Source of the DNA: Prochlorococcus sp. AG-402-O21
GTDB taxonomy: Bacteria > Cyanobacteriota > Cyanobacteriia > PCC-6307 > Cyanobiaceae
NCBI GenBank assembly: GCA_003216375.1
Contig: QCIZ01000008.1
Location: 1 to 64,000 of the forward strand
Reading direction: 5' to 3'
Length of the DNA stretch: 64,000 nt
Shown here: positions 1-64,000 of the stretch, in pieces
How the letters are laid out: each line of letters begins with the position of its first letter
Position numbering within the stretch: the stretch's first letter is position 1
Program-made: the position numbers and the translations under genes
The notes under the pieces: generated by a model
Told to the model about the DNA's origin: nothing
The model's database searches: none
What the model saw: the letters and a program-made list of their open reading frames with translations, nothing else

Positions 1-110
1 TTAGCATTATTAACCCCAGCATGCTATGGCAAGTTGAACCGTAAAACTCTAACTCCTTTGTAATTCTAGGCTATTTTATTTATATGTAAGGGATCTCTGA
101 AACTGATTTC

Positions 111-156
111 CTGAATGGTATGCAGGGGGTCAGCGGTTCGCGACCGATTGGCTCCA
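111..156 (+). pseudogene. 3' fragment of a tRNA-Ala (probably GGC)
   Basis: The segment folds as the 3' part of a tRNA: an anticodon arm with loop ATGGTAT, a T arm agcgg-TTCGCGA-ccgat and a 3' acceptor strand tggctcc followed by discriminator A at 156. The acceptor carries T at position 70, which would give the G3-U70 pair that identifies tRNA-Ala. The order anticodon arm, ggtc, T arm matches cyanobacterial tRNA-Ala(GGC) as I remember it, with the anticodon changed to GGT and the T loop mutated. No matching 5' half or D arm lies upstream, so it is not functional. Fragments like this mark integration sites at island borders. Confidence 0.65.
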
Positions 157-347
157 TTATTGAATGCATTGGAATAAAAGGGGTTAGAAGTTCATTCTCA
201 AAGGTCTTAAATCTCGTCTCAAATAAAGTTAGTTCAAAAGTTATTGCATTTATAAATAATTAATTCTTTTAAGCTATAAACAATTAACAACTATCTTTTT
301 TTAAAACGTACTTCCTAAGCAAGCTATTACCGCTATTAATCCTCCCT

Positions 348-1055
348 TTGGGATTTAGCATATTTTATTTACTTCTTGTTTACAAGAAACTAGAGAAGAA
401 AAATATTTTTATGATAATTTTCTTCCTATGGACTTTCAGTATTGGTTTTGTAGCAGATTTACTATGCAAATTTGCAGAATTTCCATGGCAACGTATAGAT
501 GAAAATGATGCGCCAACGGCGGATGCAATCATCGTATTAAGTGGTGGAGGAAGACCTCAAGCTCCTGGAAAATCTAATATTTATGAATGGGATGACCCAG
601 ATAGATACTTTGCAGGAATAAGTCTATTTCAAAAGGGAAAAGCTCCAAAATTATTTTTTACAGGCGGAACGACTCCCTATGGGAAGGAATCAAAGGATGA
701 AGGAACTTTGTATAAAGAACATGCGATAAGCCTTGGAATCCCTCCCTCTGCAATATCTACAACTAGCAAAGTTGTTAATACAGCAGAAGAAGCTATTGCA
801 ATAAGAAGAAATTTAAATGAAATAAATTCCTCATCAGAGATACTTCTTGTGACTAGTGCTTTGCACATGAAACGAGCTATAAAGTTATTTGAGCGTCAAG
901 GATTTCTTGTTCATCCTTTTCCAGTAGACTTCAAAACCTCCCGAGTTTCACGATGGCAAAGCCCTTATCAGTGGATACCTAATTCTGGGAGTCTTCATAG
1001 AAGTTCATATGCTTTAAGAGAACTTATAGGAAGAATTATTTATAGATCTTGGTAA
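348..1055 (+). CDS. DUF218 / YdcF-ElyC family membrane protein
   Basis: This is a DUF218 (YdcF/SanA/ElyC-like) protein, a family tied to envelope and peptidoglycan or lipid-carrier metabolism; the exact reaction is unknown. Two hydrophobic segments occupy roughly residues 2-12 and 20-40. The DUF218 domain follows, with ADAIIVLSGG at residues 58-67, the FFTGG segment, and the late LLVTSALHMKRA motif. The start given is TTG. The frame stays open upstream to 288 and encodes FLSKLLPLLILPLG, which looks like the usual family N terminus, yet it has no ATG or GTG. The gene may therefore use an unusual start or have lost its true start. It lies between two tRNA-like fragments at the island edge. Confidence 0.75.
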   Translation: MGFSIFYLLLVYKKLEKKNIFMIIFFLWTFSIGFVADLLCKFAEFPWQRIDENDAPTADAIIVLSGGGRPQAPGKSNIYEWDDPDRYFAGISLFQKGKAPKLFFTGGTTPYGKESKDEGTLYKEHAISLGIPPSAISTTSKVVNTAEEAIAIRRNLNEINSSSEILLVTSALHMKRAIKLFERQGFLVHPFPVDFKTSRVSRWQSPYQWIPNSGSLHRSSYALRELIGRIIYRSW

Positions 1056-1080
1056 GGCAAATAAAATAATTTCTCACTAA

Positions 1081-1112
1081 ATAACCTTTGCCATAGAATA
1101 CAGGGGGCCAGA
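1081..1112 (+). pseudogene. possible tRNA 3' (T-arm) remnant
   Basis: The string around agggggccagag followed by atttaaatccctggc resembles a tRNA variable loop, T loop and 3' acceptor strand (TTTAAAT in place of TTCAAAT). The T stem has several mismatches and no complete cloverleaf can be drawn. It sits just downstream of the DUF218 gene and could be a second degraded attachment-site fragment, or chance. Confidence 0.25.
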
Positions 1113-1266
1113 GATTTAAATCCCTGGCAAAACTTGATTTTTCTAGTTTTACCAATAGATTAGTGCGATTTTTATAAATCTAATGATTAGACTGATATAG
1201 GTTGATAGTTATCGATGTCTTATGATTAGTTGATAGAAAATAAATAAAGATAAAATTTTGTTCTTT

Positions 1267-2409
1267 TTAAAAATCTATATCTAAAAAGCCTTGTTTCTTA
1301 GAAAATGTTCCTATATTATTCTCTATGAAATGTAAAATCTTTTCACTAGCGCCAGGTGATCCATATGTTTCGTACTTAGTAGATTTATTATCTAATTTGA
1401 GAGTATTATTAATCTCATTATAAATTTTTTTTGCATCCCCTGGAACATCTACTATGGAGGGACATCTTGGTCTTCCTGTTTGTCTAGATCCTATGTTAAT
1501 TGTTGTCACTCCAAAATAAGGGGCTTCTGATATGCCACTTGATGAATTTCCAATAACACATTTAGAATATTTTAATACAGATAAATAAAGTAATTGGCCC
1601 AGAGATTCATATAAGTAAACATTTTCTTTTGAAATAATTAATTGATTTATACAATCTAATATTTTGTCTCTTTCATGATCTGGGTTAGGGTAAGTAATAA
1701 TAATATTTACATTATCAATTCTTTTTAAAGCTTTAATCATTTCTATGCATTCATCCAATGTTTGATCTTCAGCAGTAACAGAATGATATGTACATAAGAC
1801 TATTGGTACACATTTATTTTTAATATGAAGTTTTTCTAAAGTTTGATCAAAATTAAAAAGTCTTAAATTATGTATAGCATCTACACCCATTCCTCCTACA
1901 ACATGAATTCTAGATGAGCTTTCTCCCATTTGAATTATACGTTTTTTGAATTCTTCAATAGCTACAAAATGGTAATCAGCGAATTTTGTTATTGCATGAC
2001 GAATAGTATCATCTAGAGAACCAAGGGTAACTTCGCCTCCACTAATATGTATTAAAGGTATTTTATAAATATGGCATGCAATTGCTACAACAAGCATTTC
2101 ATATCTATCTCCTAAAATAACTATTACATCAGGTTTATTTTTACAAAAAAATTGTGCATAATCACTTAATGCACTGCCCATAGCATCCAAAATTCCCAAT
2201 GGAGAATCAATTTTTGGTTCACACGATATTTTTCCTGAAATTTCTATTCCATCTTTATTTATTTCAGAAATTGTACCAATTTTGTTAGAAAGATGATCTC
2301 CTGTAACTACTAATTTAGCTTTAAATTTATCAGAATTAACTGATAACTTTATCAACCTTTTTAAAAGTCCATATTCAGCTCTATTTCCAGTAACGAAAAT
2401 AATTCTCAT
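1267..2409 (-). CDS. neuC: UDP-N-acetylglucosamine 2-epimerase (hydrolysing), NeuC/LegG type
   Basis: NeuC-type enzymes convert UDP-GlcNAc, or a UDP/GDP-diacetamido sugar in the legionaminate route, to free ManNAc or its 2,4-diacetamido analogue. This is the step that feeds the nonulosonic acid synthase. The 380 residues begin MRIIFVTGNRAEYG and carry GDRYEM near residue 100 and HISGGE near 120. Later segments include IGNSSSGISEAP and GxRQxGRP, the usual nucleotide-binding region of this GT-B-fold family. The ATG overlaps the neuB stop by one base (TAATG), so the two are translationally coupled. It is the last gene of a five-gene minus-strand operon. Sequence alone cannot separate NeuC from LegG specificity. 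Confidence 0.88.
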   Translation of the reverse strand: MRIIFVTGNRAEYGLLKRLIKLSVNSDKFKAKLVVTGDHLSNKIGTISEINKDGIEISGKISCEPKIDSPLGILDAMGSALSDYAQFFCKNKPDVIVILGDRYEMLVVAIACHIYKIPLIHISGGEVTLGSLDDTIRHAITKFADYHFVAIEEFKKRIIQMGESSSRIHVVGGMGVDAIHNLRLFNFDQTLEKLHIKNKCVPIVLCTYHSVTAEDQTLDECIEMIKALKRIDNVNIIITYPNPDHERDKILDCINQLIISKENVYLYESLGQLLYLSVLKYSKCVIGNSSSGISEAPYFGVTTINIGSRQTGRPRCPSIVDVPGDAKKIYNEINNTLKLDNKSTKYETYGSPGASEKILHFIENNIGTFSKKQGFLDIDF

Positions 2410-3398
2410 TATAAAGATATTGGCTCATCTAAATTAAAATCTTTTACTGCTTTTTGACCAATTATAGAATTCCATTTCATAGAATCAATTCCAATAGAAG
2501 GCCTTTTGCATATTAAATTATCCTCATTAAAAATATCACCTTTTTTAATTTCTTTCTTAGCAAAAATTGAACGTCTAACAATCAATTTATTATTAATTTC
2601 TTTACCAAAAGGTTTCTTAATACCATCTCCAAAAGATAAAAACACTTTTCGTAATTTTTTCACATAATCATTTAATTCATCTATTGAGAGACTAGCCTTA
2701 TGGTCTGGACCTTCCATATTTTTATCAAGAGTAAAGTGTTTTTCAAAATAACTACATCCTAAAGCTAGTGCTGCAATGCTTATCTCATTACCAATGGTAT
2801 GATCTGAATAACCAATAGGACAATTAAATTTTTTAGACATTGTCCTTATAGCTAACAAATTTACATCTTCAAAATCAGTAGGATAATTTGTCGTGCAATG
2901 CATAAGGATGATATTAGAAGAATCAAGGCCATTCCTAAGCAAAAGGTTATAACAATTCTCAACTTCATTTAATGTCGCCATACCAGTAGAAACAATTGTT
3001 GGTTTATTGTAAGAGGCAACTTTTTGTAAAAATGGATAGTGAGTTATCTCGCCAGATGCAATCTTATGAACTCTAACCCCAAGATTATTTATATAATCTA
3101 AACTTTCACAATCAAATGCTGAACACATAAATTCAATACCTTTTTCTAAGGAAAAATCTCTAAGATACTTATATTTTTCTAAAGGTAGGTGTAATTCAGA
3201 TAATAATTTAAGTTGATCTTCAGAATTATTATTTTTCTGATACTCAGCAAGTGGACTATTTTTAATACACACTAATGAAGGTATTGCTGCTTGAAATTTA
3301 ATAGCATCTGCTCCTGCATTAGCTGCTTCTATAATAAGTTTTTCAGCAATAGATATATCTGCATTATGATTAACTCCAGCTTCAGCGATTATGAACAA
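2409..3398 (-). CDS. neuB: nonulosonic acid synthase (NeuB/LegI family)
   Basis: The enzyme condenses a C6 N-acyl sugar with phosphoenolpyruvate to make a nine-carbon nonulosonic acid (sialic or legionaminic type). The N-terminal barrel starts FIIAEAGVNHN and includes KFQA, HKIASGE, STGMA and GYSDHT. The antifreeze-like SAF domain is present from about residue 270 (RRSIFAKKEIKKGD), so the protein is full length at 329 residues. The start is a TTG; in-frame codons upstream give no ATG before a stop. Its usual partner neuC follows directly, but the CMP-sugar synthetase lies 32 kb away in another operon. Whether the product is Neu5Ac or legionaminate is not decided by the sequence. Confidence 0.9.
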   Translation of the reverse strand: MFIIAEAGVNHNADISIAEKLIIEAANAGADAIKFQAAIPSLVCIKNSPLAEYQKNNNSEDQLKLLSELHLPLEKYKYLRDFSLEKGIEFMCSAFDCESLDYINNLGVRVHKIASGEITHYPFLQKVASYNKPTIVSTGMATLNEVENCYNLLLRNGLDSSNIILMHCTTNYPTDFEDVNLLAIRTMSKKFNCPIGYSDHTIGNEISIAALALGCSYFEKHFTLDKNMEGPDHKASLSIDELNDYVKKLRKVFLSFGDGIKKPFGKEINNKLIVRRSIFAKKEIKKGDIFNEDNLICKRPSIGIDSMKWNSIIGQKAVKDFNLDEPISL

Positions 3399-3442
3399 AA
3401 TAATTAAATAGCTTTGATTTACTATATTATACTATATTATAT

Positions 3443-4282
3443 TTAATTAATAGCCATTCCCAAATCATTCAAATAATTAGAGTCTTTAAATTTCTCTTTT
3501 AATGTATTTTTTATTTTCTGATTTGATGCATTAAATCTCTTAGGCAAAGAAAAAGCTTTTCTTTGATAATTGAATTTAATATCAAATTTTCGGCAAAATA
3601 AATCTAGAATATCAAAATTACTTATCCATAAAGATGAAGTGAAATGATATATTTCACTTTTTAAATCCTTTTGAGATATTTCTAAAATTGCTCTACATAA
3701 ATTGTCGGCGCGAATAAAATTCATTAAATACTGTTGATTATTAATTTTAAAGTTTTCACAAATTTCTTTACTAGTTAAAAATTTAGCACAAGAAAATTTT
3801 TCTGGATCATTTATTGTATAAATAGTCGATATCCTAAAGATTATTACAGATGAATTTTTTTTAAGAATCATTTTTTCAGCTAAATATTTTGACCAACCAT
3901 ATTCTTTTCCAGTAATTGAAGATCTATTTTGAGTAACTTTATCAAATTCAGATTTTGGGGATTCATTTCTATTAAAAAGATCTGCTGTTGAAATATATAT
4001 AAATGGTATTTTATTTTTTTTTGCATATTCAGATAATTCAAAAGTTATTAAAACATTGCTTTCAAAGTAATTATTTGGATGTAATTCAAGATTATAAGAT
4101 GGCTTTTGAGCACCAAAATGAAATATTATTGATGGACATATTAAGTCTAATTTAGATAAATCAGAGCTTAGTGTTTCAAATCTACATTTGAATTTATGAA
4201 AAATTGTATCGTTTTTCTTTAATAAAGATATCATTTCCTTTCCAAGGACTCCATTGGAACCTGTTATTAAAATATTTTTCAT
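3443..4282 (-). CDS. NAD(P)-dependent sugar epimerase/reductase (SDR, RfbD-like)
   Basis: This extended SDR of 279 residues has the Rossmann glycine motif GSNGVLGKE at residues 8-16 and a YGWSKYLAEK active-site segment (Tyr and Lys) near residue 130. The layout resembles dTDP-4-dehydrorhamnose reductases and related nucleotide-sugar 4-ketoreductases, but the substrate cannot be named. It sits in the neuBC operon two bases after the ATP-grasp gene. It may therefore act on the nonulosonate or a precursor (inference from context). A short AT-rich tandem repeat (two copies of actatattat) lies between it and neuB. Confidence 0.75.
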   Translation of the reverse strand: MKNILITGSNGVLGKEMISLLKKNDTIFHKFKCRFETLSSDLSKLDLICPSIIFHFGAQKPSYNLELHPNNYFESNVLITFELSEYAKKNKIPFIYISTADLFNRNESPKSEFDKVTQNRSSITGKEYGWSKYLAEKMILKKNSSVIIFRISTIYTINDPEKFSCAKFLTSKEICENFKINNQQYLMNFIRADNLCRAILEISQKDLKSEIYHFTSSLWISNFDILDLFCRKFDIKFNYQRKAFSLPKRFNASNQKIKNTLKEKFKDSNYLNDLGMAIN

Positions 4283-4283
4283 A

Positions 4284-5291
4284 TTAGTAAGCTAAGTAAT
4301 CCTCAACATATCTATGCATAATTGGATATTTATCCAACTTTAAACCGATATATTTTGACTTATTTTCATCCATTAGATCATTGACTAAATACATAACCTC
4401 ATTTCTCCTACAAGCTAGACGATATGATGTCGTTCCACTAAATCTTGTATTTACTTCCAGAGGATAAAATCCAATATCTTCAGAACCCATAAATTGAATA
4501 TTTAAACTACCTAAATAATCTTTCATATTTTTGCTTATTAATAAAACTATTTCATCTAATTTAGGAGAATTTATTTTTTGAACCTCCCAAGAGATACCCT
4601 TATTTAATTTTCGTTGGGCATGAAATGGTTCAAATTCTACCTCACCAGATTTTGAAATAATAATAGAACTTGTAACTTCAAATGAATTTTTTCCGCACAA
4701 TGATTTTTGTAATACATACTGTGACTTTTGCAAGGGGAAATTAAATTTACTAAATTCATCTAGATCATCAAATTTTATAATCCCTTTGTTAGATGTTCCA
4801 TGATTAGGTTTTAAAAATAATGGGAAATCATTATCTATTAAAGGTTCATCATTTAGGCATGAAATCCAGTTGTCTTCTGTAAATTGATATTCAAAAAAAG
4901 CAGCCACTGAAACACCTATTTTATTTAAGAATTTATAAGTTTTAAGTTTATTATTTCCTAATTTTATCCATTCAATTAAAGCTATACATATTTTTGCATT
5001 AGATTTTCTTTCAATATCAATTTTATTTAATGCAAACCATTCAATTTCATATTCACTCGCAATTAATAAGACATTTATTTTAAATTCATTTAAAAGCTTT
5101 ACTATTCTCTCATTATTTTTTAAATTTTCTACTTTTTCTATATATTCAAATTTGTCCACCATGTAGCTATGTGCAGTTAATTGGTTATCTATACCTAAAA
5201 TAAAATGATCCAAGGAATCACTTCTTATTGATTTTATTATTCCTAGCCCTACACTAGTTCCAATTCCTGATATGGCGATTCTAAAAGGCAT
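4284..5291 (-). CDS. ATP-grasp family protein (carbamoyl-phosphate-synthase-like)
   Basis: The N-terminal Rossmann-like part begins FRIAISGIGTSVG. An ATP-grasp domain follows, with the glycine-containing segment KPNHGTSNKG near residue 160 and a metal-binding end LEVNTRFSGTTSYR near 280. ATP-grasp enzymes join a carboxylate to an amine or thiol through an acyl-phosphate. In surface-sugar clusters such proteins are candidates for attaching amino acids or other acyl groups to sugars; that role here is inference. Its ATG overlaps the stop of the PHP gene by one base and the SDR starts two bases after its stop, so the three should be co-expressed. It does not match a named family that I can recognise. 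Confidence 0.75.
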   Translation of the reverse strand: MPFRIAISGIGTSVGLGIIKSIRSDSLDHFILGIDNQLTAHSYMVDKFEYIEKVENLKNNERIVKLLNEFKINVLLIASEYEIEWFALNKIDIERKSNAKICIALIEWIKLGNNKLKTYKFLNKIGVSVAAFFEYQFTEDNWISCLNDEPLIDNDFPLFLKPNHGTSNKGIIKFDDLDEFSKFNFPLQKSQYVLQKSLCGKNSFEVTSSIIISKSGEVEFEPFHAQRKLNKGISWEVQKINSPKLDEIVLLISKNMKDYLGSLNIQFMGSEDIGFYPLEVNTRFSGTTSYRLACRRNEVMYLVNDLMDENKSKYIGLKLDKYPIMHRYVEDYLAY

Positions 5292-6019
5292 TAAATCTTT
5301 ACTATATTATTACTAAATTTAAAATCATTCCAAGTATTTTTTAATTCAACTTTGGAATGAGAATTACTTCCTATTGTCCATTTAGCTCCAAGTTTATCTA
5401 GTAGAAAAATTAAATCATTGATTATCTTAATATGATATCTAAGATTTATCTCAAAGATAATATCATTTTCAATACATTCTATTATCAATTCTTCAAATTT
5501 TTCTAATGAAGGTAGTAAGCCAAATCTTCTTATAGTCATTCCAAATGGATGACCTAATACTGAAAAACTTTTAGATTTTATTCCGGCTATAGAAAGTTCT
5601 AGTTCTGTTAAAAGTGCATCATCTTTATCATTTAAGGAAAATTTAGATGGATTTTTTTTTAATATATTCCCCTGCTCTCCTGGGAAACGATGAACCACAC
5701 CTGTAATAATGTCGGCATATAATTCCGCTTCAGAACTTATATCTAAATCTCCTTTATAATTTTTGATCTTGCATTCAGCTCCTTTAATAAGAACTAAATT
5801 ATTTTTATTTACTTTAGTACCTTCAATATTATTTATAAATTCTTTATAAGAATAAAAACTATCTTTCCTATTATGCTCAGAAAAAATTATCCACTCTAAA
5901 TTTAAAAGAGAAGCCGCTTCTATCATTTGATCAATAGAATCATTACCATCTGTCCAATTTGTATGTAAGTGAGAATCTCCTTTTCTATTACATATTAATT
6001 TTTTATAATCAACACTCAT
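5291..6019 (-). CDS. PHP-domain metal-dependent hydrolase
   Basis: The protein has the ordered PHP motifs: SHLHTNWTDG near residue 16, FSEHN near 46, VLGHPFG near 155 and GSNSHS near 217. These supply the His and Asp ligands of a multi-metal phosphoesterase or hydrolase site. At 242 residues it is a stand-alone PHP protein. It is the first gene of the PHP / ATP-grasp / SDR / neuB / neuC operon. A role in trimming a phosphate or acyl group from a sugar intermediate is plausible but unproven. Confidence 0.75.
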   Translation of the reverse strand: MSVDYKKLICNRKGDSHLHTNWTDGNDSIDQMIEAASLLNLEWIIFSEHNRKDSFYSYKEFINNIEGTKVNKNNLVLIKGAECKIKNYKGDLDISSEAELYADIITGVVHRFPGEQGNILKKNPSKFSLNDKDDALLTELELSIAGIKSKSFSVLGHPFGMTIRRFGLLPSLEKFEELIIECIENDIIFEINLRYHIKIINDLIFLLDKLGAKWTIGSNSHSKVELKNTWNDFKFSNNIVKI

Positions 6020-6205
6020 ATTATTTTTTATATGTAATCAATTTGAATATAGAAACTAAATTAACATAATAAAATGATAATGACCATGAAGACCCAAAGA
6101 TTTATGAAGCCAAAGATGAATTCTGGACGAATTGTCCAAAAAACAAGATCTAGTTTCTAGCTATTCTATTTTATCTAGCTATTATAGTAGGGCTAAGGTT
6201 CTTTT

Positions 6206-6358
6206 ATGGTTTTGAGCGAATTTGATCATTCAAGCTTAGTGAAAGGAGGCTATGGATTAACTAAAAGCTTAGAGAAAGAATTAAATGCAAAAATAGATGA
6301 GACAAATAAGGTATTAGAAAAAGCAGGAAAATCTATCCTACAAGTGGCCAGATTTTAG
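6206..6358 (+). CDS. small hypothetical ORF (50 aa)
   Basis: ATG to TAG encodes a charged, helix-prone 50-residue peptide (residues 20-42 rich in Lys, Glu, Leu) starting MVLSEFDHSS. It lacks a signal peptide or membrane segment. It sits in the decay zone between the neu operon and the dTDP-sugar block and I do not recognise a family. It may be a real small gene or a chance ORF. Confidence 0.3.
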   Translation: MVLSEFDHSSLVKGGYGLTKSLEKELNAKIDETNKVLEKAGKSILQVARF

Positions 6359-6415
6359 ATGACTGAAGGAATGCTTCCGAAAGAAGCTTCCAAAGATAAT
6401 AATAATTCTCTTTTT

Positions 6416-6769
6416 TTAGGGTGAAATATTATATTCTACTTTTGAAATATCCATAATATTGTTAGAATAACATCTCATATATAGATGAATAATTGATAAA
6501 TATATGATTTTCTTGATTTTACAGTTTTCAAAAAGACCAATAAATGATGCAGAATGAGAATCAAAACAGACCTTTAAATCATCTCTGAACTTACTACCAC
6601 TTGTTCCAAGATAATAAATAAGAGTATTAATGTTCTTAGGTATCAAGCTTAGTTCTTTATGAGAGTAATTATAAATTTCACAAGCACTACTAGACTTTAA
6701 GTAATGATATATCGATTCACCAATAGTTGAGTATTTGCCAACAATATTAATATATTTTTTATAAGAAAT
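6416..6769 (-). pseudogene. remnant of an NAD-dependent epimerase/dehydratase
   Basis: The minus strand stays open for 118 codons without a good start. It encodes INIVGKYSTIGESI (a Rossmann-like N terminus), a middle FRDDLKVCFDSHSASFI and a strand-end IKKIIYLSIIHLYM. This is the layout of the first third of an SDR-type sugar epimerase, up to the catalytic Ser/Tyr region (YLSS...LY in intact relatives). It then ends at a stop without the rest of the fold. It is most likely a truncated gene. A 76-residue subfragment beginning at 6646 could be called as an ORF but is not a complete protein. Confidence 0.5.
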
Positions 6770-6796
6770 TTAAGAAAAAATAAGGGTTTAATGTTG

Positions 6797-7190
6797 TTAA
6801 TCTTTTATACCAATTACTCTTATTATCTGATCTATATCACCCTTGCATAAATTTTTTTTAATAATAACCTTTGAATTACCTAGGTGATTATAAGTTGCTC
6901 TTAATTTTGCTTTTGTATAATAATTCTTATGAAACTGTCCTATAGAATTTTGAGGTTCTTTGATCGAGGCTGCTAAATACCCCCATCTATTTTTGATACC
7001 ATAATAATAAGTACCAAACCAATGAGTTTTCTTAATAGCTTCATCATCGTCTCTATAAACTCTAACCAATTATCCTTTGCTTCAAGCCATTTTCTTTCTA
7101 TTGATTCAAAATCTGTCGTTGAAACATTCAATACGCCTCCTCTTTTTAGTAGTTGGCACATTCAAGCTCTAATAATACTGGAGATGATCC
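6797..7190 (-). pseudogene. frameshifted, 5'-truncated gene remnant, probably a SAM methyltransferase
   Basis: Three overlapping reading frames read as one interrupted protein. SSPVLLELECAN (about 7150-7190) is followed in another frame by QLLKRGGVLNVSTTDFES and KDNWLEFIE (about 7045-7155). A third frame then gives DDDEAIKKTHWFG through LCKGDIDQIIRVIG to a normal-looking stop at 6797. LLKRGG followed by a beta strand is typical of class I SAM methyltransferases (the LKPGG element). Two frameshifts and the missing AdoMet-binding N terminus make it nonfunctional. Together with the adjacent SDR remnant it marks a decay zone. Confidence 0.5.
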
Positions 7191-7427
7191 ATACATATAT
7201 TTAACTTTAAAAGCTAAAGTTATCAATTCCAATATGCTTCTTTTTTTATTATGTATTTATAGAATCAAATACTCATCTAGTTAATAGTTATGCGATAAAA
7301 CAAGTTTCTTAAAAATATTTTCTTATTCTATAATATTACTTTCCATGTGATTAAATCTGTTTTATATCGTTTGAGTTCTCTTATTTGATTTTATTTTACC
7401 AATGCATCATTTAAATATTTTCATAGA

Positions 7428-8510
7428 TTATAATTCATTTTTATTAAAGCCTATTCTGCTCCCGTAATAATTAGAACTTCTCATTATATTTTTACACCAT
7501 TTAGGATTTTTTAAATACCAATTGAATGTTAATAGTAGAGCTTCTTCAAATGTATGGCTTGGGAACCAACCAAGCTCATTTTTTATTTTAGATGAATCTA
7601 TTGCATATCTTCTATCATGTCCTGGCCTATCTTTTACTAAACTTATTAAACGATTATGAGGACTTTTACTAGGGAATCTTTCGTCAAGAAAACAACAAAT
7701 CTTTTCAACAACTTGTAGATTGCTTTTTTCACTATTACCACCAATGCAATACTTATGTCCACATTTGCCTTTATTTGCAGCAAGCAATATAGCGTCTATA
7801 TGATCCTCAACGTACAGCCAATCTCTTATATTTTGGCCGTCCCCATACAGTGGGATCTCTTCTTGATTTATTGCTTTTAATATAACTAATGGTATTAATT
7901 TCTCTGGAAATTGCCAGGGACCAAAATTGTTTGAACAATTTGTAATTATTGTAGGTAAATTAAAAGTATGATTCCAAGACATAACAAGATGATCACTAGA
8001 AGCTTTGCTGGCTGAATAAGGTGATCTTGGATCATAATTGCTTGTTTCATTAAAGTATTCGTTTCCCTCAATTGAACCAAATACTTCGTCTGTGCTTATG
8101 TGATGAAAACGAAATGATTCCTTTCTCTCTGATGAAATCCTATCCCAGTGGAACCTTGCAGCTTCAAGTAAATTAAATGTTCCTATAATATTACTGCTAA
8201 TAAAAATCTCTGGATTATCAATTGATCTATCTACATGGCTTTCGGCTGCAAAATGTAGAATTAAATCAGGGTCAGAAAACATAACAGCATTTTCTACTTC
8301 TTCTTTGTTGGCAAGATCTATCTGTAAAAAATTATAGTTTTCACTCTTGTGATATTTTTTAATAGTTTCGAGGTCGCTAGCATAACCACACTTATCTAAA
8401 TTATAGATGTTTATATTCTCTTCTCTAATAAGACGTCTTATCATGCATCCACCAATAAATCCCGCGCCTCCAGTAATTAGAACATTTATAGGTTTTGAGT
8501 TGCTTCCCAT
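7428..8510 (-). CDS. rfbB: dTDP-glucose 4,6-dehydratase
   Basis: RfbB makes dTDP-4-keto-6-deoxyglucose, the branch point for rhamnose and 3- or 4-amino deoxysugars. The 360 residues contain GGAGFIGG near residue 14, AAESHVDRSI, STDEVFGS, the catalytic SPYSASKA (Tyr-Lys) and the NCSNNFGPWQFPEKLIP stretch typical of RfbB. It stands alone on the minus strand with lhgO upstream, while its pathway partners rfbA and rfbC are on the plus strand from 9.9 kb. The decay zone lies immediately downstream. Confidence 0.93.
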   Translation of the reverse strand: MGSNSKPINVLITGGAGFIGGCMIRRLIREENINIYNLDKCGYASDLETIKKYHKSENYNFLQIDLANKEEVENAVMFSDPDLILHFAAESHVDRSIDNPEIFISSNIIGTFNLLEAARFHWDRISSERKESFRFHHISTDEVFGSIEGNEYFNETSNYDPRSPYSASKASSDHLVMSWNHTFNLPTIITNCSNNFGPWQFPEKLIPLVILKAINQEEIPLYGDGQNIRDWLYVEDHIDAILLAANKGKCGHKYCIGGNSEKSNLQVVEKICCFLDERFPSKSPHNRLISLVKDRPGHDRRYAIDSSKIKNELGWFPSHTFEEALLLTFNWYLKNPKWCKNIMRSSNYYGSRIGFNKNEL

Positions 8511-8648
8511 GTAATATTTAATTAGATCATTGAAGCTTTATTATAAGATATTTAAAACTAATCAAATACAACCATAGTAAAAATTATTTAAAGATCTTAT
8601 TAGGATATTTAGATTTAAATCATATGAGAATCCAAATTATATAGGAAT

Positions 8649-9845
8649 CTAAATTTTTTTTAGAATTTTTTCTGATATATCATCTCCTATTGCTAATGAG
8701 GCAGTCGCTGCTGGGGAAGGTGCATTACATATATGTATTATATTTTCATTTACTATGTAATAAAAATCATCAATCAATTTTCCATCAATTCCACATGCTT
8801 GAGCTCGAACTCCAGACTCTCCTGGCTGAAGATCATCAGAATTTATATCTGGTATTATTTTCTGAAGTTCACGCACGAAGGCTTTTTTGAAAGTAGACCT
8901 GTAGAATTCATTAAATCCTTCTTTCCAATATTTTCTTGCTAACAATAAAAACCCAGGCCAAGTTAGCGATTCAAAAGTATCTCTACAATTAAAACTTGTT
9001 TTCTTGTATCCTTCCCTAGCAAAAGCAAAAACTGCATTAGGTCCACATTCAATACCTCCATTAATCATTCTAGTGAAATGAACACCAAGGAATGGAAAAT
9101 CTTTGTTTGGAACTGGGTAAATAAGGTTTTTAACATATTTAACTGCTTGAGGTTTAAGTAAGTAATATTCTCCTCGAAATGGAGTTATCCTCATAGGGAG
9201 ATTTGGATTTGTTAGTTTAGCTAAACGATCAGAATATAGACCACTACATGTTATTAAAAACTTAGTTTTCCAAGATTTCATTGAAGTTCTAACCTCAATG
9301 AAATCTTTTCTTTGAATAATATCTTGGACTTCATTGTTGAATAAGATCTCACCACCAGATTCTTTTACTCTCTGAGCATACTTTTCTGCTACATCTAAAT
9401 AATTAATAATTCCAGTTTGTGGAACAAACAATCCTGAAATGCCATTACAATAAGGCTCCTTATCTTTTATTTCCTCTATAGATAAAATCTTTGTATCACT
9501 CAATCCATTGATTCGACTCCTTTCATTTAATTTATGAAGTTGAGCTACTTCATATTCATTTGTTGCAACAATAATTTTTCCACAAATATCAAAATTTATA
9601 CCTTCTTTTTTACAGAAATCTATAAGGGATTTTCTTCCTTTTATACAATTTTTAGATTTTAATGAATTAGGTTTATAATATATACCCGAATGAATTACAC
9701 CGCTATTCCTGCCAGTTTGATGCATAGCAATTTTATTCTCCTTTTCTATTATTAGTAAATTTATTTTTTGGGATTTCTTGAGTATATGCATAGCAGTAGA
9801 AAGACCGACTATGCCTGCTCCTACTATAATTAAATCATATTTCAT
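8649..9845 (-). CDS. lhgO: L-2-hydroxyglutarate oxidase-like FAD oxidoreductase
   Basis: The protein begins with the dinucleotide-binding motif DLIIVGAGIVGLSTA and has the DAO-fold HQTGRNSGVIHSGIYY segment typical of LhgO (YgaF). PFRGEYYLL and GESGVRAQACGIDG follow toward the C terminus. The length, 398 residues, fits the family. LhgO oxidises L-2-hydroxyglutarate to 2-oxoglutarate and passes electrons to the membrane quinone pool. It lies between rfbB and rfbA, divergent from rfbA with 77 bases between starts, an unusual place for a central-metabolism enzyme. A different hydroxy-acid substrate linked to sugar modification cannot be excluded. Confidence 0.82.
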   Translation of the reverse strand: MKYDLIIVGAGIVGLSTAMHILKKSQKINLLIIEKENKIAMHQTGRNSGVIHSGIYYKPNSLKSKNCIKGRKSLIDFCKKEGINFDICGKIIVATNEYEVAQLHKLNERSRINGLSDTKILSIEEIKDKEPYCNGISGLFVPQTGIINYLDVAEKYAQRVKESGGEILFNNEVQDIIQRKDFIEVRTSMKSWKTKFLITCSGLYSDRLAKLTNPNLPMRITPFRGEYYLLKPQAVKYVKNLIYPVPNKDFPFLGVHFTRMINGGIECGPNAVFAFAREGYKKTSFNCRDTFESLTWPGFLLLARKYWKEGFNEFYRSTFKKAFVRELQKIIPDINSDDLQPGESGVRAQACGIDGKLIDDFYYIVNENIIHICNAPSPAATASLAIGDDISEKILKKI

Positions 9846-9922
9846 AATATTCAGAAAATATTTTTCAAATTAGCTATTAAGGCATAGTATATTTTTAATT
9901 TCCTTATGCATTTATTTATATT

Positions 9923-10822
9923 ATGAATAGGAAGGGCATAATTCTAGCAGGTGGTTCAGGATCAAGACTTTTCCCAATAACTAGTGTGATTAGTAAACAG
10001 TTGTTACCTGTCTATGATAAGCCAATGATCTTTTATCCACTTTCAACTTTAATGTTGGCGAATATAAGAGAAATTATTATTATTACTACAGAAAAAGATA
10101 ATCATTTATTTAAAAATTTATTAGGTAATGGGGAACAACTTGGTATTTCTATTAGTTATCTAATTCAACCCGAGCCAGAAGGGCTTGCCCAATCCTTTTT
10201 AATAGCTGAAAAACTTATTGCAGGATATCCTACAGCTTTAATTCTTGGAGATAATTTATATCATGGTCAAAATCTAGTGCAGTTATTAAATCAAAAGAAC
10301 TCTGATAAGCAGGGGGCTACTATCTTTATTTACCCTGTAAGAGATCCAGAAAGATATGGGGTTGTTGAATTCTCTTCTGATCAAAAAGTAACAAATATTG
10401 AAGAGAAGCCTTTAAAGTCAAAGTCAAGATTTGCTGTGACTGGATTATATTTTTATGATGAGTCTGTTATTGAAAAAGCAAAAAAAGTCAAGAAATCCTC
10501 TAGAGGCGAATTTGAAATTACTGATGTTAATTTACAATATCTTCATGAAGGAACTTTGAAGGTTGCTGAGTTAAGTAGAGGAATGGTCTGGTTTGATACT
10601 GGAACACATGGTTCACTACATAATGCCTCTTCTTATATTAAAACTTTAGAAGAGAGGCAGGGTTTGAAAACTTGCTGTCCTGAAGAAGTTGCTTGGAGAA
10701 TGGGGTGGATAGGAGATGAAGCTCTCGAAGCTTTAGCCCAACCCTTATTGAAATCTGGATATGGTCAATATCTCTTACAATTGCTTAAAGAAGGCAATTC
10801 AGGTGTTATATCATTTGAATAA
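9923..10822 (+). CDS. rfbA: glucose-1-phosphate thymidylyltransferase
   Basis: RfbA joins dTTP and glucose-1-phosphate to give dTDP-glucose. The nucleotidyltransferase signature GIILAGGSGSRLFPIT is at residues 5-20. KQLLPVYDKPMIFYPLS, LGDNLYHG and the C-terminal WFDTGTH also match RmlA. The 299 residues are full length. It opens the plus-strand block rfbA, C-methyltransferase, aminotransferase, rfbC. Confidence 0.94.
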   Translation: MNRKGIILAGGSGSRLFPITSVISKQLLPVYDKPMIFYPLSTLMLANIREIIIITTEKDNHLFKNLLGNGEQLGISISYLIQPEPEGLAQSFLIAEKLIAGYPTALILGDNLYHGQNLVQLLNQKNSDKQGATIFIYPVRDPERYGVVEFSSDQKVTNIEEKPLKSKSRFAVTGLYFYDESVIEKAKKVKKSSRGEFEITDVNLQYLHEGTLKVAELSRGMVWFDTGTHGSLHNASSYIKTLEERQGLKTCCPEEVAWRMGWIGDEALEALAQPLLKSGYGQYLLQLLKEGNSGVISFE

Positions 10823-10887
10823 AATATTAGCATTTTTGAATGTTCGTATTTTGACGCTATCTATTATCCTAAGAAATTTAGTCAAAA

Positions 10888-12141
10888 GTGGAAAATCAAA
10901 AACTTGCTAATACACATGATCAAAAATGTAGAATTTGTAATTCAAGTTTAATAAAACTGTTAGATTTTGGACGCCAACCTCTTGGAAACGGTTTCTTGAA
11001 TCGTGTTGATTTTAAGGAAGAATATTTCTATCAAATGGAAATAGGCTATTCCAATACAAGCAAGATGGTACAGCTAATAAAACAACCAGAACCAGAGAAA
11101 ATGTTTCATGATGAATATGCTTTTTTTTCTAGTACTTCAAAAAACATGAGTAGACATTTTGAAGAGTTTGCTGAATCTGTTATTCAATCTGAGTATATAG
11201 ATAAAAAATCACCTTTTGTTATTGAACTTGGATGCAATGATGGGATTTTACTTAAGCACTTTTCATCTAGAGGCATTAAACATTTAGGAATAGAGCCCTC
11301 AGAAAATGTTGCGAAAGAAGCAAATAAGCATGATGTTAATACTGTTTGTGAATTTTTCTCTGAAAATTTGGCAGATAAAATATTAAAAGAGTATGGGAAA
11401 GTAGATTCATTTTTAGCTGCAAATGTTATGTGTCATATTCCAAATTTAAATGATGTTGTCAAAGGTATTAAAAAGCTTATAAAACCTAAAGGAGTTGTTG
11501 TTTTTGAAGATCCATACCTTGGAGATGTTATAGATAAGACTTCATATGATCAAGTTTATGATGAGCATGTTTTTCTTTTTTCTGCTTTATCAATAAGTTA
11601 TTTATTTGGTCTTCATGATATGGAGCTTATTGATGTTCAACCTCAAAATACACATGGCGGTTCAATGAGATATACTCTTGCACTTAAAGGTTCTTATCCT
11701 GTAAATAGCAGAGTTGAAAATTTGATTGAAAAAGAAAAATCTCAGGGTTTAGATGACTTAGGGAAATTACAAAAATTTAGTGAAAATGTTGAAAAATCTA
11801 AGTTAGATCTTATTACTTTATTGAAAGATTTGAAGAAACAGAACAAGACTATTGCAGGCTATGCTGCTACTTCAAAAAGTACGACTATATTTAATTACTG
11901 TTCTATAGATGAAAATTTAATTGATTATATTTGTGATACAACTCCAATAAAGCAAGGTAAATTTTCACCAGGTATGCATATTCCCGTTGTTAGTCATAGT
12001 GAATTTATAAAAAATCCTCCAGATTATGCAATTTTACTTGCATGGAACCATGCAAAAGAGATCATGCAGAATGAAAAGGAATTTACTAAGTTAGGAGGCA
12101 AATGGATTACTCATGTTCCAAAAGTTCAAATAATAGAATGA
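10888..12141 (+). CDS. sugar C-methyltransferase (Methyltransf_13/14 type)
   Basis: A three-part enzyme of 417 residues. The N-terminal zinc-binding domain has CRICNSSL near residue 15 and FGRQPLGNGF. A central SAM-binding Rossmann domain has ELGCNDGILLKHF near residue 112. The C-terminal Methyltransf_14 domain has GYAATSKSTT. This architecture is that of C-3 or C-5 methyltransferases acting on dTDP-4-keto-6-deoxysugars (TylC3, NovU and similar), which make branched sugars. The start is GTG. Its stop overlaps the next ATG (ATGA), so it is coupled to the aminotransferase. The product is probably a C-methylated dTDP-deoxysugar (inference). Confidence 0.82.
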   Translation: MENQKLANTHDQKCRICNSSLIKLLDFGRQPLGNGFLNRVDFKEEYFYQMEIGYSNTSKMVQLIKQPEPEKMFHDEYAFFSSTSKNMSRHFEEFAESVIQSEYIDKKSPFVIELGCNDGILLKHFSSRGIKHLGIEPSENVAKEANKHDVNTVCEFFSENLADKILKEYGKVDSFLAANVMCHIPNLNDVVKGIKKLIKPKGVVVFEDPYLGDVIDKTSYDQVYDEHVFLFSALSISYLFGLHDMELIDVQPQNTHGGSMRYTLALKGSYPVNSRVENLIEKEKSQGLDDLGKLQKFSENVEKSKLDLITLLKDLKKQNKTIAGYAATSKSTTIFNYCSIDENLIDYICDTTPIKQGKFSPGMHIPVVSHSEFIKNPPDYAILLAWNHAKEIMQNEKEFTKLGGKWITHVPKVQIIE

Positions 12142-13244
12142 TTCCATTTGCAAATCCTAATGCTCAATTTACTTCTTATAAGAGGGATATTGAAGAATCT
12201 ATTCTAAAAGTAGTAAGGGGTAATAATTATGTTCTTGGAGAAGAAGTTAAATTATTGGAAGATGAATTTTCACAATACATTGGCTCTAGATTTACTATTG
12301 GAGTTGCAAATGGGACAGATGCTATAGAAATATCTCTAAGAGCTTTGGGTATAGGAATTAGCGATGAAGTTATTACTGTTTCACACACAGCAGTTGCTTC
12401 AGTTGCTGGAATCGAAGCTTCTGGAGCTATACCTGTATTAGTAGATATTGAGAAAGATTTTTATACTTTAGATATTAAAAAACTTGCAGAGGTGATTTCG
12501 GAAAAAACTAAGGCAATTTTATTAGTTCATCTTTATGGACATCCTGCTAATATTTTTGAAATAAAAGAATTTTGTGAAAAGAATAATATTTATTTAATTG
12601 AAGATGCTTCCCAAGCTCATGGAGCTTCACTTGATAATGAAAAGGTTGGCAGTATTGGAGATATTGGTTGTTTTAGTTGTTATCCTACAAAAAACTTAGG
12701 AGCAATTGGAGATGCTGGCTTAATTACTACTAATAATTCTGAGATTGCAACAAAGGTAAAAGCTATTAGAGAATATGGTTGGAATGGAAAAAGATATATA
12801 AGTACTATTTGCGGTAGGAATTCGAGGATAGATGAAATACAGGCAGCTATACTTAGAATTAAATTGAAACATCTAAATAAAGATAATAAACGTAGAGTCG
12901 AGATTGCAAATATATATTCTAAGTATCTAAAAGATACCTATATTAGCACTCCAAAGAAGAAAGATTTAGCAGAACATGTTTTTCACTTATATGTAGTGAG
13001 GTTGGATGATAGAGATGCATTAAGTAATTTTTTAAGAAAACAAAATATAATCACAGGTATACATTATCCCCTCCCTATACACTTGCAACCAGCATATAAG
13101 AATCGGCTTAAAACATCACATTCAATGAAAACTACTGAAGAAATATCTAAGCAGATTCTCTCTTTACCAATATATCCGGAAATAAAAAATACTCAAATAG
13201 AATTCATTTTAGAAAACATATTTAATTATTTGAGAATCAAATGA
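12138..13244 (+). CDS. DegT/DnrJ/EryC1 PLP-dependent sugar aminotransferase (FdtB-like)
   Basis: The enzyme transfers an amino group, usually from glutamate, to a keto-sugar nucleotide. The DegT fold is clear: GVANGTDAIEISLRALG for cofactor phosphate binding, EDASQAHGA, the PLP-lysine segment CFSCYPTKNLGAIGDAG, and the REYGWNGKRYI and GRNSRIDEIQAAIL segments. I chose the ATG at 12138 (MIPFANPNAQF), which overlaps the preceding stop as ATGA; an ATG 36 bases upstream lies inside the methyltransferase and lacks family similarity. With the 3,4-ketoisomerase at 14.1 kb it could make a dTDP-3-amino-3,6-dideoxyhexose of Fuc3N or Qui3N type. Confidence 0.88.
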   Translation: MIPFANPNAQFTSYKRDIEESILKVVRGNNYVLGEEVKLLEDEFSQYIGSRFTIGVANGTDAIEISLRALGIGISDEVITVSHTAVASVAGIEASGAIPVLVDIEKDFYTLDIKKLAEVISEKTKAILLVHLYGHPANIFEIKEFCEKNNIYLIEDASQAHGASLDNEKVGSIGDIGCFSCYPTKNLGAIGDAGLITTNNSEIATKVKAIREYGWNGKRYISTICGRNSRIDEIQAAILRIKLKHLNKDNKRRVEIANIYSKYLKDTYISTPKKKDLAEHVFHLYVVRLDDRDALSNFLRKQNIITGIHYPLPIHLQPAYKNRLKTSHSMKTTEEISKQILSLPIYPEIKNTQIEFILENIFNYLRIK

Positions 13245-13798
13245 ATATTTTAAAAACGAAGATTCAAGGTGTGGTTTTATTAGAATTGGATCTATTTCCT
13301 GATGAAAGAGGAGTTTTTCTTGAGACTTATCAAATAGAGAGATACAAGAATCTCGGCTTGAAGGATGATTTTGTTCAAGACAATCATTCGAGATCCTATA
13401 AAAATGTTTTAAGAGGAATGCATTATCAAAAAAAATCGCCACAATCACAAATATTGACAGTAATGAGTGGTTCTATCTTTGATGTTGTTGTTGATCTTAG
13501 GACTGGATCTGATACATTTAAAGAATGGTTTGGAATAGAATTAACTGGCGAATCCAACCGAAGGCAAATTTATATGCCTCCTGGAATCGCTCATGGCTTT
13601 TGCGTGCTTAGTGACATAGTTGATTTACATTATAAAGTTAGTCAGAATTATAATTCTAAAGATGAGGGAGGTTTGCTTTGGTCTGATCCTATTATTAATA
13701 TTAAATGGCCTATTAAATCTCCAATTGTTTCTGAAAGAGATCAGTTATTTCCATGTTTTAATGATCTATCTTTTAATGATTTCCCTAATTCTAAGTAA
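13241..13798 (+). CDS. rfbC: dTDP-4-dehydrorhamnose 3,5-epimerase (RmlC) family
   Basis: The 185-residue cupin has the RmlC landmarks: DERGVFLETY, QDNHSRSYKNVLRGMHYQ (catalytic His in RGMHYQ), FDVVVDLRTGS and the late PPGIAHGFCVLSD. It epimerises 4-keto-6-deoxy sugar nucleotides. It overlaps the aminotransferase stop by four bases (ATGA). Because no rfbD is next to it and a C-methyltransferase and aminotransferase are, it may serve a branched or amino sugar instead of rhamnose. Confidence 0.9.
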   Translation: MNILKTKIQGVVLLELDLFPDERGVFLETYQIERYKNLGLKDDFVQDNHSRSYKNVLRGMHYQKKSPQSQILTVMSGSIFDVVVDLRTGSDTFKEWFGIELTGESNRRQIYMPPGIAHGFCVLSDIVDLHYKVSQNYNSKDEGGLLWSDPIINIKWPIKSPIVSERDQLFPCFNDLSFNDFPNSK

Positions 13799-14055
13799 TA
13801 GGAATTATGTATATAATAGATTTATAAATTGGTTTTTATTCATTTAAGTATCTGGATCTATGTAGACAGCATTAATGTTTTATTTATTATGATTAATATT
13901 TTTGAATCTGCTCTAATTTCAGAATAATAAATACTTCTTGGGGTAATCACTTTTTAATTTTAAGATATATTTTTTATTCACTACTCAGTTTACCTTAGCC
14001 TCATAGAATTAAAATTTAATTATTCATATTAAGATAAATTTACGCTATTATAAGC

Positions 14056-14484
14056 ATGATACTTATCATAAATATGAATAAAATAGATGATGTTGAATTT
14101 CAGCATGTTCTAAATCATAAAAATCAATCTGGAAGCTTGGTTTCAATAGATTTCGAAAAAGATTTGAGATTGCCTATCAAACGGAGTTTCATTGTGTCAT
14201 CTAGTGAAAATGGTGTAAGAGGTAAGCACGCTCATAGGGAGCTGAATCAATTTCTTATTTGTATTAATGGAAGGTGTAATGTTTTATGTGATGATGGTAT
14301 TAATAAAAAAGAATATATTTTATATCAATCTAATCAGATTTTATTTGTACCCTGTCATATTTGGGCAGAGCAATACTATAAAGAGAATGAAACGGTCTTA
14401 CTAGTTTTATGTGATGATATATATAATGAGGCTGATTATATAAGAAATTACTCTGATTTTATTGAATTTAGAAGTTTGTCTTGA
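14056..14484 (+). CDS. fdtA: dTDP-sugar 3,4-ketoisomerase (FdtA/QdtA, WxcM-like cupin)
   Basis: A short single-domain cupin with the family order: GSLVSIDFEKDLRLPIKRSF, then RGKHAHRELNQFLICINGRC, then FVPCHIWAEQYY. The paired His in KHAH and the RxxY/F stretch are the usual active site of FdtA/QdtA-type isomerases. These convert dTDP-4-keto-6-deoxyglucose to the 3-keto isomer. The aminotransferase at 12.1 kb is the expected next enzyme. A second in-frame ATG six codons in (MNKIDD) is an equally good start. The gene stands 257 bases after rfbC. Confidence 0.8.
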   Translation: MILIINMNKIDDVEFQHVLNHKNQSGSLVSIDFEKDLRLPIKRSFIVSSSENGVRGKHAHRELNQFLICINGRCNVLCDDGINKKEYILYQSNQILFVPCHIWAEQYYKENETVLLVLCDDIYNEADYIRNYSDFIEFRSLS

Positions 14485-14584
14485 TTTTATTTATTTTATG
14501 ATCTATCTTATAGTGTATCGAAACATTATGAATTAAATTATTGTTAGTTTTAATGTTGTAGAATTTGTTTATTAGCTATTTAAT

Positions 14585-15514
14585 ATGAAAATAATTATTA
14601 CAGGAGGTCTTGGTCATATTGGTTCAGCTTTTATAAGAGAAATCCCTTTGTCATTTGAAGATTGTGAAATAGTTATTATTGATAACTTGCTTACTCAGAG
14701 ATATTGTTCATTATTTAATCTTCCTATTAAAGGTAACTATATTTTTGACTCCTCAAATATAGTTACCGATAACTTGGATAAACTCTTTCAGGGTGCCAGT
14801 ATAGTTATTCACTTGGCTGCGATCACTGATGCAGCTGGAAGTTTTGAGAATGCCCAGAAGGTTGAAAATAATAACTTTGAGGGAACTAAGAGAATAGCTG
14901 ATTATTGCATTAAATTTGATGTTAAAATGATAAGTCTTTCTTCAACTAGTGTTTATGGATCAAGTAAAAAATTAGTTGATGAATCTTCGGGGGAAGAGGA
15001 TCTAAACCCCCAAAGCCCATACGCTACAACGAAGCTTAAAGAGGAAAAGTATATTAATGATTTAATTAAGGGAAAAGGTCTTAAAGCAACAATATTTAGA
15101 TTTGGAACTATTTTTGGAATATCACCCGGGATGCGTTTCCATACAGCTGTCAACAAATTTTGTTGGCAAGCTTCTTGGGGTACACCACTTACGGTTTGGT
15201 CTACAGCTTATGATCAGGTGCGCCCTTATTTATATATAAAGGATGCTTGTAATGCATTAATTCATGTAATAGAGAATGATATATTTTTAGGTCAAACTTA
15301 TAATGTACTAACTTTAAATGCTTCAGTTCATAATGTTATAGATGAGATTAAGAAACTTAATATGAATCCAAAAATTGAGATGGTAAATAGTTCAATCATG
15401 AATCAATTATCTTATGAAGTTTCACCATTAAAGTTTATTAAAACAGGATTTGTTTATCAAGGTTCTCTCCCAATGGGTATAAAGGAGACTATTAGTATAT
15501 TGGGAAGAAGATAA
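14585..15514 (+). CDS. NAD-dependent epimerase/dehydratase (extended SDR)
   Basis: The protein opens MKIIITGGLGHIGSAF, a Rossmann NAD(P) motif. It has HLAAITDAAGS, the SSTSVYGS strand and the catalytic SPYATTKLKEEKY segment near residue 143. At 309 residues it is a complete SDR of the sugar-epimerase class. Substrate and product are unknown. The glycosyltransferase at 15516 begins one base after its stop, so the pair is probably co-translated. Confidence 0.8.
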   Translation: MKIIITGGLGHIGSAFIREIPLSFEDCEIVIIDNLLTQRYCSLFNLPIKGNYIFDSSNIVTDNLDKLFQGASIVIHLAAITDAAGSFENAQKVENNNFEGTKRIADYCIKFDVKMISLSSTSVYGSSKKLVDESSGEEDLNPQSPYATTKLKEEKYINDLIKGKGLKATIFRFGTIFGISPGMRFHTAVNKFCWQASWGTPLTVWSTAYDQVRPYLYIKDACNALIHVIENDIFLGQTYNVLTLNASVHNVIDEIKKLNMNPKIEMVNSSIMNQLSYEVSPLKFIKTGFVYQGSLPMGIKETISILGRR

Positions 15515-15515
15515 T

Positions 15516-16460
15516 ATGAGAGAATTAACTATTGTTTTACCTTTAAAAGATAAATCTGAATATACAGAGATATGGCTAAATTCTAATTTATCTGATAAAT
15601 ATAATTATATAATTGCAGATGGAAGTCAAGATAATTCAAATGAGAAAATAGTTAATAAGTTTAATTTAGAAAATTTAATTTATATTAAATTTTCTCCCGA
15701 CCTCAAGATTAGAGATTTTCTTCATAAATTATATATTTCAATGTCAAAAGTAAAGACAAAATATGTAATGCTTGCAGATAATGATGACTTTTTAGTTTTC
15801 AAAGGAATTGATAAATGTCTTGATAGGATAAAAAAAGATAAGACTGCTATAACTGTTCAAGGAAAAATAGGATTAGTTAGGAAAATCAATCAATTAAGAT
15901 ATAAACGTATTAGCTATGATTATGTTCGTAATTTATATAGAAGTGAAAAATGCTTTGAGAATTTTCAGCTTTGTACGAGAATATATGCTCCTTTATGGTA
16001 TTCAATATATAAAAGTAATTATCAACTTAATCTATTTAAACAAATATTTGATTCAGGTATCACTAATCCTTATTTAGCTGAGGAATTTCATACTTACATT
16101 ACTTTAGCGCAAGGAAATATTTTATATGAGCCTTCATATTATTATGTAAGACTTTTAGAGAGATCAGGCTCTACTCATAAATATCTTTATCCTAAATATA
16201 AATATGATTGTATTTTAAATCCTGATTATTATTCTTCATATAATAAACTTGTAAATGTTGTTTCTAGTCAATTATCAATTGACTTCAAAATAATTGATAA
16301 TCTTATTCGCCTCCGTCGTCTAGATCAAATTAGTTCTGGAGATCAAAGATTCTTTGCAATTTTTATTAAGATTCTAGTCTATAAACTTAAATCGATTATT
16401 AATAATTTTAGGCCCTCTTCTTCAGCTGAATTAAAATCTATTCAAAGCTTATTCTCATAA
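15516..16460 (+). CDS. glycosyltransferase, TIGR00180-like (GT-A fold)
   Basis: The start RELTIVLPLKDKSEY with IIADGSQDNSN and the DxD-like LADNDDFLVF near residue 87 fits the TIGR00180 glycosyltransferase group, which is a GT2-like fold. The 314 residues lack membrane segments, so it would be a cytosolic or peripheral transferase adding one sugar to the growing repeat unit. Donor and acceptor cannot be told. It ends the second plus-strand block and is followed by a long noncoding stretch. Confidence 0.7.
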   Translation: MRELTIVLPLKDKSEYTEIWLNSNLSDKYNYIIADGSQDNSNEKIVNKFNLENLIYIKFSPDLKIRDFLHKLYISMSKVKTKYVMLADNDDFLVFKGIDKCLDRIKKDKTAITVQGKIGLVRKINQLRYKRISYDYVRNLYRSEKCFENFQLCTRIYAPLWYSIYKSNYQLNLFKQIFDSGITNPYLAEEFHTYITLAQGNILYEPSYYYVRLLERSGSTHKYLYPKYKYDCILNPDYYSSYNKLVNVVSSQLSIDFKIIDNLIRLRRLDQISSGDQRFFAIFIKILVYKLKSIINNFRPSSSAELKSIQSLFS

Positions 16461-16659
16461 TTTAATAATATAAAAATTAATCTAAAATATTAATTACATT
16501 TTTTTTTATCCATTGAATTGGATGTTTAATCTAATAATTTTTATATGTATCTTAGCTATTTTGAATAAATTTTACTAGTTTTTTATAACTTATTACCTAT
16601 ATTAGTTTTAAAAAAGATAAATTAAAGAATCATATTAATTAATTTTCTGTAGTTCAGAG

Positions 16660-16690
16660 TAATAATCTATTTTAGATTATTATTTTACTC
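16660..16690 (+). terminator. rho-independent terminator-like hairpin
   Basis: TAATAATCTA and TAGATTATTA pair perfectly around a TTT loop, followed by a short T-rich tail (TTTTAC). It is 200 bases past the glycosyltransferase stop. The stem is AT-only apart from one G-C pair, so its strength is doubtful. Confidence 0.35.
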
Positions 16691-17314
16691 GATATGATAA
16701 TTTATCTTATTTTAAAGGATTATTAGCCGATTAAAATGACTTTTCTTCAAAGCGAAGCTCTGTTTCATTAGCTATATTTAACTATAAGAATTATTACCAC
16801 TAATATTAAATTTTAGAGCTATAATTTCGTTTTGTCTTTAATTTTATTTAATTAGATCAATTAAATATTGCCGTATTATTCCTATTATTATCTCTGAGTA
16901 TTTGATTTAATTGATCTTCCTTATTTTATTCTTACGAAAAATTTACTTCACGATGAGTATATGTAATTCTTATTAATTATAAGCTACGGATCATCGATAT
17001 TATTTCTAGACTATTGGCTTTAATATGATCTCTCATCAGTCAGTTCGGCGTACGAATGAGTAATCTATCTTATCGACTTTTACTTATAAAAACCTACATT
17101 CTCTAATACCTTTAGATAACTCAGTCTATTTAGTTAAATTTATCTAGAATAGCTACATATATTATATATTCTGGTATGAACTATATTTTTATACTATTTA
17201 AATTATTAAATAATAAGTTATGGTTGTTTCAAAATCTTGAAATAAAATGAATGATTATAGATAAAAATGATTCTTAGGCTATAGTTTATTAAATAATCCT
17301 AAAAGTATTGATCT

Positions 17315-17357
17315 AATATTAATGAATATATAATGATTTTATATATTCATTAATATT
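17315..17357. repeat. perfect 18-bp inverted repeat upstream of the deacetylase gene
   Basis: The arm aatattaatgaatatata at 17315-17332 is matched exactly by its complement at 17340-17357, with a seven-base loop atgattt. The repeat ends 48 bases before the ATG at 17406 and is not followed by a T run. It could be a 5' UTR hairpin, a regulator binding site or the end of a lost element. Confidence 0.7.
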
Positions 17358-17405
17358 TCTCATAGTAAAAAATAACTAAATCATTTATTTCTTGAAATTA
17401 TTGTT

Positions 17406-18341
17406 ATGAAAAATGAAACCTCTCACTCAATTATGTTTCACCACTTTCATAATAAAGTGCATAAACCTGTTCAAGGTAGTATAAGTGAGTTCGAATTCAG
17501 GAAAATATTAGTTTGGTTGAGTGACAATTATTCTCTTTTAGGTGCTGCTGAATATTCAAAGAAATTCGAAAATAAAACTTTAAGAAACAATGATATTTGT
17601 CTCTCTTTTGATGATGCATTGAAATGTCAATATGATATTGCATTCCCTATATTGAAAGAATTTGGCATTGATGCTTTTTTCTTTATTTATACCAGTATTT
17701 TAACAGAGGACTTTGATTATCTTGAAATATATAGATATTTTAGGAATTCTGCTTATGAAGATATTAATGATTTTTATAATGAATTTTTTGAAAAAACTAA
17801 AGAATATGATCCAAAGGTATTTATGAAAAAATTATCTGAATTTTCTTATTCTAACTACTTGTCAAATTATCCTTTTTATTCTAAAAACGATAAGCTTTTT
17901 AGATTTATTAGAGATAAATATTTATCTGAAGATGAATATAGTGTAATAATGAATCAATTGATGCTTGAAAAAAAATTTGATATTTCTCTAGTTAAAACTA
18001 AATTATGGATGACTGAGCAAGATCTATTTGAATTATATAAAAGTGGTTTTACACTTGGATTGCATTCTCATAATCATATAAATCAAATGCATTCACTTTC
18101 AAAAAGTCAACAAGAAATGGAATATAGAAAAAACTATGAGTATTTATCTAAAATTACTTGTAGTGACATTTATTCAATGTCTCATCCTTGTGGTAATTAT
18201 AATGATGACACAATTTCAGTTTTAAGTGAATTAGGTATGAAAATTGGTTTTAAGGCTAATATGTCTTTAGGTGAAAATAGATCTCCGTTCGAAATTCCCC
18301 GAAGAGATCATACATATGTCTATAAAGAAATAATGAAATGA
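17406..18341 (+). CDS. polysaccharide deacetylase family protein (NodB-like)
   Basis: The 311-residue protein has the NodB-homology landmarks. ICLSFDDALKCQYDIAFP near residue 65 carries the catalytic Asp pair, followed by an FFIYTSIL strand. GLHSHNHINQMHS near residue 220 carries the metal-binding His residues, and MSHPCGNYND closes the site. Family members remove N-acetyl groups from sugars. No signal peptide is visible, so it probably works in the cytoplasm on a nucleotide- or lipid-linked sugar. Its stop overlaps the start of the formyltransferase, suggesting a deacetylate-then-formylate pair (inference). Confidence 0.78.
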   Translation: MKNETSHSIMFHHFHNKVHKPVQGSISEFEFRKILVWLSDNYSLLGAAEYSKKFENKTLRNNDICLSFDDALKCQYDIAFPILKEFGIDAFFFIYTSILTEDFDYLEIYRYFRNSAYEDINDFYNEFFEKTKEYDPKVFMKKLSEFSYSNYLSNYPFYSKNDKLFRFIRDKYLSEDEYSVIMNQLMLEKKFDISLVKTKLWMTEQDLFELYKSGFTLGLHSHNHINQMHSLSKSQQEMEYRKNYEYLSKITCSDIYSMSHPCGNYNDDTISVLSELGMKIGFKANMSLGENRSPFEIPRRDHTYVYKEIMK

Positions 18342-19120
18342 ACGTCACTATATTTAGTAGTAATCAGCCTAGGCATTTGAATTTGGTAAAATTATTTTCT
18401 CAAGTCTTTGACGAAGTTTTTTTTATTAGTGAAGCTAATACTGTTTTCCCAGGGCAAATAGAAGATCATTTTAGGAAAAGTGATATTATGAAAAAATATA
18501 TGGATAATGTATTAAAATCTGAAAAGAAAATATTTGGTGAGATTAGCTTTATTCCTAGTAATGTTAAATCTCTTATAATCAAAAATGGTGATCTAAATAA
18601 ACTTACTAGATTTCAATTAGAAAAAGCAATTAATTCTGATTTTTATATTGTTTTTGGTGCAAGTTATATTAAAGGCTGGTTGATTGATTTTTTGATAACT
18701 AAAAAAGCCCTAAACATTCATATGGGTTTATCTCCTTATTATAGAGGTTCATCTTGCAATTTTTGGGCACTTTATGATAACAAACCTGAATATGTTGGAG
18801 CAACAATTCATTTACTAAACAAGGGTTTAGATAGTGGTGATATCCTTTTTCACTGTATACCTAGACTTAAAGAGGATGATAATAGTTTTGACTTTGCAAT
18901 GCGTTCTGTATTAATAGCTCAAACAGGTATTTTGAACTTTATTAAAAATGGAAGTATTTTAAATTTAAAAAGCTTTAGACAGGATAAAGCAAAAGAACTT
19001 AGATATAGCAAGAATTCTGATTTTACAGATAAGGTTGCCTCTGAGTTCTTAAAGAGAAATATTAAATTAGACTCAAGAGTATTTATTTATCCAACCTTGC
19101 TAAATCCTGTATTTGGTTGA
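18338..19120 (+). CDS. formyltransferase-like protein (sugar N-formyltransferase candidate)
   Basis: The fold is that of Met-tRNA formyltransferase and sugar N-formyltransferases. The N10-formyl-THF site shows as ALNIHMGLSPYYRGSSCNFW near residue 125, with its Asn, His and PYYRG loop. GLDSGDILFH with the catalytic Asp follows. At 260 residues it lacks the C-terminal tRNA-binding domain of Fmt, so a small sugar substrate is likely. Sugar formyltransferases such as QdtF, FdtF and VioF act on 3- or 4-amino dTDP/GDP-sugars. The island encodes an aminotransferase and a 3,4-ketoisomerase for such a donor. Confidence 0.75.
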   Translation: MNVTIFSSNQPRHLNLVKLFSQVFDEVFFISEANTVFPGQIEDHFRKSDIMKKYMDNVLKSEKKIFGEISFIPSNVKSLIIKNGDLNKLTRFQLEKAINSDFYIVFGASYIKGWLIDFLITKKALNIHMGLSPYYRGSSCNFWALYDNKPEYVGATIHLLNKGLDSGDILFHCIPRLKEDDNSFDFAMRSVLIAQTGILNFIKNGSILNLKSFRQDKAKELRYSKNSDFTDKVASEFLKRNIKLDSRVFIYPTLLNPVFG

Positions 19121-19195
19121 CTTAGAGTTAGAGTATAAATTTAGGTGTTTAAAAAAATCATACAATTTTTAAATCTTATTTAGCTAGATTTTACA

Positions 19196-21127
19196 TTATT
19201 CATTTAATTGCCTTTTAATTGTTTCAGAAATCGTCCACTCTGGTATCAAAGATTTAATTAGTTTTATAGCTCCTGCTAGGTCATAATTATTAATCATAAA
19301 TCTTAACTCATTTATTTTTGGCCAAAGGATTGAAGCTTTAATAGATTTTTCTTTTGCTCTAAATATTAACTTATTTTTTGTAGGAAGAGATTGTTCATCG
19401 ATTAAAAGCTCTTCATAAAGTTTTTCTCCAGGACGAAGCCCTGTTTCCTTGATCTCTATATCACCATAGGGATTTTTATCATCTTTAACTGTCAAACCAC
19501 TTTGAGTTATCATTTTTTCGGCTAGTTTTTTAATTTTTATTGGCTTAGACATATCTAATATGAAGACATCTCCACCTTTTGCTAATTCTGAAGCCTCAAT
19601 TACTAGTGATGCCGCTTCTCTTATTGTCATGAAAAACCTTGTTATATCTCTATGAGTAATTGTTATAGGACCTCCTTTCATTATTTGCTTTTTAAATAAG
19701 GGTATAACTGAACCAGATGAATTTAGGACATTGCCAAAACGTACCATAGCAAAATTCGTATATGATTTACCTTGGTTTCTTTTTATTTCCTCTTCCTCCG
19801 CAAATGCTTGTACTATTAACTCCGATAATCGCTTTGAAGCGCCCATAAAATTTGAAGGTCTAACTGCTTTGTCAGTAGAAATTGAAATTAATTTTTGAAC
19901 ATTATTATCTCTTGCTGCAGTGCAGATACTGTATGTAGAGAACACATTGTTATAGATACTTGTTAGGATATTTGTTTCTACCAATGGAACATGCTTATAT
20001 GCTGCTGCATGAAATATTGTATTTATATTATTTTCTCTGATTGTATTATTCATTAAATTAAAATTTGCAGCATCTCCTAAAATAGGAATGATTTCTAAGT
20101 CCCCTTTTACAGCTTCTTTGAGTTCCATTTCTTGCTTATAAAGATTAAATTCACTTTGATCAAAAACTACAATTTTTCTTGGCTTCGCTTCAATTACCTG
20201 TCTACATATTTCACTACCAATAGAACCTCCAGCACCTGTTATTAAAACAGAAGAATCTGTTATCTCGGAGACAGTTCTTTTATCATCTAAAGCAGAATTA
20301 CGAAAAAGTAAATCAGAAATATTTATTGGTTTAAGTTCATCAATACGAGATTTACCTGAAAGGATATCTTCAACAGATGGAATTTTCAGTACTGCTATAT
20401 TATTTTTTTTTAACTTGTTGATAAATTTAATTGTCTGTTTTTTGTTTATATCTTCTGATGAGAGCAATACTTTATCTATTTTATCTTTTATATTTACTAT
20501 ATCATTAGAGCTTAATATTTTAATTCCTTTAATTGTAAGTCCAATTAAGTTTTTTGTATCATCGATGAATGTGATTATTTCATATTGACCGTTCCAAATT
20601 AGTGCATTTGCAATTTCGGCACTTCTATTGCTTGCTCCATAAATTGCTATTCTAGTTTTTTTATCTACTTTATCGAACCTAGATATGAGATTAAAAGTAT
20701 CTCTAAAGACAAATCTTATAGATCCAGTTGTATATGTTAATATTAGCCATGAAATAAAAAAACAATATTGATTAGGACCTTTTAATTGAAATAAATTAGA
20801 TAAGAATGCAAGAATTATTATTAACAAAAGATTTCTTCCAGACAATTTATAAAGAGATGCGCTACCTTCATATCGTGTTACTCCCTTATAGTGATTAGTT
20901 AATATATAAATGGGTATCCCTATGGTTATTCCTAAAGGAATAATCAAGTATGAGTTTGTTAGAACTATTTTATGACTATTCTCTATTAATAGGCATGAAA
21001 TCCATAATGAGAAACTAATTAGAAATGAGTCAATAAATATTAGGACTAATCTTCTACTTTTAGTATTAAGACTAAGAACATTATTTAATATATTTTTTAT
21101 TAAATTTTTTTTATCTATATTTTTCAT
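19196..21127 (-). CDS. membrane-bound UDP-sugar 4,6-dehydratase, CapD/WbpM/FlaA1 family
   Basis: Four N-terminal membrane segments (about residues 20-125) precede a first Rossmann-like region (AIYGASNRSAEIANAL). The SDR domain has the NAD motif ITGAGGSIGSEI near residue 300. The active-site stretch ISTDKAVRPSNFMGASKR has Met in the usual Tyr position, as in WbpM-type enzymes. LRPGEKLYEELL is near the C terminus. The family converts UDP-GlcNAc to the 4-keto-6-deoxy sugar at the membrane. I chose the ATG at 21127, just beyond the upstream stop; an earlier in-frame start at 21154 would overlap the WecA-like gene. Confidence 0.88.
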   Translation of the reverse strand: MKNIDKKNLIKNILNNVLSLNTKSRRLVLIFIDSFLISFSLWISCLLIENSHKIVLTNSYLIIPLGITIGIPIYILTNHYKGVTRYEGSASLYKLSGRNLLLIIILAFLSNLFQLKGPNQYCFFISWLILTYTTGSIRFVFRDTFNLISRFDKVDKKTRIAIYGASNRSAEIANALIWNGQYEIITFIDDTKNLIGLTIKGIKILSSNDIVNIKDKIDKVLLSSEDINKKQTIKFINKLKKNNIAVLKIPSVEDILSGKSRIDELKPINISDLLFRNSALDDKRTVSEITDSSVLITGAGGSIGSEICRQVIEAKPRKIVVFDQSEFNLYKQEMELKEAVKGDLEIIPILGDAANFNLMNNTIRENNINTIFHAAAYKHVPLVETNILTSIYNNVFSTYSICTAARDNNVQKLISISTDKAVRPSNFMGASKRLSELIVQAFAEEEEIKRNQGKSYTNFAMVRFGNVLNSSGSVIPLFKKQIMKGGPITITHRDITRFFMTIREAASLVIEASELAKGGDVFILDMSKPIKIKKLAEKMITQSGLTVKDDKNPYGDIEIKETGLRPGEKLYEELLIDEQSLPTKNKLIFRAKEKSIKASILWPKINELRFMINNYDLAGAIKLIKSLIPEWTISETIKRQLNE

Positions 21128-21131
21128 GAAA

Positions 21132-22061
21132 TTAATGACTAAATGGTATCGCAATCTTTCTATCTAGATAAAATCCAAAGGCTATAATAGGTATAATCAT
21201 AAAAACAGATGCCTTAATACCAATTATAATATGAAATAGGGAAATTAATAACGTAACTGAAATGTATAAAGAAGCCACTTTTTTATGACTCCATCCTGCT
21301 TGATATAGGCGTTGGTATAAATGCAAACGATGAGCCTTGAAAATTTGTTGCTTATAGAGCATTCTTCTAAGCAAGCAAATGAATGCATCTAATAATAATG
21401 GTATTGAAATAAGTAATATCCCAATACCATTATTAATATCCTTGGTATTTAATATTTCACTAAATAATATTGCTCCTAGGAAGGTACTGCCGATGTCACC
21501 CATGAAGACTTTTGATGGAGACCAGTTCCAAAATAAGAAACCAATTACTCCTCCTATTAATGGCCAAAGAAGCCCGTTTGATAAATAGGCGGCAGAACCT
21601 AATATTATAATCATTGAACCTGCAACAATTCCATCTATACCATCCATAAAATTAGTAAAGTTAATAATTGAGCACCCTATAAATATAATAATTAATGATA
21701 TTAATATAGTTACTAGACTAATATTATTTGCTAAATATTTATTATATAAATAACTTGTTTTTAGTAATATCGATACAGTAGCAATTTGGAAAATAAATCT
21801 TGTTGTTGCAGGTATCCTGAACTTATCATCAAGTAAACCTATAAAAGCTAAAGGCAAACAGAATAAAGGTATAAAATAGTTATTTATTATTCCAAAAAAA
21901 ATACTTAAAATGACAAAAGTAAAACCTGCTCCACTTGGTTTTGGTTGTATATGAGAGTCTCTATTATTTGGAACATTAATTATCTTTGATCTTAAAAATG
22001 GTATAGAAAATTTAGTTACAAAGTAAGAAGAAATTATACTAATCAGGAATTGAATTAGCAT
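21132..22061 (-). CDS. undecaprenyl-phosphate sugar-1-phosphate transferase (WecA/MraY family)
   Basis: This integral membrane protein (about ten segments, 309 residues) moves a HexNAc-1-phosphate from UDP-sugar to undecaprenyl phosphate and so starts a glycan on its lipid carrier. Seen motifs are NFMDGIDGIVAG near residue 140 and VFMGDIGSTFLGA near 185, the Asp-rich Mg and substrate sites of the family. The C-terminal RLHLYQRLYQAG carries the cytoplasmic HxxQR-like element. It lies four bases upstream of the CapD-like gene and one base after the next glycosyltransferase, so it belongs to the long minus-strand operon. Confidence 0.88.
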   Translation of the reverse strand: MLIQFLISIISSYFVTKFSIPFLRSKIINVPNNRDSHIQPKPSGAGFTFVILSIFFGIINNYFIPLFCLPLAFIGLLDDKFRIPATTRFIFQIATVSILLKTSYLYNKYLANNISLVTILISLIIIFIGCSIINFTNFMDGIDGIVAGSMIIILGSAAYLSNGLLWPLIGGVIGFLFWNWSPSKVFMGDIGSTFLGAILFSEILNTKDINNGIGILLISIPLLLDAFICLLRRMLYKQQIFKAHRLHLYQRLYQAGWSHKKVASLYISVTLLISLFHIIIGIKASVFMIIPIIAFGFYLDRKIAIPFSH

Positions 22062-22062
22062 A

Positions 22063-23211
22063 TTAACAAATAATATTTTCGAATACTTTAAGTTGTTTTT
22101 TTATATTATCACTTAGTAAATATAATTTTTTCGCTCTTTCCTCTGAGTGTATGCCATAAATTCTCCTTGCTTCCTGATCGACTATAAGTGTCTCAAGACA
22201 TTTTATTAATTCTTTTGTTTCTTGGGGTTCAAACAAGAGTCCATTATATTTATCTATAACTGCCTCTCTACAACCTCTTATATTGGAGGCAACTATTGGT
22301 AATTTACTCATCATTGCTTCTAAAATCGTCATAGGTAAACCCTCTCGCCATGATGGTAGAACAAATATATCTATAGATTTATAGAACTTAGGCATTTCTG
22401 ATGATGCTAGTTCACCTAAAATAGTTATCTTAGTATGAAAAATTTTTTTAAGATGGCAAATTAAGCTACTGATATCTGAATTGTAGTCGCTCGTTAATCT
22501 TGAGCCACATATGACAAGATTGATTTCTGGATATTTCGGCGAGAGAATAAAAAATGCTTGGATTAATTCTTTAAATCCTTTTTCTTCTACAAATCTAGCA
22601 GCGATACCAATCGTGATCGATTTGTTTTTCTCTTCAATAGAATTATCTAGTTTTGTTTCGAAGAAAGCACTATTTCGTTTGAATCTTTCTTCATCTACTC
22701 CGTTAGGGATCAAATGGAGAGATTGCTTTTTCTTATATTTATATTTTAATGCATATTTGTAATCCTCATATGATACAAAAAAGAGTTTGTCAGTTAGTTT
22801 TGCAAGAATATATTCCAATGAAGAATATAAATAATATTTATAAAATACCATCCTGTCATGAAAGTAAAATCCATGGACTGTATATATAATTTTACACTTA
22901 AATAAAAATATACTGGCTAATCTTGCAACTATAGAGGCTATTGGTGTATGACAATGGATAAGGTCTATTTCCGCTTCTCTACATTTAATAATCAGACTTA
23001 TTGCTGAAACGATAATATTTAAAGGTGAACTTGTTCTTTTTATTGGATTGTGTAAAAATATAAATCCATATTTATTTGCGAGTGTATTTTCTTTCTTTTC
23101 TGCATTATATGAAACATATACATTATGGCCTTGATTCTTTAATTCTAAGGCTAGTGGAAGTATAAATTTGTCAAAAGTGAATTCGACAGCTGAGAATTGT
23201 AGTATTTTCAT
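22063..23211 (-). CDS. glycosyltransferase family 4 (PglA-like)
   Basis: A 382-residue GT-B enzyme. IHCHTPIASIVARLAS near residue 93 is typical of PglA/EpsD-type enzymes. The C-terminal half has IGIAARFVEEKGF and the EX7E donor site in WREGLPMTILEAMMSKLPIV. It probably adds the second sugar to the WecA product, as PglA does after PglC (inference from family and neighbourhood). Confidence 0.85.
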   Translation of the reverse strand: MKILQFSAVEFTFDKFILPLALELKNQGHNVYVSYNAEKKENTLANKYGFIFLHNPIKRTSSPLNIIVSAISLIIKCREAEIDLIHCHTPIASIVARLASIFLFKCKIIYTVHGFYFHDRMVFYKYYLYSSLEYILAKLTDKLFFVSYEDYKYALKYKYKKKQSLHLIPNGVDEERFKRNSAFFETKLDNSIEEKNKSITIGIAARFVEEKGFKELIQAFFILSPKYPEINLVICGSRLTSDYNSDISSLICHLKKIFHTKITILGELASSEMPKFYKSIDIFVLPSWREGLPMTILEAMMSKLPIVASNIRGCREAVIDKYNGLLFEPQETKELIKCLETLIVDQEARRIYGIHSEERAKKLYLLSDNIKKQLKVFENIIC

Positions 23212-23221
23212 TCCTATCCCT

Positions 23222-24139
23222 TTAATTAATGTTCATTGACTCAATTTGTGATTTAATTCCTTTAACAAAGGATGTTGGATTATAAAGCCCTATTGAGACT
23301 GAATCTTTGTTCGAGAAACATTTATTTTCAATTAGTCTATTTACTTTTTCAATTGTGATTATTGCTTGATCTTTAAATATGAATTCGCATAAGCTGGCTA
23401 ATAAGATCGCAATATTTCTTGGTAATTTTATAAACCTCGGCTTTAATCTCATTGAAAAGAATATTATTTGATACATCTCTGTATATGATATGCAATCATT
23501 ACCAGTGATATTATAAAAACCTTTAATTTTTTTATTTTTAATAGAGTTTATAATTGCTTCAACAACATCAAGATAGTAAACAGGTTGGATTGTTCCATTA
23601 CCATTTGGAAGTAATGGAATGAATTTCAGGTATTTTATAAAATTAATTACTTTATGGATATTTTTATCACTAGAAGTACCAAATATTAGTGAAGGTCTAA
23701 GTAGAACAAAATTTTTGAAATTAGACATATTTAATAAGAGCTCAATTTCTTTATAAACCATTGAATATTTCTGATTTGGTGAAAAAACACCTGTTGTACC
23801 TATTATGATTAATCTTAATTTTTGTGCATCTATATTAGTTTCAGATATTGCATTATTTAGTTGATAAAAATGTCTACAATTAGACACAAGAATAATCGTA
23901 TTTGGTTTAAATTTATCAAGTACATACACCCACTCCTTTCTTTTCGTGGCATTTAAATAAATATGTATGTGTCTACATTTAGATGAATTCTTTGCTGAAA
24001 AGGATTTTATTTCATTTCTATTAGCTGTGATAAGTGTATTTGTTGCATCAAGAGTATCAAGCAAGGTCTCTCTTAACTTTCCCCCAACCAGTCCAGAAGA
24101 ACCAACTAATAATAATGTTTGACTCTTAATTAAATTCAT
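23222..24139 (-). CDS. NAD-dependent epimerase/reductase (atypical SDR)
   Basis: The protein begins NLIKSQTLLLVGSSGLVGGK, a Rossmann motif. It has an IIGTTGVFSPN strand at the Ser position, a YSMVYKEIE active-site-like segment (Tyr and Lys), VLLRPSLIFG and a late membrane-facing stretch IAILLASLCEFIF. The length is 305 residues from the ATG at 24139. I chose this over an in-frame start at 24172 because the latter lies inside the preceding gene. It resembles 4-ketoreductases found beside WecA-type transferases, but the substrate is unknown. Confidence 0.7.
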   Translation of the reverse strand: MNLIKSQTLLLVGSSGLVGGKLRETLLDTLDATNTLITANRNEIKSFSAKNSSKCRHIHIYLNATKRKEWVYVLDKFKPNTIILVSNCRHFYQLNNAISETNIDAQKLRLIIIGTTGVFSPNQKYSMVYKEIELLLNMSNFKNFVLLRPSLIFGTSSDKNIHKVINFIKYLKFIPLLPNGNGTIQPVYYLDVVEAIINSIKNKKIKGFYNITGNDCISYTEMYQIIFFSMRLKPRFIKLPRNIAILLASLCEFIFKDQAIITIEKVNRLIENKCFSNKDSVSIGLYNPTSFVKGIKSQIESMNIN

Positions 24140-24140
24140 T

Positions 24141-25256
24141 TTAATTTTCGGTTGCTCTTCTATAGAGATCATTATAATTCATACTATTTTTATATAATTT
24201 TTTTAAAAAATCTATGTAGTCTTTAGAAAAATCATTCCTATTTATAGATGTTGATTTTGATATTGCCTTGAAAAGGATATTTTTATCAATTAATATATTT
24301 TTAGATAATTTATATGTAAAATCTCCTAGCAATTTCCAGGAGTCTCCTGCATCTGTGCATATTGGAATACAACCAGATGTCGTCGCTGTTATTAATGAAT
24401 TTGGGTATCCTTCCCAAAGTGATGTGCTGATATAAATATCATGATTTAATAAAATACCTGATATCTCACTTGATTTATCATTAAAGTTGATTAATAGATT
24501 TTCAGGTAAATTAGAGATATACTTTAACTTTAATTTCTTACTGTCCATTCCATCACCATATAAATTAAGGATTATTTTTTTGTTTGAAGCTTTTAAATCT
24601 TTTGCTGTTTCTTTTATTAATGAAATCATATAACTAAGATTTTTCGATACATCATCTCTTGCAAGACTCAGTATTTTTATAGCTTCTCCGGATATAAATT
24701 CCTTGGATGTATAATTTTTCACGTTTGTCTTTTTGAATGGGATTATATAAGGCTGATTTGGTATGTAAATACACTTTCTCTTATTATATATTAACTTTTT
24801 TGTATGATCATCTAGTCCAGAAATACTATTAAATGTTATGAATTTTGCTTTATATCTTGAAAGGATAGAGTCTAAAAAAGAAATTATAATCGTTCTTAAT
24901 CTTAATGATTTATAACTCGGTAAAGCTTGTCTTATTGAAGTTATTAATGGCTTTTTTGTTAGTATACTAAGTATACTCCCTAATACATTGCTGTGGTACA
25001 TCCATGAATGAATTATATCGAATTGTTCTTGTTTTATTAACTTTGTCATTTTGTATAAACCTTTAACAGATAAATTTTTGGATAATATAAAACATGAAAT
25101 ATCATTAATAAGTAGTTCTTTTTCAAGTCTTCCTCCCAGTATTGAAATTACATGAAATTGTGTTTTGTAATTTTTTTTAGAATCTAATATATGTCTTAGA
25201 CAGCTATACTCAGCTCCATGTGGGTAAAGACAACTAATTAATATTAAAACTTTCAT
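24141..25256 (-). CDS. glycosyltransferase family 4
   Basis: A 371-residue GT-B glycosyltransferase. The N terminus is KVLILISCLYPHGAEYSCLR, with IIHSWMYHSNVLGSILS near residue 80. The C-terminal half has ILSLARDDVSKN and STSLWEGYPNSLITATTSG, the EX7-type donor-binding loop, where the second Glu appears to be replaced. Donor and acceptor are unknown. It is packed between a deacetylase-like gene and an SDR with one-base spacing. Confidence 0.82.
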   Translation of the reverse strand: MKVLILISCLYPHGAEYSCLRHILDSKKNYKTQFHVISILGGRLEKELLINDISCFILSKNLSVKGLYKMTKLIKQEQFDIIHSWMYHSNVLGSILSILTKKPLITSIRQALPSYKSLRLRTIIISFLDSILSRYKAKFITFNSISGLDDHTKKLIYNKRKCIYIPNQPYIIPFKKTNVKNYTSKEFISGEAIKILSLARDDVSKNLSYMISLIKETAKDLKASNKKIILNLYGDGMDSKKLKLKYISNLPENLLINFNDKSSEISGILLNHDIYISTSLWEGYPNSLITATTSGCIPICTDAGDSWKLLGDFTYKLSKNILIDKNILFKAISKSTSINRNDFSKDYIDFLKKLYKNSMNYNDLYRRATEN

Positions 25257-25257
25257 C

Positions 25258-26226
25258 TTATATATTTACTATCTCATAATCTAAATTAGTTAGATTATTT
25301 AGGGTATTAATAGATAACTTATAGTATAATTTTGCTAGATGAAGATTATCAGTCATGTTATGAGGATGAAACCAAATGCTTATGTCTTGATTCCTTTTTA
25401 TTTGATAATTTAGATACCTTTTGAATGATTCATGATATCTCTTTAGCAATAATCTACTTGTTGGAAATTCTAAAAAGTAACCAGAATCAATTAATTCTAA
25501 ACTTTGGATATGCTTTTCCCCCTTAGATTTGCGCCCAATATATTTACTAAATGGTAGATTAAATCTATCATATTTTCTTAAAAGTTTATATTTTAATCTG
25601 TTGATTGTATTCATTTCGTGGTTCTCAGAATATAGGGGTATATTGCATGAAGATCTTATTCTATTGATTTTCTTTGTTAATAAAGTCTTACAAAGATCCT
25701 GATTAAGTTGATTTCTTGGTGATACATAGCTATCTATTCTCTTATCTTGTAATGATAATGATTCAATAATTTCTATTGATTTTTCTAGCTCAAATTTAAT
25801 TATACTTTCAGAGACATTATCTTCAAGAATATGTAAATGGCTTAAGCTGTGGCATGCTACTTTTATATATTCATTTTCTTTTATTATAGTATTTTCAAGT
25901 AATTTTCCTTTAAGAAATAGATTATTATTGTCTAAAAATAATGAGAAGAAATTTTTATCAAAGTTTAATTTATAAATTAAACTATCTTTTGGATATTCTA
26001 GCTTAATACTGTTAAGTAGATTGGCTACTTCTAGTGGACTTTTTAATGCAGTAATCCCAAGTATTGCTATTGTAATTGCAATTTTATTAGAGTAATGATA
26101 ATCTATTAAGAAATTAATAGCATTATCTAGCAATTTATACTTGTAAAGATCCTTCTTTACTTTTATAAAAGGGTGCATTCCGAAAGGACCTTCAAGATCA
26201 GTTGAAATTATGATCTTCTTTTTCAT
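25258..26226 (-). CDS. polysaccharide deacetylase-like protein
   Basis: The 322 residues start KKKIIISTDLEGPFG, giving the Asp of a NodB-like site, and carry VACHSLSHLHILEDN near residue 140 with the paired His. IDSYVSPRNQLN and an ISIWFHPHNMTDN stretch near the end complete a NodB-like layout. The domain is diverged from the gene at 17.4 kb. A deacetylase acting on a lipid-linked sugar is the best guess. It has no signal peptide. Confidence 0.6.
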   Translation of the reverse strand: MKKKIIISTDLEGPFGMHPFIKVKKDLYKYKLLDNAINFLIDYHYSNKIAITIAILGITALKSPLEVANLLNSIKLEYPKDSLIYKLNFDKNFFSLFLDNNNLFLKGKLLENTIIKENEYIKVACHSLSHLHILEDNVSESIIKFELEKSIEIIESLSLQDKRIDSYVSPRNQLNQDLCKTLLTKKINRIRSSCNIPLYSENHEMNTINRLKYKLLRKYDRFNLPFSKYIGRKSKGEKHIQSLELIDSGYFLEFPTSRLLLKRYHESFKRYLNYQIKRNQDISIWFHPHNMTDNLHLAKLYYKLSINTLNNLTNLDYEIVNI

Positions 26227-26228
26227 AA

Positions 26229-27062
26229 TTATAAATTTAAGATAAAATGTTGGTTTACAGGTCTGAATTCTATTGACTCTTTTTGACGAACATTCACTCT
26301 CATCCCATATTTATAAAATAAATTTAGATAATCATCTTTCTCTAATCGATTAGTCCAAAATGGTAATCTTTGAATAAAGTAATTATTCCAGATTGCTTTG
26401 GGAACTGAGTGATGATCAAATTTCTGATCTTTTCCACTGATGTGATCAGTAAATCTTACTTGATGTGAATGAATTGTTTCTTTCTTTGCAGATTTAATCG
26501 ATAATTTGATTAAATTTTCCAATTGTTGACAGTTTAAATGTTGTAGAACAGCGTTTGAAAAGATTACATTAAATGACTTTCCGATATTAATATTATTCTT
26601 TTTGAAATCACTTTCTATTATCTTTAATTTAATTGACTTATTTTTCTGATGTTTGCTTTCAAGTATATAATCTTCAGCTTTATAATTATTTTGATCTAAA
26701 TCATGATATCTTTCAACAATTATACCTTTATTAATTAATTTATTTAATGAAATATTTATTGAGGATAGATCTTTATCAATTAGTACAATCTCTTCTACTC
26801 CTATTTCCATTGCCATAATAGCCGTGAAGCAGGAGTCCCCAGGACCTATTTCTAATATTCTTTTTGGTCTTTTTCTCTCTTTGAAATCTATATGGCTAGA
26901 GACATGCTTATCAAAAACCTCTCTAGAATATTCAACTTTATCCATTGCTCTATGTTTCCCAAAGAAATGTTTTCTTATTTTATATTTTATAGGTATCGAA
27001 TATAAAAATATTTTTATTATAAAAATAATATAAAATCTTACTTTTTGTTTTATACTCTTCAT
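26229..27062 (-). CDS. class I SAM-dependent methyltransferase
   Basis: A Rossmann methyltransferase core is seen from about residue 62: KRILEIGPGDSCFTAIMAM (motif I), then VLIDKD at the acidic strand-2 end, and FNVIFSNAVLQHL at motif IV. The 277 residues include an N-terminal hydrophobic helix (about residues 8-20) that may tether it to the membrane. It probably O-methylates a sugar. It starts five bases after a 105-residue hypothetical gene. Confidence 0.75.
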   Translation of the reverse strand: MKSIKQKVRFYIIFIIKIFLYSIPIKYKIRKHFFGKHRAMDKVEYSREVFDKHVSSHIDFKERKRPKRILEIGPGDSCFTAIMAMEIGVEEIVLIDKDLSSINISLNKLINKGIIVERYHDLDQNNYKAEDYILESKHQKNKSIKLKIIESDFKKNNINIGKSFNVIFSNAVLQHLNCQQLENLIKLSIKSAKKETIHSHQVRFTDHISGKDQKFDHHSVPKAIWNNYFIQRLPFWTNRLEKDDYLNLFYKYGMRVNVRQKESIEFRPVNQHFILNL

Positions 27063-27067
27063 TTATT

Positions 27068-27385
27068 TTATATTTCCTTTACTGATGTTTGTCTTAATAT
27101 AATAATCTCTACTGGGAATTCTTTATTCTTTATATATTTTGGGTAATTAAAATCTATGGCTTTTGAATTAATAAGATTAAAAGGCTTCTCAATTTCTTTA
27201 ATATAGCTAGTAGTCCTATCACTTGTCACTGTTGATTCACTGAAATCTATTGATAAGTGTTTTTTCCTTTTGTAATTGTTTATATAAATATTAATTGGAT
27301 AAAATCGTTTAAGGATCTTAACTGATTTTCTATAAAGGGCTGCTCCGATTAATCCTTCAGCACTTCTAATTTTATAAGATTTCAT
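27068..27385 (-). CDS. hypothetical protein (105 aa)
   Basis: The basic protein MKSYKIRSAEGLIGAALY and onward has no motif I recognise and no membrane segment. It lies in the minus-strand operon, five bases before the methyltransferase, and the frame is intact. It may be a small partner of the methyltransferase or the 5' remains of a longer gene. Confidence 0.45.
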   Translation of the reverse strand: MKSYKIRSAEGLIGAALYRKSVKILKRFYPINIYINNYKRKKHLSIDFSESTVTSDRTTSYIKEIEKPFNLINSKAIDFNYPKYIKNKEFPVEIIILRQTSVKEI

Positions 27386-27433
27386 CTTTTTTCATAACCT
27401 ATAGACATTTTAACCTTAGATTGAAATTGTTTT

Positions 27434-28153
27434 TTAGAAAAAGAAACAATGCTTCAGAAAATCTCTTGATCTTTTATCTAAAATTAGCTTTTCGGTTAAT
27501 TCTCTTTTATCAAGTAAGTTACGTTCTCTATTTTTCTTGTACCCAACTTTCCCGGGGATAATCTTTCCTCTGAAAAACGATGAGAATTCTAATTCGATGA
27601 CATTCCTTACTTCATCTTTGGAGTAGACACCTCTATGAATCATATTCGTATCAAATATAAATACATCACCTAACTTTATATTGCATTTTATCTTCTTAGA
27701 TAAATGCTCTTCCTCTGTAAGAACTAGTCTTGTTATATTATAATCAAAATATGAATTAAAATTACTTGATTCTACTATTTCAGTATAAACATTTTTATTT
27801 AAAATCTCATCTAATCCAATATAGATTTTTATCCGGTGTCCAACTGAGTCATGATGCCATTCACATTGGGGGGTATACTTAACCCTAGGAGATTTTAGAA
27901 GCCTTATTTGGTCTAACCTAGGAAAACAAATATAATCTTTTATTGTTTTTTGGATAGTATGATTGTTAATTACTATCGAAACCAACTCTGAAATTAAATT
28001 CAAATCAATAGATTTACATTTAGAGATATTTATTTTGTTTTTGAAAATTACATAACCTTTCTTTTGTAATAAACCATTTAAAGGTTCTAGTTTATTAAAA
28101 AATCTAATTGTCAGATTTTTTATTAAGCCAGATATAAAATTTGCTTTTCTCAT
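27434..28153 (-). CDS. phytanoyl-CoA dioxygenase (PhyH) family oxygenase
   Basis: The 239-residue protein has the Fe(II)/2-oxoglutarate ligand set of the PhyH family. CEWHHDSVGHRIKIYIGL near residue 100 supplies the HxD pair, and FIFDTNMIHRGVYS near 165 supplies the distal His. The double-stranded beta-helix order is preserved. In glycan clusters such enzymes hydroxylate a sugar or an acyl chain; the substrate here is unknown. It starts one base after the preceding gene on the minus strand. Confidence 0.72.
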   Translation of the reverse strand: MRKANFISGLIKNLTIRFFNKLEPLNGLLQKKGYVIFKNKINISKCKSIDLNLISELVSIVINNHTIQKTIKDYICFPRLDQIRLLKSPRVKYTPQCEWHHDSVGHRIKIYIGLDEILNKNVYTEIVESSNFNSYFDYNITRLVLTEEEHLSKKIKCNIKLGDVFIFDTNMIHRGVYSKDEVRNVIELEFSSFFRGKIIPGKVGYKKNRERNLLDKRELTEKLILDKRSRDFLKHCFFF

Positions 28154-28154
28154 T

Positions 28155-29381
28155 TTATATAAATATAAACCAGAATGATTTCTTTATGTATCCACCAATC
28201 ATAGCATTATAAATAGAATTTCTATTACGTTTATAGGCTAATGACCTTCTTGATTTAAATAGGTTGTTAGTGAAAAGTCCTAAAATTGCAGTTGTTATAG
28301 ATCTTGATAAAGTTAAAATTTTATTTTGATATTTTACTTGATCACTTAAAATAATTAATGAATTACATATTCTCTCTATGGAATCAAAGTGTGATGAAAA
28401 TAATTCTTTAATTTTCAACAACTCTTTTTTTTGATTCTTACTATAGATTAATTCTTTTTTATCATATTTATCAATATAATTAATTATATCATTTAAATTA
28501 GTAAATCTAAATGTTCCTGCTCTTGTAAAGATATTTCTTGAATCATCCGATCGAAAAGACATAACTATTTTATTTTTTAATATCGACTCTATTGAAACAG
28601 TACATCTACTAGTTATTACTATTGATGCATCCTTAATTTGGTTTTGTATTGAGTCACTGTAATCTACTTCAACATTAAATTTCTTACAAGTATTTTCCAG
28701 ATCAACTTTTTCGCCAGGATGAGGTCTATATATTAATCGATATTTTTTTCTAAGATTCGATCTTTCCCAATATTTTATCAAAGAAGTTGCGACTTCATAG
28801 GCTTTTCTATCATGTTCTATAAATTCATTTTCTTTCCTAAAATCATAATAATTACCAACTAATAAAATATTTTTAAGATTTATCTTTTTTCTTTTAATAA
28901 ATTCATTTTCTTTTATAAAGTTCGAATCTGATATTCTAGGATTACCTGTTATCAAATGATTTGGTATCTGTAGATTGTTTTCTTTGTAAATTCTTTTTGT
29001 TAGTAATTGTTGAAATAAATTATTGAATAAAATTAAGTCGACTTCTCTTGGGTCTCCTATCCTTTCTCTAACTTCACTTGGGAAAGTATGAATACCCTCT
29101 TCATCTAAAACACAAAAAATGCTTCCTCTTTTCGTTATTTCCTTACCTCTCTTAAGCTTCGTGGTTTGTGCGCATTTATCTAATATTATTCCTGGGGGAA
29201 GTAATCCAATCATTAGTCCATCCATAATAGTATCCTTATGTCCAAATACTACAATGTATCCTTTACTCTCTAACTCTTTTTTTATCTTTGCTCTGGAGAT
29301 AAACTCTCTTTTGTATACTTCTACAAGAATATAAATTACCTTTGATTTTTTATTTATTATATTTAAGTTCTTCATTCGCAT
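28155..29381 (-). CDS. surface carbohydrate biosynthesis protein (GT-B-like)
   Basis: The 408-residue protein opens SKVIYILVEVYKREFISRAK and has CVLDEEGIHTF, DLILFNN, HLITGNPRISD and KYRLIYRPHPGE in order. This pattern matches proteins labelled surface carbohydrate biosynthesis protein that occur near neuB and neuC, related to CDP-glycerol transferase and GT-B folds. The RPHPGE motif fits a phosphate- or nucleotide-binding loop. The reaction is unknown. It could transfer a polyol-phosphate or nonulosonate sugar. Confidence 0.65.
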   Translation of the reverse strand: MRMKNLNIINKKSKVIYILVEVYKREFISRAKIKKELESKGYIVVFGHKDTIMDGLMIGLLPPGIILDKCAQTTKLKRGKEITKRGSIFCVLDEEGIHTFPSEVRERIGDPREVDLILFNNLFQQLLTKRIYKENNLQIPNHLITGNPRISDSNFIKENEFIKRKKINLKNILLVGNYYDFRKENEFIEHDRKAYEVATSLIKYWERSNLRKKYRLIYRPHPGEKVDLENTCKKFNVEVDYSDSIQNQIKDASIVITSRCTVSIESILKNKIVMSFRSDDSRNIFTRAGTFRFTNLNDIINYIDKYDKKELIYSKNQKKELLKIKELFSSHFDSIERICNSLIILSDQVKYQNKILTLSRSITTAILGLFTNNLFKSRRSLAYKRNRNSIYNAMIGGYIKKSFWFIFI

Positions 29382-29450
29382 AATAAATATATATTTATTA
29401 AATATATAATATACTGGTTTTTATTTGCTTGCTTAAGTATTTTATTTATG

Positions 29451-30440
29451 TTAATAAAGGCCAAAGCCTTCTTGGCTTAAACTAGCATACCAACCAATTA
29501 TAAAGATTAAGGAAATTAATATTCTTATAAACCAATAAACGAGAATATTTTTTTGCGATTTACTAGTTAATAAGTCTGCAACTAAGAACGGTAGGAGAGT
29601 GCTTAGAAGTCGACCACCTAGCGCTGATGTAACTGAAATCCCTAAAAAATAACTGCTTGAGTAAAGAATTGCATTTGAATCATAGTAAGTTACTTTGATT
29701 ATGCATAAACAGATTGTTACAATAAAGATTGCCAATCTATATGCTCCAGTACCTTCTCCAGAAGGAGGTAAAATCTCAGCTGCCCTTGATAAGTATCCAA
29801 ATTGCCTTATACCAAATATATTCATTAGTTCAAGAATAACAAACCCAGTTAAACAACCAAAGCCAAAGTATATAGAATTCAGTAAAAGTTTAATTTCTTT
29901 TTTAAATTCTATTGCACTTAATTTTATTCCTGATAAATATACTGGTATTGTTATTAAGAAACTATTATGTATTGTAAGGATTATTAGATAGAATAAATTT
30001 CTTAATTTATAATATTCAATACTTATAATATAAGCAAACATTGATATTGCTAGTCCATGTCGAATCTTAACAACGTAAAATTCAAAAACACCTGGCAATA
30101 ATATTAAAAATATCGGTGTAAATAATGATTTTGTTCTTATGTTAAAAGCAAGTAGAAATATTAGACTTGAAATAAAAGTAACTATACGGAGAACAAAATT
30201 GTTATTTTCAGTGAAAGTTATTATTTTTATTAATGCAAGAAGACTTTCCCAGCCAAATTCTAAATTAATAATAGAGAATATAGAGTTAAATGTTGTTTGA
30301 AAGCCATCTTTTACGCTTGCAAGGTAATTGATTCTGTCCCCTAACTGTATGTAATTAATCCCTAAAATAATATCAATATTTGATATCAGAAATGAGATTA
30401 AACCAAAAAATGATATTTTAATGAGTGTTTTTTTATTCAT
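29451..30440 (-). CDS. EpsG-family polysaccharide polymerase (Wzy-like)
   Basis: A membrane protein of 329 residues with about ten segments and the EpsG pattern. FEFYVVKIRHGLAISMFAY near residue 115 carries the conserved Arg, and LTIHNSFLITIPVY near residue 155 carries HxS. EpsG/Wzy proteins join lipid-linked repeat units outside the membrane. I chose the ATG at 30440, which overlaps the previous gene's end by eight bases; an upstream TTG at 30461 would overlap more. It is the only polymerase candidate seen in the window. Confidence 0.75.
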   Translation of the reverse strand: MNKKTLIKISFFGLISFLISNIDIILGINYIQLGDRINYLASVKDGFQTTFNSIFSIINLEFGWESLLALIKIITFTENNNFVLRIVTFISSLIFLLAFNIRTKSLFTPIFLILLPGVFEFYVVKIRHGLAISMFAYIISIEYYKLRNLFYLIILTIHNSFLITIPVYLSGIKLSAIEFKKEIKLLLNSIYFGFGCLTGFVILELMNIFGIRQFGYLSRAAEILPPSGEGTGAYRLAIFIVTICLCIIKVTYYDSNAILYSSSYFLGISVTSALGGRLLSTLLPFLVADLLTSKSQKNILVYWFIRILISLIFIIGWYASLSQEGFGLY

Positions 30441-31308
30441 TTTGGTATTCTTTAAATTCAACTAAGTAGTCTTTTAGAATTGATTTCCCTATGTATTTTA
30501 TCGGAATTATATATCTATTCATTGATTTTAATATTTGAGGTATAGTTGGTATACCATGATTAGGATCACTGCCTCTTTGTATTTTCCTATTTAGTTCATA
30601 TGTTTTACTGATCTCTTCATACTCTTCTTTTGATAGGTATTTGTTATAAAAATAACCTCCATATCCATCTACACCAGCAAGTATTATTTCTTGTGCACCT
30701 AGTTCTTTTGCTAAAAATATTGAATATATTATATTTGATCTTATTGAGGGAATATAATTTAGGCCTATTTTTTTCATGATCCTGTAAATTCTCGAACAGA
30801 AATATCTGAATGTTTCTTCTGATCCACTAGGTGCTTTAAACCATGTTGGATATTCAAATGAACTGTGTAATTTCGTCATACCAACTTCATTAGCAATATT
30901 TTGACATAAAAATTTGTCAGAGGCTTTTGGAAGGAATAGTGTTTTATTGTATTCAATTTTTTTTTTGTTAATTGCTAAGAGCCAATTCCTGTAATTGTTA
31001 ATTTGATTATTCTCAAACTCGCTGCAATAAATATCTGGGACAAATTCGTGATAATGCCAATTCCCTACTGCAATTGATGTTGTGTTTTTATTTGCCCACT
31101 CCCAAAAACTATTACTTAAATCATTTATGCTTGTACCACTTCCCAGTATTAAGAATCTTCTATTGAAGTTTCTACTTTCTTTTAATTCTCTAAGTTTAAT
31201 TTTATGCCAATTACTATTTTTACTTGATAAAAACAGTATAGATATTAAGGTATAAATCCAAGAATGTACTCTTGGAAACTTGTTACTTATTCCAGTAGAT
31301 ATTCCCAT
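30433..31308 (-). CDS. DUF115 / GT42-like putative nonulosonate transferase
   Basis: The 291-residue protein has FLILGSGTSINDLS near residue 52, an AVGNWHYHEFVPDIYCSEFE strand pair, a middle SNIIYSIFLAKELG and IILAGVDGYGGYF near residue 218. This layout matches the Rossmann-type GT42 sialyltransferases and the DUF115 domain of Maf proteins. Both use CMP-activated nonulosonic acids. The CMP-sugar synthetase and legB/legC genes are the next genes upstream in the operon. Assignment rests on these short motifs and on context; a structure prediction is needed to separate GT42 from DUF115. Confidence 0.5.
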   Translation of the reverse strand: MGISTGISNKFPRVHSWIYTLISILFLSSKNSNWHKIKLRELKESRNFNRRFLILGSGTSINDLSNSFWEWANKNTTSIAVGNWHYHEFVPDIYCSEFENNQINNYRNWLLAINKKKIEYNKTLFLPKASDKFLCQNIANEVGMTKLHSSFEYPTWFKAPSGSEETFRYFCSRIYRIMKKIGLNYIPSIRSNIIYSIFLAKELGAQEIILAGVDGYGGYFYNKYLSKEEYEEISKTYELNRKIQRGSDPNHGIPTIPQILKSMNRYIIPIKYIGKSILKDYLVEFKEYQNE

Positions 31309-31430
31309 TAAACTTTTTATCTTAATTAGTTAATAGTCAATCTACATCAAAAAATATTTTCTTCAACTCTTTCGCTAACCAACTCTTTTCCCACCTCCTA
31401 TAAGTAAAATATTATACTTAGTATTATCCA

Positions 31431-32636
31431 TTATTTTATGAGTTGTGGACTACTTGGAAGGCTTATTATTCTAAATTCTTCAAATTCAGCATTTTGTAGA
31501 TTTCCTTTTGGACATGATTGATAAAATTTTTGTTTGTTTAACAGTCTCCATATTGGTCTTATGAAGATATTATTTTCATGACAGGCTTTAAGAATACTTG
31601 CCCTCTGCAATAAAAGTTCTTCTGTATTTTGTGATATTAATCTAATATTATTTAACCAATAATTGCTTGTGCAATTTTTAGGAGATGTAATTAATTTAAG
31701 ATATTCATTATTCTTTAAATGTTCAATATATCTTGAGGCTAATTTATTTTTTTTCTCAAGTCTTTCTTTAATTACTTCCATTTGAGCAACTCCAAGAGCT
31801 GCATTAATACTAGGAAGTCTATCATTCCATCCGATTTCATCATGTTCTATTTCCCATTGATGGTTTTTCTTGGCAGTAGTTGATAAGTGCCTTGCTAAAT
31901 CAGCTAACTTTTGATTATTTGTAATTAATGCACCACCACCACCCGTAGAAATAATTTTATTGCCGTTAAAGCTAAGTATTCCCATTTGACCAAATAAACC
32001 ACAGTGAATTTTATTATTTTTGTGAATTCTCCAGCTGCCAAGAGCTTCAGCAGCATCTTCAATTAAGGGTAAATTCCATTTCTCGGATATTTCAAGAATT
32101 TCAGGACAATTGGCGGGGTGTCCAAATACGTGAACAGCCACAATCGCTACAATTTTTCTATTTGTGAATTTATTTATTAATTCTCCATTTCTGTAATCTG
32201 CACATTCTTCAAGTCTTTGAGATAGTTTTGAAGGGCTTATCCCAAGCGTTTGAGATTCTATATCTACAAAATGAGGAATCCCTCCTAGATGTGAAATTGC
32301 ATTTGCAGTTGCGATAAAACTTAGAGGTGGAATTATTACTTCTTCATTGTTTCTTAATCCAATAAGATGTAATGCCAACCTTAATGCAACAGTTCCATTC
32401 GTTACAGCGACTGCATGCTTGGCACCTGTGAAACTACAAATTTTGTTTTCAAATTCATTAACCCATTTACCTGCAGTGCTTACCCAGCCACTGTCAATAC
32501 ATTCTTTAAGATAAATCCCTGCATTTGTATCTTTAAAATAGGGCTCATGAAGGGAAATAGGAATATCATTAGAAGGTTGATTAGTAACGTTCTTTATAAA
32601 AGAAACTACATCTTTTGAAAGAGAAGAGTAATTCAA
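31431..32636 (-). CDS. legC: LegC-type PLP-dependent sugar aminotransferase
   Basis: A DegT-family enzyme of 401 residues with VAVTNGTVALRLALH, PPLSFIATANAISH, HVFGHPANCPE, PLIEDAAEALGS and the PLP-lysine region LSFNGNKIISTGGGGALITN. The C-terminal WNDRLPSINAALGVAQME also fits. The order and the N-terminal helix resemble the LegC / NHT_00031 group. That group aminates the 4-keto-6-deoxy product of LegB on the way to legionaminic acid. The start is TTG and overlaps the LegB stop (TTGA). Bacillosamine-type routes use the same chemistry, so the end product is inferred. Confidence 0.82.
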   Translation of the reverse strand: MNYSSLSKDVVSFIKNVTNQPSNDIPISLHEPYFKDTNAGIYLKECIDSGWVSTAGKWVNEFENKICSFTGAKHAVAVTNGTVALRLALHLIGLRNNEEVIIPPLSFIATANAISHLGGIPHFVDIESQTLGISPSKLSQRLEECADYRNGELINKFTNRKIVAIVAVHVFGHPANCPEILEISEKWNLPLIEDAAEALGSWRIHKNNKIHCGLFGQMGILSFNGNKIISTGGGGALITNNQKLADLARHLSTTAKKNHQWEIEHDEIGWNDRLPSINAALGVAQMEVIKERLEKKNKLASRYIEHLKNNEYLKLITSPKNCTSNYWLNNIRLISQNTEELLLQRASILKACHENNIFIRPIWRLLNKQKFYQSCPKGNLQNAEFEEFRIISLPSSPQLIK

Positions 32637-33634
32637 ACTATATATTCTCCCACTCTGTATAGTTTAAGATTTTCAGGATTTTCAAACCATTCTATAGTTT
32701 TTAAAAGGCCCTTTTTGAAACCATCCTTTCCAGAATATTGTGGTGACCAATTAGTTAATTTTCTTAATAGACTATTATCTCCGAAAAGCCTATTTACTTC
32801 TGAATCCTTAGGCCTAAATCTTGTTTCTTCTGCTTTAATTTCTATTTTACAATTCATTAGCTCTGCAATTAACAAGGCTGTATCTCCAATAGAAATTTCA
32901 AACATACTTGCTGAGTTTATAACCTTACCTATAGTTTCATCTTTTTCTGAAATTCTTATAAACGCAGAAGCGGTATCTTCTACATAATTAAAATCTCTTG
33001 TAGGAGAAATATCTCCAAGCTTAATAACTCTATTCCCTGATGCTATTTGAGTGATTATTGTTGGTAAAACAGCTCTTGCACTTTGCCTTGGACCATATGT
33101 ATTAAATGGTCTAATAATTGATATAGGAGTTTGAAAGCTTCTCCAATAGCTTAAAGCAAGCTGATCAGCTGAGATTTTTGTTGCAGCATAAGGCGATTGC
33201 GCATTTAAAGGATGTTCTTCTGTTATGGGAACGAATTGGGCACTTCCATATGTTTCAGATGTAGAAGTATGAATTACTCGATCTAGATTTAATTCTCTGG
33301 CTGCTTGTATGACATTTAAAGTTCCATTAATATTGGTTTCTATATAACTGCTTGGGGCTTTATAACTATATGGAATTGCAATTAAAGCTGCTAGATGAAA
33401 AACTTGATAACAATCCTTTAATGCTTCTCGAACACATAATGGATCTCTTATATCTCCAAGTATAATTTCAATATCTTTTTTGATTTCTATTGGTATATTA
33501 TCTAGCCAACCATAATTACCGTTAGAATTATATAAACAAAATGCTTTTACTGAATAATTTTCCCTAACAAGTTTTTCTACTAGGTGAGAACCTATAAAAC
33601 CATCAGCACCTGTAACTAGAACTTTTCTATTCAT
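32633..33634 (-). CDS. legB: LegB-type sugar nucleotide 4,6-dehydratase
   Basis: An extended SDR of 333 residues: KVLVTGADGFIGSHLVEKL at the N terminus, FCLYNSNGNYGWLDNIP near residue 36, then HLAALIAIPYSYKAPSSYI, STSETYGSAQ and the active site SPYAATKISADQ. The YNSxGNYGWLD segment is characteristic of LegB. LegB removes water from GDP- or UDP-GlcNAc to give the 4-keto-6-deoxy sugar used by LegC. I chose the ATG at 33634, which overlaps the upstream stop by one base (TAATG); an earlier in-frame start at 33658 lies within the preceding gene. Confidence 0.88.
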   Translation of the reverse strand: MNRKVLVTGADGFIGSHLVEKLVRENYSVKAFCLYNSNGNYGWLDNIPIEIKKDIEIILGDIRDPLCVREALKDCYQVFHLAALIAIPYSYKAPSSYIETNINGTLNVIQAARELNLDRVIHTSTSETYGSAQFVPITEEHPLNAQSPYAATKISADQLALSYWRSFQTPISIIRPFNTYGPRQSARAVLPTIITQIASGNRVIKLGDISPTRDFNYVEDTASAFIRISEKDETIGKVINSASMFEISIGDTALLIAELMNCKIEIKAEETRFRPKDSEVNRLFGDNSLLRKLTNWSPQYSGKDGFKKGLLKTIEWFENPENLKLYRVGEYIV

Positions 33635-35049
33635 TAAAAAGTATGTTCCAAGGTCCAAGAATCTGATTTGTTAAGTAAGGAATACATAAAGAACCCCCCA
33701 TAATGACTAAAAACAGTAATATAAAGATAGTCTTTGTATTCTTCTAGATTATTATCGACCATAAGCTTGTTTATATTTAAACATGCATTTTTATTCTCAC
33801 TTATATTATCCCAATTTAGTGTTAGTTCAATGTCGTCAGTTCCCAAGAGAAGAAGTTTTAAAAATAATTTACTCCCTTTAGGATTGCCATAAATTTCTGG
33901 ATAAGCAGTAATTATCAAAAAACTATTGTATTTTCCATGACATACTCCCCAGTGAAAACGTTTCTTAGGCCTTTTTGAATGTACAACACCTAAGGAGCAT
34001 TCAAATGGTATTTCGTTTTTTGTATTTCCTTGAATTGCAGTAACAAGTCTTGATGGCATTTCATTAGTTGCTGCTTTGAAACTCAAGAAGTTTGGCTTGA
34101 AAACTGCTCTTTCTTTTGGTAGTAACCTTTGTTCAAGACTTTCATTGGATTCATACAAATATTCTCCTGGATTTCTGTCTGGGTAAACAACGATTTCCGA
34201 GTCTATAGCTAGCTTTGGTTGCCTTAAAATAACTAGTTTATCAATTGATTCATCTAATATATCTGTTTGATGTTTTGAATAGTTGAAGTTGGAATGTGTA
34301 ACTTGTAAATTATCATTCGAGTATTTACACCATCCAACTAAAAGTCTTGTAAAAGAAGTATTTAATACATAATCAATTGAGGCACTGCCTGGTTTCCCTT
34401 CTAAAAAGGAGTCTAGATTATTGATAATTTCTATGGGTTTTACTATGAATATTTCGTATGGTTTTAAATCTCTAATAGTAAAGACCTTGTTGATTTTTTT
34501 TTGTTTATGATTGGTTATTTTTAGTGTTGCTTTTTGCTCTTTAAGTTTCGATGAGCCATTGTGTATGACTCCAAAAGAATATATTTCTTTACTATCTCTA
34601 AGTGTCCAGCATCCTTCATGTCCATCACAAATTAATCTTTTTTCTTCTATTTCATGATTTGAATATATTCTTGTATAACTATGAACCATAGTTACTGACT
34701 TTAGTGTTTCATAAGTTGCCATTATTGCTGAATAAGGAATACGTAAATCAACATTTGAGAATGTCTCTATCTCAATAGATCCTCCTTCTTCTAAAAGATC
34801 ATGAATTGCTTCAATAACTTTAATATTATTATCTCCAAAAAATAATTCTTCTCTTCTAATTAAGTTACCATTTGTTCTCCTCCAGCTAGCTATTATTGAG
34901 ACTTCTAAATTATTTTTAAATGACCAATAGTTAGATAATATTATATAGGTTTTTGCAATTTTGATTGGTGATATCCAAAATATACTGCTACTTCTATAGC
35001 AAAAACCAAAACTAGTTTGATAATTGTCTTTTTGATCTACTTTACTCAT
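33634..35049 (-). CDS. conserved-looking protein of unknown function in the leg operon (471 aa)
   Basis: I do not recognise a family. The protein is soluble-looking and beta-rich, with no signal peptide or membrane helix. It has several Trp/His-containing segments such as CDGHEGCWTLRD near residue 140 and RFHWGVCHGKYNSF near residue 365. The gene is locked into the operon: it overlaps neuA by eight bases and shares its stop with the legB start. The frame is intact over 1.4 kb. A role in nonulosonate synthesis, modification or transfer follows only from position. Confidence 0.7.
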   Translation of the reverse strand: MSKVDQKDNYQTSFGFCYRSSSIFWISPIKIAKTYIILSNYWSFKNNLEVSIIASWRRTNGNLIRREELFFGDNNIKVIEAIHDLLEEGGSIEIETFSNVDLRIPYSAIMATYETLKSVTMVHSYTRIYSNHEIEEKRLICDGHEGCWTLRDSKEIYSFGVIHNGSSKLKEQKATLKITNHKQKKINKVFTIRDLKPYEIFIVKPIEIINNLDSFLEGKPGSASIDYVLNTSFTRLLVGWCKYSNDNLQVTHSNFNYSKHQTDILDESIDKLVILRQPKLAIDSEIVVYPDRNPGEYLYESNESLEQRLLPKERAVFKPNFLSFKAATNEMPSRLVTAIQGNTKNEIPFECSLGVVHSKRPKKRFHWGVCHGKYNSFLIITAYPEIYGNPKGSKLFLKLLLLGTDDIELTLNWDNISENKNACLNINKLMVDNNLEEYKDYLYITVFSHYGGFFMYSLLNKSDSWTLEHTF

Positions 35050-35719
35050 TGACCTTCTTTTTTAAGCATTCTGCTATAAACCAATCATAATTTGTATCTA
35101 TATCAACTGATCTTTCTATAGGCATAATGAAACCAAATGTAAATTCATTTATAAATGTTTTATAACGATTTATAAATTCTCTTGAGGCTATATATATTGC
35201 TCCATTAATTAGATAAGCTGGTTTTAACTCTTGACGAACTTTCTTTTTGTGGTCATTTAATATCTTTGATATAGTTTGATCTTTATTAAGTTCATACATC
35301 CATGAAGGATGCTTGCTTGCGTGGCATATTGATAATATAGAATCACAATTATATTGCTTCCTATAATTAAAAATATTTTCAATATCTTCTTCCGTTCTAA
35401 GAGGAGATGTTGGCTGTAGAAGGATTACATCAGTTACTTCTGGAAGTTGATCTAATGCATGAAATACTGTTGCTATGCCCGGAGTAGTATCTTCTGCAAG
35501 TCTTCCAGGACGAATAAAAGGTACTTCAGCTCCAAATTCTAATGAGATATCAGCTATTTCACTATCTTCAGTTGATACAACAACACGTTCAATACATTTT
35601 GAATTAAGTGCAGATTTTATAGTCCAGGATATTAGTGGTTGGCCATCAAATAATTTAATATTTTTTCTATGAATTCCTTTTGACCCTCCTCTTGCAGGAA
35701 TTAATCCAAGTACAACCAT
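35042..35719 (-). CDS. neuA: CMP-nonulosonate synthetase (NeuA/LegF family)
   Basis: The enzyme activates a nonulosonic acid with CTP to give the CMP-sugar donor. The acylneuraminate cytidylyltransferase motif GLIPARGGSKGIHRKNI is at residues 5-21. VVVSTEDSEIADIS, LQPTSPLRTEEDI and a late SVDIDTNYDW metal-binding segment (paired Asp) complete the fold. The length of 225 residues fits LegF/PseF-type enzymes and bacterial NeuA lacking the esterase domain. It lies directly after the CBS-nucleotidyltransferase gene. The matching synthase, neuB, is 32 kb away. Confidence 0.9.
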   Translation of the reverse strand: MVVLGLIPARGGSKGIHRKNIKLFDGQPLISWTIKSALNSKCIERVVVSTEDSEIADISLEFGAEVPFIRPGRLAEDTTPGIATVFHALDQLPEVTDVILLQPTSPLRTEEDIENIFNYRKQYNCDSILSICHASKHPSWMYELNKDQTISKILNDHKKKVRQELKPAYLINGAIYIASREFINRYKTFINEFTFGFIMPIERSVDIDTNYDWFIAECLKKKVNE

Positions 35720-35722
35720 AAT

Positions 35723-36769
35723 CTATAAATCATCCCAATCTGAATTAACTTTTTTAAGGCTTTCTGGTCGTCCAACATCAATCCAATACTCGTGTATTGG
35801 ATAAACAATGACTTTTGACTGAGCCGCTCGAGATTTTATTAGAAGAGAAGGCATATCCATATATTTATTCTGAGGGATATTTGCTATTAGTTTAGGATTT
35901 ATTACATAGATACCTGTATTTATTAGATTAATGTATGAAGGCTTTTCTTCAAATGAATTCAAGTTGATCCCATCTACTTGAACGACTCCATATGGAAACT
36001 TGAATTCATGCTGTTGAACACATAAAGTTGCATCAGCATCTTTATTTCTATGAAAATCTAATAATTTATTGAGATTAGTTCTTGTTAGCACATCTCCATT
36101 AATAACTATTACTGGATCTTTTAACTTCTCCCTAATAAGACTTAGTGAACCAGCTGTACCAAGTGGGAAATCCTCTTCTAAATATTCAATTTTTATACCT
36201 AATTCTGAACCATCGCCAAAGTAACTTATAATTTTTTCCTTTAAATAATTAACTGATATATAGAAATTTGATATTCCGCTTTTTATACATTGTTCAAGAA
36301 TAATTTCTAGCATAGGTTTATTCCCAACCTTTAACATTGGTTTAGGGCAGTTTTCTGTAATTGGACGTAATCTCTTCCCTTCTCCACCTGCCATTATCAC
36401 TACAGTATTATTTAATTTAGGTTTTATTAATAATTCTTGAAGCAGAAGAATTTTTATAGCTTTACCTTCATTATTTAAAACGGGTATTTGTCTTAATGTA
36501 TGCGTTCTCATCTTTTCTATTGCTTCTTTTTCATTGTCTTGTGTTGTTATAAAAGTAAAATCTTTTATCATAATATTCTCCACAGATATTGATAAATCTT
36601 TCCCTTTTAATAGAGCTCTCCTTATATCTCCATCTGCAAGTATACCTATTAGCTTTTTGCTTTCATCTACTACTAATGCTATTTGAGCTCCGCCTTTATC
36701 TATTATCCTAATTGCATCAATCATTGAAGCATGTGGTGATATAAATAAATCTTCTATGTTGTTTTTCAA
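35723..36769 (-). CDS. ptmE: CBS-domain sugar-1-phosphate nucleotidyltransferase (PtmE-like)
   Basis: Two CBS domains (about residues 8-112, with GILADGDIRRALLKG and TLRQIPVLNN) precede a nucleotidyltransferase domain. That domain starts VVIMAGGEGKRLRPITENCP near residue 124, with PKPMLKVGNKPMLE and VINGDVLT. The fused arrangement is that of PtmE, which makes GDP-glucosamine in the Campylobacter legionaminate route. It overlaps the oxidoreductase gene upstream by four bases (ATGA) and is three bases from neuA. A mannose-1-phosphate or other hexose-1-phosphate specificity is possible. Confidence 0.82.
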   Translation of the reverse strand: MKNNIEDLFISPHASMIDAIRIIDKGGAQIALVVDESKKLIGILADGDIRRALLKGKDLSISVENIMIKDFTFITTQDNEKEAIEKMRTHTLRQIPVLNNEGKAIKILLLQELLIKPKLNNTVVIMAGGEGKRLRPITENCPKPMLKVGNKPMLEIILEQCIKSGISNFYISVNYLKEKIISYFGDGSELGIKIEYLEEDFPLGTAGSLSLIREKLKDPVIVINGDVLTRTNLNKLLDFHRNKDADATLCVQQHEFKFPYGVVQVDGINLNSFEEKPSYINLINTGIYVINPKLIANIPQNKYMDMPSLLIKSRAAQSKVIVYPIHEYWIDVGRPESLKKVNSDWDDL

Positions 36770-37722
36770 TTTCTGTAACCTGCTATGGAATAGTAAAAAT
36801 CAAATGCTTTTAATTGAGAGTTAAGTGAGCAAAGATTTTCCAATCTGTAGTCTAGAAAAGCCTGGCATTGTTTGAATAATCCTGGTTTATAATCTGTATC
36901 AAAAATATTGTTTATTGCTATTTCTTTAGGTTCTAATGACCCACCTCGGCTAATTACTTTAAGCTTTTCAAGTGGTTTAAGAATGTAGCGATTTTCAAGA
37001 GTCATAATTTCAATTCCCCATCTTCCTGGACATTCCCAATCAGCGTGGTAAGAAAAAGGAATTTCTTTCTCACTTATTCCTGCTCCATTAAATCTAGATG
37101 ATTGATGCCAATCAATTCTTCCTCTATTAAAAAATGTACATTTTTTTTTATCTGGAAAGCCAATAAGATGAAAGACTAGATCAATTACATGAGTGGAATT
37201 GCATAATATCCATTTACTAGTTTCTAAATTAGATTTTTTCTTTAGATTTATTTTTTCTGTTAATTCTGTAAATTCAAAAAAGATACTTTTAATCCCACCA
37301 TCGGCTATTATTAATTCTTTTAGCTTAATTATAGACGACAAAAACCTCCTATTATAGGCAATCCAAATATGCGATTTCGCTTTATTTGCTTCTTTTTTTA
37401 GTAGATTTATTCCTTTTAATGATAAGGCACCTGGCTTTTCTAATAGAATATTTTCTACACCTGATTGACAAAGTTTAATTGCAACATCCATAAGATTATC
37501 TATCGTAACAGCGACAATAGCAAATTTGTGTGACTGGCTATTTTTAAGATAATTTTCTAACCCGTCAGTATTAACTTTTTGACCTGTATTTTCTGTGAAG
37601 ATTTTTGCAGATTCTTTGCCTCTTCCTATTACCATGAAATCTCGATCCTGGCCATGAAGAACTTTTGCGTATTCTTGAGCCATAGCTCCGGAACCAACTA
37701 ATAGAATTTTATTCTTGTTCAT
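36766..37722 (-). CDS. Gfo/Idh/MocA family oxidoreductase
   Basis: An NAD(P)-dependent sugar oxidoreductase of 318 residues: ILLVGSGAMAQEYAKVL at the N terminus, ILLEKPGALSLKG carrying the EKP motif near residue 91, and IWIAYNRRFLSS, the catalytic Lys/Tyr region. The C-terminal alpha/beta domain follows. Substrate is unknown. Its gene is four bases into the CBS-nucleotidyltransferase gene and two bases from a second family member, so both act in the same nonulosonate-linked operon. Confidence 0.8.
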   Translation of the reverse strand: MNKNKILLVGSGAMAQEYAKVLHGQDRDFMVIGRGKESAKIFTENTGQKVNTDGLENYLKNSQSHKFAIVAVTIDNLMDVAIKLCQSGVENILLEKPGALSLKGINLLKKEANKAKSHIWIAYNRRFLSSIIKLKELIIADGGIKSIFFEFTELTEKINLKKKSNLETSKWILCNSTHVIDLVFHLIGFPDKKKCTFFNRGRIDWHQSSRFNGAGISEKEIPFSYHADWECPGRWGIEIMTLENRYILKPLEKLKVISRGGSLEPKEIAINNIFDTDYKPGLFKQCQAFLDYRLENLCSLNSQLKAFDFYYSIAGYRN

Positions 37723-37724
37723 TT

Positions 37725-38687
37725 CTAGGTTATAGGTATATAAGTATCGTTGTTAATTTGATGTGCTTTCCAGCTTCTTAACATTGCATTTAAAAGATCT
37801 ATATGAATAATAGAAGATTCATATAGATTTGGTAAATTACATTGACCTTTAACTAAGATATTTTCGACAACTTGAGCGGTAAGTTCGCTTTGGTAAGTCA
37901 GTTTTCCTTCTATGATTTCACCATTAGGACCTATAGCTTTACCAATTGATTCATAAATACTCCAAACACCAAATCTGGTCGAAATTTTGATAATTAATGG
38001 CTCATTCCTATCATGACAACTAATGTTCATATTCACGCCATTTAAGTAGTTAACCTTTATAGAACCATAAGCTTCCATAAAACCATTCCTTTTTGCATTA
38101 CACCAATATTCAATATTATTTACATTTATAGATTCTATTTTTAATCCGGTCCACCAGTAAAATAGATCAATCATATGTATAGAATTGCAAGCCATACCCC
38201 AATTTCCACCTTCAATATCTACTTTTAGGTATTTTAAATTTGAATTATTTATTTTTAATCTATCTTTTATTTTAATATGCCAATCCATTATCCTTCTTGG
38301 AGTATTGACCCAAGCACTGCTTGGATCTTTGATCATATCTTTTATCTCTGTCACCTTGCTACTTGATTGTTCTATTAATTTCTCTAATAGCCATTTTTTA
38401 GTATCTATTCTTGATATTATTGACTTTATTATATTTGATCTAGAAGATGCTGTTGTAGAAACTATGCATAAATCTATTTTTGCAGATTGAACTTCTTCTA
38501 TAGAATTGAAGTAATTAAAAAGATGTATGTTTTTCTTGGATTTCATCCCAACATCTTTAGCTTTATCTAAGGAGATGTTTGAAGGATCTACTACATTAAT
38601 AATGAGAGGTGTTTTTACTTTTTCCATTCCTTCAAGATATCTTCTCCCCAAATTGCCAGCACCAACTAATAATATATTATGCTTCAT
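37725..38687 (-). CDS. Gfo/Idh/MocA family oxidoreductase (second copy)
   Basis: The 320 residues start NILLVGAGNLGRRYLEGM, a Rossmann motif, with WLLEKLIEQSSSKV in the EKP position and WVNTPRRIMDWH for the active-site strand. A GGNWGMACNSIHMIDLFYW segment carries the HMID motif of the family. It is clearly paralogous in fold to the next gene but diverged. It may set the stereochemistry of a sugar in the nonulosonate donor or side chain (inference). It is the first gene of this packed group, 75 bases after the ABC transporter's stop side. Confidence 0.78.
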   Translation of the reverse strand: MKHNILLVGAGNLGRRYLEGMEKVKTPLIINVVDPSNISLDKAKDVGMKSKKNIHLFNYFNSIEEVQSAKIDLCIVSTTASSRSNIIKSIISRIDTKKWLLEKLIEQSSSKVTEIKDMIKDPSSAWVNTPRRIMDWHIKIKDRLKINNSNLKYLKVDIEGGNWGMACNSIHMIDLFYWWTGLKIESINVNNIEYWCNAKRNGFMEAYGSIKVNYLNGVNMNISCHDRNEPLIIKISTRFGVWSIYESIGKAIGPNGEIIEGKLTYQSELTAQVVENILVKGQCNLPNLYESSIIHIDLLNAMLRSWKAHQINNDTYIPIT

Positions 38688-38762
38688 ATTTTATTTTGAA
38701 TAGTATCAAAAATCATACTGATTGTTATTTTAAGAGTAATTTCTATCATTATTTTACATTAG

Positions 38763-40523
38763 TCAGTTAGCTATATTCCCATCAACCAAGTTAATTACTC
38801 GGTCACAATGCTTTAGAGTAGAAAGTCGATGTGCAATTATAATTAATGTTTGATAGCTAGTTAAATTAGCAATTGATTCAATAACATTAAATTCAGTAGT
38901 ATTATCTAGTGCGCTAGTAGCTTCGTCCAAAATTAATAATTGATTCTCTTTATACAAAGCACGAGCTATGCCTATCCTCTGGATTTGCCCTCCGCTAAGT
39001 CTAACTCCTCTTTCTCCTACAAAGGTCTCATATTTAGCAGGTAGATTCTCAATGAAATCATCTATATGAGCTAATTTGGCCACATGCCTTACTTTCTGAA
39101 GATTTATTTCTTCCTTACTCTTCCCAAAGGCAATGTTTTCAGCAATAGAAGTATCTGCTAGATATATAACTTGAGGTACGTGAGAAATAGAAGATCTCCA
39201 ACAAAGAAGTTTTTCTGAATTATCATTATTATATATATCAATTCCATCAATAAGAACTTTTCCTTCTGTTGGTTTCAGCAGACCCATTAATATATCTATA
39301 AAAGTACTTTTTCCACATCCAGTCTTACCTACGATTCCAATTTTTTCACCTTTATAAATATTAAAATCTATATTTTTCAAAATATTTTTTGAGTTAATTT
39401 TATATTGAAAACATATATTTTTTAATTCGATATTTCGATATAATCTTATAGGTCTTATTGAATTAATTATATGTTTATTAGGTGTGTCTTTATATAGAAT
39501 CTCTATTATCTTGCTTACTCCTACACTGTTTGCTCTTATCCCTGCCCATGCAGCGTACATTTGTTGTAGGACTGGTAGCAATCTTTGAGCGCCAAAAGCA
39601 AGACTGCCAAGTAATGGCAATATGAAAGAATTACTTTTATCCTGTGAAATTAGAACACCAGTTATTATAGCTATTAGTAATAGCCCAATAGCTTCTAATG
39701 AGAAGCGGGGAAATACTGACAAATAACTGCTATTTGCCTGAGTTATTCTCAATGGTAAATCAGAATTGCGATAAATTTTTATATATGTATTTTGGTTGGA
39801 ATCTAATAAAACTTCTCTAATTGCACCAAGTCCTTCTTGTAATGCTTTTAATTGATATTTCCCCGCCATTGCTGCTTTAATACTATTGCTTTTGAGTTTC
39901 TTTCTGCTCATAAATATTATTAGTAAATAGCTAAAAGCAAAAACAATTGATGCAATCCAAGCTGTAGTTCCATCAATTAAAGTCAATGTAAATATTAGGC
40001 TAATTGCAATAAGTGCTGATGATATAAATTGCAATGAGAGTTCGATAGTTTTTACTGTTTCGTTTATATGTCGTACATTTGAATTTATGATGGAACTTGT
40101 ATTAACTTCTAAATGAAATTCATATGGTTGATGAAGTAGATTCTCGTAAATAGAGCAACTTAAATCACTTCCAATTGACGCGGCTAATCGATTGCTAAAC
40201 CAAAGATTTGACAATCTTATTGATGCCGAACATATTGCAAGAAGTCCAAATGTAAAAATTATCGGAAATATCATTTCTTCAACAGAATTTATGCCCAAGA
40301 TATTAGCTATTACCTTTACATTATCTTGTTCCCAAAAATCTAGAGGATTAGTCAGAATAGCTAGGAAAGGAATTACTGCTGCTAATGAAAATATTTCTGA
40401 GATTGCACTGGCAATCATTAAGATAAATAATAAACCAAGTTGTAAACGTCTTTTCTTATTAAGTTTATTCCATATTTTAAATAATGTATTTCTATTTAAA
40501 ATATTTTTGTTAACTTTGACCAT
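38763..40523 (-). CDS. ABC transporter, membrane and ATPase domains fused (PglK-like glycolipid flippase)
   Basis: A half-transporter of 586 residues. Six membrane segments fill about residues 30-310. The ATPase domain has Walker A GIVGKTGCGKST near residue 397, a signature VRLSGGQIQR near 508 and Walker B QLLILDEATSALD. The fold is that of PglK and MsbA, which flip lipid-linked oligosaccharides or lipid A using ATP. No Wzx-type flippase is seen in this window, so this gene may fill that role. I chose the ATG at 40523; a TTG two codons upstream is also possible. Confidence 0.85.
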   Translation of the reverse strand: MVKVNKNILNRNTLFKIWNKLNKKRRLQLGLLFILMIASAISEIFSLAAVIPFLAILTNPLDFWEQDNVKVIANILGINSVEEMIFPIIFTFGLLAICSASIRLSNLWFSNRLAASIGSDLSCSIYENLLHQPYEFHLEVNTSSIINSNVRHINETVKTIELSLQFISSALIAISLIFTLTLIDGTTAWIASIVFAFSYLLIIFMSRKKLKSNSIKAAMAGKYQLKALQEGLGAIREVLLDSNQNTYIKIYRNSDLPLRITQANSSYLSVFPRFSLEAIGLLLIAIITGVLISQDKSNSFILPLLGSLAFGAQRLLPVLQQMYAAWAGIRANSVGVSKIIEILYKDTPNKHIINSIRPIRLYRNIELKNICFQYKINSKNILKNIDFNIYKGEKIGIVGKTGCGKSTFIDILMGLLKPTEGKVLIDGIDIYNNDNSEKLLCWRSSISHVPQVIYLADTSIAENIAFGKSKEEINLQKVRHVAKLAHIDDFIENLPAKYETFVGERGVRLSGGQIQRIGIARALYKENQLLILDEATSALDNTTEFNVIESIANLTSYQTLIIIAHRLSTLKHCDRVINLVDGNIAN

Positions 40524-40532
40524 ATTCAAATT

Positions 40533-41903
40533 TTAGATTCTTATTGGATTCATTGATTTTGGTACTATTCCTTTTAGGTCTAATATTAATGTATCCTTAT
40601 CCACATATTCCTGCCATTCTTTAATTTCTAAACAACTGAACTGTTCGTGAGCAACTGCAATTAAAATAACAGGATATTTTTTATGAGTTGGAATCTCTTT
40701 ATTTACCTCTACTTTGTATTCTTTAAATGCTAAAATAGGGTCTACCAATGGATCTACAATTATAGGCTTTAAGTTGTATTTAGATAATGAAATAATTAAA
40801 TTAGCTACTCTTGTATTTCTTACATCAGGACAGTTTTCTTTAAATGTGAATCCAAGAACTAAAATTTCAGTACCATTTATTGTTAAGCCTTTCCTTATCA
40901 TTTCAAGTATTAATTGATCTGCAATCCATTTATCCATTTTATCATTTATTCTTCTTCCTGCTAGAACCATCTCAGGATGATAGCCAAGTGATTGAGCTTT
41001 ATGGGTTAGATAGTAAGGATCTACACCTATGCAGTGACCTCCTACAAGTCCTGGTTTAAAGTTCTGAAAATTCCATTTTGTTGAAGCGGCTTCTAGAACA
41101 TCATGAGTATCAATATTCATCATTTTGAATATAATGGATAGCTCATTAATAAGAGCAATATTTATATCCCTTTGAGTATTTTCTATAACCTTTGAAGCCT
41201 CAGCTACTTTAATACTTGATGCCATAAATGTACCTGCTTTAATAAAAGATCCATAAAACTCATTTATCCATATAGAGACTTCTCTATTGCTTCCACTTGT
41301 TACTTTTTTAATATCAATTATTGTATGATCTCTATCTCCAGGATTAATCCTCTCAGGACTGTATCCACAGAAAAAAGTTTTATTATTATGAATTAGATTA
41401 TATTCAATTTTAGATTCTCTTTCAATTATTGGAACACATATTTCTTCTGTAACTCCAGGGTATACTGTGCTTTCATAAATAATAATAGGTGATTTTATGG
41501 AGTTGCTTTCTTCTAAAATATTTTGACGTTCTTTGATTATAGAACCTACTAAAGTAGAAGCATTATTGATGAATGATAGATCTGGACTTTTTGCAGAATC
41601 AATAGGAGTTGGTACTGTTATAATAAATACATCAGCTTTAAAAAGATCTTTTGTCTTTGAGGTGAAAAGAAGATTATTTATATTTTTTAGTTCTACTTCC
41701 TTTATTTCATTGGTTCTATCGTAAGAGTTATTTAATTCAGATATACGATTTTCGTTTAGGTCATATCCAATTACATATCTATTTAATTCCTCGTTTGAAT
41801 AAATACATTTTTTGCAATTGGAAATTGCTATTGCAAGAGGAAGACCAACGTAACCAAGACCTATGATGCAAACGGTACAATTTTGTTTATTAGGTAATAA
41901 CAT
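40533..41903 (-). CDS. UDP-N-acetylhexosamine 6-dehydrogenase (WbpA/WbpO/TviB type)
   Basis: The enzyme oxidises the C6 alcohol of a UDP-HexNAc to a uronic acid. CIIGLGYVGLPLA at the N terminus binds NAD. ESTVYPGVTEEI, YSPERINPGD and the catalytic Cys loop GLVGGHCIGVDPYYLT near residue 276 are typical of the WbpA/WbpO/TviB branch. GFTFKENCPDVRNTR lies in the C-terminal domain. At 456 residues it is slightly long, with a short insertion after residue 30. It is next to the hexuronate 4-epimerase gene, so UDP-HexNAcA or its 4-epimer is the likely product. Confidence 0.88.
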   Translation of the reverse strand: MLLPNKQNCTVCIIGLGYVGLPLAIAISNCKKCIYSNEELNRYVIGYDLNENRISELNNSYDRTNEIKEVELKNINNLLFTSKTKDLFKADVFIITVPTPIDSAKSPDLSFINNASTLVGSIIKERQNILEESNSIKSPIIIYESTVYPGVTEEICVPIIERESKIEYNLIHNNKTFFCGYSPERINPGDRDHTIIDIKKVTSGSNREVSIWINEFYGSFIKAGTFMASSIKVAEASKVIENTQRDINIALINELSIIFKMMNIDTHDVLEAASTKWNFQNFKPGLVGGHCIGVDPYYLTHKAQSLGYHPEMVLAGRRINDKMDKWIADQLILEMIRKGLTINGTEILVLGFTFKENCPDVRNTRVANLIISLSKYNLKPIIVDPLVDPILAFKEYKVEVNKEIPTHKKYPVILIAVAHEQFSCLEIKEWQEYVDKDTLILDLKGIVPKSMNPIRI

Positions 41904-41922
41904 TTAATTAATTGGAAGATAC

Positions 41923-42942
41923 TTATGAGTAATATTTTTTGTACCATTTAACAAATTTCTTAACTCCAGTAATTACAGATGTATCTGGTTTAAATGCTAT
42001 ATGACTTTCTATTTCACTAGTATCAGCTGCAGTTGAGCTTACATCACCTGCCTGCATTGGTAGGAAATTTTTTATTGCTTCTATGCCTAATTCTTTTTCT
42101 AATGCTGCTATGAAATCGATTAATGAGGTTGGATTGGAATTGCCAATATTAAATACTAGATAAGGAGCCCAACTTTTGGAGGGGTTAGGGGTCATATTGT
42201 TAAAATTAGAATTGGCTTTTGGCGGTTTATTAATTACTCTTACTAAACTTTCAATGACATCATCAATGTAGGTGAAATCTCTAATCATTTCACCATTATT
42301 GTAAACATCAATAGGCTTGCCCTCCATCATTAACTTTGTGAATTTGAAAAGTGCCATATCTGGGCGCCCCCATGGACCATATACTGTGAAAAATCTCAAT
42401 CCAGTGCATGGAATTCCGTAAAGATGACTATAACTATGAGCCATTAATTCATTGCATTTCTTGCTGGCTGCATAAAGACTAACAGGATGATCAACCCCTG
42501 CTGATTCTGAAAAAGGAAGTGATTTATTACCTCCATATACAGAGCTACTACTTGCAAAAACGAGGTGCTTTACTCTGTTATGCCTACAACATTCAAGGAT
42601 ATTTGAGAATCCTACGATATTTGAATTGATATACGCAGAGGGATTTTCAATAGAATATCTTACTCCGGCTTGAGCTGCCAAATTGACAACTTTTTCAGGC
42701 TTGTATTGTTCAAAAATTTTATTAAGTTTGGTTTGATCAGAAATATCTTCTTTTATAAAAATGAAATTGGAGGCAGATTTTTTCTCTAACTTATATAAGT
42801 AGTCCAACCTGGCTGCTTTTAGTTTTGGATCATAGTAATTATTGAGATTATCTAGGCCAACAACTTCTACCCCATTTGCTAAAAGCATCTTGGAAAGATG
42901 AAAACCAATAAATCCAGCTGCTCCAGTAACTAATACGGTCAT
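41923..42942 (-). CDS. UDP-hexuronate 4-epimerase (CapI/Gae type)
   Basis: The extended SDR of 339 residues carries VLVTGAAGFIGFHLSK at the N terminus, NLAAQAGVRYSIENP near residue 86, FASSSSVYGGN and the active-site SLYAASKKCNELMA. The RFFTVYGPWGRPDMALF segment is characteristic of UDP-glucuronate 4-epimerases (CapI, Lpsl) and WbpP relatives. It lies 20 bases upstream of the dehydrogenase gene on the same strand. The substrate is UDP-GlcA or a UDP-HexNAcA made by that enzyme. Confidence 0.88.
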   Translation of the reverse strand: MTVLVTGAAGFIGFHLSKMLLANGVEVVGLDNLNNYYDPKLKAARLDYLYKLEKKSASNFIFIKEDISDQTKLNKIFEQYKPEKVVNLAAQAGVRYSIENPSAYINSNIVGFSNILECCRHNRVKHLVFASSSSVYGGNKSLPFSESAGVDHPVSLYAASKKCNELMAHSYSHLYGIPCTGLRFFTVYGPWGRPDMALFKFTKLMMEGKPIDVYNNGEMIRDFTYIDDVIESLVRVINKPPKANSNFNNMTPNPSKSWAPYLVFNIGNSNPTSLIDFIAALEKELGIEAIKNFLPMQAGDVSSTAADTSEIESHIAFKPDTSVITGVKKFVKWYKKYYS

Positions 42943-43132
42943 AAGCTATTTTTAATCAAGTTATCTTTTGTTTTATAGTACAGGATATCGAAGGTAGAAA
43001 AATCTAGAAAAAGAAACCAGAGAAATGGAAATTGATAAAATAAGAAACTTAGAAATATCTGCACTGAGTGTTAGGCAAAATCTATCCTGAGAGGTTAATT
43101 GAATCTAGTTCACTAAGTTATAATTAATTCAG

Positions 43133-43149
43133 TGAAATAAATTATTTCA
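43133..43149. repeat. 17-base near-palindrome after the methyltransferase gene
   Basis: TGAAATAA and TTATTTCA form eight paired bases around one A. It lies 20 bases past the stop of the methyltransferase gene at 43170, but no T run follows on the minus strand. It may be a weak 3' hairpin. Confidence 0.3.
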
Positions 43150-43169
43150 ATTATGCTTAACAGCTTTTA

Positions 43170-44057
43170 CTATTGAATATGCGGATTTCTTAAACTAATT
43201 TCTTTTTCATTCTTCCAAAATGAAACTTCTCTGATTTCACTATCAAATATATGCACATAAAACATTCTGCCAAGGTAAGGGGCATTCTTAAAGATTCTCT
43301 TACTTGCTAATTGGTTCATCTTGCATATTTTTCTTGGAATATCTAGACTGTTAAACTCTTTTACAGCAAGTAATTCTCCACAATATTCGTTATGATCTGT
43401 ATCTCTCATATCATCTAAATGAAGAGTAACTTTAGAAAGATATTTAGATTCATCTAACTTGAATAAATTTAAGGTATCCACTGTACTAGAATATATATCA
43501 ACATCAATAGATACAAAAGCTATTTTACCTTTGTTTTTACTAAACTCATTTTTAAAAGTGTTTAAAGTATTTTTTATTTCTCCAAAGTATATTTTGCAGT
43601 TTTTAGGCAACTTGACTTTTTCTAAACCATTTGAGGGATAATCACCGTAGCGATATTTTTCAGGATGATCTCTATAATCATAAATAGTTGGTAATCCTTT
43701 GCCTGTATCAAAGCCAATTAATTCATAATCTATCCCATATAATTTTGAAAGTTTTTCTGCGATTTCAGCAATTTTGTAAAACCCTCTTCCTGATGCGACT
43801 CCAAATTCAAATAGAAGTATTTTTGACTTGCGCTCTTTTCTGGCAGTTTCAAAAGCATCTTTAACTCCAAAGCAGTACTCTGGCCTAAGAAGATCTAAAT
43901 CATAATCAATTTTTTGGGAATAATTACCAAATATTAATACAAATAATGAAACTATATTATATAAAAATGGTTCAGAAAGACGTGTTAAATATATTATTTT
44001 AATTGCAGCTTTAATTGCAGATGGTTTTAGTAAACTTTTAATAATCTTGTATTTCAT
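43170..44057 (-). CDS. SAM-dependent methyltransferase, TylF-like
   Basis: The 295 residues contain LLFEFGVASGRGFYKIAE near residue 82, the AdoMet-binding strand. IGFDTGKGLP carries the acidic strand-2 end. FVSIDVDIYSSTVDTLN near residue 180 and LHLDDMRD carry the metal-binding Asp residues seen in TylF-type O-methyltransferases. The N terminus has a hydrophobic segment (about residues 25-42). It is the last coding gene before the tRNA-Arg. A sugar O-methyltransferase is likely, but its substrate is unknown. Confidence 0.72.
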   Translation of the reverse strand: MKYKIIKSLLKPSAIKAAIKIIYLTRLSEPFLYNIVSLFVLIFGNYSQKIDYDLDLLRPEYCFGVKDAFETARKERKSKILLFEFGVASGRGFYKIAEIAEKLSKLYGIDYELIGFDTGKGLPTIYDYRDHPEKYRYGDYPSNGLEKVKLPKNCKIYFGEIKNTLNTFKNEFSKNKGKIAFVSIDVDIYSSTVDTLNLFKLDESKYLSKVTLHLDDMRDTDHNEYCGELLAVKEFNSLDIPRKICKMNQLASKRIFKNAPYLGRMFYVHIFDSEIREVSFWKNEKEISLRNPHIQ

Positions 44058-44400
44058 ATTTCTAAAACTTGACTTTAGTATTCATATGGAGTTAATACAA
44101 GTATAAAGTCTTATCAGTAATAGAATTCTTTAATAAAATCCAAACTTATTTTTCTTCAATCACTAAATGAGGAAGAATGAACGTATCATCAACTTCTGAT
44201 ATTCCATTTCTAAATCTTGGATACTTCCGCACTTTTTAAAATTGTGCGCAGATTTTCATATCACTAGGCTTTCATTTAGTGCTTTTAATGGTTTCAGCGT
44301 GCGCATATTAATAATATTTTGCCATATCTAGCCATGGCTTGCCATGCAGTAGTTCTTAATGGAATTGCTGTAATCTCTTGGTATCACTTAAGTTTGAGTA
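44058..44400. other. noncoding stretch between island genes and tRNA-Arg
   Basis: About 340 bases with no convincing gene on either strand. It lies directly 3' of the tRNA-Arg, the side where elements that target tRNA genes insert. I looked for a tyrosine recombinase remnant in the broken frames and could not support one. Confidence 0.5.
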
Positions 44401-44474
<74 letters not shown>

Positions 44475-44703
44475 ATAGCGATTTGTAGAAATTTGGTAGC
44501 AGAACGAAAATTCCCTAGAGAAATTTAATTTCCAAAATCAACTACTCAACATTACATAGTCATGTAGCTAACTACAAGCAGAATTAAGCAGACCAACAAG
44601 AGATTGTTTCATAATCTCGAAAACACTATGGCTGTGATAAAAATTTGGCTAATTGAAGTTGGTACTCGAATAATTTTCTTATAAAACTTTAATTTTTTTT
44701 GAG

Positions 44704-44811
44704 CTAAATATTTTCAACAAGAAGTTTGGTAAATCTTTCAAGCTTTTTTTCTACAGTCATATGCTCAGTAGATGATTGGACTAGCATGTTGATTTTTGAC
44801 GATTCGTCCAT
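44704..44811 (-). CDS. small ORF (35 aa)
   Basis: ATG to TAG encodes a charged peptide starting MDESSKINMLVQ and ending in a Lys/Glu/Leu helix-like run. Upstream is AGGAGGTTAGGAG, a strong Shine-Dalgarno-like stretch. This stretch is closer to another ATG 18 bases before (20-codon frame), so the start is uncertain. I do not recognise the peptide. DNA around the start resembles a short plus-strand segment near 6108. Confidence 0.3.
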   Translation of the reverse strand: MDESSKINMLVQSSTEHMTVEKKLERFTKLLVENI

Positions 44812-44990
44812 GATTATTCTTTGGCATTTCTCCTAACCTCCTAAAAAGAGATATTTAAAAAGGCCAAGATTCTCAGGGGATTTCATCGATTAAAAAAATA
44901 TATGTATTTTTGTAGAATTCCTTGACTCATTTTTTGGATATTAAGGCTTTATATGTTTAAATAACGTGCTTTTTAAAACTTTTTTCTACG

Positions 44991-45030
44991 ACTTGGAGAG
45001 CAGTGTTACTACACCGCTGAGCTAAGGGAC
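44991..45030 (-). pseudogene. degenerate tRNA 5' half
   Basis: On the minus strand the sequence begins GTCCCTTAGCTCAGC and continues to ACTGCTCTCCAAG. These are an acceptor 5' strand, a D arm and the start of an anticodon arm. The D loop carries extra bases and the 3' half is replaced by unrelated T-rich DNA. The 14 bases TCCCTTAGCTCAGC are identical to the 5' part of the tRNA-Arg 517 bases away. It is not a functional tRNA. Confidence 0.6.
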
Positions 45031-45115
45031 TAATAAATTGTTAGTTATCTGGTAATATTTTTTACTAATTGTGATCATTTGGTCTTATCTTGGATATAAA
45101 AAGGTAGTCAATATT

Positions 45116-45916
45116 ATGTCGAAAAGGCTAACAACGATTCAAAAAGACGAAATTGTCCAAGCCTATCGGGGTGGAGTCAACACTAATATTCTTGCAGAAG
45201 AATATAATTGTAGTTCAAATACTATTAATAGAACGGTTAAAAATCTACTTTCCAGTTCTGAATATAAATTGCTAAAGGAAAAAAGATTAAAAAGCAGCAA
45301 TAAGAAAGTTGAACCAGATAATGACAAAAATATTGATAGTAAGCAAAAAGATCTCGAAAGCCAAAGCTCTTTTAAAGAGAGTCAATTAAAAGTTAATGAA
45401 GATGAGCAAGAAACCATACAAAATGATAATGATTTTTTTAATCAAGATTTCAATGAAATAGAATTTTTGTCTATTGGAGAACTTTCTCCCTCGGAAAGTT
45501 TAAATAATGAGAATTCTGAGACCGAAAATATAAATCAAGACATTGATAATAAATTTGAGGAAATAGAACCTTTAGTTTCTAGTTTTGATTTTGAGAAGAA
45601 AGAAGTAAATTTTGAGATACATAATCATGAAATCCTTCCTGAAAGTGTATATATGCTAGTTGATAAGAAAGTTGAGCTGGAAATCATTGCTATATCTGAA
45701 TTACCTGAGTGGAGATTTTTGCCTGAGAATGAATTAAATAGAAATGCAATTCTGTTATTTTCGAATCAACGCGCAGCTAAAAGAAGTTGTTCAAGAAATC
45801 AACGAGTTATTAAAATACCTAATACAAATGTTTTTGAAGTTTCTAAATCATATTTAGTTTTAAAGGGAATTACTAGATTAATACTTGAAGATTCTATAAT
45901 TGCTTTGGATAATTAG
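45116..45916 (+). CDS. helix-turn-helix protein of unknown function
   Basis: The 266-residue protein starts SKRLTTIQKDEIVQAYRGG and its first 55 residues look like a homeodomain-like HTH: DEIVQAYRGGVNTNILAE, then CSSNTINRTVKNLL as the recognition helix. A long acidic linker rich in Asp, Glu, Asn and Ser follows (about 60-150). The C-terminal domain near residues 165-266 includes EIIAISELPEWRFLPENE. I chose the ATG at 45116; an in-frame start 45 bases upstream gives an unrelated N terminus. It may be a DNA-binding regulator, but its targets are unknown. Confidence 0.75.
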   Translation: MSKRLTTIQKDEIVQAYRGGVNTNILAEEYNCSSNTINRTVKNLLSSSEYKLLKEKRLKSSNKKVEPDNDKNIDSKQKDLESQSSFKESQLKVNEDEQETIQNDNDFFNQDFNEIEFLSIGELSPSESLNNENSETENINQDIDNKFEEIEPLVSSFDFEKKEVNFEIHNHEILPESVYMLVDKKVELEIIAISELPEWRFLPENELNRNAILLFSNQRAAKRSCSRNQRVIKIPNTNVFEVSKSYLVLKGITRLILEDSIIALDN

Positions 45917-45929
45917 TCTATTTTTTTAA

Positions 45930-46154
45930 TTAGTTTTCATCATTCATCATTAATATTGAAGTTAGTCCACCAGACATTAAGCCTAATGCAAAAGAAGTTC
46001 CTAAAATAAATCCAACAGGAAGAGGAACGGTTTTATTGATGAAGAAATTTATATTATGTTTCTTGCTTAGATTTTGTGATCCAAGGCAAAGAAATAAAAT
46101 CAGCCACATTGCAGTAGCAATATTTAGAGTCAAAAGTTTTAATTTTAAAAACAT
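45930..46154 (-). CDS. small membrane protein (74 aa, LapA/DUF1049-like)
   Basis: Two hydrophobic helices (about residues 8-28 and 46-70) are joined by a basic loop. The second helix is glycine-rich (PVGFILGTSFALGLMSGGL), a layout like LapA/DUF1049 proteins of cyanobacteria. It is convergent with the HTH gene, 13 bases away, and lies downstream of rsmI on the same strand. Confidence 0.65.
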   Translation of the reverse strand: MFLKLKLLTLNIATAMWLILFLCLGSQNLSKKHNINFFINKTVPLPVGFILGTSFALGLMSGGLTSILMMNDEN

Positions 46155-46209
46155 TTTAAAATTGGCTTTGATTTATATTAAACTTTTAATTATATTTTAT
46201 CCTAAAAGT

Positions 46210-47097
46210 TTATTTGTCAAGTTTATTATGTAATTTGGAATAAAGCCAATTTTTTTTATAACCTGTTTGTTCGGATATTTTTTTTGCTGCAATATTAGGT
46301 TTTTCTCCTTTATCGATTAATTTATTGAGTTCATTTAATGCTTCTAATTCAGTAATTATATACTCTTGATTGTTATTATTTCCCCCTAAAACTATTGTAA
46401 ACTCTCCCTTTGGCCGATTGGCACTAAAATATTTTATGACTTCTTCTATGGTTGTTCCAATTGTTTCTTCGTATATTTTTGTAAGTTCTCTAGCAATTTT
46501 AATTGGGCGTTCTTTTCCACATAAAGTAGATAAATCCTTTAACAATTTTATTAATTGATGTGGTGATTCATAGATTAATGTTGTTCGATGTTCTTTAGAA
46601 ATCTCTTTAAGTCGTTTATTTCTTTCACTTTGTTTCTTTGGTAGAAATCCTTCGAAACAAAATCTTTGTGATGGCAAACCACTTATTACTAAGGCTGTTA
46701 TTGCCGCGCAAGGACCAGGGATGCAAATCACTTCAAAATTGTTGGACCTTGCAGCATGCACAAGTTCTTCTCCGGGATCATTTATTCCTGGTAAGCCTGC
46801 ATCACTTATTAATGCAATGCTCTCATCATTTTTTAGTATTTCCAATAATTGAGATTGTCGACTTTTGAAATTGTGTTTGTGATAGCTAAGTAGTGGAACT
46901 TTAGACTTAATTGTTTTCAATAATTGACCACTCCTTCTTGTATCCTCACAAGCTATTAGTGATACATTCTTAAGAATAGACTTTGCTCTAGGTGATAAAT
47001 CACCTAGATTACCAATAGGTGTCCCAACAATGTAAAGAGTCCCTGGGTAAGGTTCTGATCTATCTTTTTTAGACTGGTAATCTTTAATTAAATCCAT
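46210..47097 (-). CDS. rsmI: 16S rRNA (cytidine-1402-2'-O)-methyltransferase
   Basis: RsmI methylates the ribose of C1402 in 16S rRNA. The tetrapyrrole-methylase fold shows as GTLYIVGTPIGNLGDLSPRA near residue 20, ACEDTRRSGQLL near 50, LISDAGLPGINDPGEELV near 98 and FEGFLPKKQSER near 152. YESPHQL and a basic C terminus also fit. The length of 295 is normal. Its start codon is one base away from the start of cysQ on the other strand. Confidence 0.94.
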   Translation of the reverse strand: MDLIKDYQSKKDRSEPYPGTLYIVGTPIGNLGDLSPRAKSILKNVSLIACEDTRRSGQLLKTIKSKVPLLSYHKHNFKSRQSQLLEILKNDESIALISDAGLPGINDPGEELVHAARSNNFEVICIPGPCAAITALVISGLPSQRFCFEGFLPKKQSERNKRLKEISKEHRTTLIYESPHQLIKLLKDLSTLCGKERPIKIARELTKIYEETIGTTIEEVIKYFSANRPKGEFTIVLGGNNNNQEYIITELEALNELNKLIDKGEKPNIAAKKISEQTGYKKNWLYSKLHNKLDK

Positions 47098-47098
47098 T

Positions 47099-48013
47099 AT
47101 GTCAATTGATCTTGTTTTGCCAGAAGGTGTCGAATTAACGACTTTATTGAATGAACTTAGAAAGCTTAACTGGGCCGCAGCTGATGTTTTGATGGCATAT
47201 GCTCGAGGCCAAGAGCCTCCCTATGGGTTCCAAAAATCTTTAACTATAGAAGAAGGAGGAGATGGACCTGTTTCAGCCGCTGATATAGCAGTTAATGAAT
47301 TATTGATCTGTGGCTTAAATGATAATTTCACTTATAAAAATTGGGATATTTTAAGTGAGGAACATTCTAAGGAAAAAACTTTCCAAGGATCAAATTTAAA
47401 AAAAGATTGGTGTTGGATTATTGACCCACTTGATGGGACAAAAGATTTTTTACAAGGATCTGAGAATTATGCAGTACATATAGCTTTGGCATATAAAAAT
47501 AAGCCAAAAATAGGGATAGTTTTGATCCCTGAAAGAAATGAGCTTTGGGTTGGAATTATTGGGAGTGGTGCATGGTGTGAAAACCGGGAGGGTCGTAAAA
47601 AGCATATTTCTTTTAGTAAAAGGTTGGAAATATCTGAATTAATTCTTGTCTCAAGTAAAAATCATCAACAATCAAAACTCCAAGATCTTTTATCAACTTT
47701 TTGTTTTGCTGAGACAAAAAAAATAGGTAGTGTAGGCTGCAAAGTCGCATCAATTTTGAGAGGAGAATCAGATGTTTATATATCGCTTTCCGGAAAAACT
47801 TCGCCAAAGGACTGGGATATGGCAGCTCCCCAAGCACTTATTGAAGCAGCTGGAGGCATGTTTTCTCATGCAGATGGAACAGATTTGATTTACAACAATC
47901 CTACTTATTCTCAGTCAGGTTGTTTAATAGCAAGCCACGGAAAATCACATCAACAGATTTGTCAAAAAGCTATGAATTTTTTCCAGCTTGAAGAACCTCA
48001 ATATAAGGTTTAA
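47099..48013 (+). CDS. cysQ: 3'(2'),5'-bisphosphate nucleotidase / inositol monophosphatase family
   Basis: CysQ removes the 3'-phosphate from PAP(S) formed in sulfate assimilation. The IMPase-fold metal site shows as WIIDPLDGTKDFLQGSENYA near residue 108, with LSEEH before it and KTSPKDWDMAAPQALIEAAG near residue 228. It is 304 residues long. Start ATG at 47099 gives the N terminus expected for picocyanobacterial CysQ, so the one-base spacing from rsmI appears real. It runs convergently into pnp with a three-base gap. Confidence 0.9.
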   Translation: MSIDLVLPEGVELTTLLNELRKLNWAAADVLMAYARGQEPPYGFQKSLTIEEGGDGPVSAADIAVNELLICGLNDNFTYKNWDILSEEHSKEKTFQGSNLKKDWCWIIDPLDGTKDFLQGSENYAVHIALAYKNKPKIGIVLIPERNELWVGIIGSGAWCENREGRKKHISFSKRLEISELILVSSKNHQQSKLQDLLSTFCFAETKKIGSVGCKVASILRGESDVYISLSGKTSPKDWDMAAPQALIEAAGGMFSHADGTDLIYNNPTYSQSGCLIASHGKSHQQICQKAMNFFQLEEPQYKV

Positions 48014-48016
48014 TTA

Positions 48017-50185
48017 TTATGTAAGGGGGGCTACGGGAGTGGGAGTTGGCTCGGGGTAATTGTTCATACCACCATTCTGAGGCACTCCTCTTAAAGATAA
48101 ATTAATGCGACCACGATTATCTATTTCTCTTACCCTTACAGTTACTTGGTCTCCAACTTTTACAACATCTTCAACTTTTTCTACTCTAGCCTCAGATAAT
48201 TGAGAAATATGGATCATTCCTTCTTTGCCAGGAAGAATTTCTACGAATGCTCCAATTGGAATAATCCTAGTAATGGAGCCAGAGAAAATTTCTCCTTCAT
48301 GCACTTTTCTTGTTAGGCCCTCAATAATTCTTTGTGCTTCCTCTGCAGCAGCACCATCATGTGATGCGATAGTTACTATTCCACCGTCTTCAATATCTAT
48401 TTTTGTGTTAGTTCTTTCTGTAATACCTTTTATTGTCCTGCCACCAGGACCTATTACTGTCCCAATGAGTTCAGGGTCAATCCTAAAACTTAATAGTCTT
48501 GGCGCATGAGGAGAAAGACTCTCTTTTGGAGTGTCTATGGCCTCTAACATTTTCCCCAAAATATGTGTTCTTGCAGGAAGTGCTTGATTTATTGCTTCTC
48601 CAATTGTTTCAATTGGAAGCCCAGTTATCTTCATATCCATTTGTAAGGCTGTAATACCTTTCTCTGTTCCTGCAACTTTGAAATCCATATCTCCAAGGAA
48701 ATCTTCTATTCCTTGAATATCAGTCAAGATTTTCACTTCTTTACCTTCTTTAATTAGCCCCATGGCTGCTCCTCCTACGGGAGCTTTTAAAGGAACACCT
48801 GCATCCATTAGTGCGAGAGTGCTTCCACATACTGAAGCCATTGAAGTTGAGCCATTGGAACTTAAGACTTCACTAACAACTCTTAAAACATAAGGGAAGG
48901 TATCTTTTGCAGGTAATACAGGGATTAATGCTCTTTCGGCTAAAGCTCCATGACCAACTTCTCTTCTGCCAGGAGTTCTCATTGGTCGAGTCTCTCCGAC
49001 TGAGTAAGGTGGAAAGTTGTAGTGATGTATATAAGTCTTGTCAGTACTAGGGTTTAAATCGTCCATTTCTTGCGCATCACTTGGAGTCCCTAATGTTGCG
49101 GTAGAAAGAACTTGGGTTAAACCTCTTTGAAATAAAGCTGATCCATGAACTCTATTAGGTAAAACAGCAGCAGCAGCAGCAATTTCTCTTACTTCATTTA
49201 ATTCTCTTCCATCGACCCTTTTCCCTTCCTTAATTATTTGATCTCTCATTAATTTTTTAGTTAAAGCTTTATAATTATTATCTAAAAGTTTGTTATTTGA
49301 AGAAAGAGATTTTTTTACAGCATTATCATCTTTAAGTCCATCTATTTTTGAAGAAATATTTGTCTTTATCTCTTCAATCTTATTGTCTCTCTCTTCTTTT
49401 GTTTGATCAAAGTTTTTAAGAACTTCACTGATTGATTTTGTACAATTTTTATCTAAATAATTTGAAATTGTGTCGTCAACTTTAGGCGCTTCAGGCATCT
49501 CTTGCTTGATTCCTGATTCTTTTAACACTTCCTTTTGAGCATTGATTAATTCAGTTATAGCTTCATAGCCAAAATCAATAGCTTCAATAACGTCTTGCTC
49601 TGAAAGCTGATTGGCACCTGCTTCTACCATTACTACCCCATCTGGAGTTCCAGCAACTACAAGGTCAAGATCACCTCTTTCGATTTCTCGATAGCTTGGA
49701 TTAAGAACAAAGTCATCTCCTAAGAGCCCAACTCGAACAGCAGCCATAGGTCCTTGGAAAGGAATACCTGATATTAATGTCGCCATAGAAGCTCCTGTTA
49801 CAGCAAGAACATCTGCAGGAACTCTTTCATCTAAAGAGAGACATGTTGCAACTATTTGTATATCGTCTCTCATCCAACCAGGGAAAAGAGGTCTCATTGG
49901 ACGATCAATTAGTCTTGAAATCAAAGTTGCTCTTTCAGGGGGACGTCCCTCACGACGCATAAAACTGCCTGGGATCCTTCCTGCTGCATATAGCCTTTCT
50001 TCGTAATCACACATTAAAGGCAGGAAATCAACTCCTTCTCGACCAGTGGATTTTGTTGCTGTTACGAGAACTGAGGTGTCCCCACATTCAATCATTACTG
50101 AACCACCAGCCTGTGGAGCAAATCTTCCTGTAGTGAGCTTTATCTCTCTACCATCGAAGGAAACGGCTTTTGTCTGACCTTGCAC
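48017..50185 (-). CDS. pnp: polyribonucleotide nucleotidyltransferase (PNPase)
   Basis: PNPase degrades RNA 3' to 5' phosphorolytically and can add tails. Domains are in the expected order: RNase PH 1 (about residues 10-145, [20 protein letters not shown]), the helical linker, RNase PH 2 (about 330-560, [18 protein letters not shown]), the KH motif [16 protein letters not shown] near residue 568, and S1 near 635 ([20 protein letters not shown]). The start is GTG and the length is 722, as usual. It lies downstream of rpsN on the same strand. Confidence 0.97.
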
Positions 50186-50306
50186 GTGACTTTATAGCTT
50201 TTTGTCTTTAGACATTCTTACACTTAATGGGACTAATTGAGTAAATATCTCGATAGATTTGTTTCTTAGAGGAAACATTTACCACAATTACTTAAAAGAT
50301 AAAACT

Positions 50307-50338
50307 AAAAAAAGTGTGAGCTTCATTTGCCCACTTTT
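50307..50338 (-). terminator. rho-independent terminator after rpsN
   Basis: On the minus strand AAAAGTG pairs with CACTTTT across a 15-base loop and is followed by a T run (TTTTTTT). It begins about 30 bases past the rpsN stop, so it should separate rpsN from pnp. Confidence 0.6.
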
Positions 50339-50366
50339 GGGTGTTATTTAGTTTTCTCTTAGTTTT

Positions 50367-50669
50367 TTACCAGCTTGATTTTACAACTCCAGGTAATTCT
50401 CCATTATGAGCTCTTGATCTAAGTTGATTTCTGCATAGCCCAAAATCTCTGTAAACTCCTCTTGGTTTCCCTGTCGCCCAACAACGATTCCTAACTCTAT
50501 TTGGGGCACAATTTCTAGGCAAAGCTTGTATCTTTCTATGGATTTCTAGTCTTTCCATAGGATCTTTTGCTGATTTGAAAGCATCAATAAGAGTTTTACG
50601 CTTTGCTGCGTATCTTTCTACAAGTTTTTTGCGCTTTACATCACGCGCTATCATTGACTTTTTTGCCAT
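50367..50669 (-). CDS. rpsN: 30S ribosomal protein S14
   Basis: The 100-residue, zinc-free S14 starts [18 protein letters not shown] and ends with [21 protein letters not shown]. The [14 protein letters not shown] stretch binds 16S rRNA. It is a stand-alone ribosomal gene between rseP and pnp, with its own terminator downstream. Confidence 0.97.
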
Positions 50670-50794
50670 TAAGGTGCTTATTTAAATCATTTAGCAAACA
50701 TTTTAACTCCTTGCCTCATTGTTTTTAGAAATTGCAGGAAAATTATTTTTCAAAAAATATTTTTCAACTTAATATCATTCAAAAGTTTGGTTTA

Positions 50795-51877
50795 TTATCT
50801 GTGAACAAACTGTTGAACTAAAGATAGCTGTGTTGTATCACGGATTATTAAAACAACACTTAGTCCTACAAGTAAAACAAATCCAGATTGCATAAAAGCT
50901 AATTGAATTTTTTCAGGAACTGGCTTACCACGTATACTTTCTAGAATTAGAAGAACTAGTTGTCCTCCATCTAGAAGCGGCAAGGGTAACGAGTTAAGCA
51001 CTGCAAGGTTAATTGAAACCAAAGCAGAAAAAAGCACAAGACCTGAGCCACCTTGCTCTGAAAGCTGAGCACCAATTTCAACAATTTTTACTGGCCCACT
51101 TAACTGTTGAGCAGTTGAAGAGAAATTAGTAATCAAGCTTTTGTAGCCAATAACTGTTCGACTTAGTAATTCATAAAACTGTGTATTTGAGCTATTAACT
51201 ATTTCACCAATATTCTTTGCTTTAGATACTTCATTTGGAAGATTTGGTTGCAATTGAGCTCCTATCCTTCCATTCCCCTCATTCTCTAATGGGATTATAG
51301 TAACTGTCTCGCTTTCTCCTTCATTAACTCTCTCAAAAAGTAATTCTTCCCCAGATGATTTTTGAATGATATTAACTAAATTCATAATCCCCTCTTTGCC
51401 GCTGCCTAATGCTTGACCGTTTACGCTCATTATTCGATCTCCAGCCACTAATCCTGAATTAAATGCAGGTTCATCTGGTTGGATACCCATAATGATTACT
51501 CCTGGCTCAGGTTGATTAGGGATTCCGACAAAGCTTGCTTGACCAATAAGTACTATCCATGCAAGTAATAAATTTGCTATCACACCAGCTGAGATGACTA
51601 TTGCCCTTTGGTGAATGGGTCTATTCTTTAAAAGATCTGGGTCATTGGGTTGAACCAGTGACTCTGTTTCTTCATCAGGAAATGATACGAATCCCCCTAA
51701 AGGAAGAGATCTAAGTGAATAAGTAATTCCATTTATTTCCTTTTTTAATAGAGCTGGTCCAAAACCAATTGAAAAACCACTTACTTTAATTTTTTGAAGT
51801 ACGGCTGCTAAAAAATGACCAGCCTCATGAAAAAAAATTAGAAGGCCAAGTACAGTTATAGATAAAAGAACGTTCAT
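50795..51877 (-). CDS. rseP: site-2 protease RseP (M50 metalloprotease)
   Basis: RseP cleaves membrane proteins within the bilayer, classically anti-sigma factors. The zinc motif FFHEAGHFLA is at residues 15-24 in the first membrane segment. A PDZ domain occupies about residues 125-205 with PDEPAFNSGLVAGDRI. NSLPLPLLDGGQL near residue 292 supplies the third zinc ligand. The length of 360 fits the cyanobacterial form with one PDZ domain. It starts after serS on the same strand with a 19-base gap. Confidence 0.93.
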   Translation of the reverse strand: MNVLLSITVLGLLIFFHEAGHFLAAVLQKIKVSGFSIGFGPALLKKEINGITYSLRSLPLGGFVSFPDEETESLVQPNDPDLLKNRPIHQRAIVISAGVIANLLLAWIVLIGQASFVGIPNQPEPGVIIMGIQPDEPAFNSGLVAGDRIMSVNGQALGSGKEGIMNLVNIIQKSSGEELLFERVNEGESETVTIIPLENEGNGRIGAQLQPNLPNEVSKAKNIGEIVNSSNTQFYELLSRTVIGYKSLITNFSSTAQQLSGPVKIVEIGAQLSEQGGSGLVLFSALVSINLAVLNSLPLPLLDGGQLVLLILESIRGKPVPEKIQLAFMQSGFVLLVGLSVVLIIRDTTQLSLVQQFVHR

Positions 51878-51896
51878 TAATTAGATTTTGATTTGG

Positions 51897-53177
51897 CTAT
51901 TCTGGCTGTAATTTGTTCGAACCGAAGTAAGGTATTAAGGCTTTTGGTAAATTGATACTTCCATCAGATTGTTGACCATTCTCCAAGACCGCAGCCATAG
52001 TACGACCTATCGCTAATCCACTTCCATTTAAGGTATGCAAAAGTATATTTTTTTTATTGTTATCTTTTGTTCGTATTGAGGAACGTCTAGCTTGAAAATC
52101 TCCACAATTGCTGCAACTAGATATTTCTCTAAAGGTATTTGCACCTGGAAGCCAAACCTCTAAATCATAAGTTTTCTTTGCTGAGAAACCTAAGTCTCCT
52201 GTACAAAGCTGAATTACCCTATAAGGCAATTCGAGTTCCTTCAATATAGATTCTGCATCAGATGTGATTTTCTCTAAAGCTTCTTCAGATTTTTCTGGAG
52301 TAGTAAACCAATATAGTTCAACTTTATTGAATTGATGAAGTCTAATTAGACCTCTTGTATCCCTACCGTAACTCCCAGCTTCTCTTCTGAAACAGGGACT
52401 ATATGCTACGTATTTTAATGGTAGTAAATCTTTAGGGATTATCTCGCCACGATGGAGAGATGTTATTGGCACTTCTGCAGTAGGAGTCAGCCATAAATCA
52501 TCATCAGCACAACGAAAACTTTCTTCTGCGAATTTTGGTAGCTGTCCAGAACCGGTAAGACTAGCTGTGTTTACAAGTGCTGGAGGAAGAACTTCTAAAT
52601 ATCCTTTCTTAACATGCATATCAAGCATGAAATTTATAAGTGATCTTTCAAGTTTTGCAGCTTGATTGAAAAGGGTTACAAATCTACTTTTGGCTATTAC
52701 TGAAGATCTTTCGCTATCCCAGAGGTTTAATTGACTAGCGATTTCCCAATGTTCTTTTAAATTATTTCCTGAAATAGGTTCACCCCATCTTCTTATTTCC
52801 TTATTATCTTTTTCGTTTTTGCCTTTAATAGAACCCTTCTCAGGAAGGTTGGGTAAGCAAAGGATTTGTTCATTTAATTTATTTGAAATTGATTTTTCTT
52901 TCTCTTCGATAATCCCAACTTGTTGTTTGATTTTATTGCCCTTAATGCGAAGATTTGAAATCTCCTCTGAATCTTGAGAAAAACCTTGTTTTATCTTTTG
53001 TCCAACCTCTTTCCCAATTGAATTTCCTTGAGCTTGTAAAGAGTTTCTCTTTTCTTCAAGCTCTTTAAGATCTTTGCAGAATTTCTGAAGAGCTTCTAAA
53101 TCAACATTCATTCCTCTGGATTTAAGTCCTTCCTCAATTAAATTTGGATTTTCTCTAAGTAATCTCTGGTCTATCAC
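51897..53177 (-). CDS. serS: seryl-tRNA synthetase
   Basis: SerRS charges tRNA-Ser. The N-terminal coiled-coil arm is seen at about residues 30-105 (ELEEKRNSLQAQGNSIGKEV). The class II core has motif 2 FRREAGSYGRDTRGLIRLHQ near residue 262 and motif 3 LNGSGLAIGRTMAAVLEN near 383. TAEVPITSL and EISSCSNCGDFQARR also match SerRS. The start is GTG, followed by IDQRLLRENP, which is the family N terminus. Confidence 0.97.
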   Translation of the reverse strand: MIDQRLLRENPNLIEEGLKSRGMNVDLEALQKFCKDLKELEEKRNSLQAQGNSIGKEVGQKIKQGFSQDSEEISNLRIKGNKIKQQVGIIEEKEKSISNKLNEQILCLPNLPEKGSIKGKNEKDNKEIRRWGEPISGNNLKEHWEIASQLNLWDSERSSVIAKSRFVTLFNQAAKLERSLINFMLDMHVKKGYLEVLPPALVNTASLTGSGQLPKFAEESFRCADDDLWLTPTAEVPITSLHRGEIIPKDLLPLKYVAYSPCFRREAGSYGRDTRGLIRLHQFNKVELYWFTTPEKSEEALEKITSDAESILKELELPYRVIQLCTGDLGFSAKKTYDLEVWLPGANTFREISSCSNCGDFQARRSSIRTKDNNKKNILLHTLNGSGLAIGRTMAAVLENGQQSDGSINLPKALIPYFGSNKLQPE

Positions 53178-53300
53178 TATCTAAATGTTGAATTTCTTTT
53201 AGCCTAGTCGTTAATTGCTCCCCCCAATAATCACTCGTGTTATTTCCTTTCAAATGAAGGGATTTTTTTGAGTAATTAAAATAAAAATTACAAGATAATT

Positions 53301-54779
53301 CTAGAAAAGTTTTGGAGATGAAGCTCTTGCTCTTCCGCTAGAAGCCCATTCTCTTAGAGATTCAAGTTGTTCTCTTGCAGTTCTAGAAAGGGGAACTAGT
53401 TGACTAGTAGCAAGAATTAAATCACCTTCAAGAAGCTCTCTTTTCTCTGCAAATGCAAAGTACATTGCCTCTATAACGGCTTGTTCTAATTCTGCACCTG
53501 AGAATCCCTCCGTTCTGTCGACAGCAGCATCTAAAGCAATTTTTAAATTAGGTCTCCGTTTTTGAAGATGCAGTTCAAGAATGCTATGCCTTTCAATTCT
53601 AGAGGGTAATTCCAGCATGAAAATCTCATCAAATCTTCCTTTCCTAAGGAGCTCAGCGGGAAGCTTATCTATACCATTTGCAGTTGCTACAAGAAAAACA
53701 GAAGAAGTTTTCTCTGACATCCAAGTGAGAATATTTGCAAGTACTCTTTGACTCGTCCCTCCATCACTTCTTCCATCTCCGCCAAAAGCTTTGTCAATTT
53801 CGTCAATCCATAAAATGCAAGGTGCCATAGCTTCAGCGCGTTGAATGGTCTCTCTTGTTCGCGCTTCACTTGCTCCCACTAAGCCAGCAAATAATCTCCC
53901 TACATCAAGTCTCAATAAGGGCATAGACCAGCTATTCGCTATCGCTTTTGCTACGAGAGTTTTGCCTGTCCCTTGAGGGCCGACGAGTAAAACCCCTTTA
54001 GGTAAAGGCAGTCCAAAATCTTTTGCTTCTTCGGAGAAGGCTTGTTTCCTTTGCTTCAACCAATCTTTCAAAATTTGTAAACCACCAACATCACTTGGCG
54101 ACTTATTCGTTTTGCAATATTCGAGTACTTCGCTACGAGCAATAGATTGGCGTTTCTCTTCTAGTACTTCAAGTAAATCTTCTTTACCAATTTGGCCTCT
54201 TTGCGCAAGAGCTCTAGCGGCTACTTTACGGATCCTTGATTCACTTAGACCCCCACATGCATTTGTAAGTTCATTTAGAACGTTTTCATCTAATTTAGAA
54301 TTACTAGCTTCAGCAATATTTGATAGAAGTGTCTTGATTTCATTTTCCTTGGGTAGAGGTAGATCAAGAATAGTTAGGTCTTCTTCTAAATCATTTGAGG
54401 GACTCCATAATCCAGAGCTAATAATTATTGAATGAGGCTTTGAGCGAAGATTGATAGTTAAATTTTTTAGCATTCTTAGAATGCCTGGATCTTCACAGAA
54501 ATGGTGAAAATCTTTTAATAAAAGTATGGTTGGAGAACTTTCATCCAGTTTTTTAAGCCATTCGAGTACTGCCATTGGCTGCCTTGAACCAAGATTATTT
54601 GAATTAAGAACATTACTAATTCCATCTATGTAATCCCAAGTCGCAAGTCTTCGTGGAGAAAGCCTTTTAGTAGAATTTTTTAAAAGAGTTTCAACTCTTT
54701 CTTCTTCATTACTCCTTATCCAAATAATGGGAGTTCTCGCCCGAATTAGTAGATCGAGTTGTTCGTCCCAATTAGACAT
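53301..54779 (-). CDS. ycf46: AAA+ ATPase, Ycf46-like
   Basis: The 492-residue protein has an N-terminal part that resembles a degenerate ATPase domain. The AAA+ domain follows, with Walker A GVLLVGPQGTGKTLVAKAIA near residue 260 and Walker B APCILWIDEIDKAF near residue 320. ATANGIDKLPAELLRKGRFDE carries sensor 1 and the arginine finger. The layout is that of plastid and cyanobacterial Ycf46, linked in some species to inorganic-carbon response, though its biochemical role is not settled. It lies between yidC and serS on the same strand. Confidence 0.85.
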   Translation of the reverse strand: MSNWDEQLDLLIRARTPIIWIRSNEEERVETLLKNSTKRLSPRRLATWDYIDGISNVLNSNNLGSRQPMAVLEWLKKLDESSPTILLLKDFHHFCEDPGILRMLKNLTINLRSKPHSIIISSGLWSPSNDLEEDLTILDLPLPKENEIKTLLSNIAEASNSKLDENVLNELTNACGGLSESRIRKVAARALAQRGQIGKEDLLEVLEEKRQSIARSEVLEYCKTNKSPSDVGGLQILKDWLKQRKQAFSEEAKDFGLPLPKGVLLVGPQGTGKTLVAKAIANSWSMPLLRLDVGRLFAGLVGASEARTRETIQRAEAMAPCILWIDEIDKAFGGDGRSDGGTSQRVLANILTWMSEKTSSVFLVATANGIDKLPAELLRKGRFDEIFMLELPSRIERHSILELHLQKRRPNLKIALDAAVDRTEGFSGAELEQAVIEAMYFAFAEKRELLEGDLILATSQLVPLSRTAREQLESLREWASSGRARASSPKLF

Positions 54780-54836
54780 CAGTTATAGATTTGATTCTAG
54801 ATAAGATTGAATTTATATAATAATTCGCTCTTTATG

Positions 54837-55985
54837 TTATTTATTACTTTTTGGTTCAAAGGGTAATCTATCGGAATCTGATAATACTTCTGAAGAAACA
54901 GAGACAGTAGGTTTATCTTGCTGTTTAAGTTGATCATCAAGTATTTTCTGTAAATTATCTGGTAAAGATTCTTTGCTAAGAATAAATGTTTGTAATCCTT
55001 GGAAAATATTTGCAATGACCATATAAAGCAATACCCCGGCTGGTAAAGGAAAGAATAAAAACATTCCAGTAATCATTACTGGTGTGATTTTGTTTGCAGT
55101 TGATTGTTGTTTGTTAACAGGCATTCCTCTACCAGAGAGCACCTGAGAAATGACAAGTGTTAAACCGAAACCTGCTACAAGAATTGCAATATCCCAATGA
55201 ATTGCTCCATCTACATAAAAGCCAACATTTCCTAAAGCTTTTATAAAAAGGAAACCGCTTTTAGCCGCTAATCCAGGAATCTTAGCTTCAACAGTCGCAT
55301 CTCCAGGATTGAGTGCATTTACAGTCCCATCAGAGGATACTTTTACAATGTCTTCTCCTTTTGTGACTTTCCAAGAAGGAGAAAATTTCGATCCACTTTC
55401 ATATTTTTTTAATTCGTTTACGTATGAATCTCCGCTCAAAGTTTGCAAATTTATTTTCACTGAGTCACCTGAACCGATTTTTGTGCCGCCTGGAAGAGCT
55501 GCTATAACAGGGAAATGATTCTTTTCAGTTATAAATATGGAATGTTTTGCAGTCTTGAAAGGTTTTGGCTCTACAGCAGCTATTTGATCTGATGGCAGAA
55601 CTTTAATGTTGACAAGGTAAGGGACATCAGCAAATGGTGAGCCTCTCAAAGTAGCAAACAATGCAAACAAAATAGGCATTTGAACAAGGAGAGGAAGGCA
55701 ACCAGCCAGTGGACTCCCAAATTCACCCATTAATTTCCCTAATTCTTCCTGTTGCTTTTGAGGATTACTTGCATAACGGCTTTTGATCTCAGCTTGTCTT
55801 TTTTGCATGACAGGTTGAGCAATTTTCATCCTTCTTGCGCTTCTAATAGAGCCAGCGCTAAGAGGGAAAAGTGCTAAGCGAATAACTATGGTTAATGCGA
55901 CAATCGCTAGTCCATAACTTGGAACTAATCCGTAGAAAAAATCTAGGATCGGGATAAGTAGATTGTCTGAGATGTACCCGATCAC
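54837..55985 (-). CDS. yidC: membrane protein insertase YidC/Oxa1 with Ig-like insert
   Basis: YidC inserts membrane proteins, including photosystem subunits, into thylakoid and plasma membranes. The first segments around residue 20 ([20 protein letters not shown]) and the cytoplasmic [20 protein letters not shown] are typical. The last helices near 280-340 include [15 protein letters not shown]. Between them (about residues 195-245) is a soluble stretch with [20 protein letters not shown] and [11 protein letters not shown], which resembles a Big_2 Ig-like fold. The start is GTG and the length is 382. The gene follows rnpA and a PH-domain gene in the usual order. Confidence 0.92.
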
Positions 55986-56069
55986 GGTTTTTAAGGTAGA
56001 AAGTTTGAGTTTGTTAGGCCAGTTTGCCTTAGAAGATGTGTTCTTGTCTCACATTTTTGTGAGGGCTCA

Positions 56070-56480
56070 TTAGTTTGAAAAACCTTGAACATCTTTATCG
56101 ACTTTATTACTAGGTGATTTTTCTATTTTTTCAAGAATGTAAGATTCTGTTTCTCGAAAGTTCGGAAGTGATCTCATCTCAAGGCGAGCTCCATCTTTTA
56201 GGACTAAAACCATATCACCATAAGAGCCTAATCCTCTTGGAATGGCTCTTATCTCAGCAATTTGACTATACACAACTTGAGTCTTATCCCTACCTAACCA
56301 CCCTCCAGTCACAGATATTCTACGAGTCGTTATTTTGTACCTAACCCACAAGGCTCTAACTAAAGCTCCGAAAGTAAAAGGTAGTCCTATCAAAGTGATT
56401 CCAGCCAATAAATTAATTACTAAGTCACCACTGGCAGGGCCACCTTCATAGAAGATATCTTCGTTGGGACTAATTGTCAT
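56070..56480 (-). CDS. PH-domain (YdbS-like) membrane-associated protein
   Basis: The 136 residues hold a hydrophobic helix (about 20-45, LVINLLAGITLIGLPFTFG) followed by a bacterial PH fold. That fold has WVRYKITTRRISVTGGWLGR, QIAEIRAIPRG and GDMVLVLKDGARLEMRSLPN. The last turn ESYILEKIE is also typical. The reaction or partner is unknown. In cyanobacteria it sits between rnpA and yidC, as here; its start overlaps the rnpA stop by four bases (ATGA). Confidence 0.82.
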   Translation of the reverse strand: MTISPNEDIFYEGGPASGDLVINLLAGITLIGLPFTFGALVRALWVRYKITTRRISVTGGWLGRDKTQVVYSQIAEIRAIPRGLGSYGDMVLVLKDGARLEMRSLPNFRETESYILEKIEKSPSNKVDKDVQGFSN

Positions 56481-56863
56481 TTTGTTATTCCAGCCTTAGT
56501 AAGTAGTTTGTCACATTCTTTCAAGAGATTGCTCTTGGAATTTTTCATACAGGAAGGATTCAATGAAATAAAAGCCCATACTTCACTAGTAGGTCTCATT
56601 TTAGAAAGTCTGTGAGATAAATGATGGTGGAATAACCGTCGAAGCTTATTTCTAGTAACTGATTTTTTGCTTACTTTATTACTTATGGATATTGCACATT
56701 TTATAGAGGGATTAATCTTTGACTTCGTTTCTATGGAATGTAATTTTGTATTCGCATTCGTAACTCTAAGAACCATTGAAGGGCTATAGAACCTTGAGCC
56801 CTTCTTATATATATAGTCAAAACATTTATGACCTTTGAGTCTCATGTGTTTTGGCAAAACCAT
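56477..56863 (-). CDS. rnpA: ribonuclease P protein component
   Basis: RnpA assists the RNase P RNA in cutting pre-tRNA 5' leaders. The 128-residue protein starts LPKHMRLKGHKCFDYIYKKG. It has the central RNR motif in SKKSVTRNKLRRLFHHHL near residue 72 and the late WAFISLNPS strand. It follows rpmH on the minus strand by 48 bases, as in most bacteria. The frame is a little longer at the N terminus than needed; the Met at residue 7 is an alternative start. Confidence 0.93.
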   Translation of the reverse strand: MVLPKHMRLKGHKCFDYIYKKGSRFYSPSMVLRVTNANTKLHSIETKSKINPSIKCAISISNKVSKKSVTRNKLRRLFHHHLSHRLSKMRPTSEVWAFISLNPSCMKNSKSNLLKECDKLLTKAGITK

Positions 56864-56911
56864 TAGAAGAAACTTTTGTTATCAGTATCTTTATTTTTTA
56901 CGAAGTTATTT

Positions 56912-57049
56912 TTAGACAGTTAAACGAGCTCTTCCTCGTTTTCTACGAGTTCTTACGACTCTTCTTCCAGTGTGAGATCTCATCCTCACTCTAAAGCCAG
57001 AAACTCTTTTCCTTTTTCTACTTGTTCCTCCAAAGGTCCTTTGTGTCAT
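56912..57049 (-). CDS. rpmH: 50S ribosomal protein L34
   Basis: A 45-residue basic protein, [20 protein letters not shown] and onward, with [15 protein letters not shown] and a C-terminal run of Arg and Lys. These are the standard L34 features. It precedes rnpA on the same strand, the conserved order near many bacterial origins. Confidence 0.97.
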
Positions 57050-57097
57050 TTCTATTTATGCGCGTATTGGATTAGATATAGAGATTAATTTATCAGT

Positions 57098-57673
57098 TCA
57101 CTGCACGTCTATGTTCCAAGTCCCTAAATATGTTGAGATGTCGATTTCTCCAACATTCTGAGAAAAAGCCTGGAATTGAAACATTCCTCTTTTTCTAGGA
57201 TTAAAAATCTTCATTACCACTGCGTAAGAATCTTTGTTTAATGGAATTGCTTTCTCTGGGGATATATCAATAGAAGTTTGGTTTTCATTGATTTTTATCT
57301 CAGAGGGAATATTCTCTAAACAACGAGTTCTTGATGTATAAGAACCAACGTTGACTCTGCATAAACTTAATTTTTCAGGCTTGATTTTTGCTTCAAAATA
57401 ATCAGGGACTCTAAGGGTTAATTTGCTGATATCAGCTTTTCTTTCTTTACCTCTAAGAAAAAAGTAATAAGTTGCTCTCTCAAGCCTTTCAGACGAAGAT
57501 TGAAGGTATCTAAGCTTTTTATAACCTTCCTCTGGGTACCATTGGTATTCAAAAAAACCTGGCGATGCCGAAGATCTTGGAGCCACGTTTAAAGCTCCTG
57601 CACTAAACAAAAATGCTGAGAATCCAACAAAAAAAACTTTTTTTATGATTGGCAAAGATTGATTTTTGAACAT
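57098..57673 (-). CDS. DUF2808 exported protein
   Basis: The 191-residue protein has a signal-like N terminus (KKVFFVGFSAFLFSAGALNV, with a likely cut after residue 35). The DUF2808 body includes SPGFFEYQWYPEEGYKKLRY, RATYYFFLRGKERKADI and a final GTWNIDVQ. DUF2808 proteins are widespread in cyanobacteria and are thought to be exported or envelope-associated; function is unknown. It is between chorismate mutase and rpmH on the minus strand. Confidence 0.8.
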   Translation of the reverse strand: MFKNQSLPIIKKVFFVGFSAFLFSAGALNVAPRSSASPGFFEYQWYPEEGYKKLRYLQSSSERLERATYYFFLRGKERKADISKLTLRVPDYFEAKIKPEKLSLCRVNVGSYTSRTRCLENIPSEIKINENQTSIDISPEKAIPLNKDSYAVVMKIFNPRKRGMFQFQAFSQNVGEIDISTYLGTWNIDVQ

Positions 57674-57772
57674 GACTTATTTTGATTGAAAATATTTATC
57701 ACTTGAATATTTTTCAAGTGTTTTAGTGTAAACCTAGTTAAATATAGGCCTTTGTTGGTAAAAAATCTGGAT

Positions 57773-58150
57773 TTATCGGTCTGGACGCAAGTTTTTTGCT
57801 TCACCTAGGTAAGGATTTTGGGGCATTTGTTCATTTGGTAAAGAAACGTAAGCAAGTAGACGAATACATTTTGATAAGTCGTCTTTAACAAACATTTGTT
57901 GGCAGTCTAAAAGTGCGATTTTTTCCCAACCTGTTTTTCTTCTCGCAATGGAAGCTGGGAAACAAGCATCTAAGTCTTTGGTTACAGAGAAAGTAACAGA
58001 AATAATTTGATCTGGGATCAAATTATTTCTGGAAACTAATTCAACTAGCAATTCCTCTACTGCAGAAGTGATTGACTCAACAGAATTATGTTTTGAAGTT
58101 GTTGCGCCCCTTAATGCACATAGATAATGGAATTCATTTTGAAAATTCAT
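57773..58150 (-). CDS. aroH: chorismate mutase, AroH class
   Basis: AroH turns chorismate into prephenate for Phe and Tyr synthesis. The 125 residues show CALRGATTSKHNSVESI near residue 11 (Arg and Glu of the site), VSVTFSVTKDLDACFPASIA and late CIRLLAYVSLPNEQ. This is the trimeric Bacillus-type fold, common in cyanobacteria. It ends the sppA operon, four bases after the sppA stop. Confidence 0.92.
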   Translation of the reverse strand: MNFQNEFHYLCALRGATTSKHNSVESITSAVEELLVELVSRNNLIPDQIISVTFSVTKDLDACFPASIARRKTGWEKIALLDCQQMFVKDDLSKCIRLLAYVSLPNEQMPQNPYLGEAKNLRPDR

Positions 58151-58153
58151 AAC

Positions 58154-58963
58154 TTATGGCTTATATAGCCAAAGAATTTGCCCATTTCCCTCCAACTCTA
58201 GATTTAATGCGTTTAAAAGATTATGAATTAATTTACCTCCTGGTAAAAACCCTAATAATTTCTTTTTGGTTTTGCCAAAGGTAATTGGCTTTGTTTTTTC
58301 ATCTAGGTTCGCAATTTTTATTGCAAGCAATTTTGCATCATTTTCATCACCAATTTCATCTACAAGGCCAAATTCTTTAGCTTGCTCTCCAGTGAAAACT
58401 CTTCCATCTGCAAAACTCTTAACAACCTCTGTTGTTAAGTTTCTTCCTTTTGAAACTGCTAAGACAAATTGTTCATAACTGCTATCAATTAGAGATTGAA
58501 GCAGTGCTCTCTCTTCAGTTGATAAAGGGCGGTCAGGAGAAAGAATGTCTTTGTAAATTCCACTTTTTACAGTTTCAAATTTAATACCAACCCTCTCTAA
58601 TAGTTTTGAGAGGTTGTTCCCTCTTAAAATCACACCAATAGAACCTGTTATTGTTCCAGGGTTGGCAACAATCTTTTCAGCACCTACCCCTATATATACC
58701 CCTCCAGAGGCTGAGATATTGCCAAAACTAGCTACAACATGACAACCTTTCTCTCTTAGTCTCAAGAGGGCACTATGGATTTCTTGGCTATCACCAACTG
58801 TTCCTCCTGGGCTGTCAATGCGAAGTAATAGGGCTGGGAACTCTCTCTCCTCAATTTGCTTTAATGCTTTTAGGACATTTTTTCGTGTTTCTGCATTGAT
58901 AGGACCTTCAATACAGATTCGTGCCATCCTCTTTTTGGATTTGCGTCTCAAGGGCCAAATCAT
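58154..58963 (-). CDS. sppA: signal peptide peptidase SppA (S49 family)
   Basis: A serine peptidase that clears cleaved signal peptides and membrane-protein fragments. The S49 fold has LLRIDSPGGTVGDSQEIHSA near residue 47, the nucleophile Ser in FGNISASGGVYIGVG near 83, and the general-base Lys in VKSGIYKDILSPDR near 140. The length of 269 matches the short SppA form of cyanobacteria. It starts 53 bases from a divergent transporter gene. Confidence 0.9.
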   Translation of the reverse strand: MIWPLRRKSKKRMARICIEGPINAETRKNVLKALKQIEEREFPALLLRIDSPGGTVGDSQEIHSALLRLREKGCHVVASFGNISASGGVYIGVGAEKIVANPGTITGSIGVILRGNNLSKLLERVGIKFETVKSGIYKDILSPDRPLSTEERALLQSLIDSSYEQFVLAVSKGRNLTTEVVKSFADGRVFTGEQAKEFGLVDEIGDENDAKLLAIKIANLDEKTKPITFGKTKKKLLGFLPGGKLIHNLLNALNLELEGNGQILWLYKP

Positions 58964-59016
58964 TCAAATTATGCATAACTTTATTGATCTTAAAAAGGAG
59001 ATTGCTTTCTGACCTT

Positions 59017-59967
59017 ATGTTTGTCATTTGGAATTGGTTTTTGATGATTTTGCCGTTCGCTCTTTGGGGCACTTCAATGGCGGCCATGGCACCTTTAGTT
59101 AAAGCAGCAGGCCCTGAAATTGTTGCTTCACTAAGGCTTTTGCCTGCTGGTTTAGTGGTTTTAGCTTCCGTACCTTTTCTTAAGAGGAGTTGGAATATTT
59201 CAAAAGATGATTTGGTGTGGTTTTTAGTATTTACTTTGATTGATGCAACCCTTTTTCAAATTTTTCTCGCCAAAGGCTTAATGGAAACTGGAGCAGGATT
59301 GGGTTCTGTTCTTATCGATTCCCAACCTTTGATGGTTGCTCTGTTGGCAAGGATTTTATTTGGAGATGCAATTAATCCAATTGGATGGATTGGATTGGTT
59401 TTTGGATTGGTTGGAATCATTTGTCTTGGAGTCCCTACTGAGTTGCTTGGAAATTGGTTTTTACTTGGGAAGCTTGAATCAGGAAGTAATTTTTTAAGCC
59501 ATGGAGAAGTATGGATGATTTGCGCAGCAACCTCTATGGCACTAGGAACTGTTCTTATTCGATTCGCATGCAGAAACAGTGATCCTGTTGCGGTAACAGG
59601 ATGGCACATGGTTTTAGGAAGTATTCCTCTTCTCGTTTGGCATGTATTTGATAACAATTGGCCTTTAGTTCCAGATTGGTCTGCTCTTGAATGGACTTTG
59701 ATGTCTTATTCCAGTTTGTTTGGTAGCGCACTTGCCTATGGCTTGTTTTTTTGGTTTGCAAGCCGTAAAGAATTAACAAGTTTTAGTACGCTTGCTTTTT
59801 TAACACCAGTTTTTGCCTTAATAACTGGTGGAATTTGGTTGGATGAGAGACTTTTTATCCTTCAGTGGATTGGAGTGGTTTTGGTCTTGATTTCAGTACT
59901 ATTTGTAAGTCAGAGGAGAAGATTCTGGGGGGATAAAAATAATAATGAATTAATAGAAGAGGGTTAA
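59017..59967 (+). CDS. EamA/DMT-superfamily transporter
   Basis: About ten hydrophobic segments make two EamA repeats: WGTSMAAMAPLVKAAGPEIV in the first and the ALAYGLFFWFASRKELTSF region in the second. Substrate is unknown; metabolites or amino acids are usual for the family. I chose the ATG at 59017, giving 316 residues with a clean first helix. A longer open frame back to 58921 overlaps sppA on the other strand and adds a non-family N terminus. It is followed five bases on by the glycosyltransferase. Confidence 0.85.
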   Translation: MFVIWNWFLMILPFALWGTSMAAMAPLVKAAGPEIVASLRLLPAGLVVLASVPFLKRSWNISKDDLVWFLVFTLIDATLFQIFLAKGLMETGAGLGSVLIDSQPLMVALLARILFGDAINPIGWIGLVFGLVGIICLGVPTELLGNWFLLGKLESGSNFLSHGEVWMICAATSMALGTVLIRFACRNSDPVAVTGWHMVLGSIPLLVWHVFDNNWPLVPDWSALEWTLMSYSSLFGSALAYGLFFWFASRKELTSFSTLAFLTPVFALITGGIWLDERLFILQWIGVVLVLISVLFVSQRRRFWGDKNNNELIEEG

Positions 59968-59972
59968 CTTAA

Positions 59973-61076
59973 GTGATAAATAAACAATTAAAACTTATTC
60001 TTGTAAGTACACCTATAGGTTATCTAGGGAGTGGAAAAGGTGGGGGTGTTGAACTTACTATTATTTCTCTCATAAAAGGATTGATTTTATTAGGTCATCA
60101 AATTATTTTAATTGCACCAAAAGGTTCCAAATTACCTTTTGAAAGTGAATTAGTTGAAATAAGACTAATAGATGGGATTGATCAACCTAGTTGGCAGCAT
60201 CAGAAGAAAACAGATCCTGTCTTAATTCCTTCTAATAGTGTTTTGCCTAAGTTATGGGAAGCTGTAATTGATTTAGCAAATCAATCCGATGCAGTTATTA
60301 ACTTTGCCTATGATTGGCTCCCTTTGTGGTTAACAAAAACTCAAGAAATTAAAATATTTCATTTAATTAGTATGGGTGCTGAATCACTAATAATGAAAGA
60401 AATTATTAGTGAAATAAGTCAAATATTTCCGTCTCAATTAGCTTTTCATACCAAAAGTCAATCAAAAGATTATTCTTTAAAAACGGATCCAATTATTGTT
60501 GGTAATGGTTTTGATAAAGAAAATTATTCTTTTAATGAAAAAGAGAATGGGCCATTAGGTTGGGCTGGAAGAATTGCACCAGAAAAAGGTTTAGAAGATG
60601 CAGCAAAAGTTGCGAGTGATTTAGGTGAAAAACTATTGGTTTGGGGACTTGTTGAAGACAAAGAATATGCGTCAAAAATTGAAAATACTTTTTCAAAGGA
60701 AATTATTGAGTGGAGAGGATTTCTTCCAACGACTAAATTTCAGGAGGAATTAGGACAATGCAGAGCTTTGATAAATACCCCTAAATGGAATGAAGCTTAC
60801 GGTAACGTTATTGTTGAAGCGATGGCTTGTGGTGTCCCAGTGATTGCATATGATCTTGGAGGACCGGGTGAATTGATCGAAGAAGGGTTTAATGGGTTTT
60901 TGGTGAAACCCAATGACATTGAAGGATTGATTAAAGCAACAAAATCAATCTCAGAAATTAAAAGAAAAAATTGTAGAGATTGGTTTGAAAAAAAAGCTAC
61001 TAACAAAGTTTTTGCAGAACGAGTTGAGAATTGGCTTTATAAAGGCTTAAATAAAAAAAATTCTGCAGATTTTTAA
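59973..61076 (+). CDS. family-4 glycosyltransferase, like cyanobacterial tetrahydrobiopterin glucosyltransferase
   Basis: The 367-residue GT-B enzyme starts LILVSTPIGYLGSGKGGGVE and has NFAYDWLPLWLTKT and IFHLISMGAESLIM. Later come VGNGFDKENY, GWAGRIAPEKGLEDAAKVA and the donor site NEAYGNVIVEAMACGVPVIA. These segments and the length match UDP-glucose:tetrahydrobiopterin glucosyltransferase of Synechococcus, as I recall it. That enzyme makes BH4-glucoside, a pterin linked to UV-A and light signalling. The start is GTG. It lies five bases after the EamA transporter gene, so co-expression is likely. Another acceptor remains possible. Confidence 0.7.
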   Translation: MINKQLKLILVSTPIGYLGSGKGGGVELTIISLIKGLILLGHQIILIAPKGSKLPFESELVEIRLIDGIDQPSWQHQKKTDPVLIPSNSVLPKLWEAVIDLANQSDAVINFAYDWLPLWLTKTQEIKIFHLISMGAESLIMKEIISEISQIFPSQLAFHTKSQSKDYSLKTDPIIVGNGFDKENYSFNEKENGPLGWAGRIAPEKGLEDAAKVASDLGEKLLVWGLVEDKEYASKIENTFSKEIIEWRGFLPTTKFQEELGQCRALINTPKWNEAYGNVIVEAMACGVPVIAYDLGGPGELIEEGFNGFLVKPNDIEGLIKATKSISEIKRKNCRDWFEKKATNKVFAERVENWLYKGLNKKNSADF

Positions 61077-61398
61077 TATTAATTGAGAAGTTTAAAAAGT
61101 TGCTGCCCCAGTTACATTTTTCAGATGAACTTAAGAATGAGAAGAGAAGAGTTTAGAAAGAAGATATGAATATTGATTAAAGGCCTTAGAAACTACTTTT
61201 TTAATTATTCATAAAAATCAATGGAAAAATCTTATTAGCAAGGACTTAATCCAAAATTTTCAAGTGATTTTGGTATTAGATAATTTTTGACGATTTAATA
61301 GAGAATTCTTAAAAGATGAACTAAATAATGCAAATAGAGGCTTTTTTCTATTTTTGTAGAAACCCCATATCGTAAAGATTAAAAAAAGGGGTCTATTT
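61077..61398. other. noncoding stretch after the glycosyltransferase
   Basis: About 320 AT-rich bases with no supported gene on either strand; the longest plausible frames are under 20 codons. No clear terminator or repeat is seen. Confidence 0.5.
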
Positions 61399-61638
61399 CT
61401 ATTGAATCGAATTTATTAAATCTTGTTTGCTACATTTTTCTGGGATGATAACAATACCTAAATCATCTTGCAGCCTCTCTAAGTCAATTACTGAATCTTC
61501 AGTTATTGAGCTTATGACATCCTCAAGACTTGCACCCATATCATTTGCCATCTCTATTAACATCCGCAAAGTCTCACTTTTTAAAGAGAGGTTTACGTTG
61601 ATAGAAACGTTTTGATCTGAGCAATTATTTGAGTTCAT
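61399..61638 (-). CDS. small acidic protein (79 aa), unknown function
   Basis: An intact 79-residue frame with NLSLKSETLRMLIEMANDMG and an acidic helix DSVIDLERLQDDLG, ending in EKCSKQDLINSIQ. It has no membrane segment. The layout resembles small ribbon-helix or CopG-like proteins, but without a clear DNA-binding motif. It lies upstream of a noncoding stretch and downstream of the flavodoxin gene on the same strand. Confidence 0.6.
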   Translation of the reverse strand: MNSNNCSDQNVSINVNLSLKSETLRMLIEMANDMGASLEDVISSITEDSVIDLERLQDDLGIVIIPEKCSKQDLINSIQ

Positions 61639-61769
61639 AAAGAAAACATTAAGATATTATCGGGCTATTTGGGGCGATTTCTTAAATAGCTTCAGAAAAT
61701 GACTTTTTTAGAATATTTTTAATTTATCTTCTCGGAATTTTTAATCTCAAATAAAAATGAACAAAAAAA

Positions 61770-61797
61770 ATCTTCCTAAGTAATTACTTAGGAAGAT
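61770..61797 (-). terminator. perfect 28-base palindrome, flavodoxin terminator
   Basis: The arms ATCTTCCTAAGT and ACTTAGGAAGAT pair exactly around AATT. On the minus strand the stem is followed by TTTTTTTT. It ends the flavodoxin transcript 17 bases past the stop. Confidence 0.8.
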
Positions 61798-61814
61798 CTA
61801 GAATTTTTTTAGGC

Positions 61815-62330
61815 TTAAAACATCTCGCCTTTTAGTTTCTCAGCCCATCCTGAAAGTCTTTCATCAGTCATGTCTGATTCACTGTCTTCATCAAGTGGTA
61901 ATCCGCAAAATTCTTCTCCAACTACACTTTTTGACTCGTCAAAAGTGTAATCAGTTTTTGAAGTGTATCCAACCATTGAGGCACCTGCTTGCTTGAAGTA
62001 CCTATGAAGTTCTTCCATAGCATCACAATAGTTTTCGGTGTAAGTAGAAGAATCACCCAAACCGAAAATTGCAACTTTCTTCCCGCTGAGATCTAGCTCT
62101 CCAATGTCTTCAAGGATGGAGTCCCAAGCAGTTCCTGATCTCTCAGAGTCAGCGCCAGTATTCCATGTAGGGATTCCACAAATAACCCCATCATGTCCAG
62201 CTAATTCACTAAGGTCATCGACATCTGAAATATCCTTTGGACCTTCAGCAGAGTCAAGTAAGCCGTGCAGCCGTTCAGCTATATCTTCGGTTTTACCTGT
62301 TGTTGTAGCGAAGTAGATTCCTACAGTCAT
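61815..62330 (-). CDS. fldA: flavodoxin
   Basis: An FMN-binding electron carrier that replaces ferredoxin when iron is short (isiB in cyanobacteria). The phosphate-binding loop ATTTGKTED follows the N-terminal VGIYF strand. Then come GIPTWNTGADSERSG, which holds the Trp over the flavin, GLGDSSTYTENYCDAM, which holds the Tyr side, and TSKTDYTFDESKSV, the long-chain insert. The length of 171 from the ATG at 62330 is normal. A longer frame upstream to 62441 adds a hydrophobic, non-family N terminus and was not used. Confidence 0.95.
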   Translation of the reverse strand: MTVGIYFATTTGKTEDIAERLHGLLDSAEGPKDISDVDDLSELAGHDGVICGIPTWNTGADSERSGTAWDSILEDIGELDLSGKKVAIFGLGDSSTYTENYCDAMEELHRYFKQAGASMVGYTSKTDYTFDESKSVVGEEFCGLPLDEDSESDMTDERLSGWAEKLKGEMF

Positions 62331-62792
62331 GGAGCAATTTAAAATCAAGAATATTTTAAAGCAGCTTTGCACATTTAGAGTGAATTTGGTTTTTTTTAAA
62401 TTTTCTTGTCTATTAAATATTGATTTTTGATACATAAACAAGTCAATATTTATTCCTTTGCTTACTAGTCAACTAATTTCTAATATTGCTTTTCCTGCTA
62501 ATCACGATTCTTAGATTTAGTCTCTTAAAGGGTTTTCAGAGAAAAATCTTCGGAAAATTTTCGAAGAAAAAATTTACTGCTATAGATTTGTTATTAACTT
62601 GAGAAAAAGATTGGGAAATAAGTCAAAAAGGTTCTTATTAAAGATCTTTATCTGAAAACATTTGTTTTTTTAATTAAAGCATCTTCTTCAATCTAAGTAA
62701 TGGCTGAAGTTTTGTTTATAAATCCTTGAGGTAATTGGTGATTTAACTTTTGATAGCTGGTTCTATCTGTTTACGCTTTAACTTGAATCAAT
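62331..62792. other. noncoding stretch between flavodoxin and the 145-aa protein gene
   Basis: About 460 bases with an inverted repeat at 62547-62567 and no supported gene. It carries the promoter of the flavodoxin gene, but I could not place -10 and -35 boxes or a Fur site with confidence. Confidence 0.5.
62547..62567 (-). terminator. inverted repeat, possible terminator of the 145-aa protein gene
   Basis: TCTTCG and CGAAGA pair across a nine-base AT-rich centre, and the minus strand continues ATTTTTC. It is 226 bases past the stop of the gene at 62793 and 217 bases before the flavodoxin start. Terminator and regulatory roles are both possible. Confidence 0.35.
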
Positions 62793-63230
62793 TTATAAGG
62801 TTGGTCCCATCATTCCAAAACCACTTTGAAGACCAAAGGAAATGATTACAAAAGTACTGATAGCCAAACCAATTAAAACTGATGTGTAAAGCCTATTAAC
62901 TCCATACCCAGCTTCAACAGGATTGAAATCAGCAACCACAAAAGATTTTTTACTGTATTTACCTCTATCGGTAAGACCTATTGCACCTAGTGCTGTCTGA
63001 GGTGTAAGTGAACCACCCTCGTCATCTAGGAACCAAGGCTTGCTTGGGCCGTTGTTCTCAGGAGCTGATTGCGCTACGGAAGTTGCTGGAGAAGAACTAT
63101 TAATTCGGCTGGAATCTTCTTTGAAAAATCTTGGAAACATATGGGTATGCCAGAGGCCGATTACTCCAGCCCAAGCAACCATGCTTACTCCAGCTAATCC
63201 GAAAAGAATTTCTTTAAAACCGAATTCCAT
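62793..63230 (-). CDS. two-helix membrane protein of unknown function (145 aa)
   Basis: The N-terminal helix (about residues 6-28, EILFGLAGVSMVAWAGVIGL) is followed by WHTHMFPRFFKED, a His-containing loop. A soluble middle has PWFLDDEGGSLTPQTALGAI and FVVADFNPVEAGYGVNRLY. The second helix is near 117-138 (TSVLIGLAISTFVIISFGL). I do not recognise a family. It is divergent from the PsbF-like gene with about 190 bases between starts and shares a photosynthetic neighbourhood with flavodoxin. The layout looks like a small photosystem- or cytochrome-complex-associated subunit, which is inference only. Confidence 0.65.
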   Translation of the reverse strand: MEFGFKEILFGLAGVSMVAWAGVIGLWHTHMFPRFFKEDSSRINSSSPATSVAQSAPENNGPSKPWFLDDEGGSLTPQTALGAIGLTDRGKYSKKSFVVADFNPVEAGYGVNRLYTSVLIGLAISTFVIISFGLQSGFGMMGPTL

Positions 63231-63423
63231 AAATCAAACCAATTAATTGAGGCCTTTCTAGGGGCAATGATCCCACCATATCAGAAGTAATGCGAGTCAA
63301 CTTAGAGAGTTATTAAAGCTTCTAAATTCGGACCAATTTGTTACAGAATCCTTAGGGTCTTCTTCTTGATCAGTCTTTTTGGCTCTCATATGCCAGGATT
63401 TGTCACATAAATATCCTAGATGG

Positions 63424-63717
63424 ATGAACACACTTAAATTATTGCTGGTTCTATCTCCAGTTATTTTTACTCTTGCCTTTGCTGATTATTGGTTACGTAG
63501 GTGGGGAGTATTTGTCTGGGATAATGGCCCAACTATTAAAAATGAGCAAGTTTGGGAAGATACTGCAATTGTTACTGATAAAGGAAGACCTGCAGGGGGT
63601 TACCCAGTTTTTACTGTTAGAACTTTGGCGGTGAATGCATTGGGTATTCCAACAGTGTTTTTCCTTGGTGCGATTTTCGCAATGCAATTTATTCGCCGTG
63701 GTGTAATAAACGCATAA
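63424..63717 (+). CDS. PsbF-like membrane protein without the heme histidine
   Basis: The C-terminal half, [20 protein letters not shown] and then [17 protein letters not shown], matches the cytochrome b559 beta subunit (PsbF) almost end to end. In PsbF the motif reads FTVRWLAVH, where His binds heme; here Trp is Thr and His is Asn. A second helix precedes it (about residues 4-28, [20 protein letters not shown]) with a soluble link [20 protein letters not shown]. The family is normally about 45 residues; this protein has 97. I chose the ATG at 63424; a TTG at 63379 extends it by 15 residues. It cannot bind b559 heme by the usual ligand, so it is probably not the structural PsbF. Confidence 0.7.
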
Positions 63718-63734
63718 ATAAAAAACATAAAAAT

Positions 63735-63769
63735 AAAAAAAGGCTTATCTTCTGATATGCCTTTTTTTA
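63735..63769 (+). terminator. rho-independent terminator after the PsbF-like gene
   Basis: AGGCTTATC and GATATGCCT pair with one mismatch around TTCT. The stem is flanked by an A run and followed by TTTTTTT. It starts about 18 bases past the stop. Confidence 0.8.
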
Positions 63770-63878
63770 TTGAGTAAAAATATAAAATTAAAATTTCTAT
63801 TGAATATTTTTAAATTATATATTTCTTTAATCAAAAACAACCAATACGGCTTATAATCCTTCTAGAAAAAAGTTTGTT

Positions 63879-64000
63879 ATGGAAAGTCAAGAATCAAATC
63901 AGATTGAAAATAATAGCTCTACAGCTGTTTTAGAAAATACTGAAACCGAAATTGTTACTTCGGTCAGTCAACCAAGCAACATTAATAAAAAAGAGGTATT
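63879..64000 (+). CDS. partial gene running off the window end, unknown function
   Basis: The frame starts ATG at 63879 and stays open for 40 codons to the window edge. The N terminus is acidic and Ser/Thr/Asn-rich (MESQESNQIENNSSTAVLEN), a flexible leader with no membrane segment. The real protein cannot be identified from this piece. Confidence 0.55.
   Translation, partial: MESQESNQIENNSSTAVLENTETEIVTSVSQPSNINKKEV

Follow-up and report, generated by a model that had tools for sequence, protein, structure and literature searches.

A branch of Prochlorococcus, a globally abundant group, seems to have swapped a standard subunit of photosystem II (PSII) for a fused form without the heme histidine. 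The stretch of DNA analyzed here (64,000 nucleotides; "the window") encodes a 97-residue protein that, as far as sequence can tell, is a fusion protein in which a PsbY-like helix precedes a PsbF-type one, with asparagine where PsbF carries the histidine ligand of the cytochrome b559 heme. In a PsbF subunit that lacks this histidine, the heme must be either held differently or gone. Most likely, the fusion would be a working beta subunit of PSII whose b559 has one histidine ligand or no heme. The reading we favor, at a probability of roughly 0.6, is that the fusion took the place of both psbF and psbY in the window's genus (g1), yielding a b559 beta subunit with a single-histidine heme; the same replacement of both genes probably took place in the related genus g27.

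The fusion gene and the likely origin of its added helix

The gene runs from ATG to TAA at 63424–63717 on the plus strand. An alternative frame with a TTG start would encode 112 residues; we preferred the ATG at 63424 because relatives (e.g., L004 and L006) have a stop codon just upstream of the aligned start. The protein scored above the curated cut-offs of PF00283 (36.8 against 30; residues 60–82) and TIGR01333 (64 against 61.15; residues 59–92), and matched the NCBIfam family NF002717 over residues 3–97 (172.4; cut-off 153), where it is already catalogued as a long PsbF under the name "cytochrome b559 subunit beta, long form." Its top match among solved structures was a PsbF chain (E 7.8e-12). 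Within the PsbF-type helix region (residues 60–92; 63601–63699, plus strand), the motif reads FTVRTLAVN: Asn71 (63634–63636, plus strand; codon AAT) faces the heme-ligand histidine of the solved PsbF chain, and Thr67 (63622–63624, plus strand) stands at the PsbF tryptophan position, as judged from the counts of long and short forms given below. Five residues follow IRR at the C-terminal end. The predicted structure consists of two helices (mean pLDDT 61.8), of which the N-terminal one (residues 2–26; 63427–63501, plus strand) was modeled at low confidence. The original prediction had described a PsbF-like end with asparagine for the heme histidine, an added N-terminal helix and a five-residue tail, and was correct on all three.

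Sequence comparison identifies the N-terminal helix as PsbY-like, the likeness being limited to the helix. Seven of 80 further genomes, all seven without the fusion, carry an open reading frame (ORF) of 35–55 residues that matches only the fusion N-terminus. All five such stand-alone ORFs compared with Pfam matched PsbY, two of them above the cut-off, and a sixth ORF was also above it. In a profile comparison, the N-termini of 14 fusions scored 99.3% against ten stand-alone PsbY-like ORFs (three of them high-light) and 95.2% against six canonical PsbY sequences, with 1.6% for a PsbJ control. The Pfam PsbY model itself (PF06298) gave no match at E 1 to the window's fusion and none to the fusions of L123 and L124; its match to the fusion of G072 was weak, at 17.7 bits against a cut-off of 24. 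The same model found no PsbY in eight g1 genomes and G062 (g27) except two E 0.3 matches within longer frames. A separate PsbY above the cut-off was present in nine genomes carrying both the fusion and a PsbF with histidine (His-PsbF). G111, G080 and G060 had only a divergent PsbY-like ORF, and G085 had no PF06298 match.

The stand-alone PsbY-like ORF at two loci (L107 and L113) and the fusion at two others (L122 and L124) lie near a pentapeptide-repeat-like gene, recognized by eye. This common neighbor suggests that the fusion arose there.

A second ORF of ∼61 residues with a similar N-terminal helix was seen beside the fusion at L114–L121 (g41, high-light Prochlorococcus). Its tail mostly ends ENIF(L/I)TKN (for example, L115:1704-1892, minus strand), and its match to Pfam PsbY was not significant (E 4.5).

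An invariant asparagine and a missing psbF

Homologs were surveyed for the asparagine, a check proposed with the original prediction, and the residue proved to be conserved. A pattern left open at the heme position collected 152 distinct sequences (109 long and 43 short forms), with asparagine in 109 of 109 long forms and histidine in 43 of 43 short PsbF sequences. The Trp/Thr position held threonine in 108 of the 109 and tryptophan in 42 of the 43. Among the loci with a full-length family match, read with a pattern that left the Arg, Trp/Thr and heme positions free, arginine and asparagine were found in 51 of 51, with threonine in 50 and tryptophan in one (G072). Asparagine was also present in all 80 of the best loci listed from genomes labeled Prochlorococcus, Synechococcus or Synechococcaceae, a set chosen by likeness to an alignment of asparagine forms and not a census. 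Alignment A1 was drawn with a pattern requiring Arg and Asn and is not counted here as evidence for conservation; in a set whose pattern required Asn, the codon was AAT in 84 cases and AAC in 17. A dN value for psbE, derived with a pattern that fixed its first 46 residues, is likewise left out of the evidence. Within the window's genus, the PsbF part (codons 59–92) had a mean dN of 0.0048, a dS of 0.82 and a dN/dS of 0.006 (30 distinct genes; 428 of 435 pairs, seven saturated pairs having been dropped). The corresponding dN/dS of the PsbY-like part plus linker was 0.109 (435 of 435 pairs).

The presence of asparagine without exception in independent assemblies, together with the dN/dS of 0.006, rules out that it reflects sequencing error, pseudogene decay or chance, to which we assign next to no probability. 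The 51, best 80 and 109 sequences counted above likewise dispose of a sequencing error whose correction would restore histidine, which had been raised at the outset. A phage origin was rejected as well: phage records gave no match at E 0.01, and of 10 stretches of viral contigs that fit a pattern, none encoded a relative.

The fusion is confined to a part of the class. A match at E 1e-20 was found in 21 of 388 genomes sampled across it, all in the window's family and distributed over five genera. In g1, 26 of 37 genomes had the full gene, one more had it truncated at the edge of a contig, and the ten genomes from which it was absent were 51%–93% complete. The 80 further genomes were hand-chosen to represent each genus of the family once and to include likely carriers; the long form occurred in 25, 15 alongside a short PsbF and 10 without. 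Informative among these ten are G062 (one contig, 100% complete) and G201 and G281 (both g1); the long form was also the only one in G072, G095, G118, G151, G260 and G362 (64%–90% complete). The high-light strain G308, at most a tentative candidate for a separate loss of psbF, also had the fusion only; 72 kb of the 400 kb around its synteny-expected psbEFLJ reads N.

The long form of G072 (L101/L125) carries the asparagine and retains the tryptophan (FTVRWLAIN). It is a possible intermediate. A search of this assembly did not find psbE.

A true psbEFLJ operon had been expected elsewhere in the genome. Instead, psbE-psbL-psbJ occurred without psbF in all 26 g1 loci read and in G062, the psbE–psbL spacer being 29–30 bases long in g1 and 34 in G062. 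(We located psbE in nine of 11 g1 genomes in one set and in 17 of 17 in a second.) All eight loci of g40, g41, g34, g77 and g58 have psbF in the middle, after psbE and before psbL. Searches for PsbF found nothing besides the fusion in the window's own genome (PF00283 and TIGR01333) or in six single-contig g1 genomes (G002, G011, G020, G026, G032 and G033; NF002717 and TIGR01333), and these six also showed no separate PsbY better than E 0.3. A psbF concealed in missing stretches of every one of these genomes is a remote possibility. The gene psbE was not found in the window's own assembly or in G034, and a 2-kb probe of the psbE region was also without a match; judging from its relatives, the window genome's own operon would lack psbF. 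The original prediction had taken this being the only PsbF gene as grounds for refutation. In g1 it is the sole PsbF found, yet its reading as a PsbF relative stands, and its sole status combined with the loss of psbF from the operon points to a putative change in core PSII rather than an additional subunit.

The partner subunit has also changed. In a search that fixed neither the heme histidine nor the third residue after it (+3), the histidine of PsbE was present in 59 of 59 distinct sequences from 75 loci. The +3 residue was alanine in every one of the 27 loci that lack psbF (19 distinct sequences) and threonine in the remaining 48 of 48 (40 distinct; some genomes were counted twice); in three of these 48, psbF reads RWLALH. 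In our own alignment, this threonine is T26 in Thermosynechococcus (T.) elongatus numbering, the position of the published b559 mutation T26P (PMC4709441). The coincidence of the Thr-to-Ala change with psbF loss is suggestive of a matching change in the two subunits, and the change was probably one event on one branch.

Possible states of the heme

PsbY and PsbF have opposite orientations in the membrane. We picture the fusion as a helical hairpin (PsbY helix, cytoplasmic linker, PsbF helix) that would fill the places of both subunits, a layout that fits these orientations as well as the two helices of the low-confidence model. The PsbE histidine and the conserved arginines would still hold the heme, whose other face would meet Asn and Thr, giving a five-coordinate or weakly six-coordinate and probably low-potential heme. 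Retention of the PsbE histidine and the arginine suggests that one histidine continues to bind the heme, and the fixation of Asn and Thr suggests a remade heme face rather than a dead site. In T. elongatus, the PsbF arginine is reported to contact a heme propionate (PMC4709441), and it is this arginine that all 51 family-match fusion loci have kept. In Arabidopsis, PsbY has been reported as necessary for high-potential b559 (PMC9214863), which indicates that PsbY and b559 act together.

The main rival, which we regard as rather unlikely, has the fusion replacing PsbF and binding no heme, with PsbE and the fusion serving structure and assembly. One axial ligand is indeed gone, and a replacement within the fusion was ruled out, since none of the 21 fusions aligned has any other His or Cys; moreover, the T. 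elongatus alpha-subunit mutants H23A and H23M are described as assembling active PSII with apo-b559 (PMC4709441). The same source reports that in Synechocystis most replacements of either heme histidine were not tolerated, asparagine being absent from those it lists. Three indirect observations argue against a heme-free b559: the PsbE histidine is kept in all 19 distinct alanine-form sequences, the heme-side arginine of the fusion is kept in 51 of 51 loci, and a dead site would not be expected to keep an invariant asparagine. The fixed asparagine (109 of 109 distinct long forms) could also be read as a sign that the Asn/Thr pocket holds a cofactor other than heme, such as chlorophyll, which asparagine can ligate in plant antennas; given that the arginine contacts kept are those suited to heme propionates, we find this highly improbable.

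The neighboring genes bear on two further readings. Upstream and divergent, gene X (62793–63230, minus strand) encodes a protein with a WH..MFP (Trp-His) motif in its first hydrophobic stretch; the window's copy had no Pfam or NCBIfam match at E 1. By hand count, 18 of 22 fusion-bearing genomes contain X, against one of 15 without the fusion (Fisher p 7e-6, relatedness ignored). Within g41, where X adjoins the fusion, it was found in four of four carriers and none of three non-carriers. Trp-His was kept in 17 of 17 X ORFs recovered from 19 X loci (13 through a pattern requiring MFP.FF and four more through a looser one; two were not recovered). On this association and the kept Trp-His, the missing ligand might come from another protein, for example the histidine of X, leaving b559 six-coordinate. 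We consider such a donor very improbable, since X is absent from three g58 fusion carriers, G111 has X with the fusion absent, the X of G033 reads broken, and several lineages with X also retain a His-PsbF. X was also absent from the incomplete G095. In the single-contig genome G033, X matches at C1:794576-795009 fall in two frames with stops. G397 has two fusion copies (L114 and L115), each accompanied by a second ORF and a gene X of its own.

Downstream, gene Y starts within the window (63879–64000, plus strand, by ORF reading) and extends to ∼64400 of the contig. By eye, kin of Y could be recognized next to the fusion at loci of g1, g27, g34, g63, g40 and g41, and three of its relatives had no Pfam match at E 10. 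A flavodoxin-like ORF (61815–62441, minus strand; recognized by eye) lies nearby; in g1 and g27, such a gene comes after X, again judged by eye. The original prediction had remarked on a nearby flavodoxin; the gene is there, and its link to the fusion consists of gene neighborhood.

Linkage to X and Y could mean that the fusion belongs to a different complex. If so, PSII would use PsbE alone or an unrecognised partner, and the fusion would sit with X and Y in another membrane complex. The conserved neighborhood fits this arrangement, as does the fact that, among the 80 further genomes, 15 of 25 carriers also encode a normal PsbF. We judge it improbable on two counts: the PsbF helix region of the fusion is nearly identical to canonical PsbF except at the ligand positions, and both psbF and a recognisable psbY are lost where the fusion stands alone. 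In the carriers that retain a normal PsbF, the role of the fusion is not that of sole PsbF; under the favored single-histidine reading, it would there make an alternative PSII or an alternative assembly intermediate.

More tentatively, the clade may run all of its PSII with the fusion, so that an open Asn/Thr pocket on a single-histidine heme would turn b559 from an electron shuttle into a small-molecule site. Such a site might conceivably bind or process superoxide, peroxide, O2 or NO. Bis-histidine b559 would then perhaps not be universal, and relatives encoding both forms might be able to switch between kinds of b559.

The "PsbF-like protein" of MIT9312 is presumably the high-light fusion. 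Its transcript has been measured (PMC6517427), and in SS120 the protein entry PSBF_PROMA, which may be the long or the short form, has been quantified (PMC5451487).

Significance and comparison with known systems

The function of the b559 heme in PSII is a long-standing open question. Strains seemingly without one heme ligand, set against relatives that keep the old and the new form, allow redox potential, photoinhibition, side electron flow and the heme content of each PSII to be compared directly. Confirmation of the single-histidine form would break the rule of a two-histidine b559 in PSII and physically link PsbY to b559. In the open-access literature (subscription journals lay outside the search), we found neither the asparagine nor the PsbY fusion nor the absence of psbF described. 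Our additions to the known NCBIfam family are the PsbY identity of the helix, the psbF-less psbE operon, the PsbE Thr-to-Ala change and the finding that, outside the window's genus, the fusion can coexist with a normal His-PsbF.

The fusion shares with PsbF (TIGR01333, PF00283) the transmembrane sequence, the arginine before the ligand site and a likely partner in PsbE. It differs in having Asn for His, Thr for Trp and an added PsbY-like helix, in its length (97 residues against about 45), and in the position of its gene outside the psbE operon. NF002717 is the same protein family, matched over its full length above the cut-off, although the family name is silent on the lost ligand, the PsbY part and the missing psbF. 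The resemblance to PsbY (PF06298) lies in the N-terminal helix, and stand-alone relatives of the fusion match PsbY, whereas the window's fusion falls short of a Pfam match and is like PsbY in the helix only.

Among solved structures, chain F of PDB 7ymi (99 residues, labeled "Photosystem II protein Y") also combines a PsbF stretch (11–47) with a weak PsbY-like one (63–83). Its order is reversed, with PsbF first, and its heme histidine is present; it is either a natural reverse-order fusion or a labeling matter. Engineered b559 heme-ligand mutants, as reported in PMC4709441, resemble the fusion in the removal of one axial histidine, but they are laboratory-made and mostly harmful in Synechocystis, whereas the fusion is natural, affects the beta side, carries asparagine and has a PsbE change alongside.
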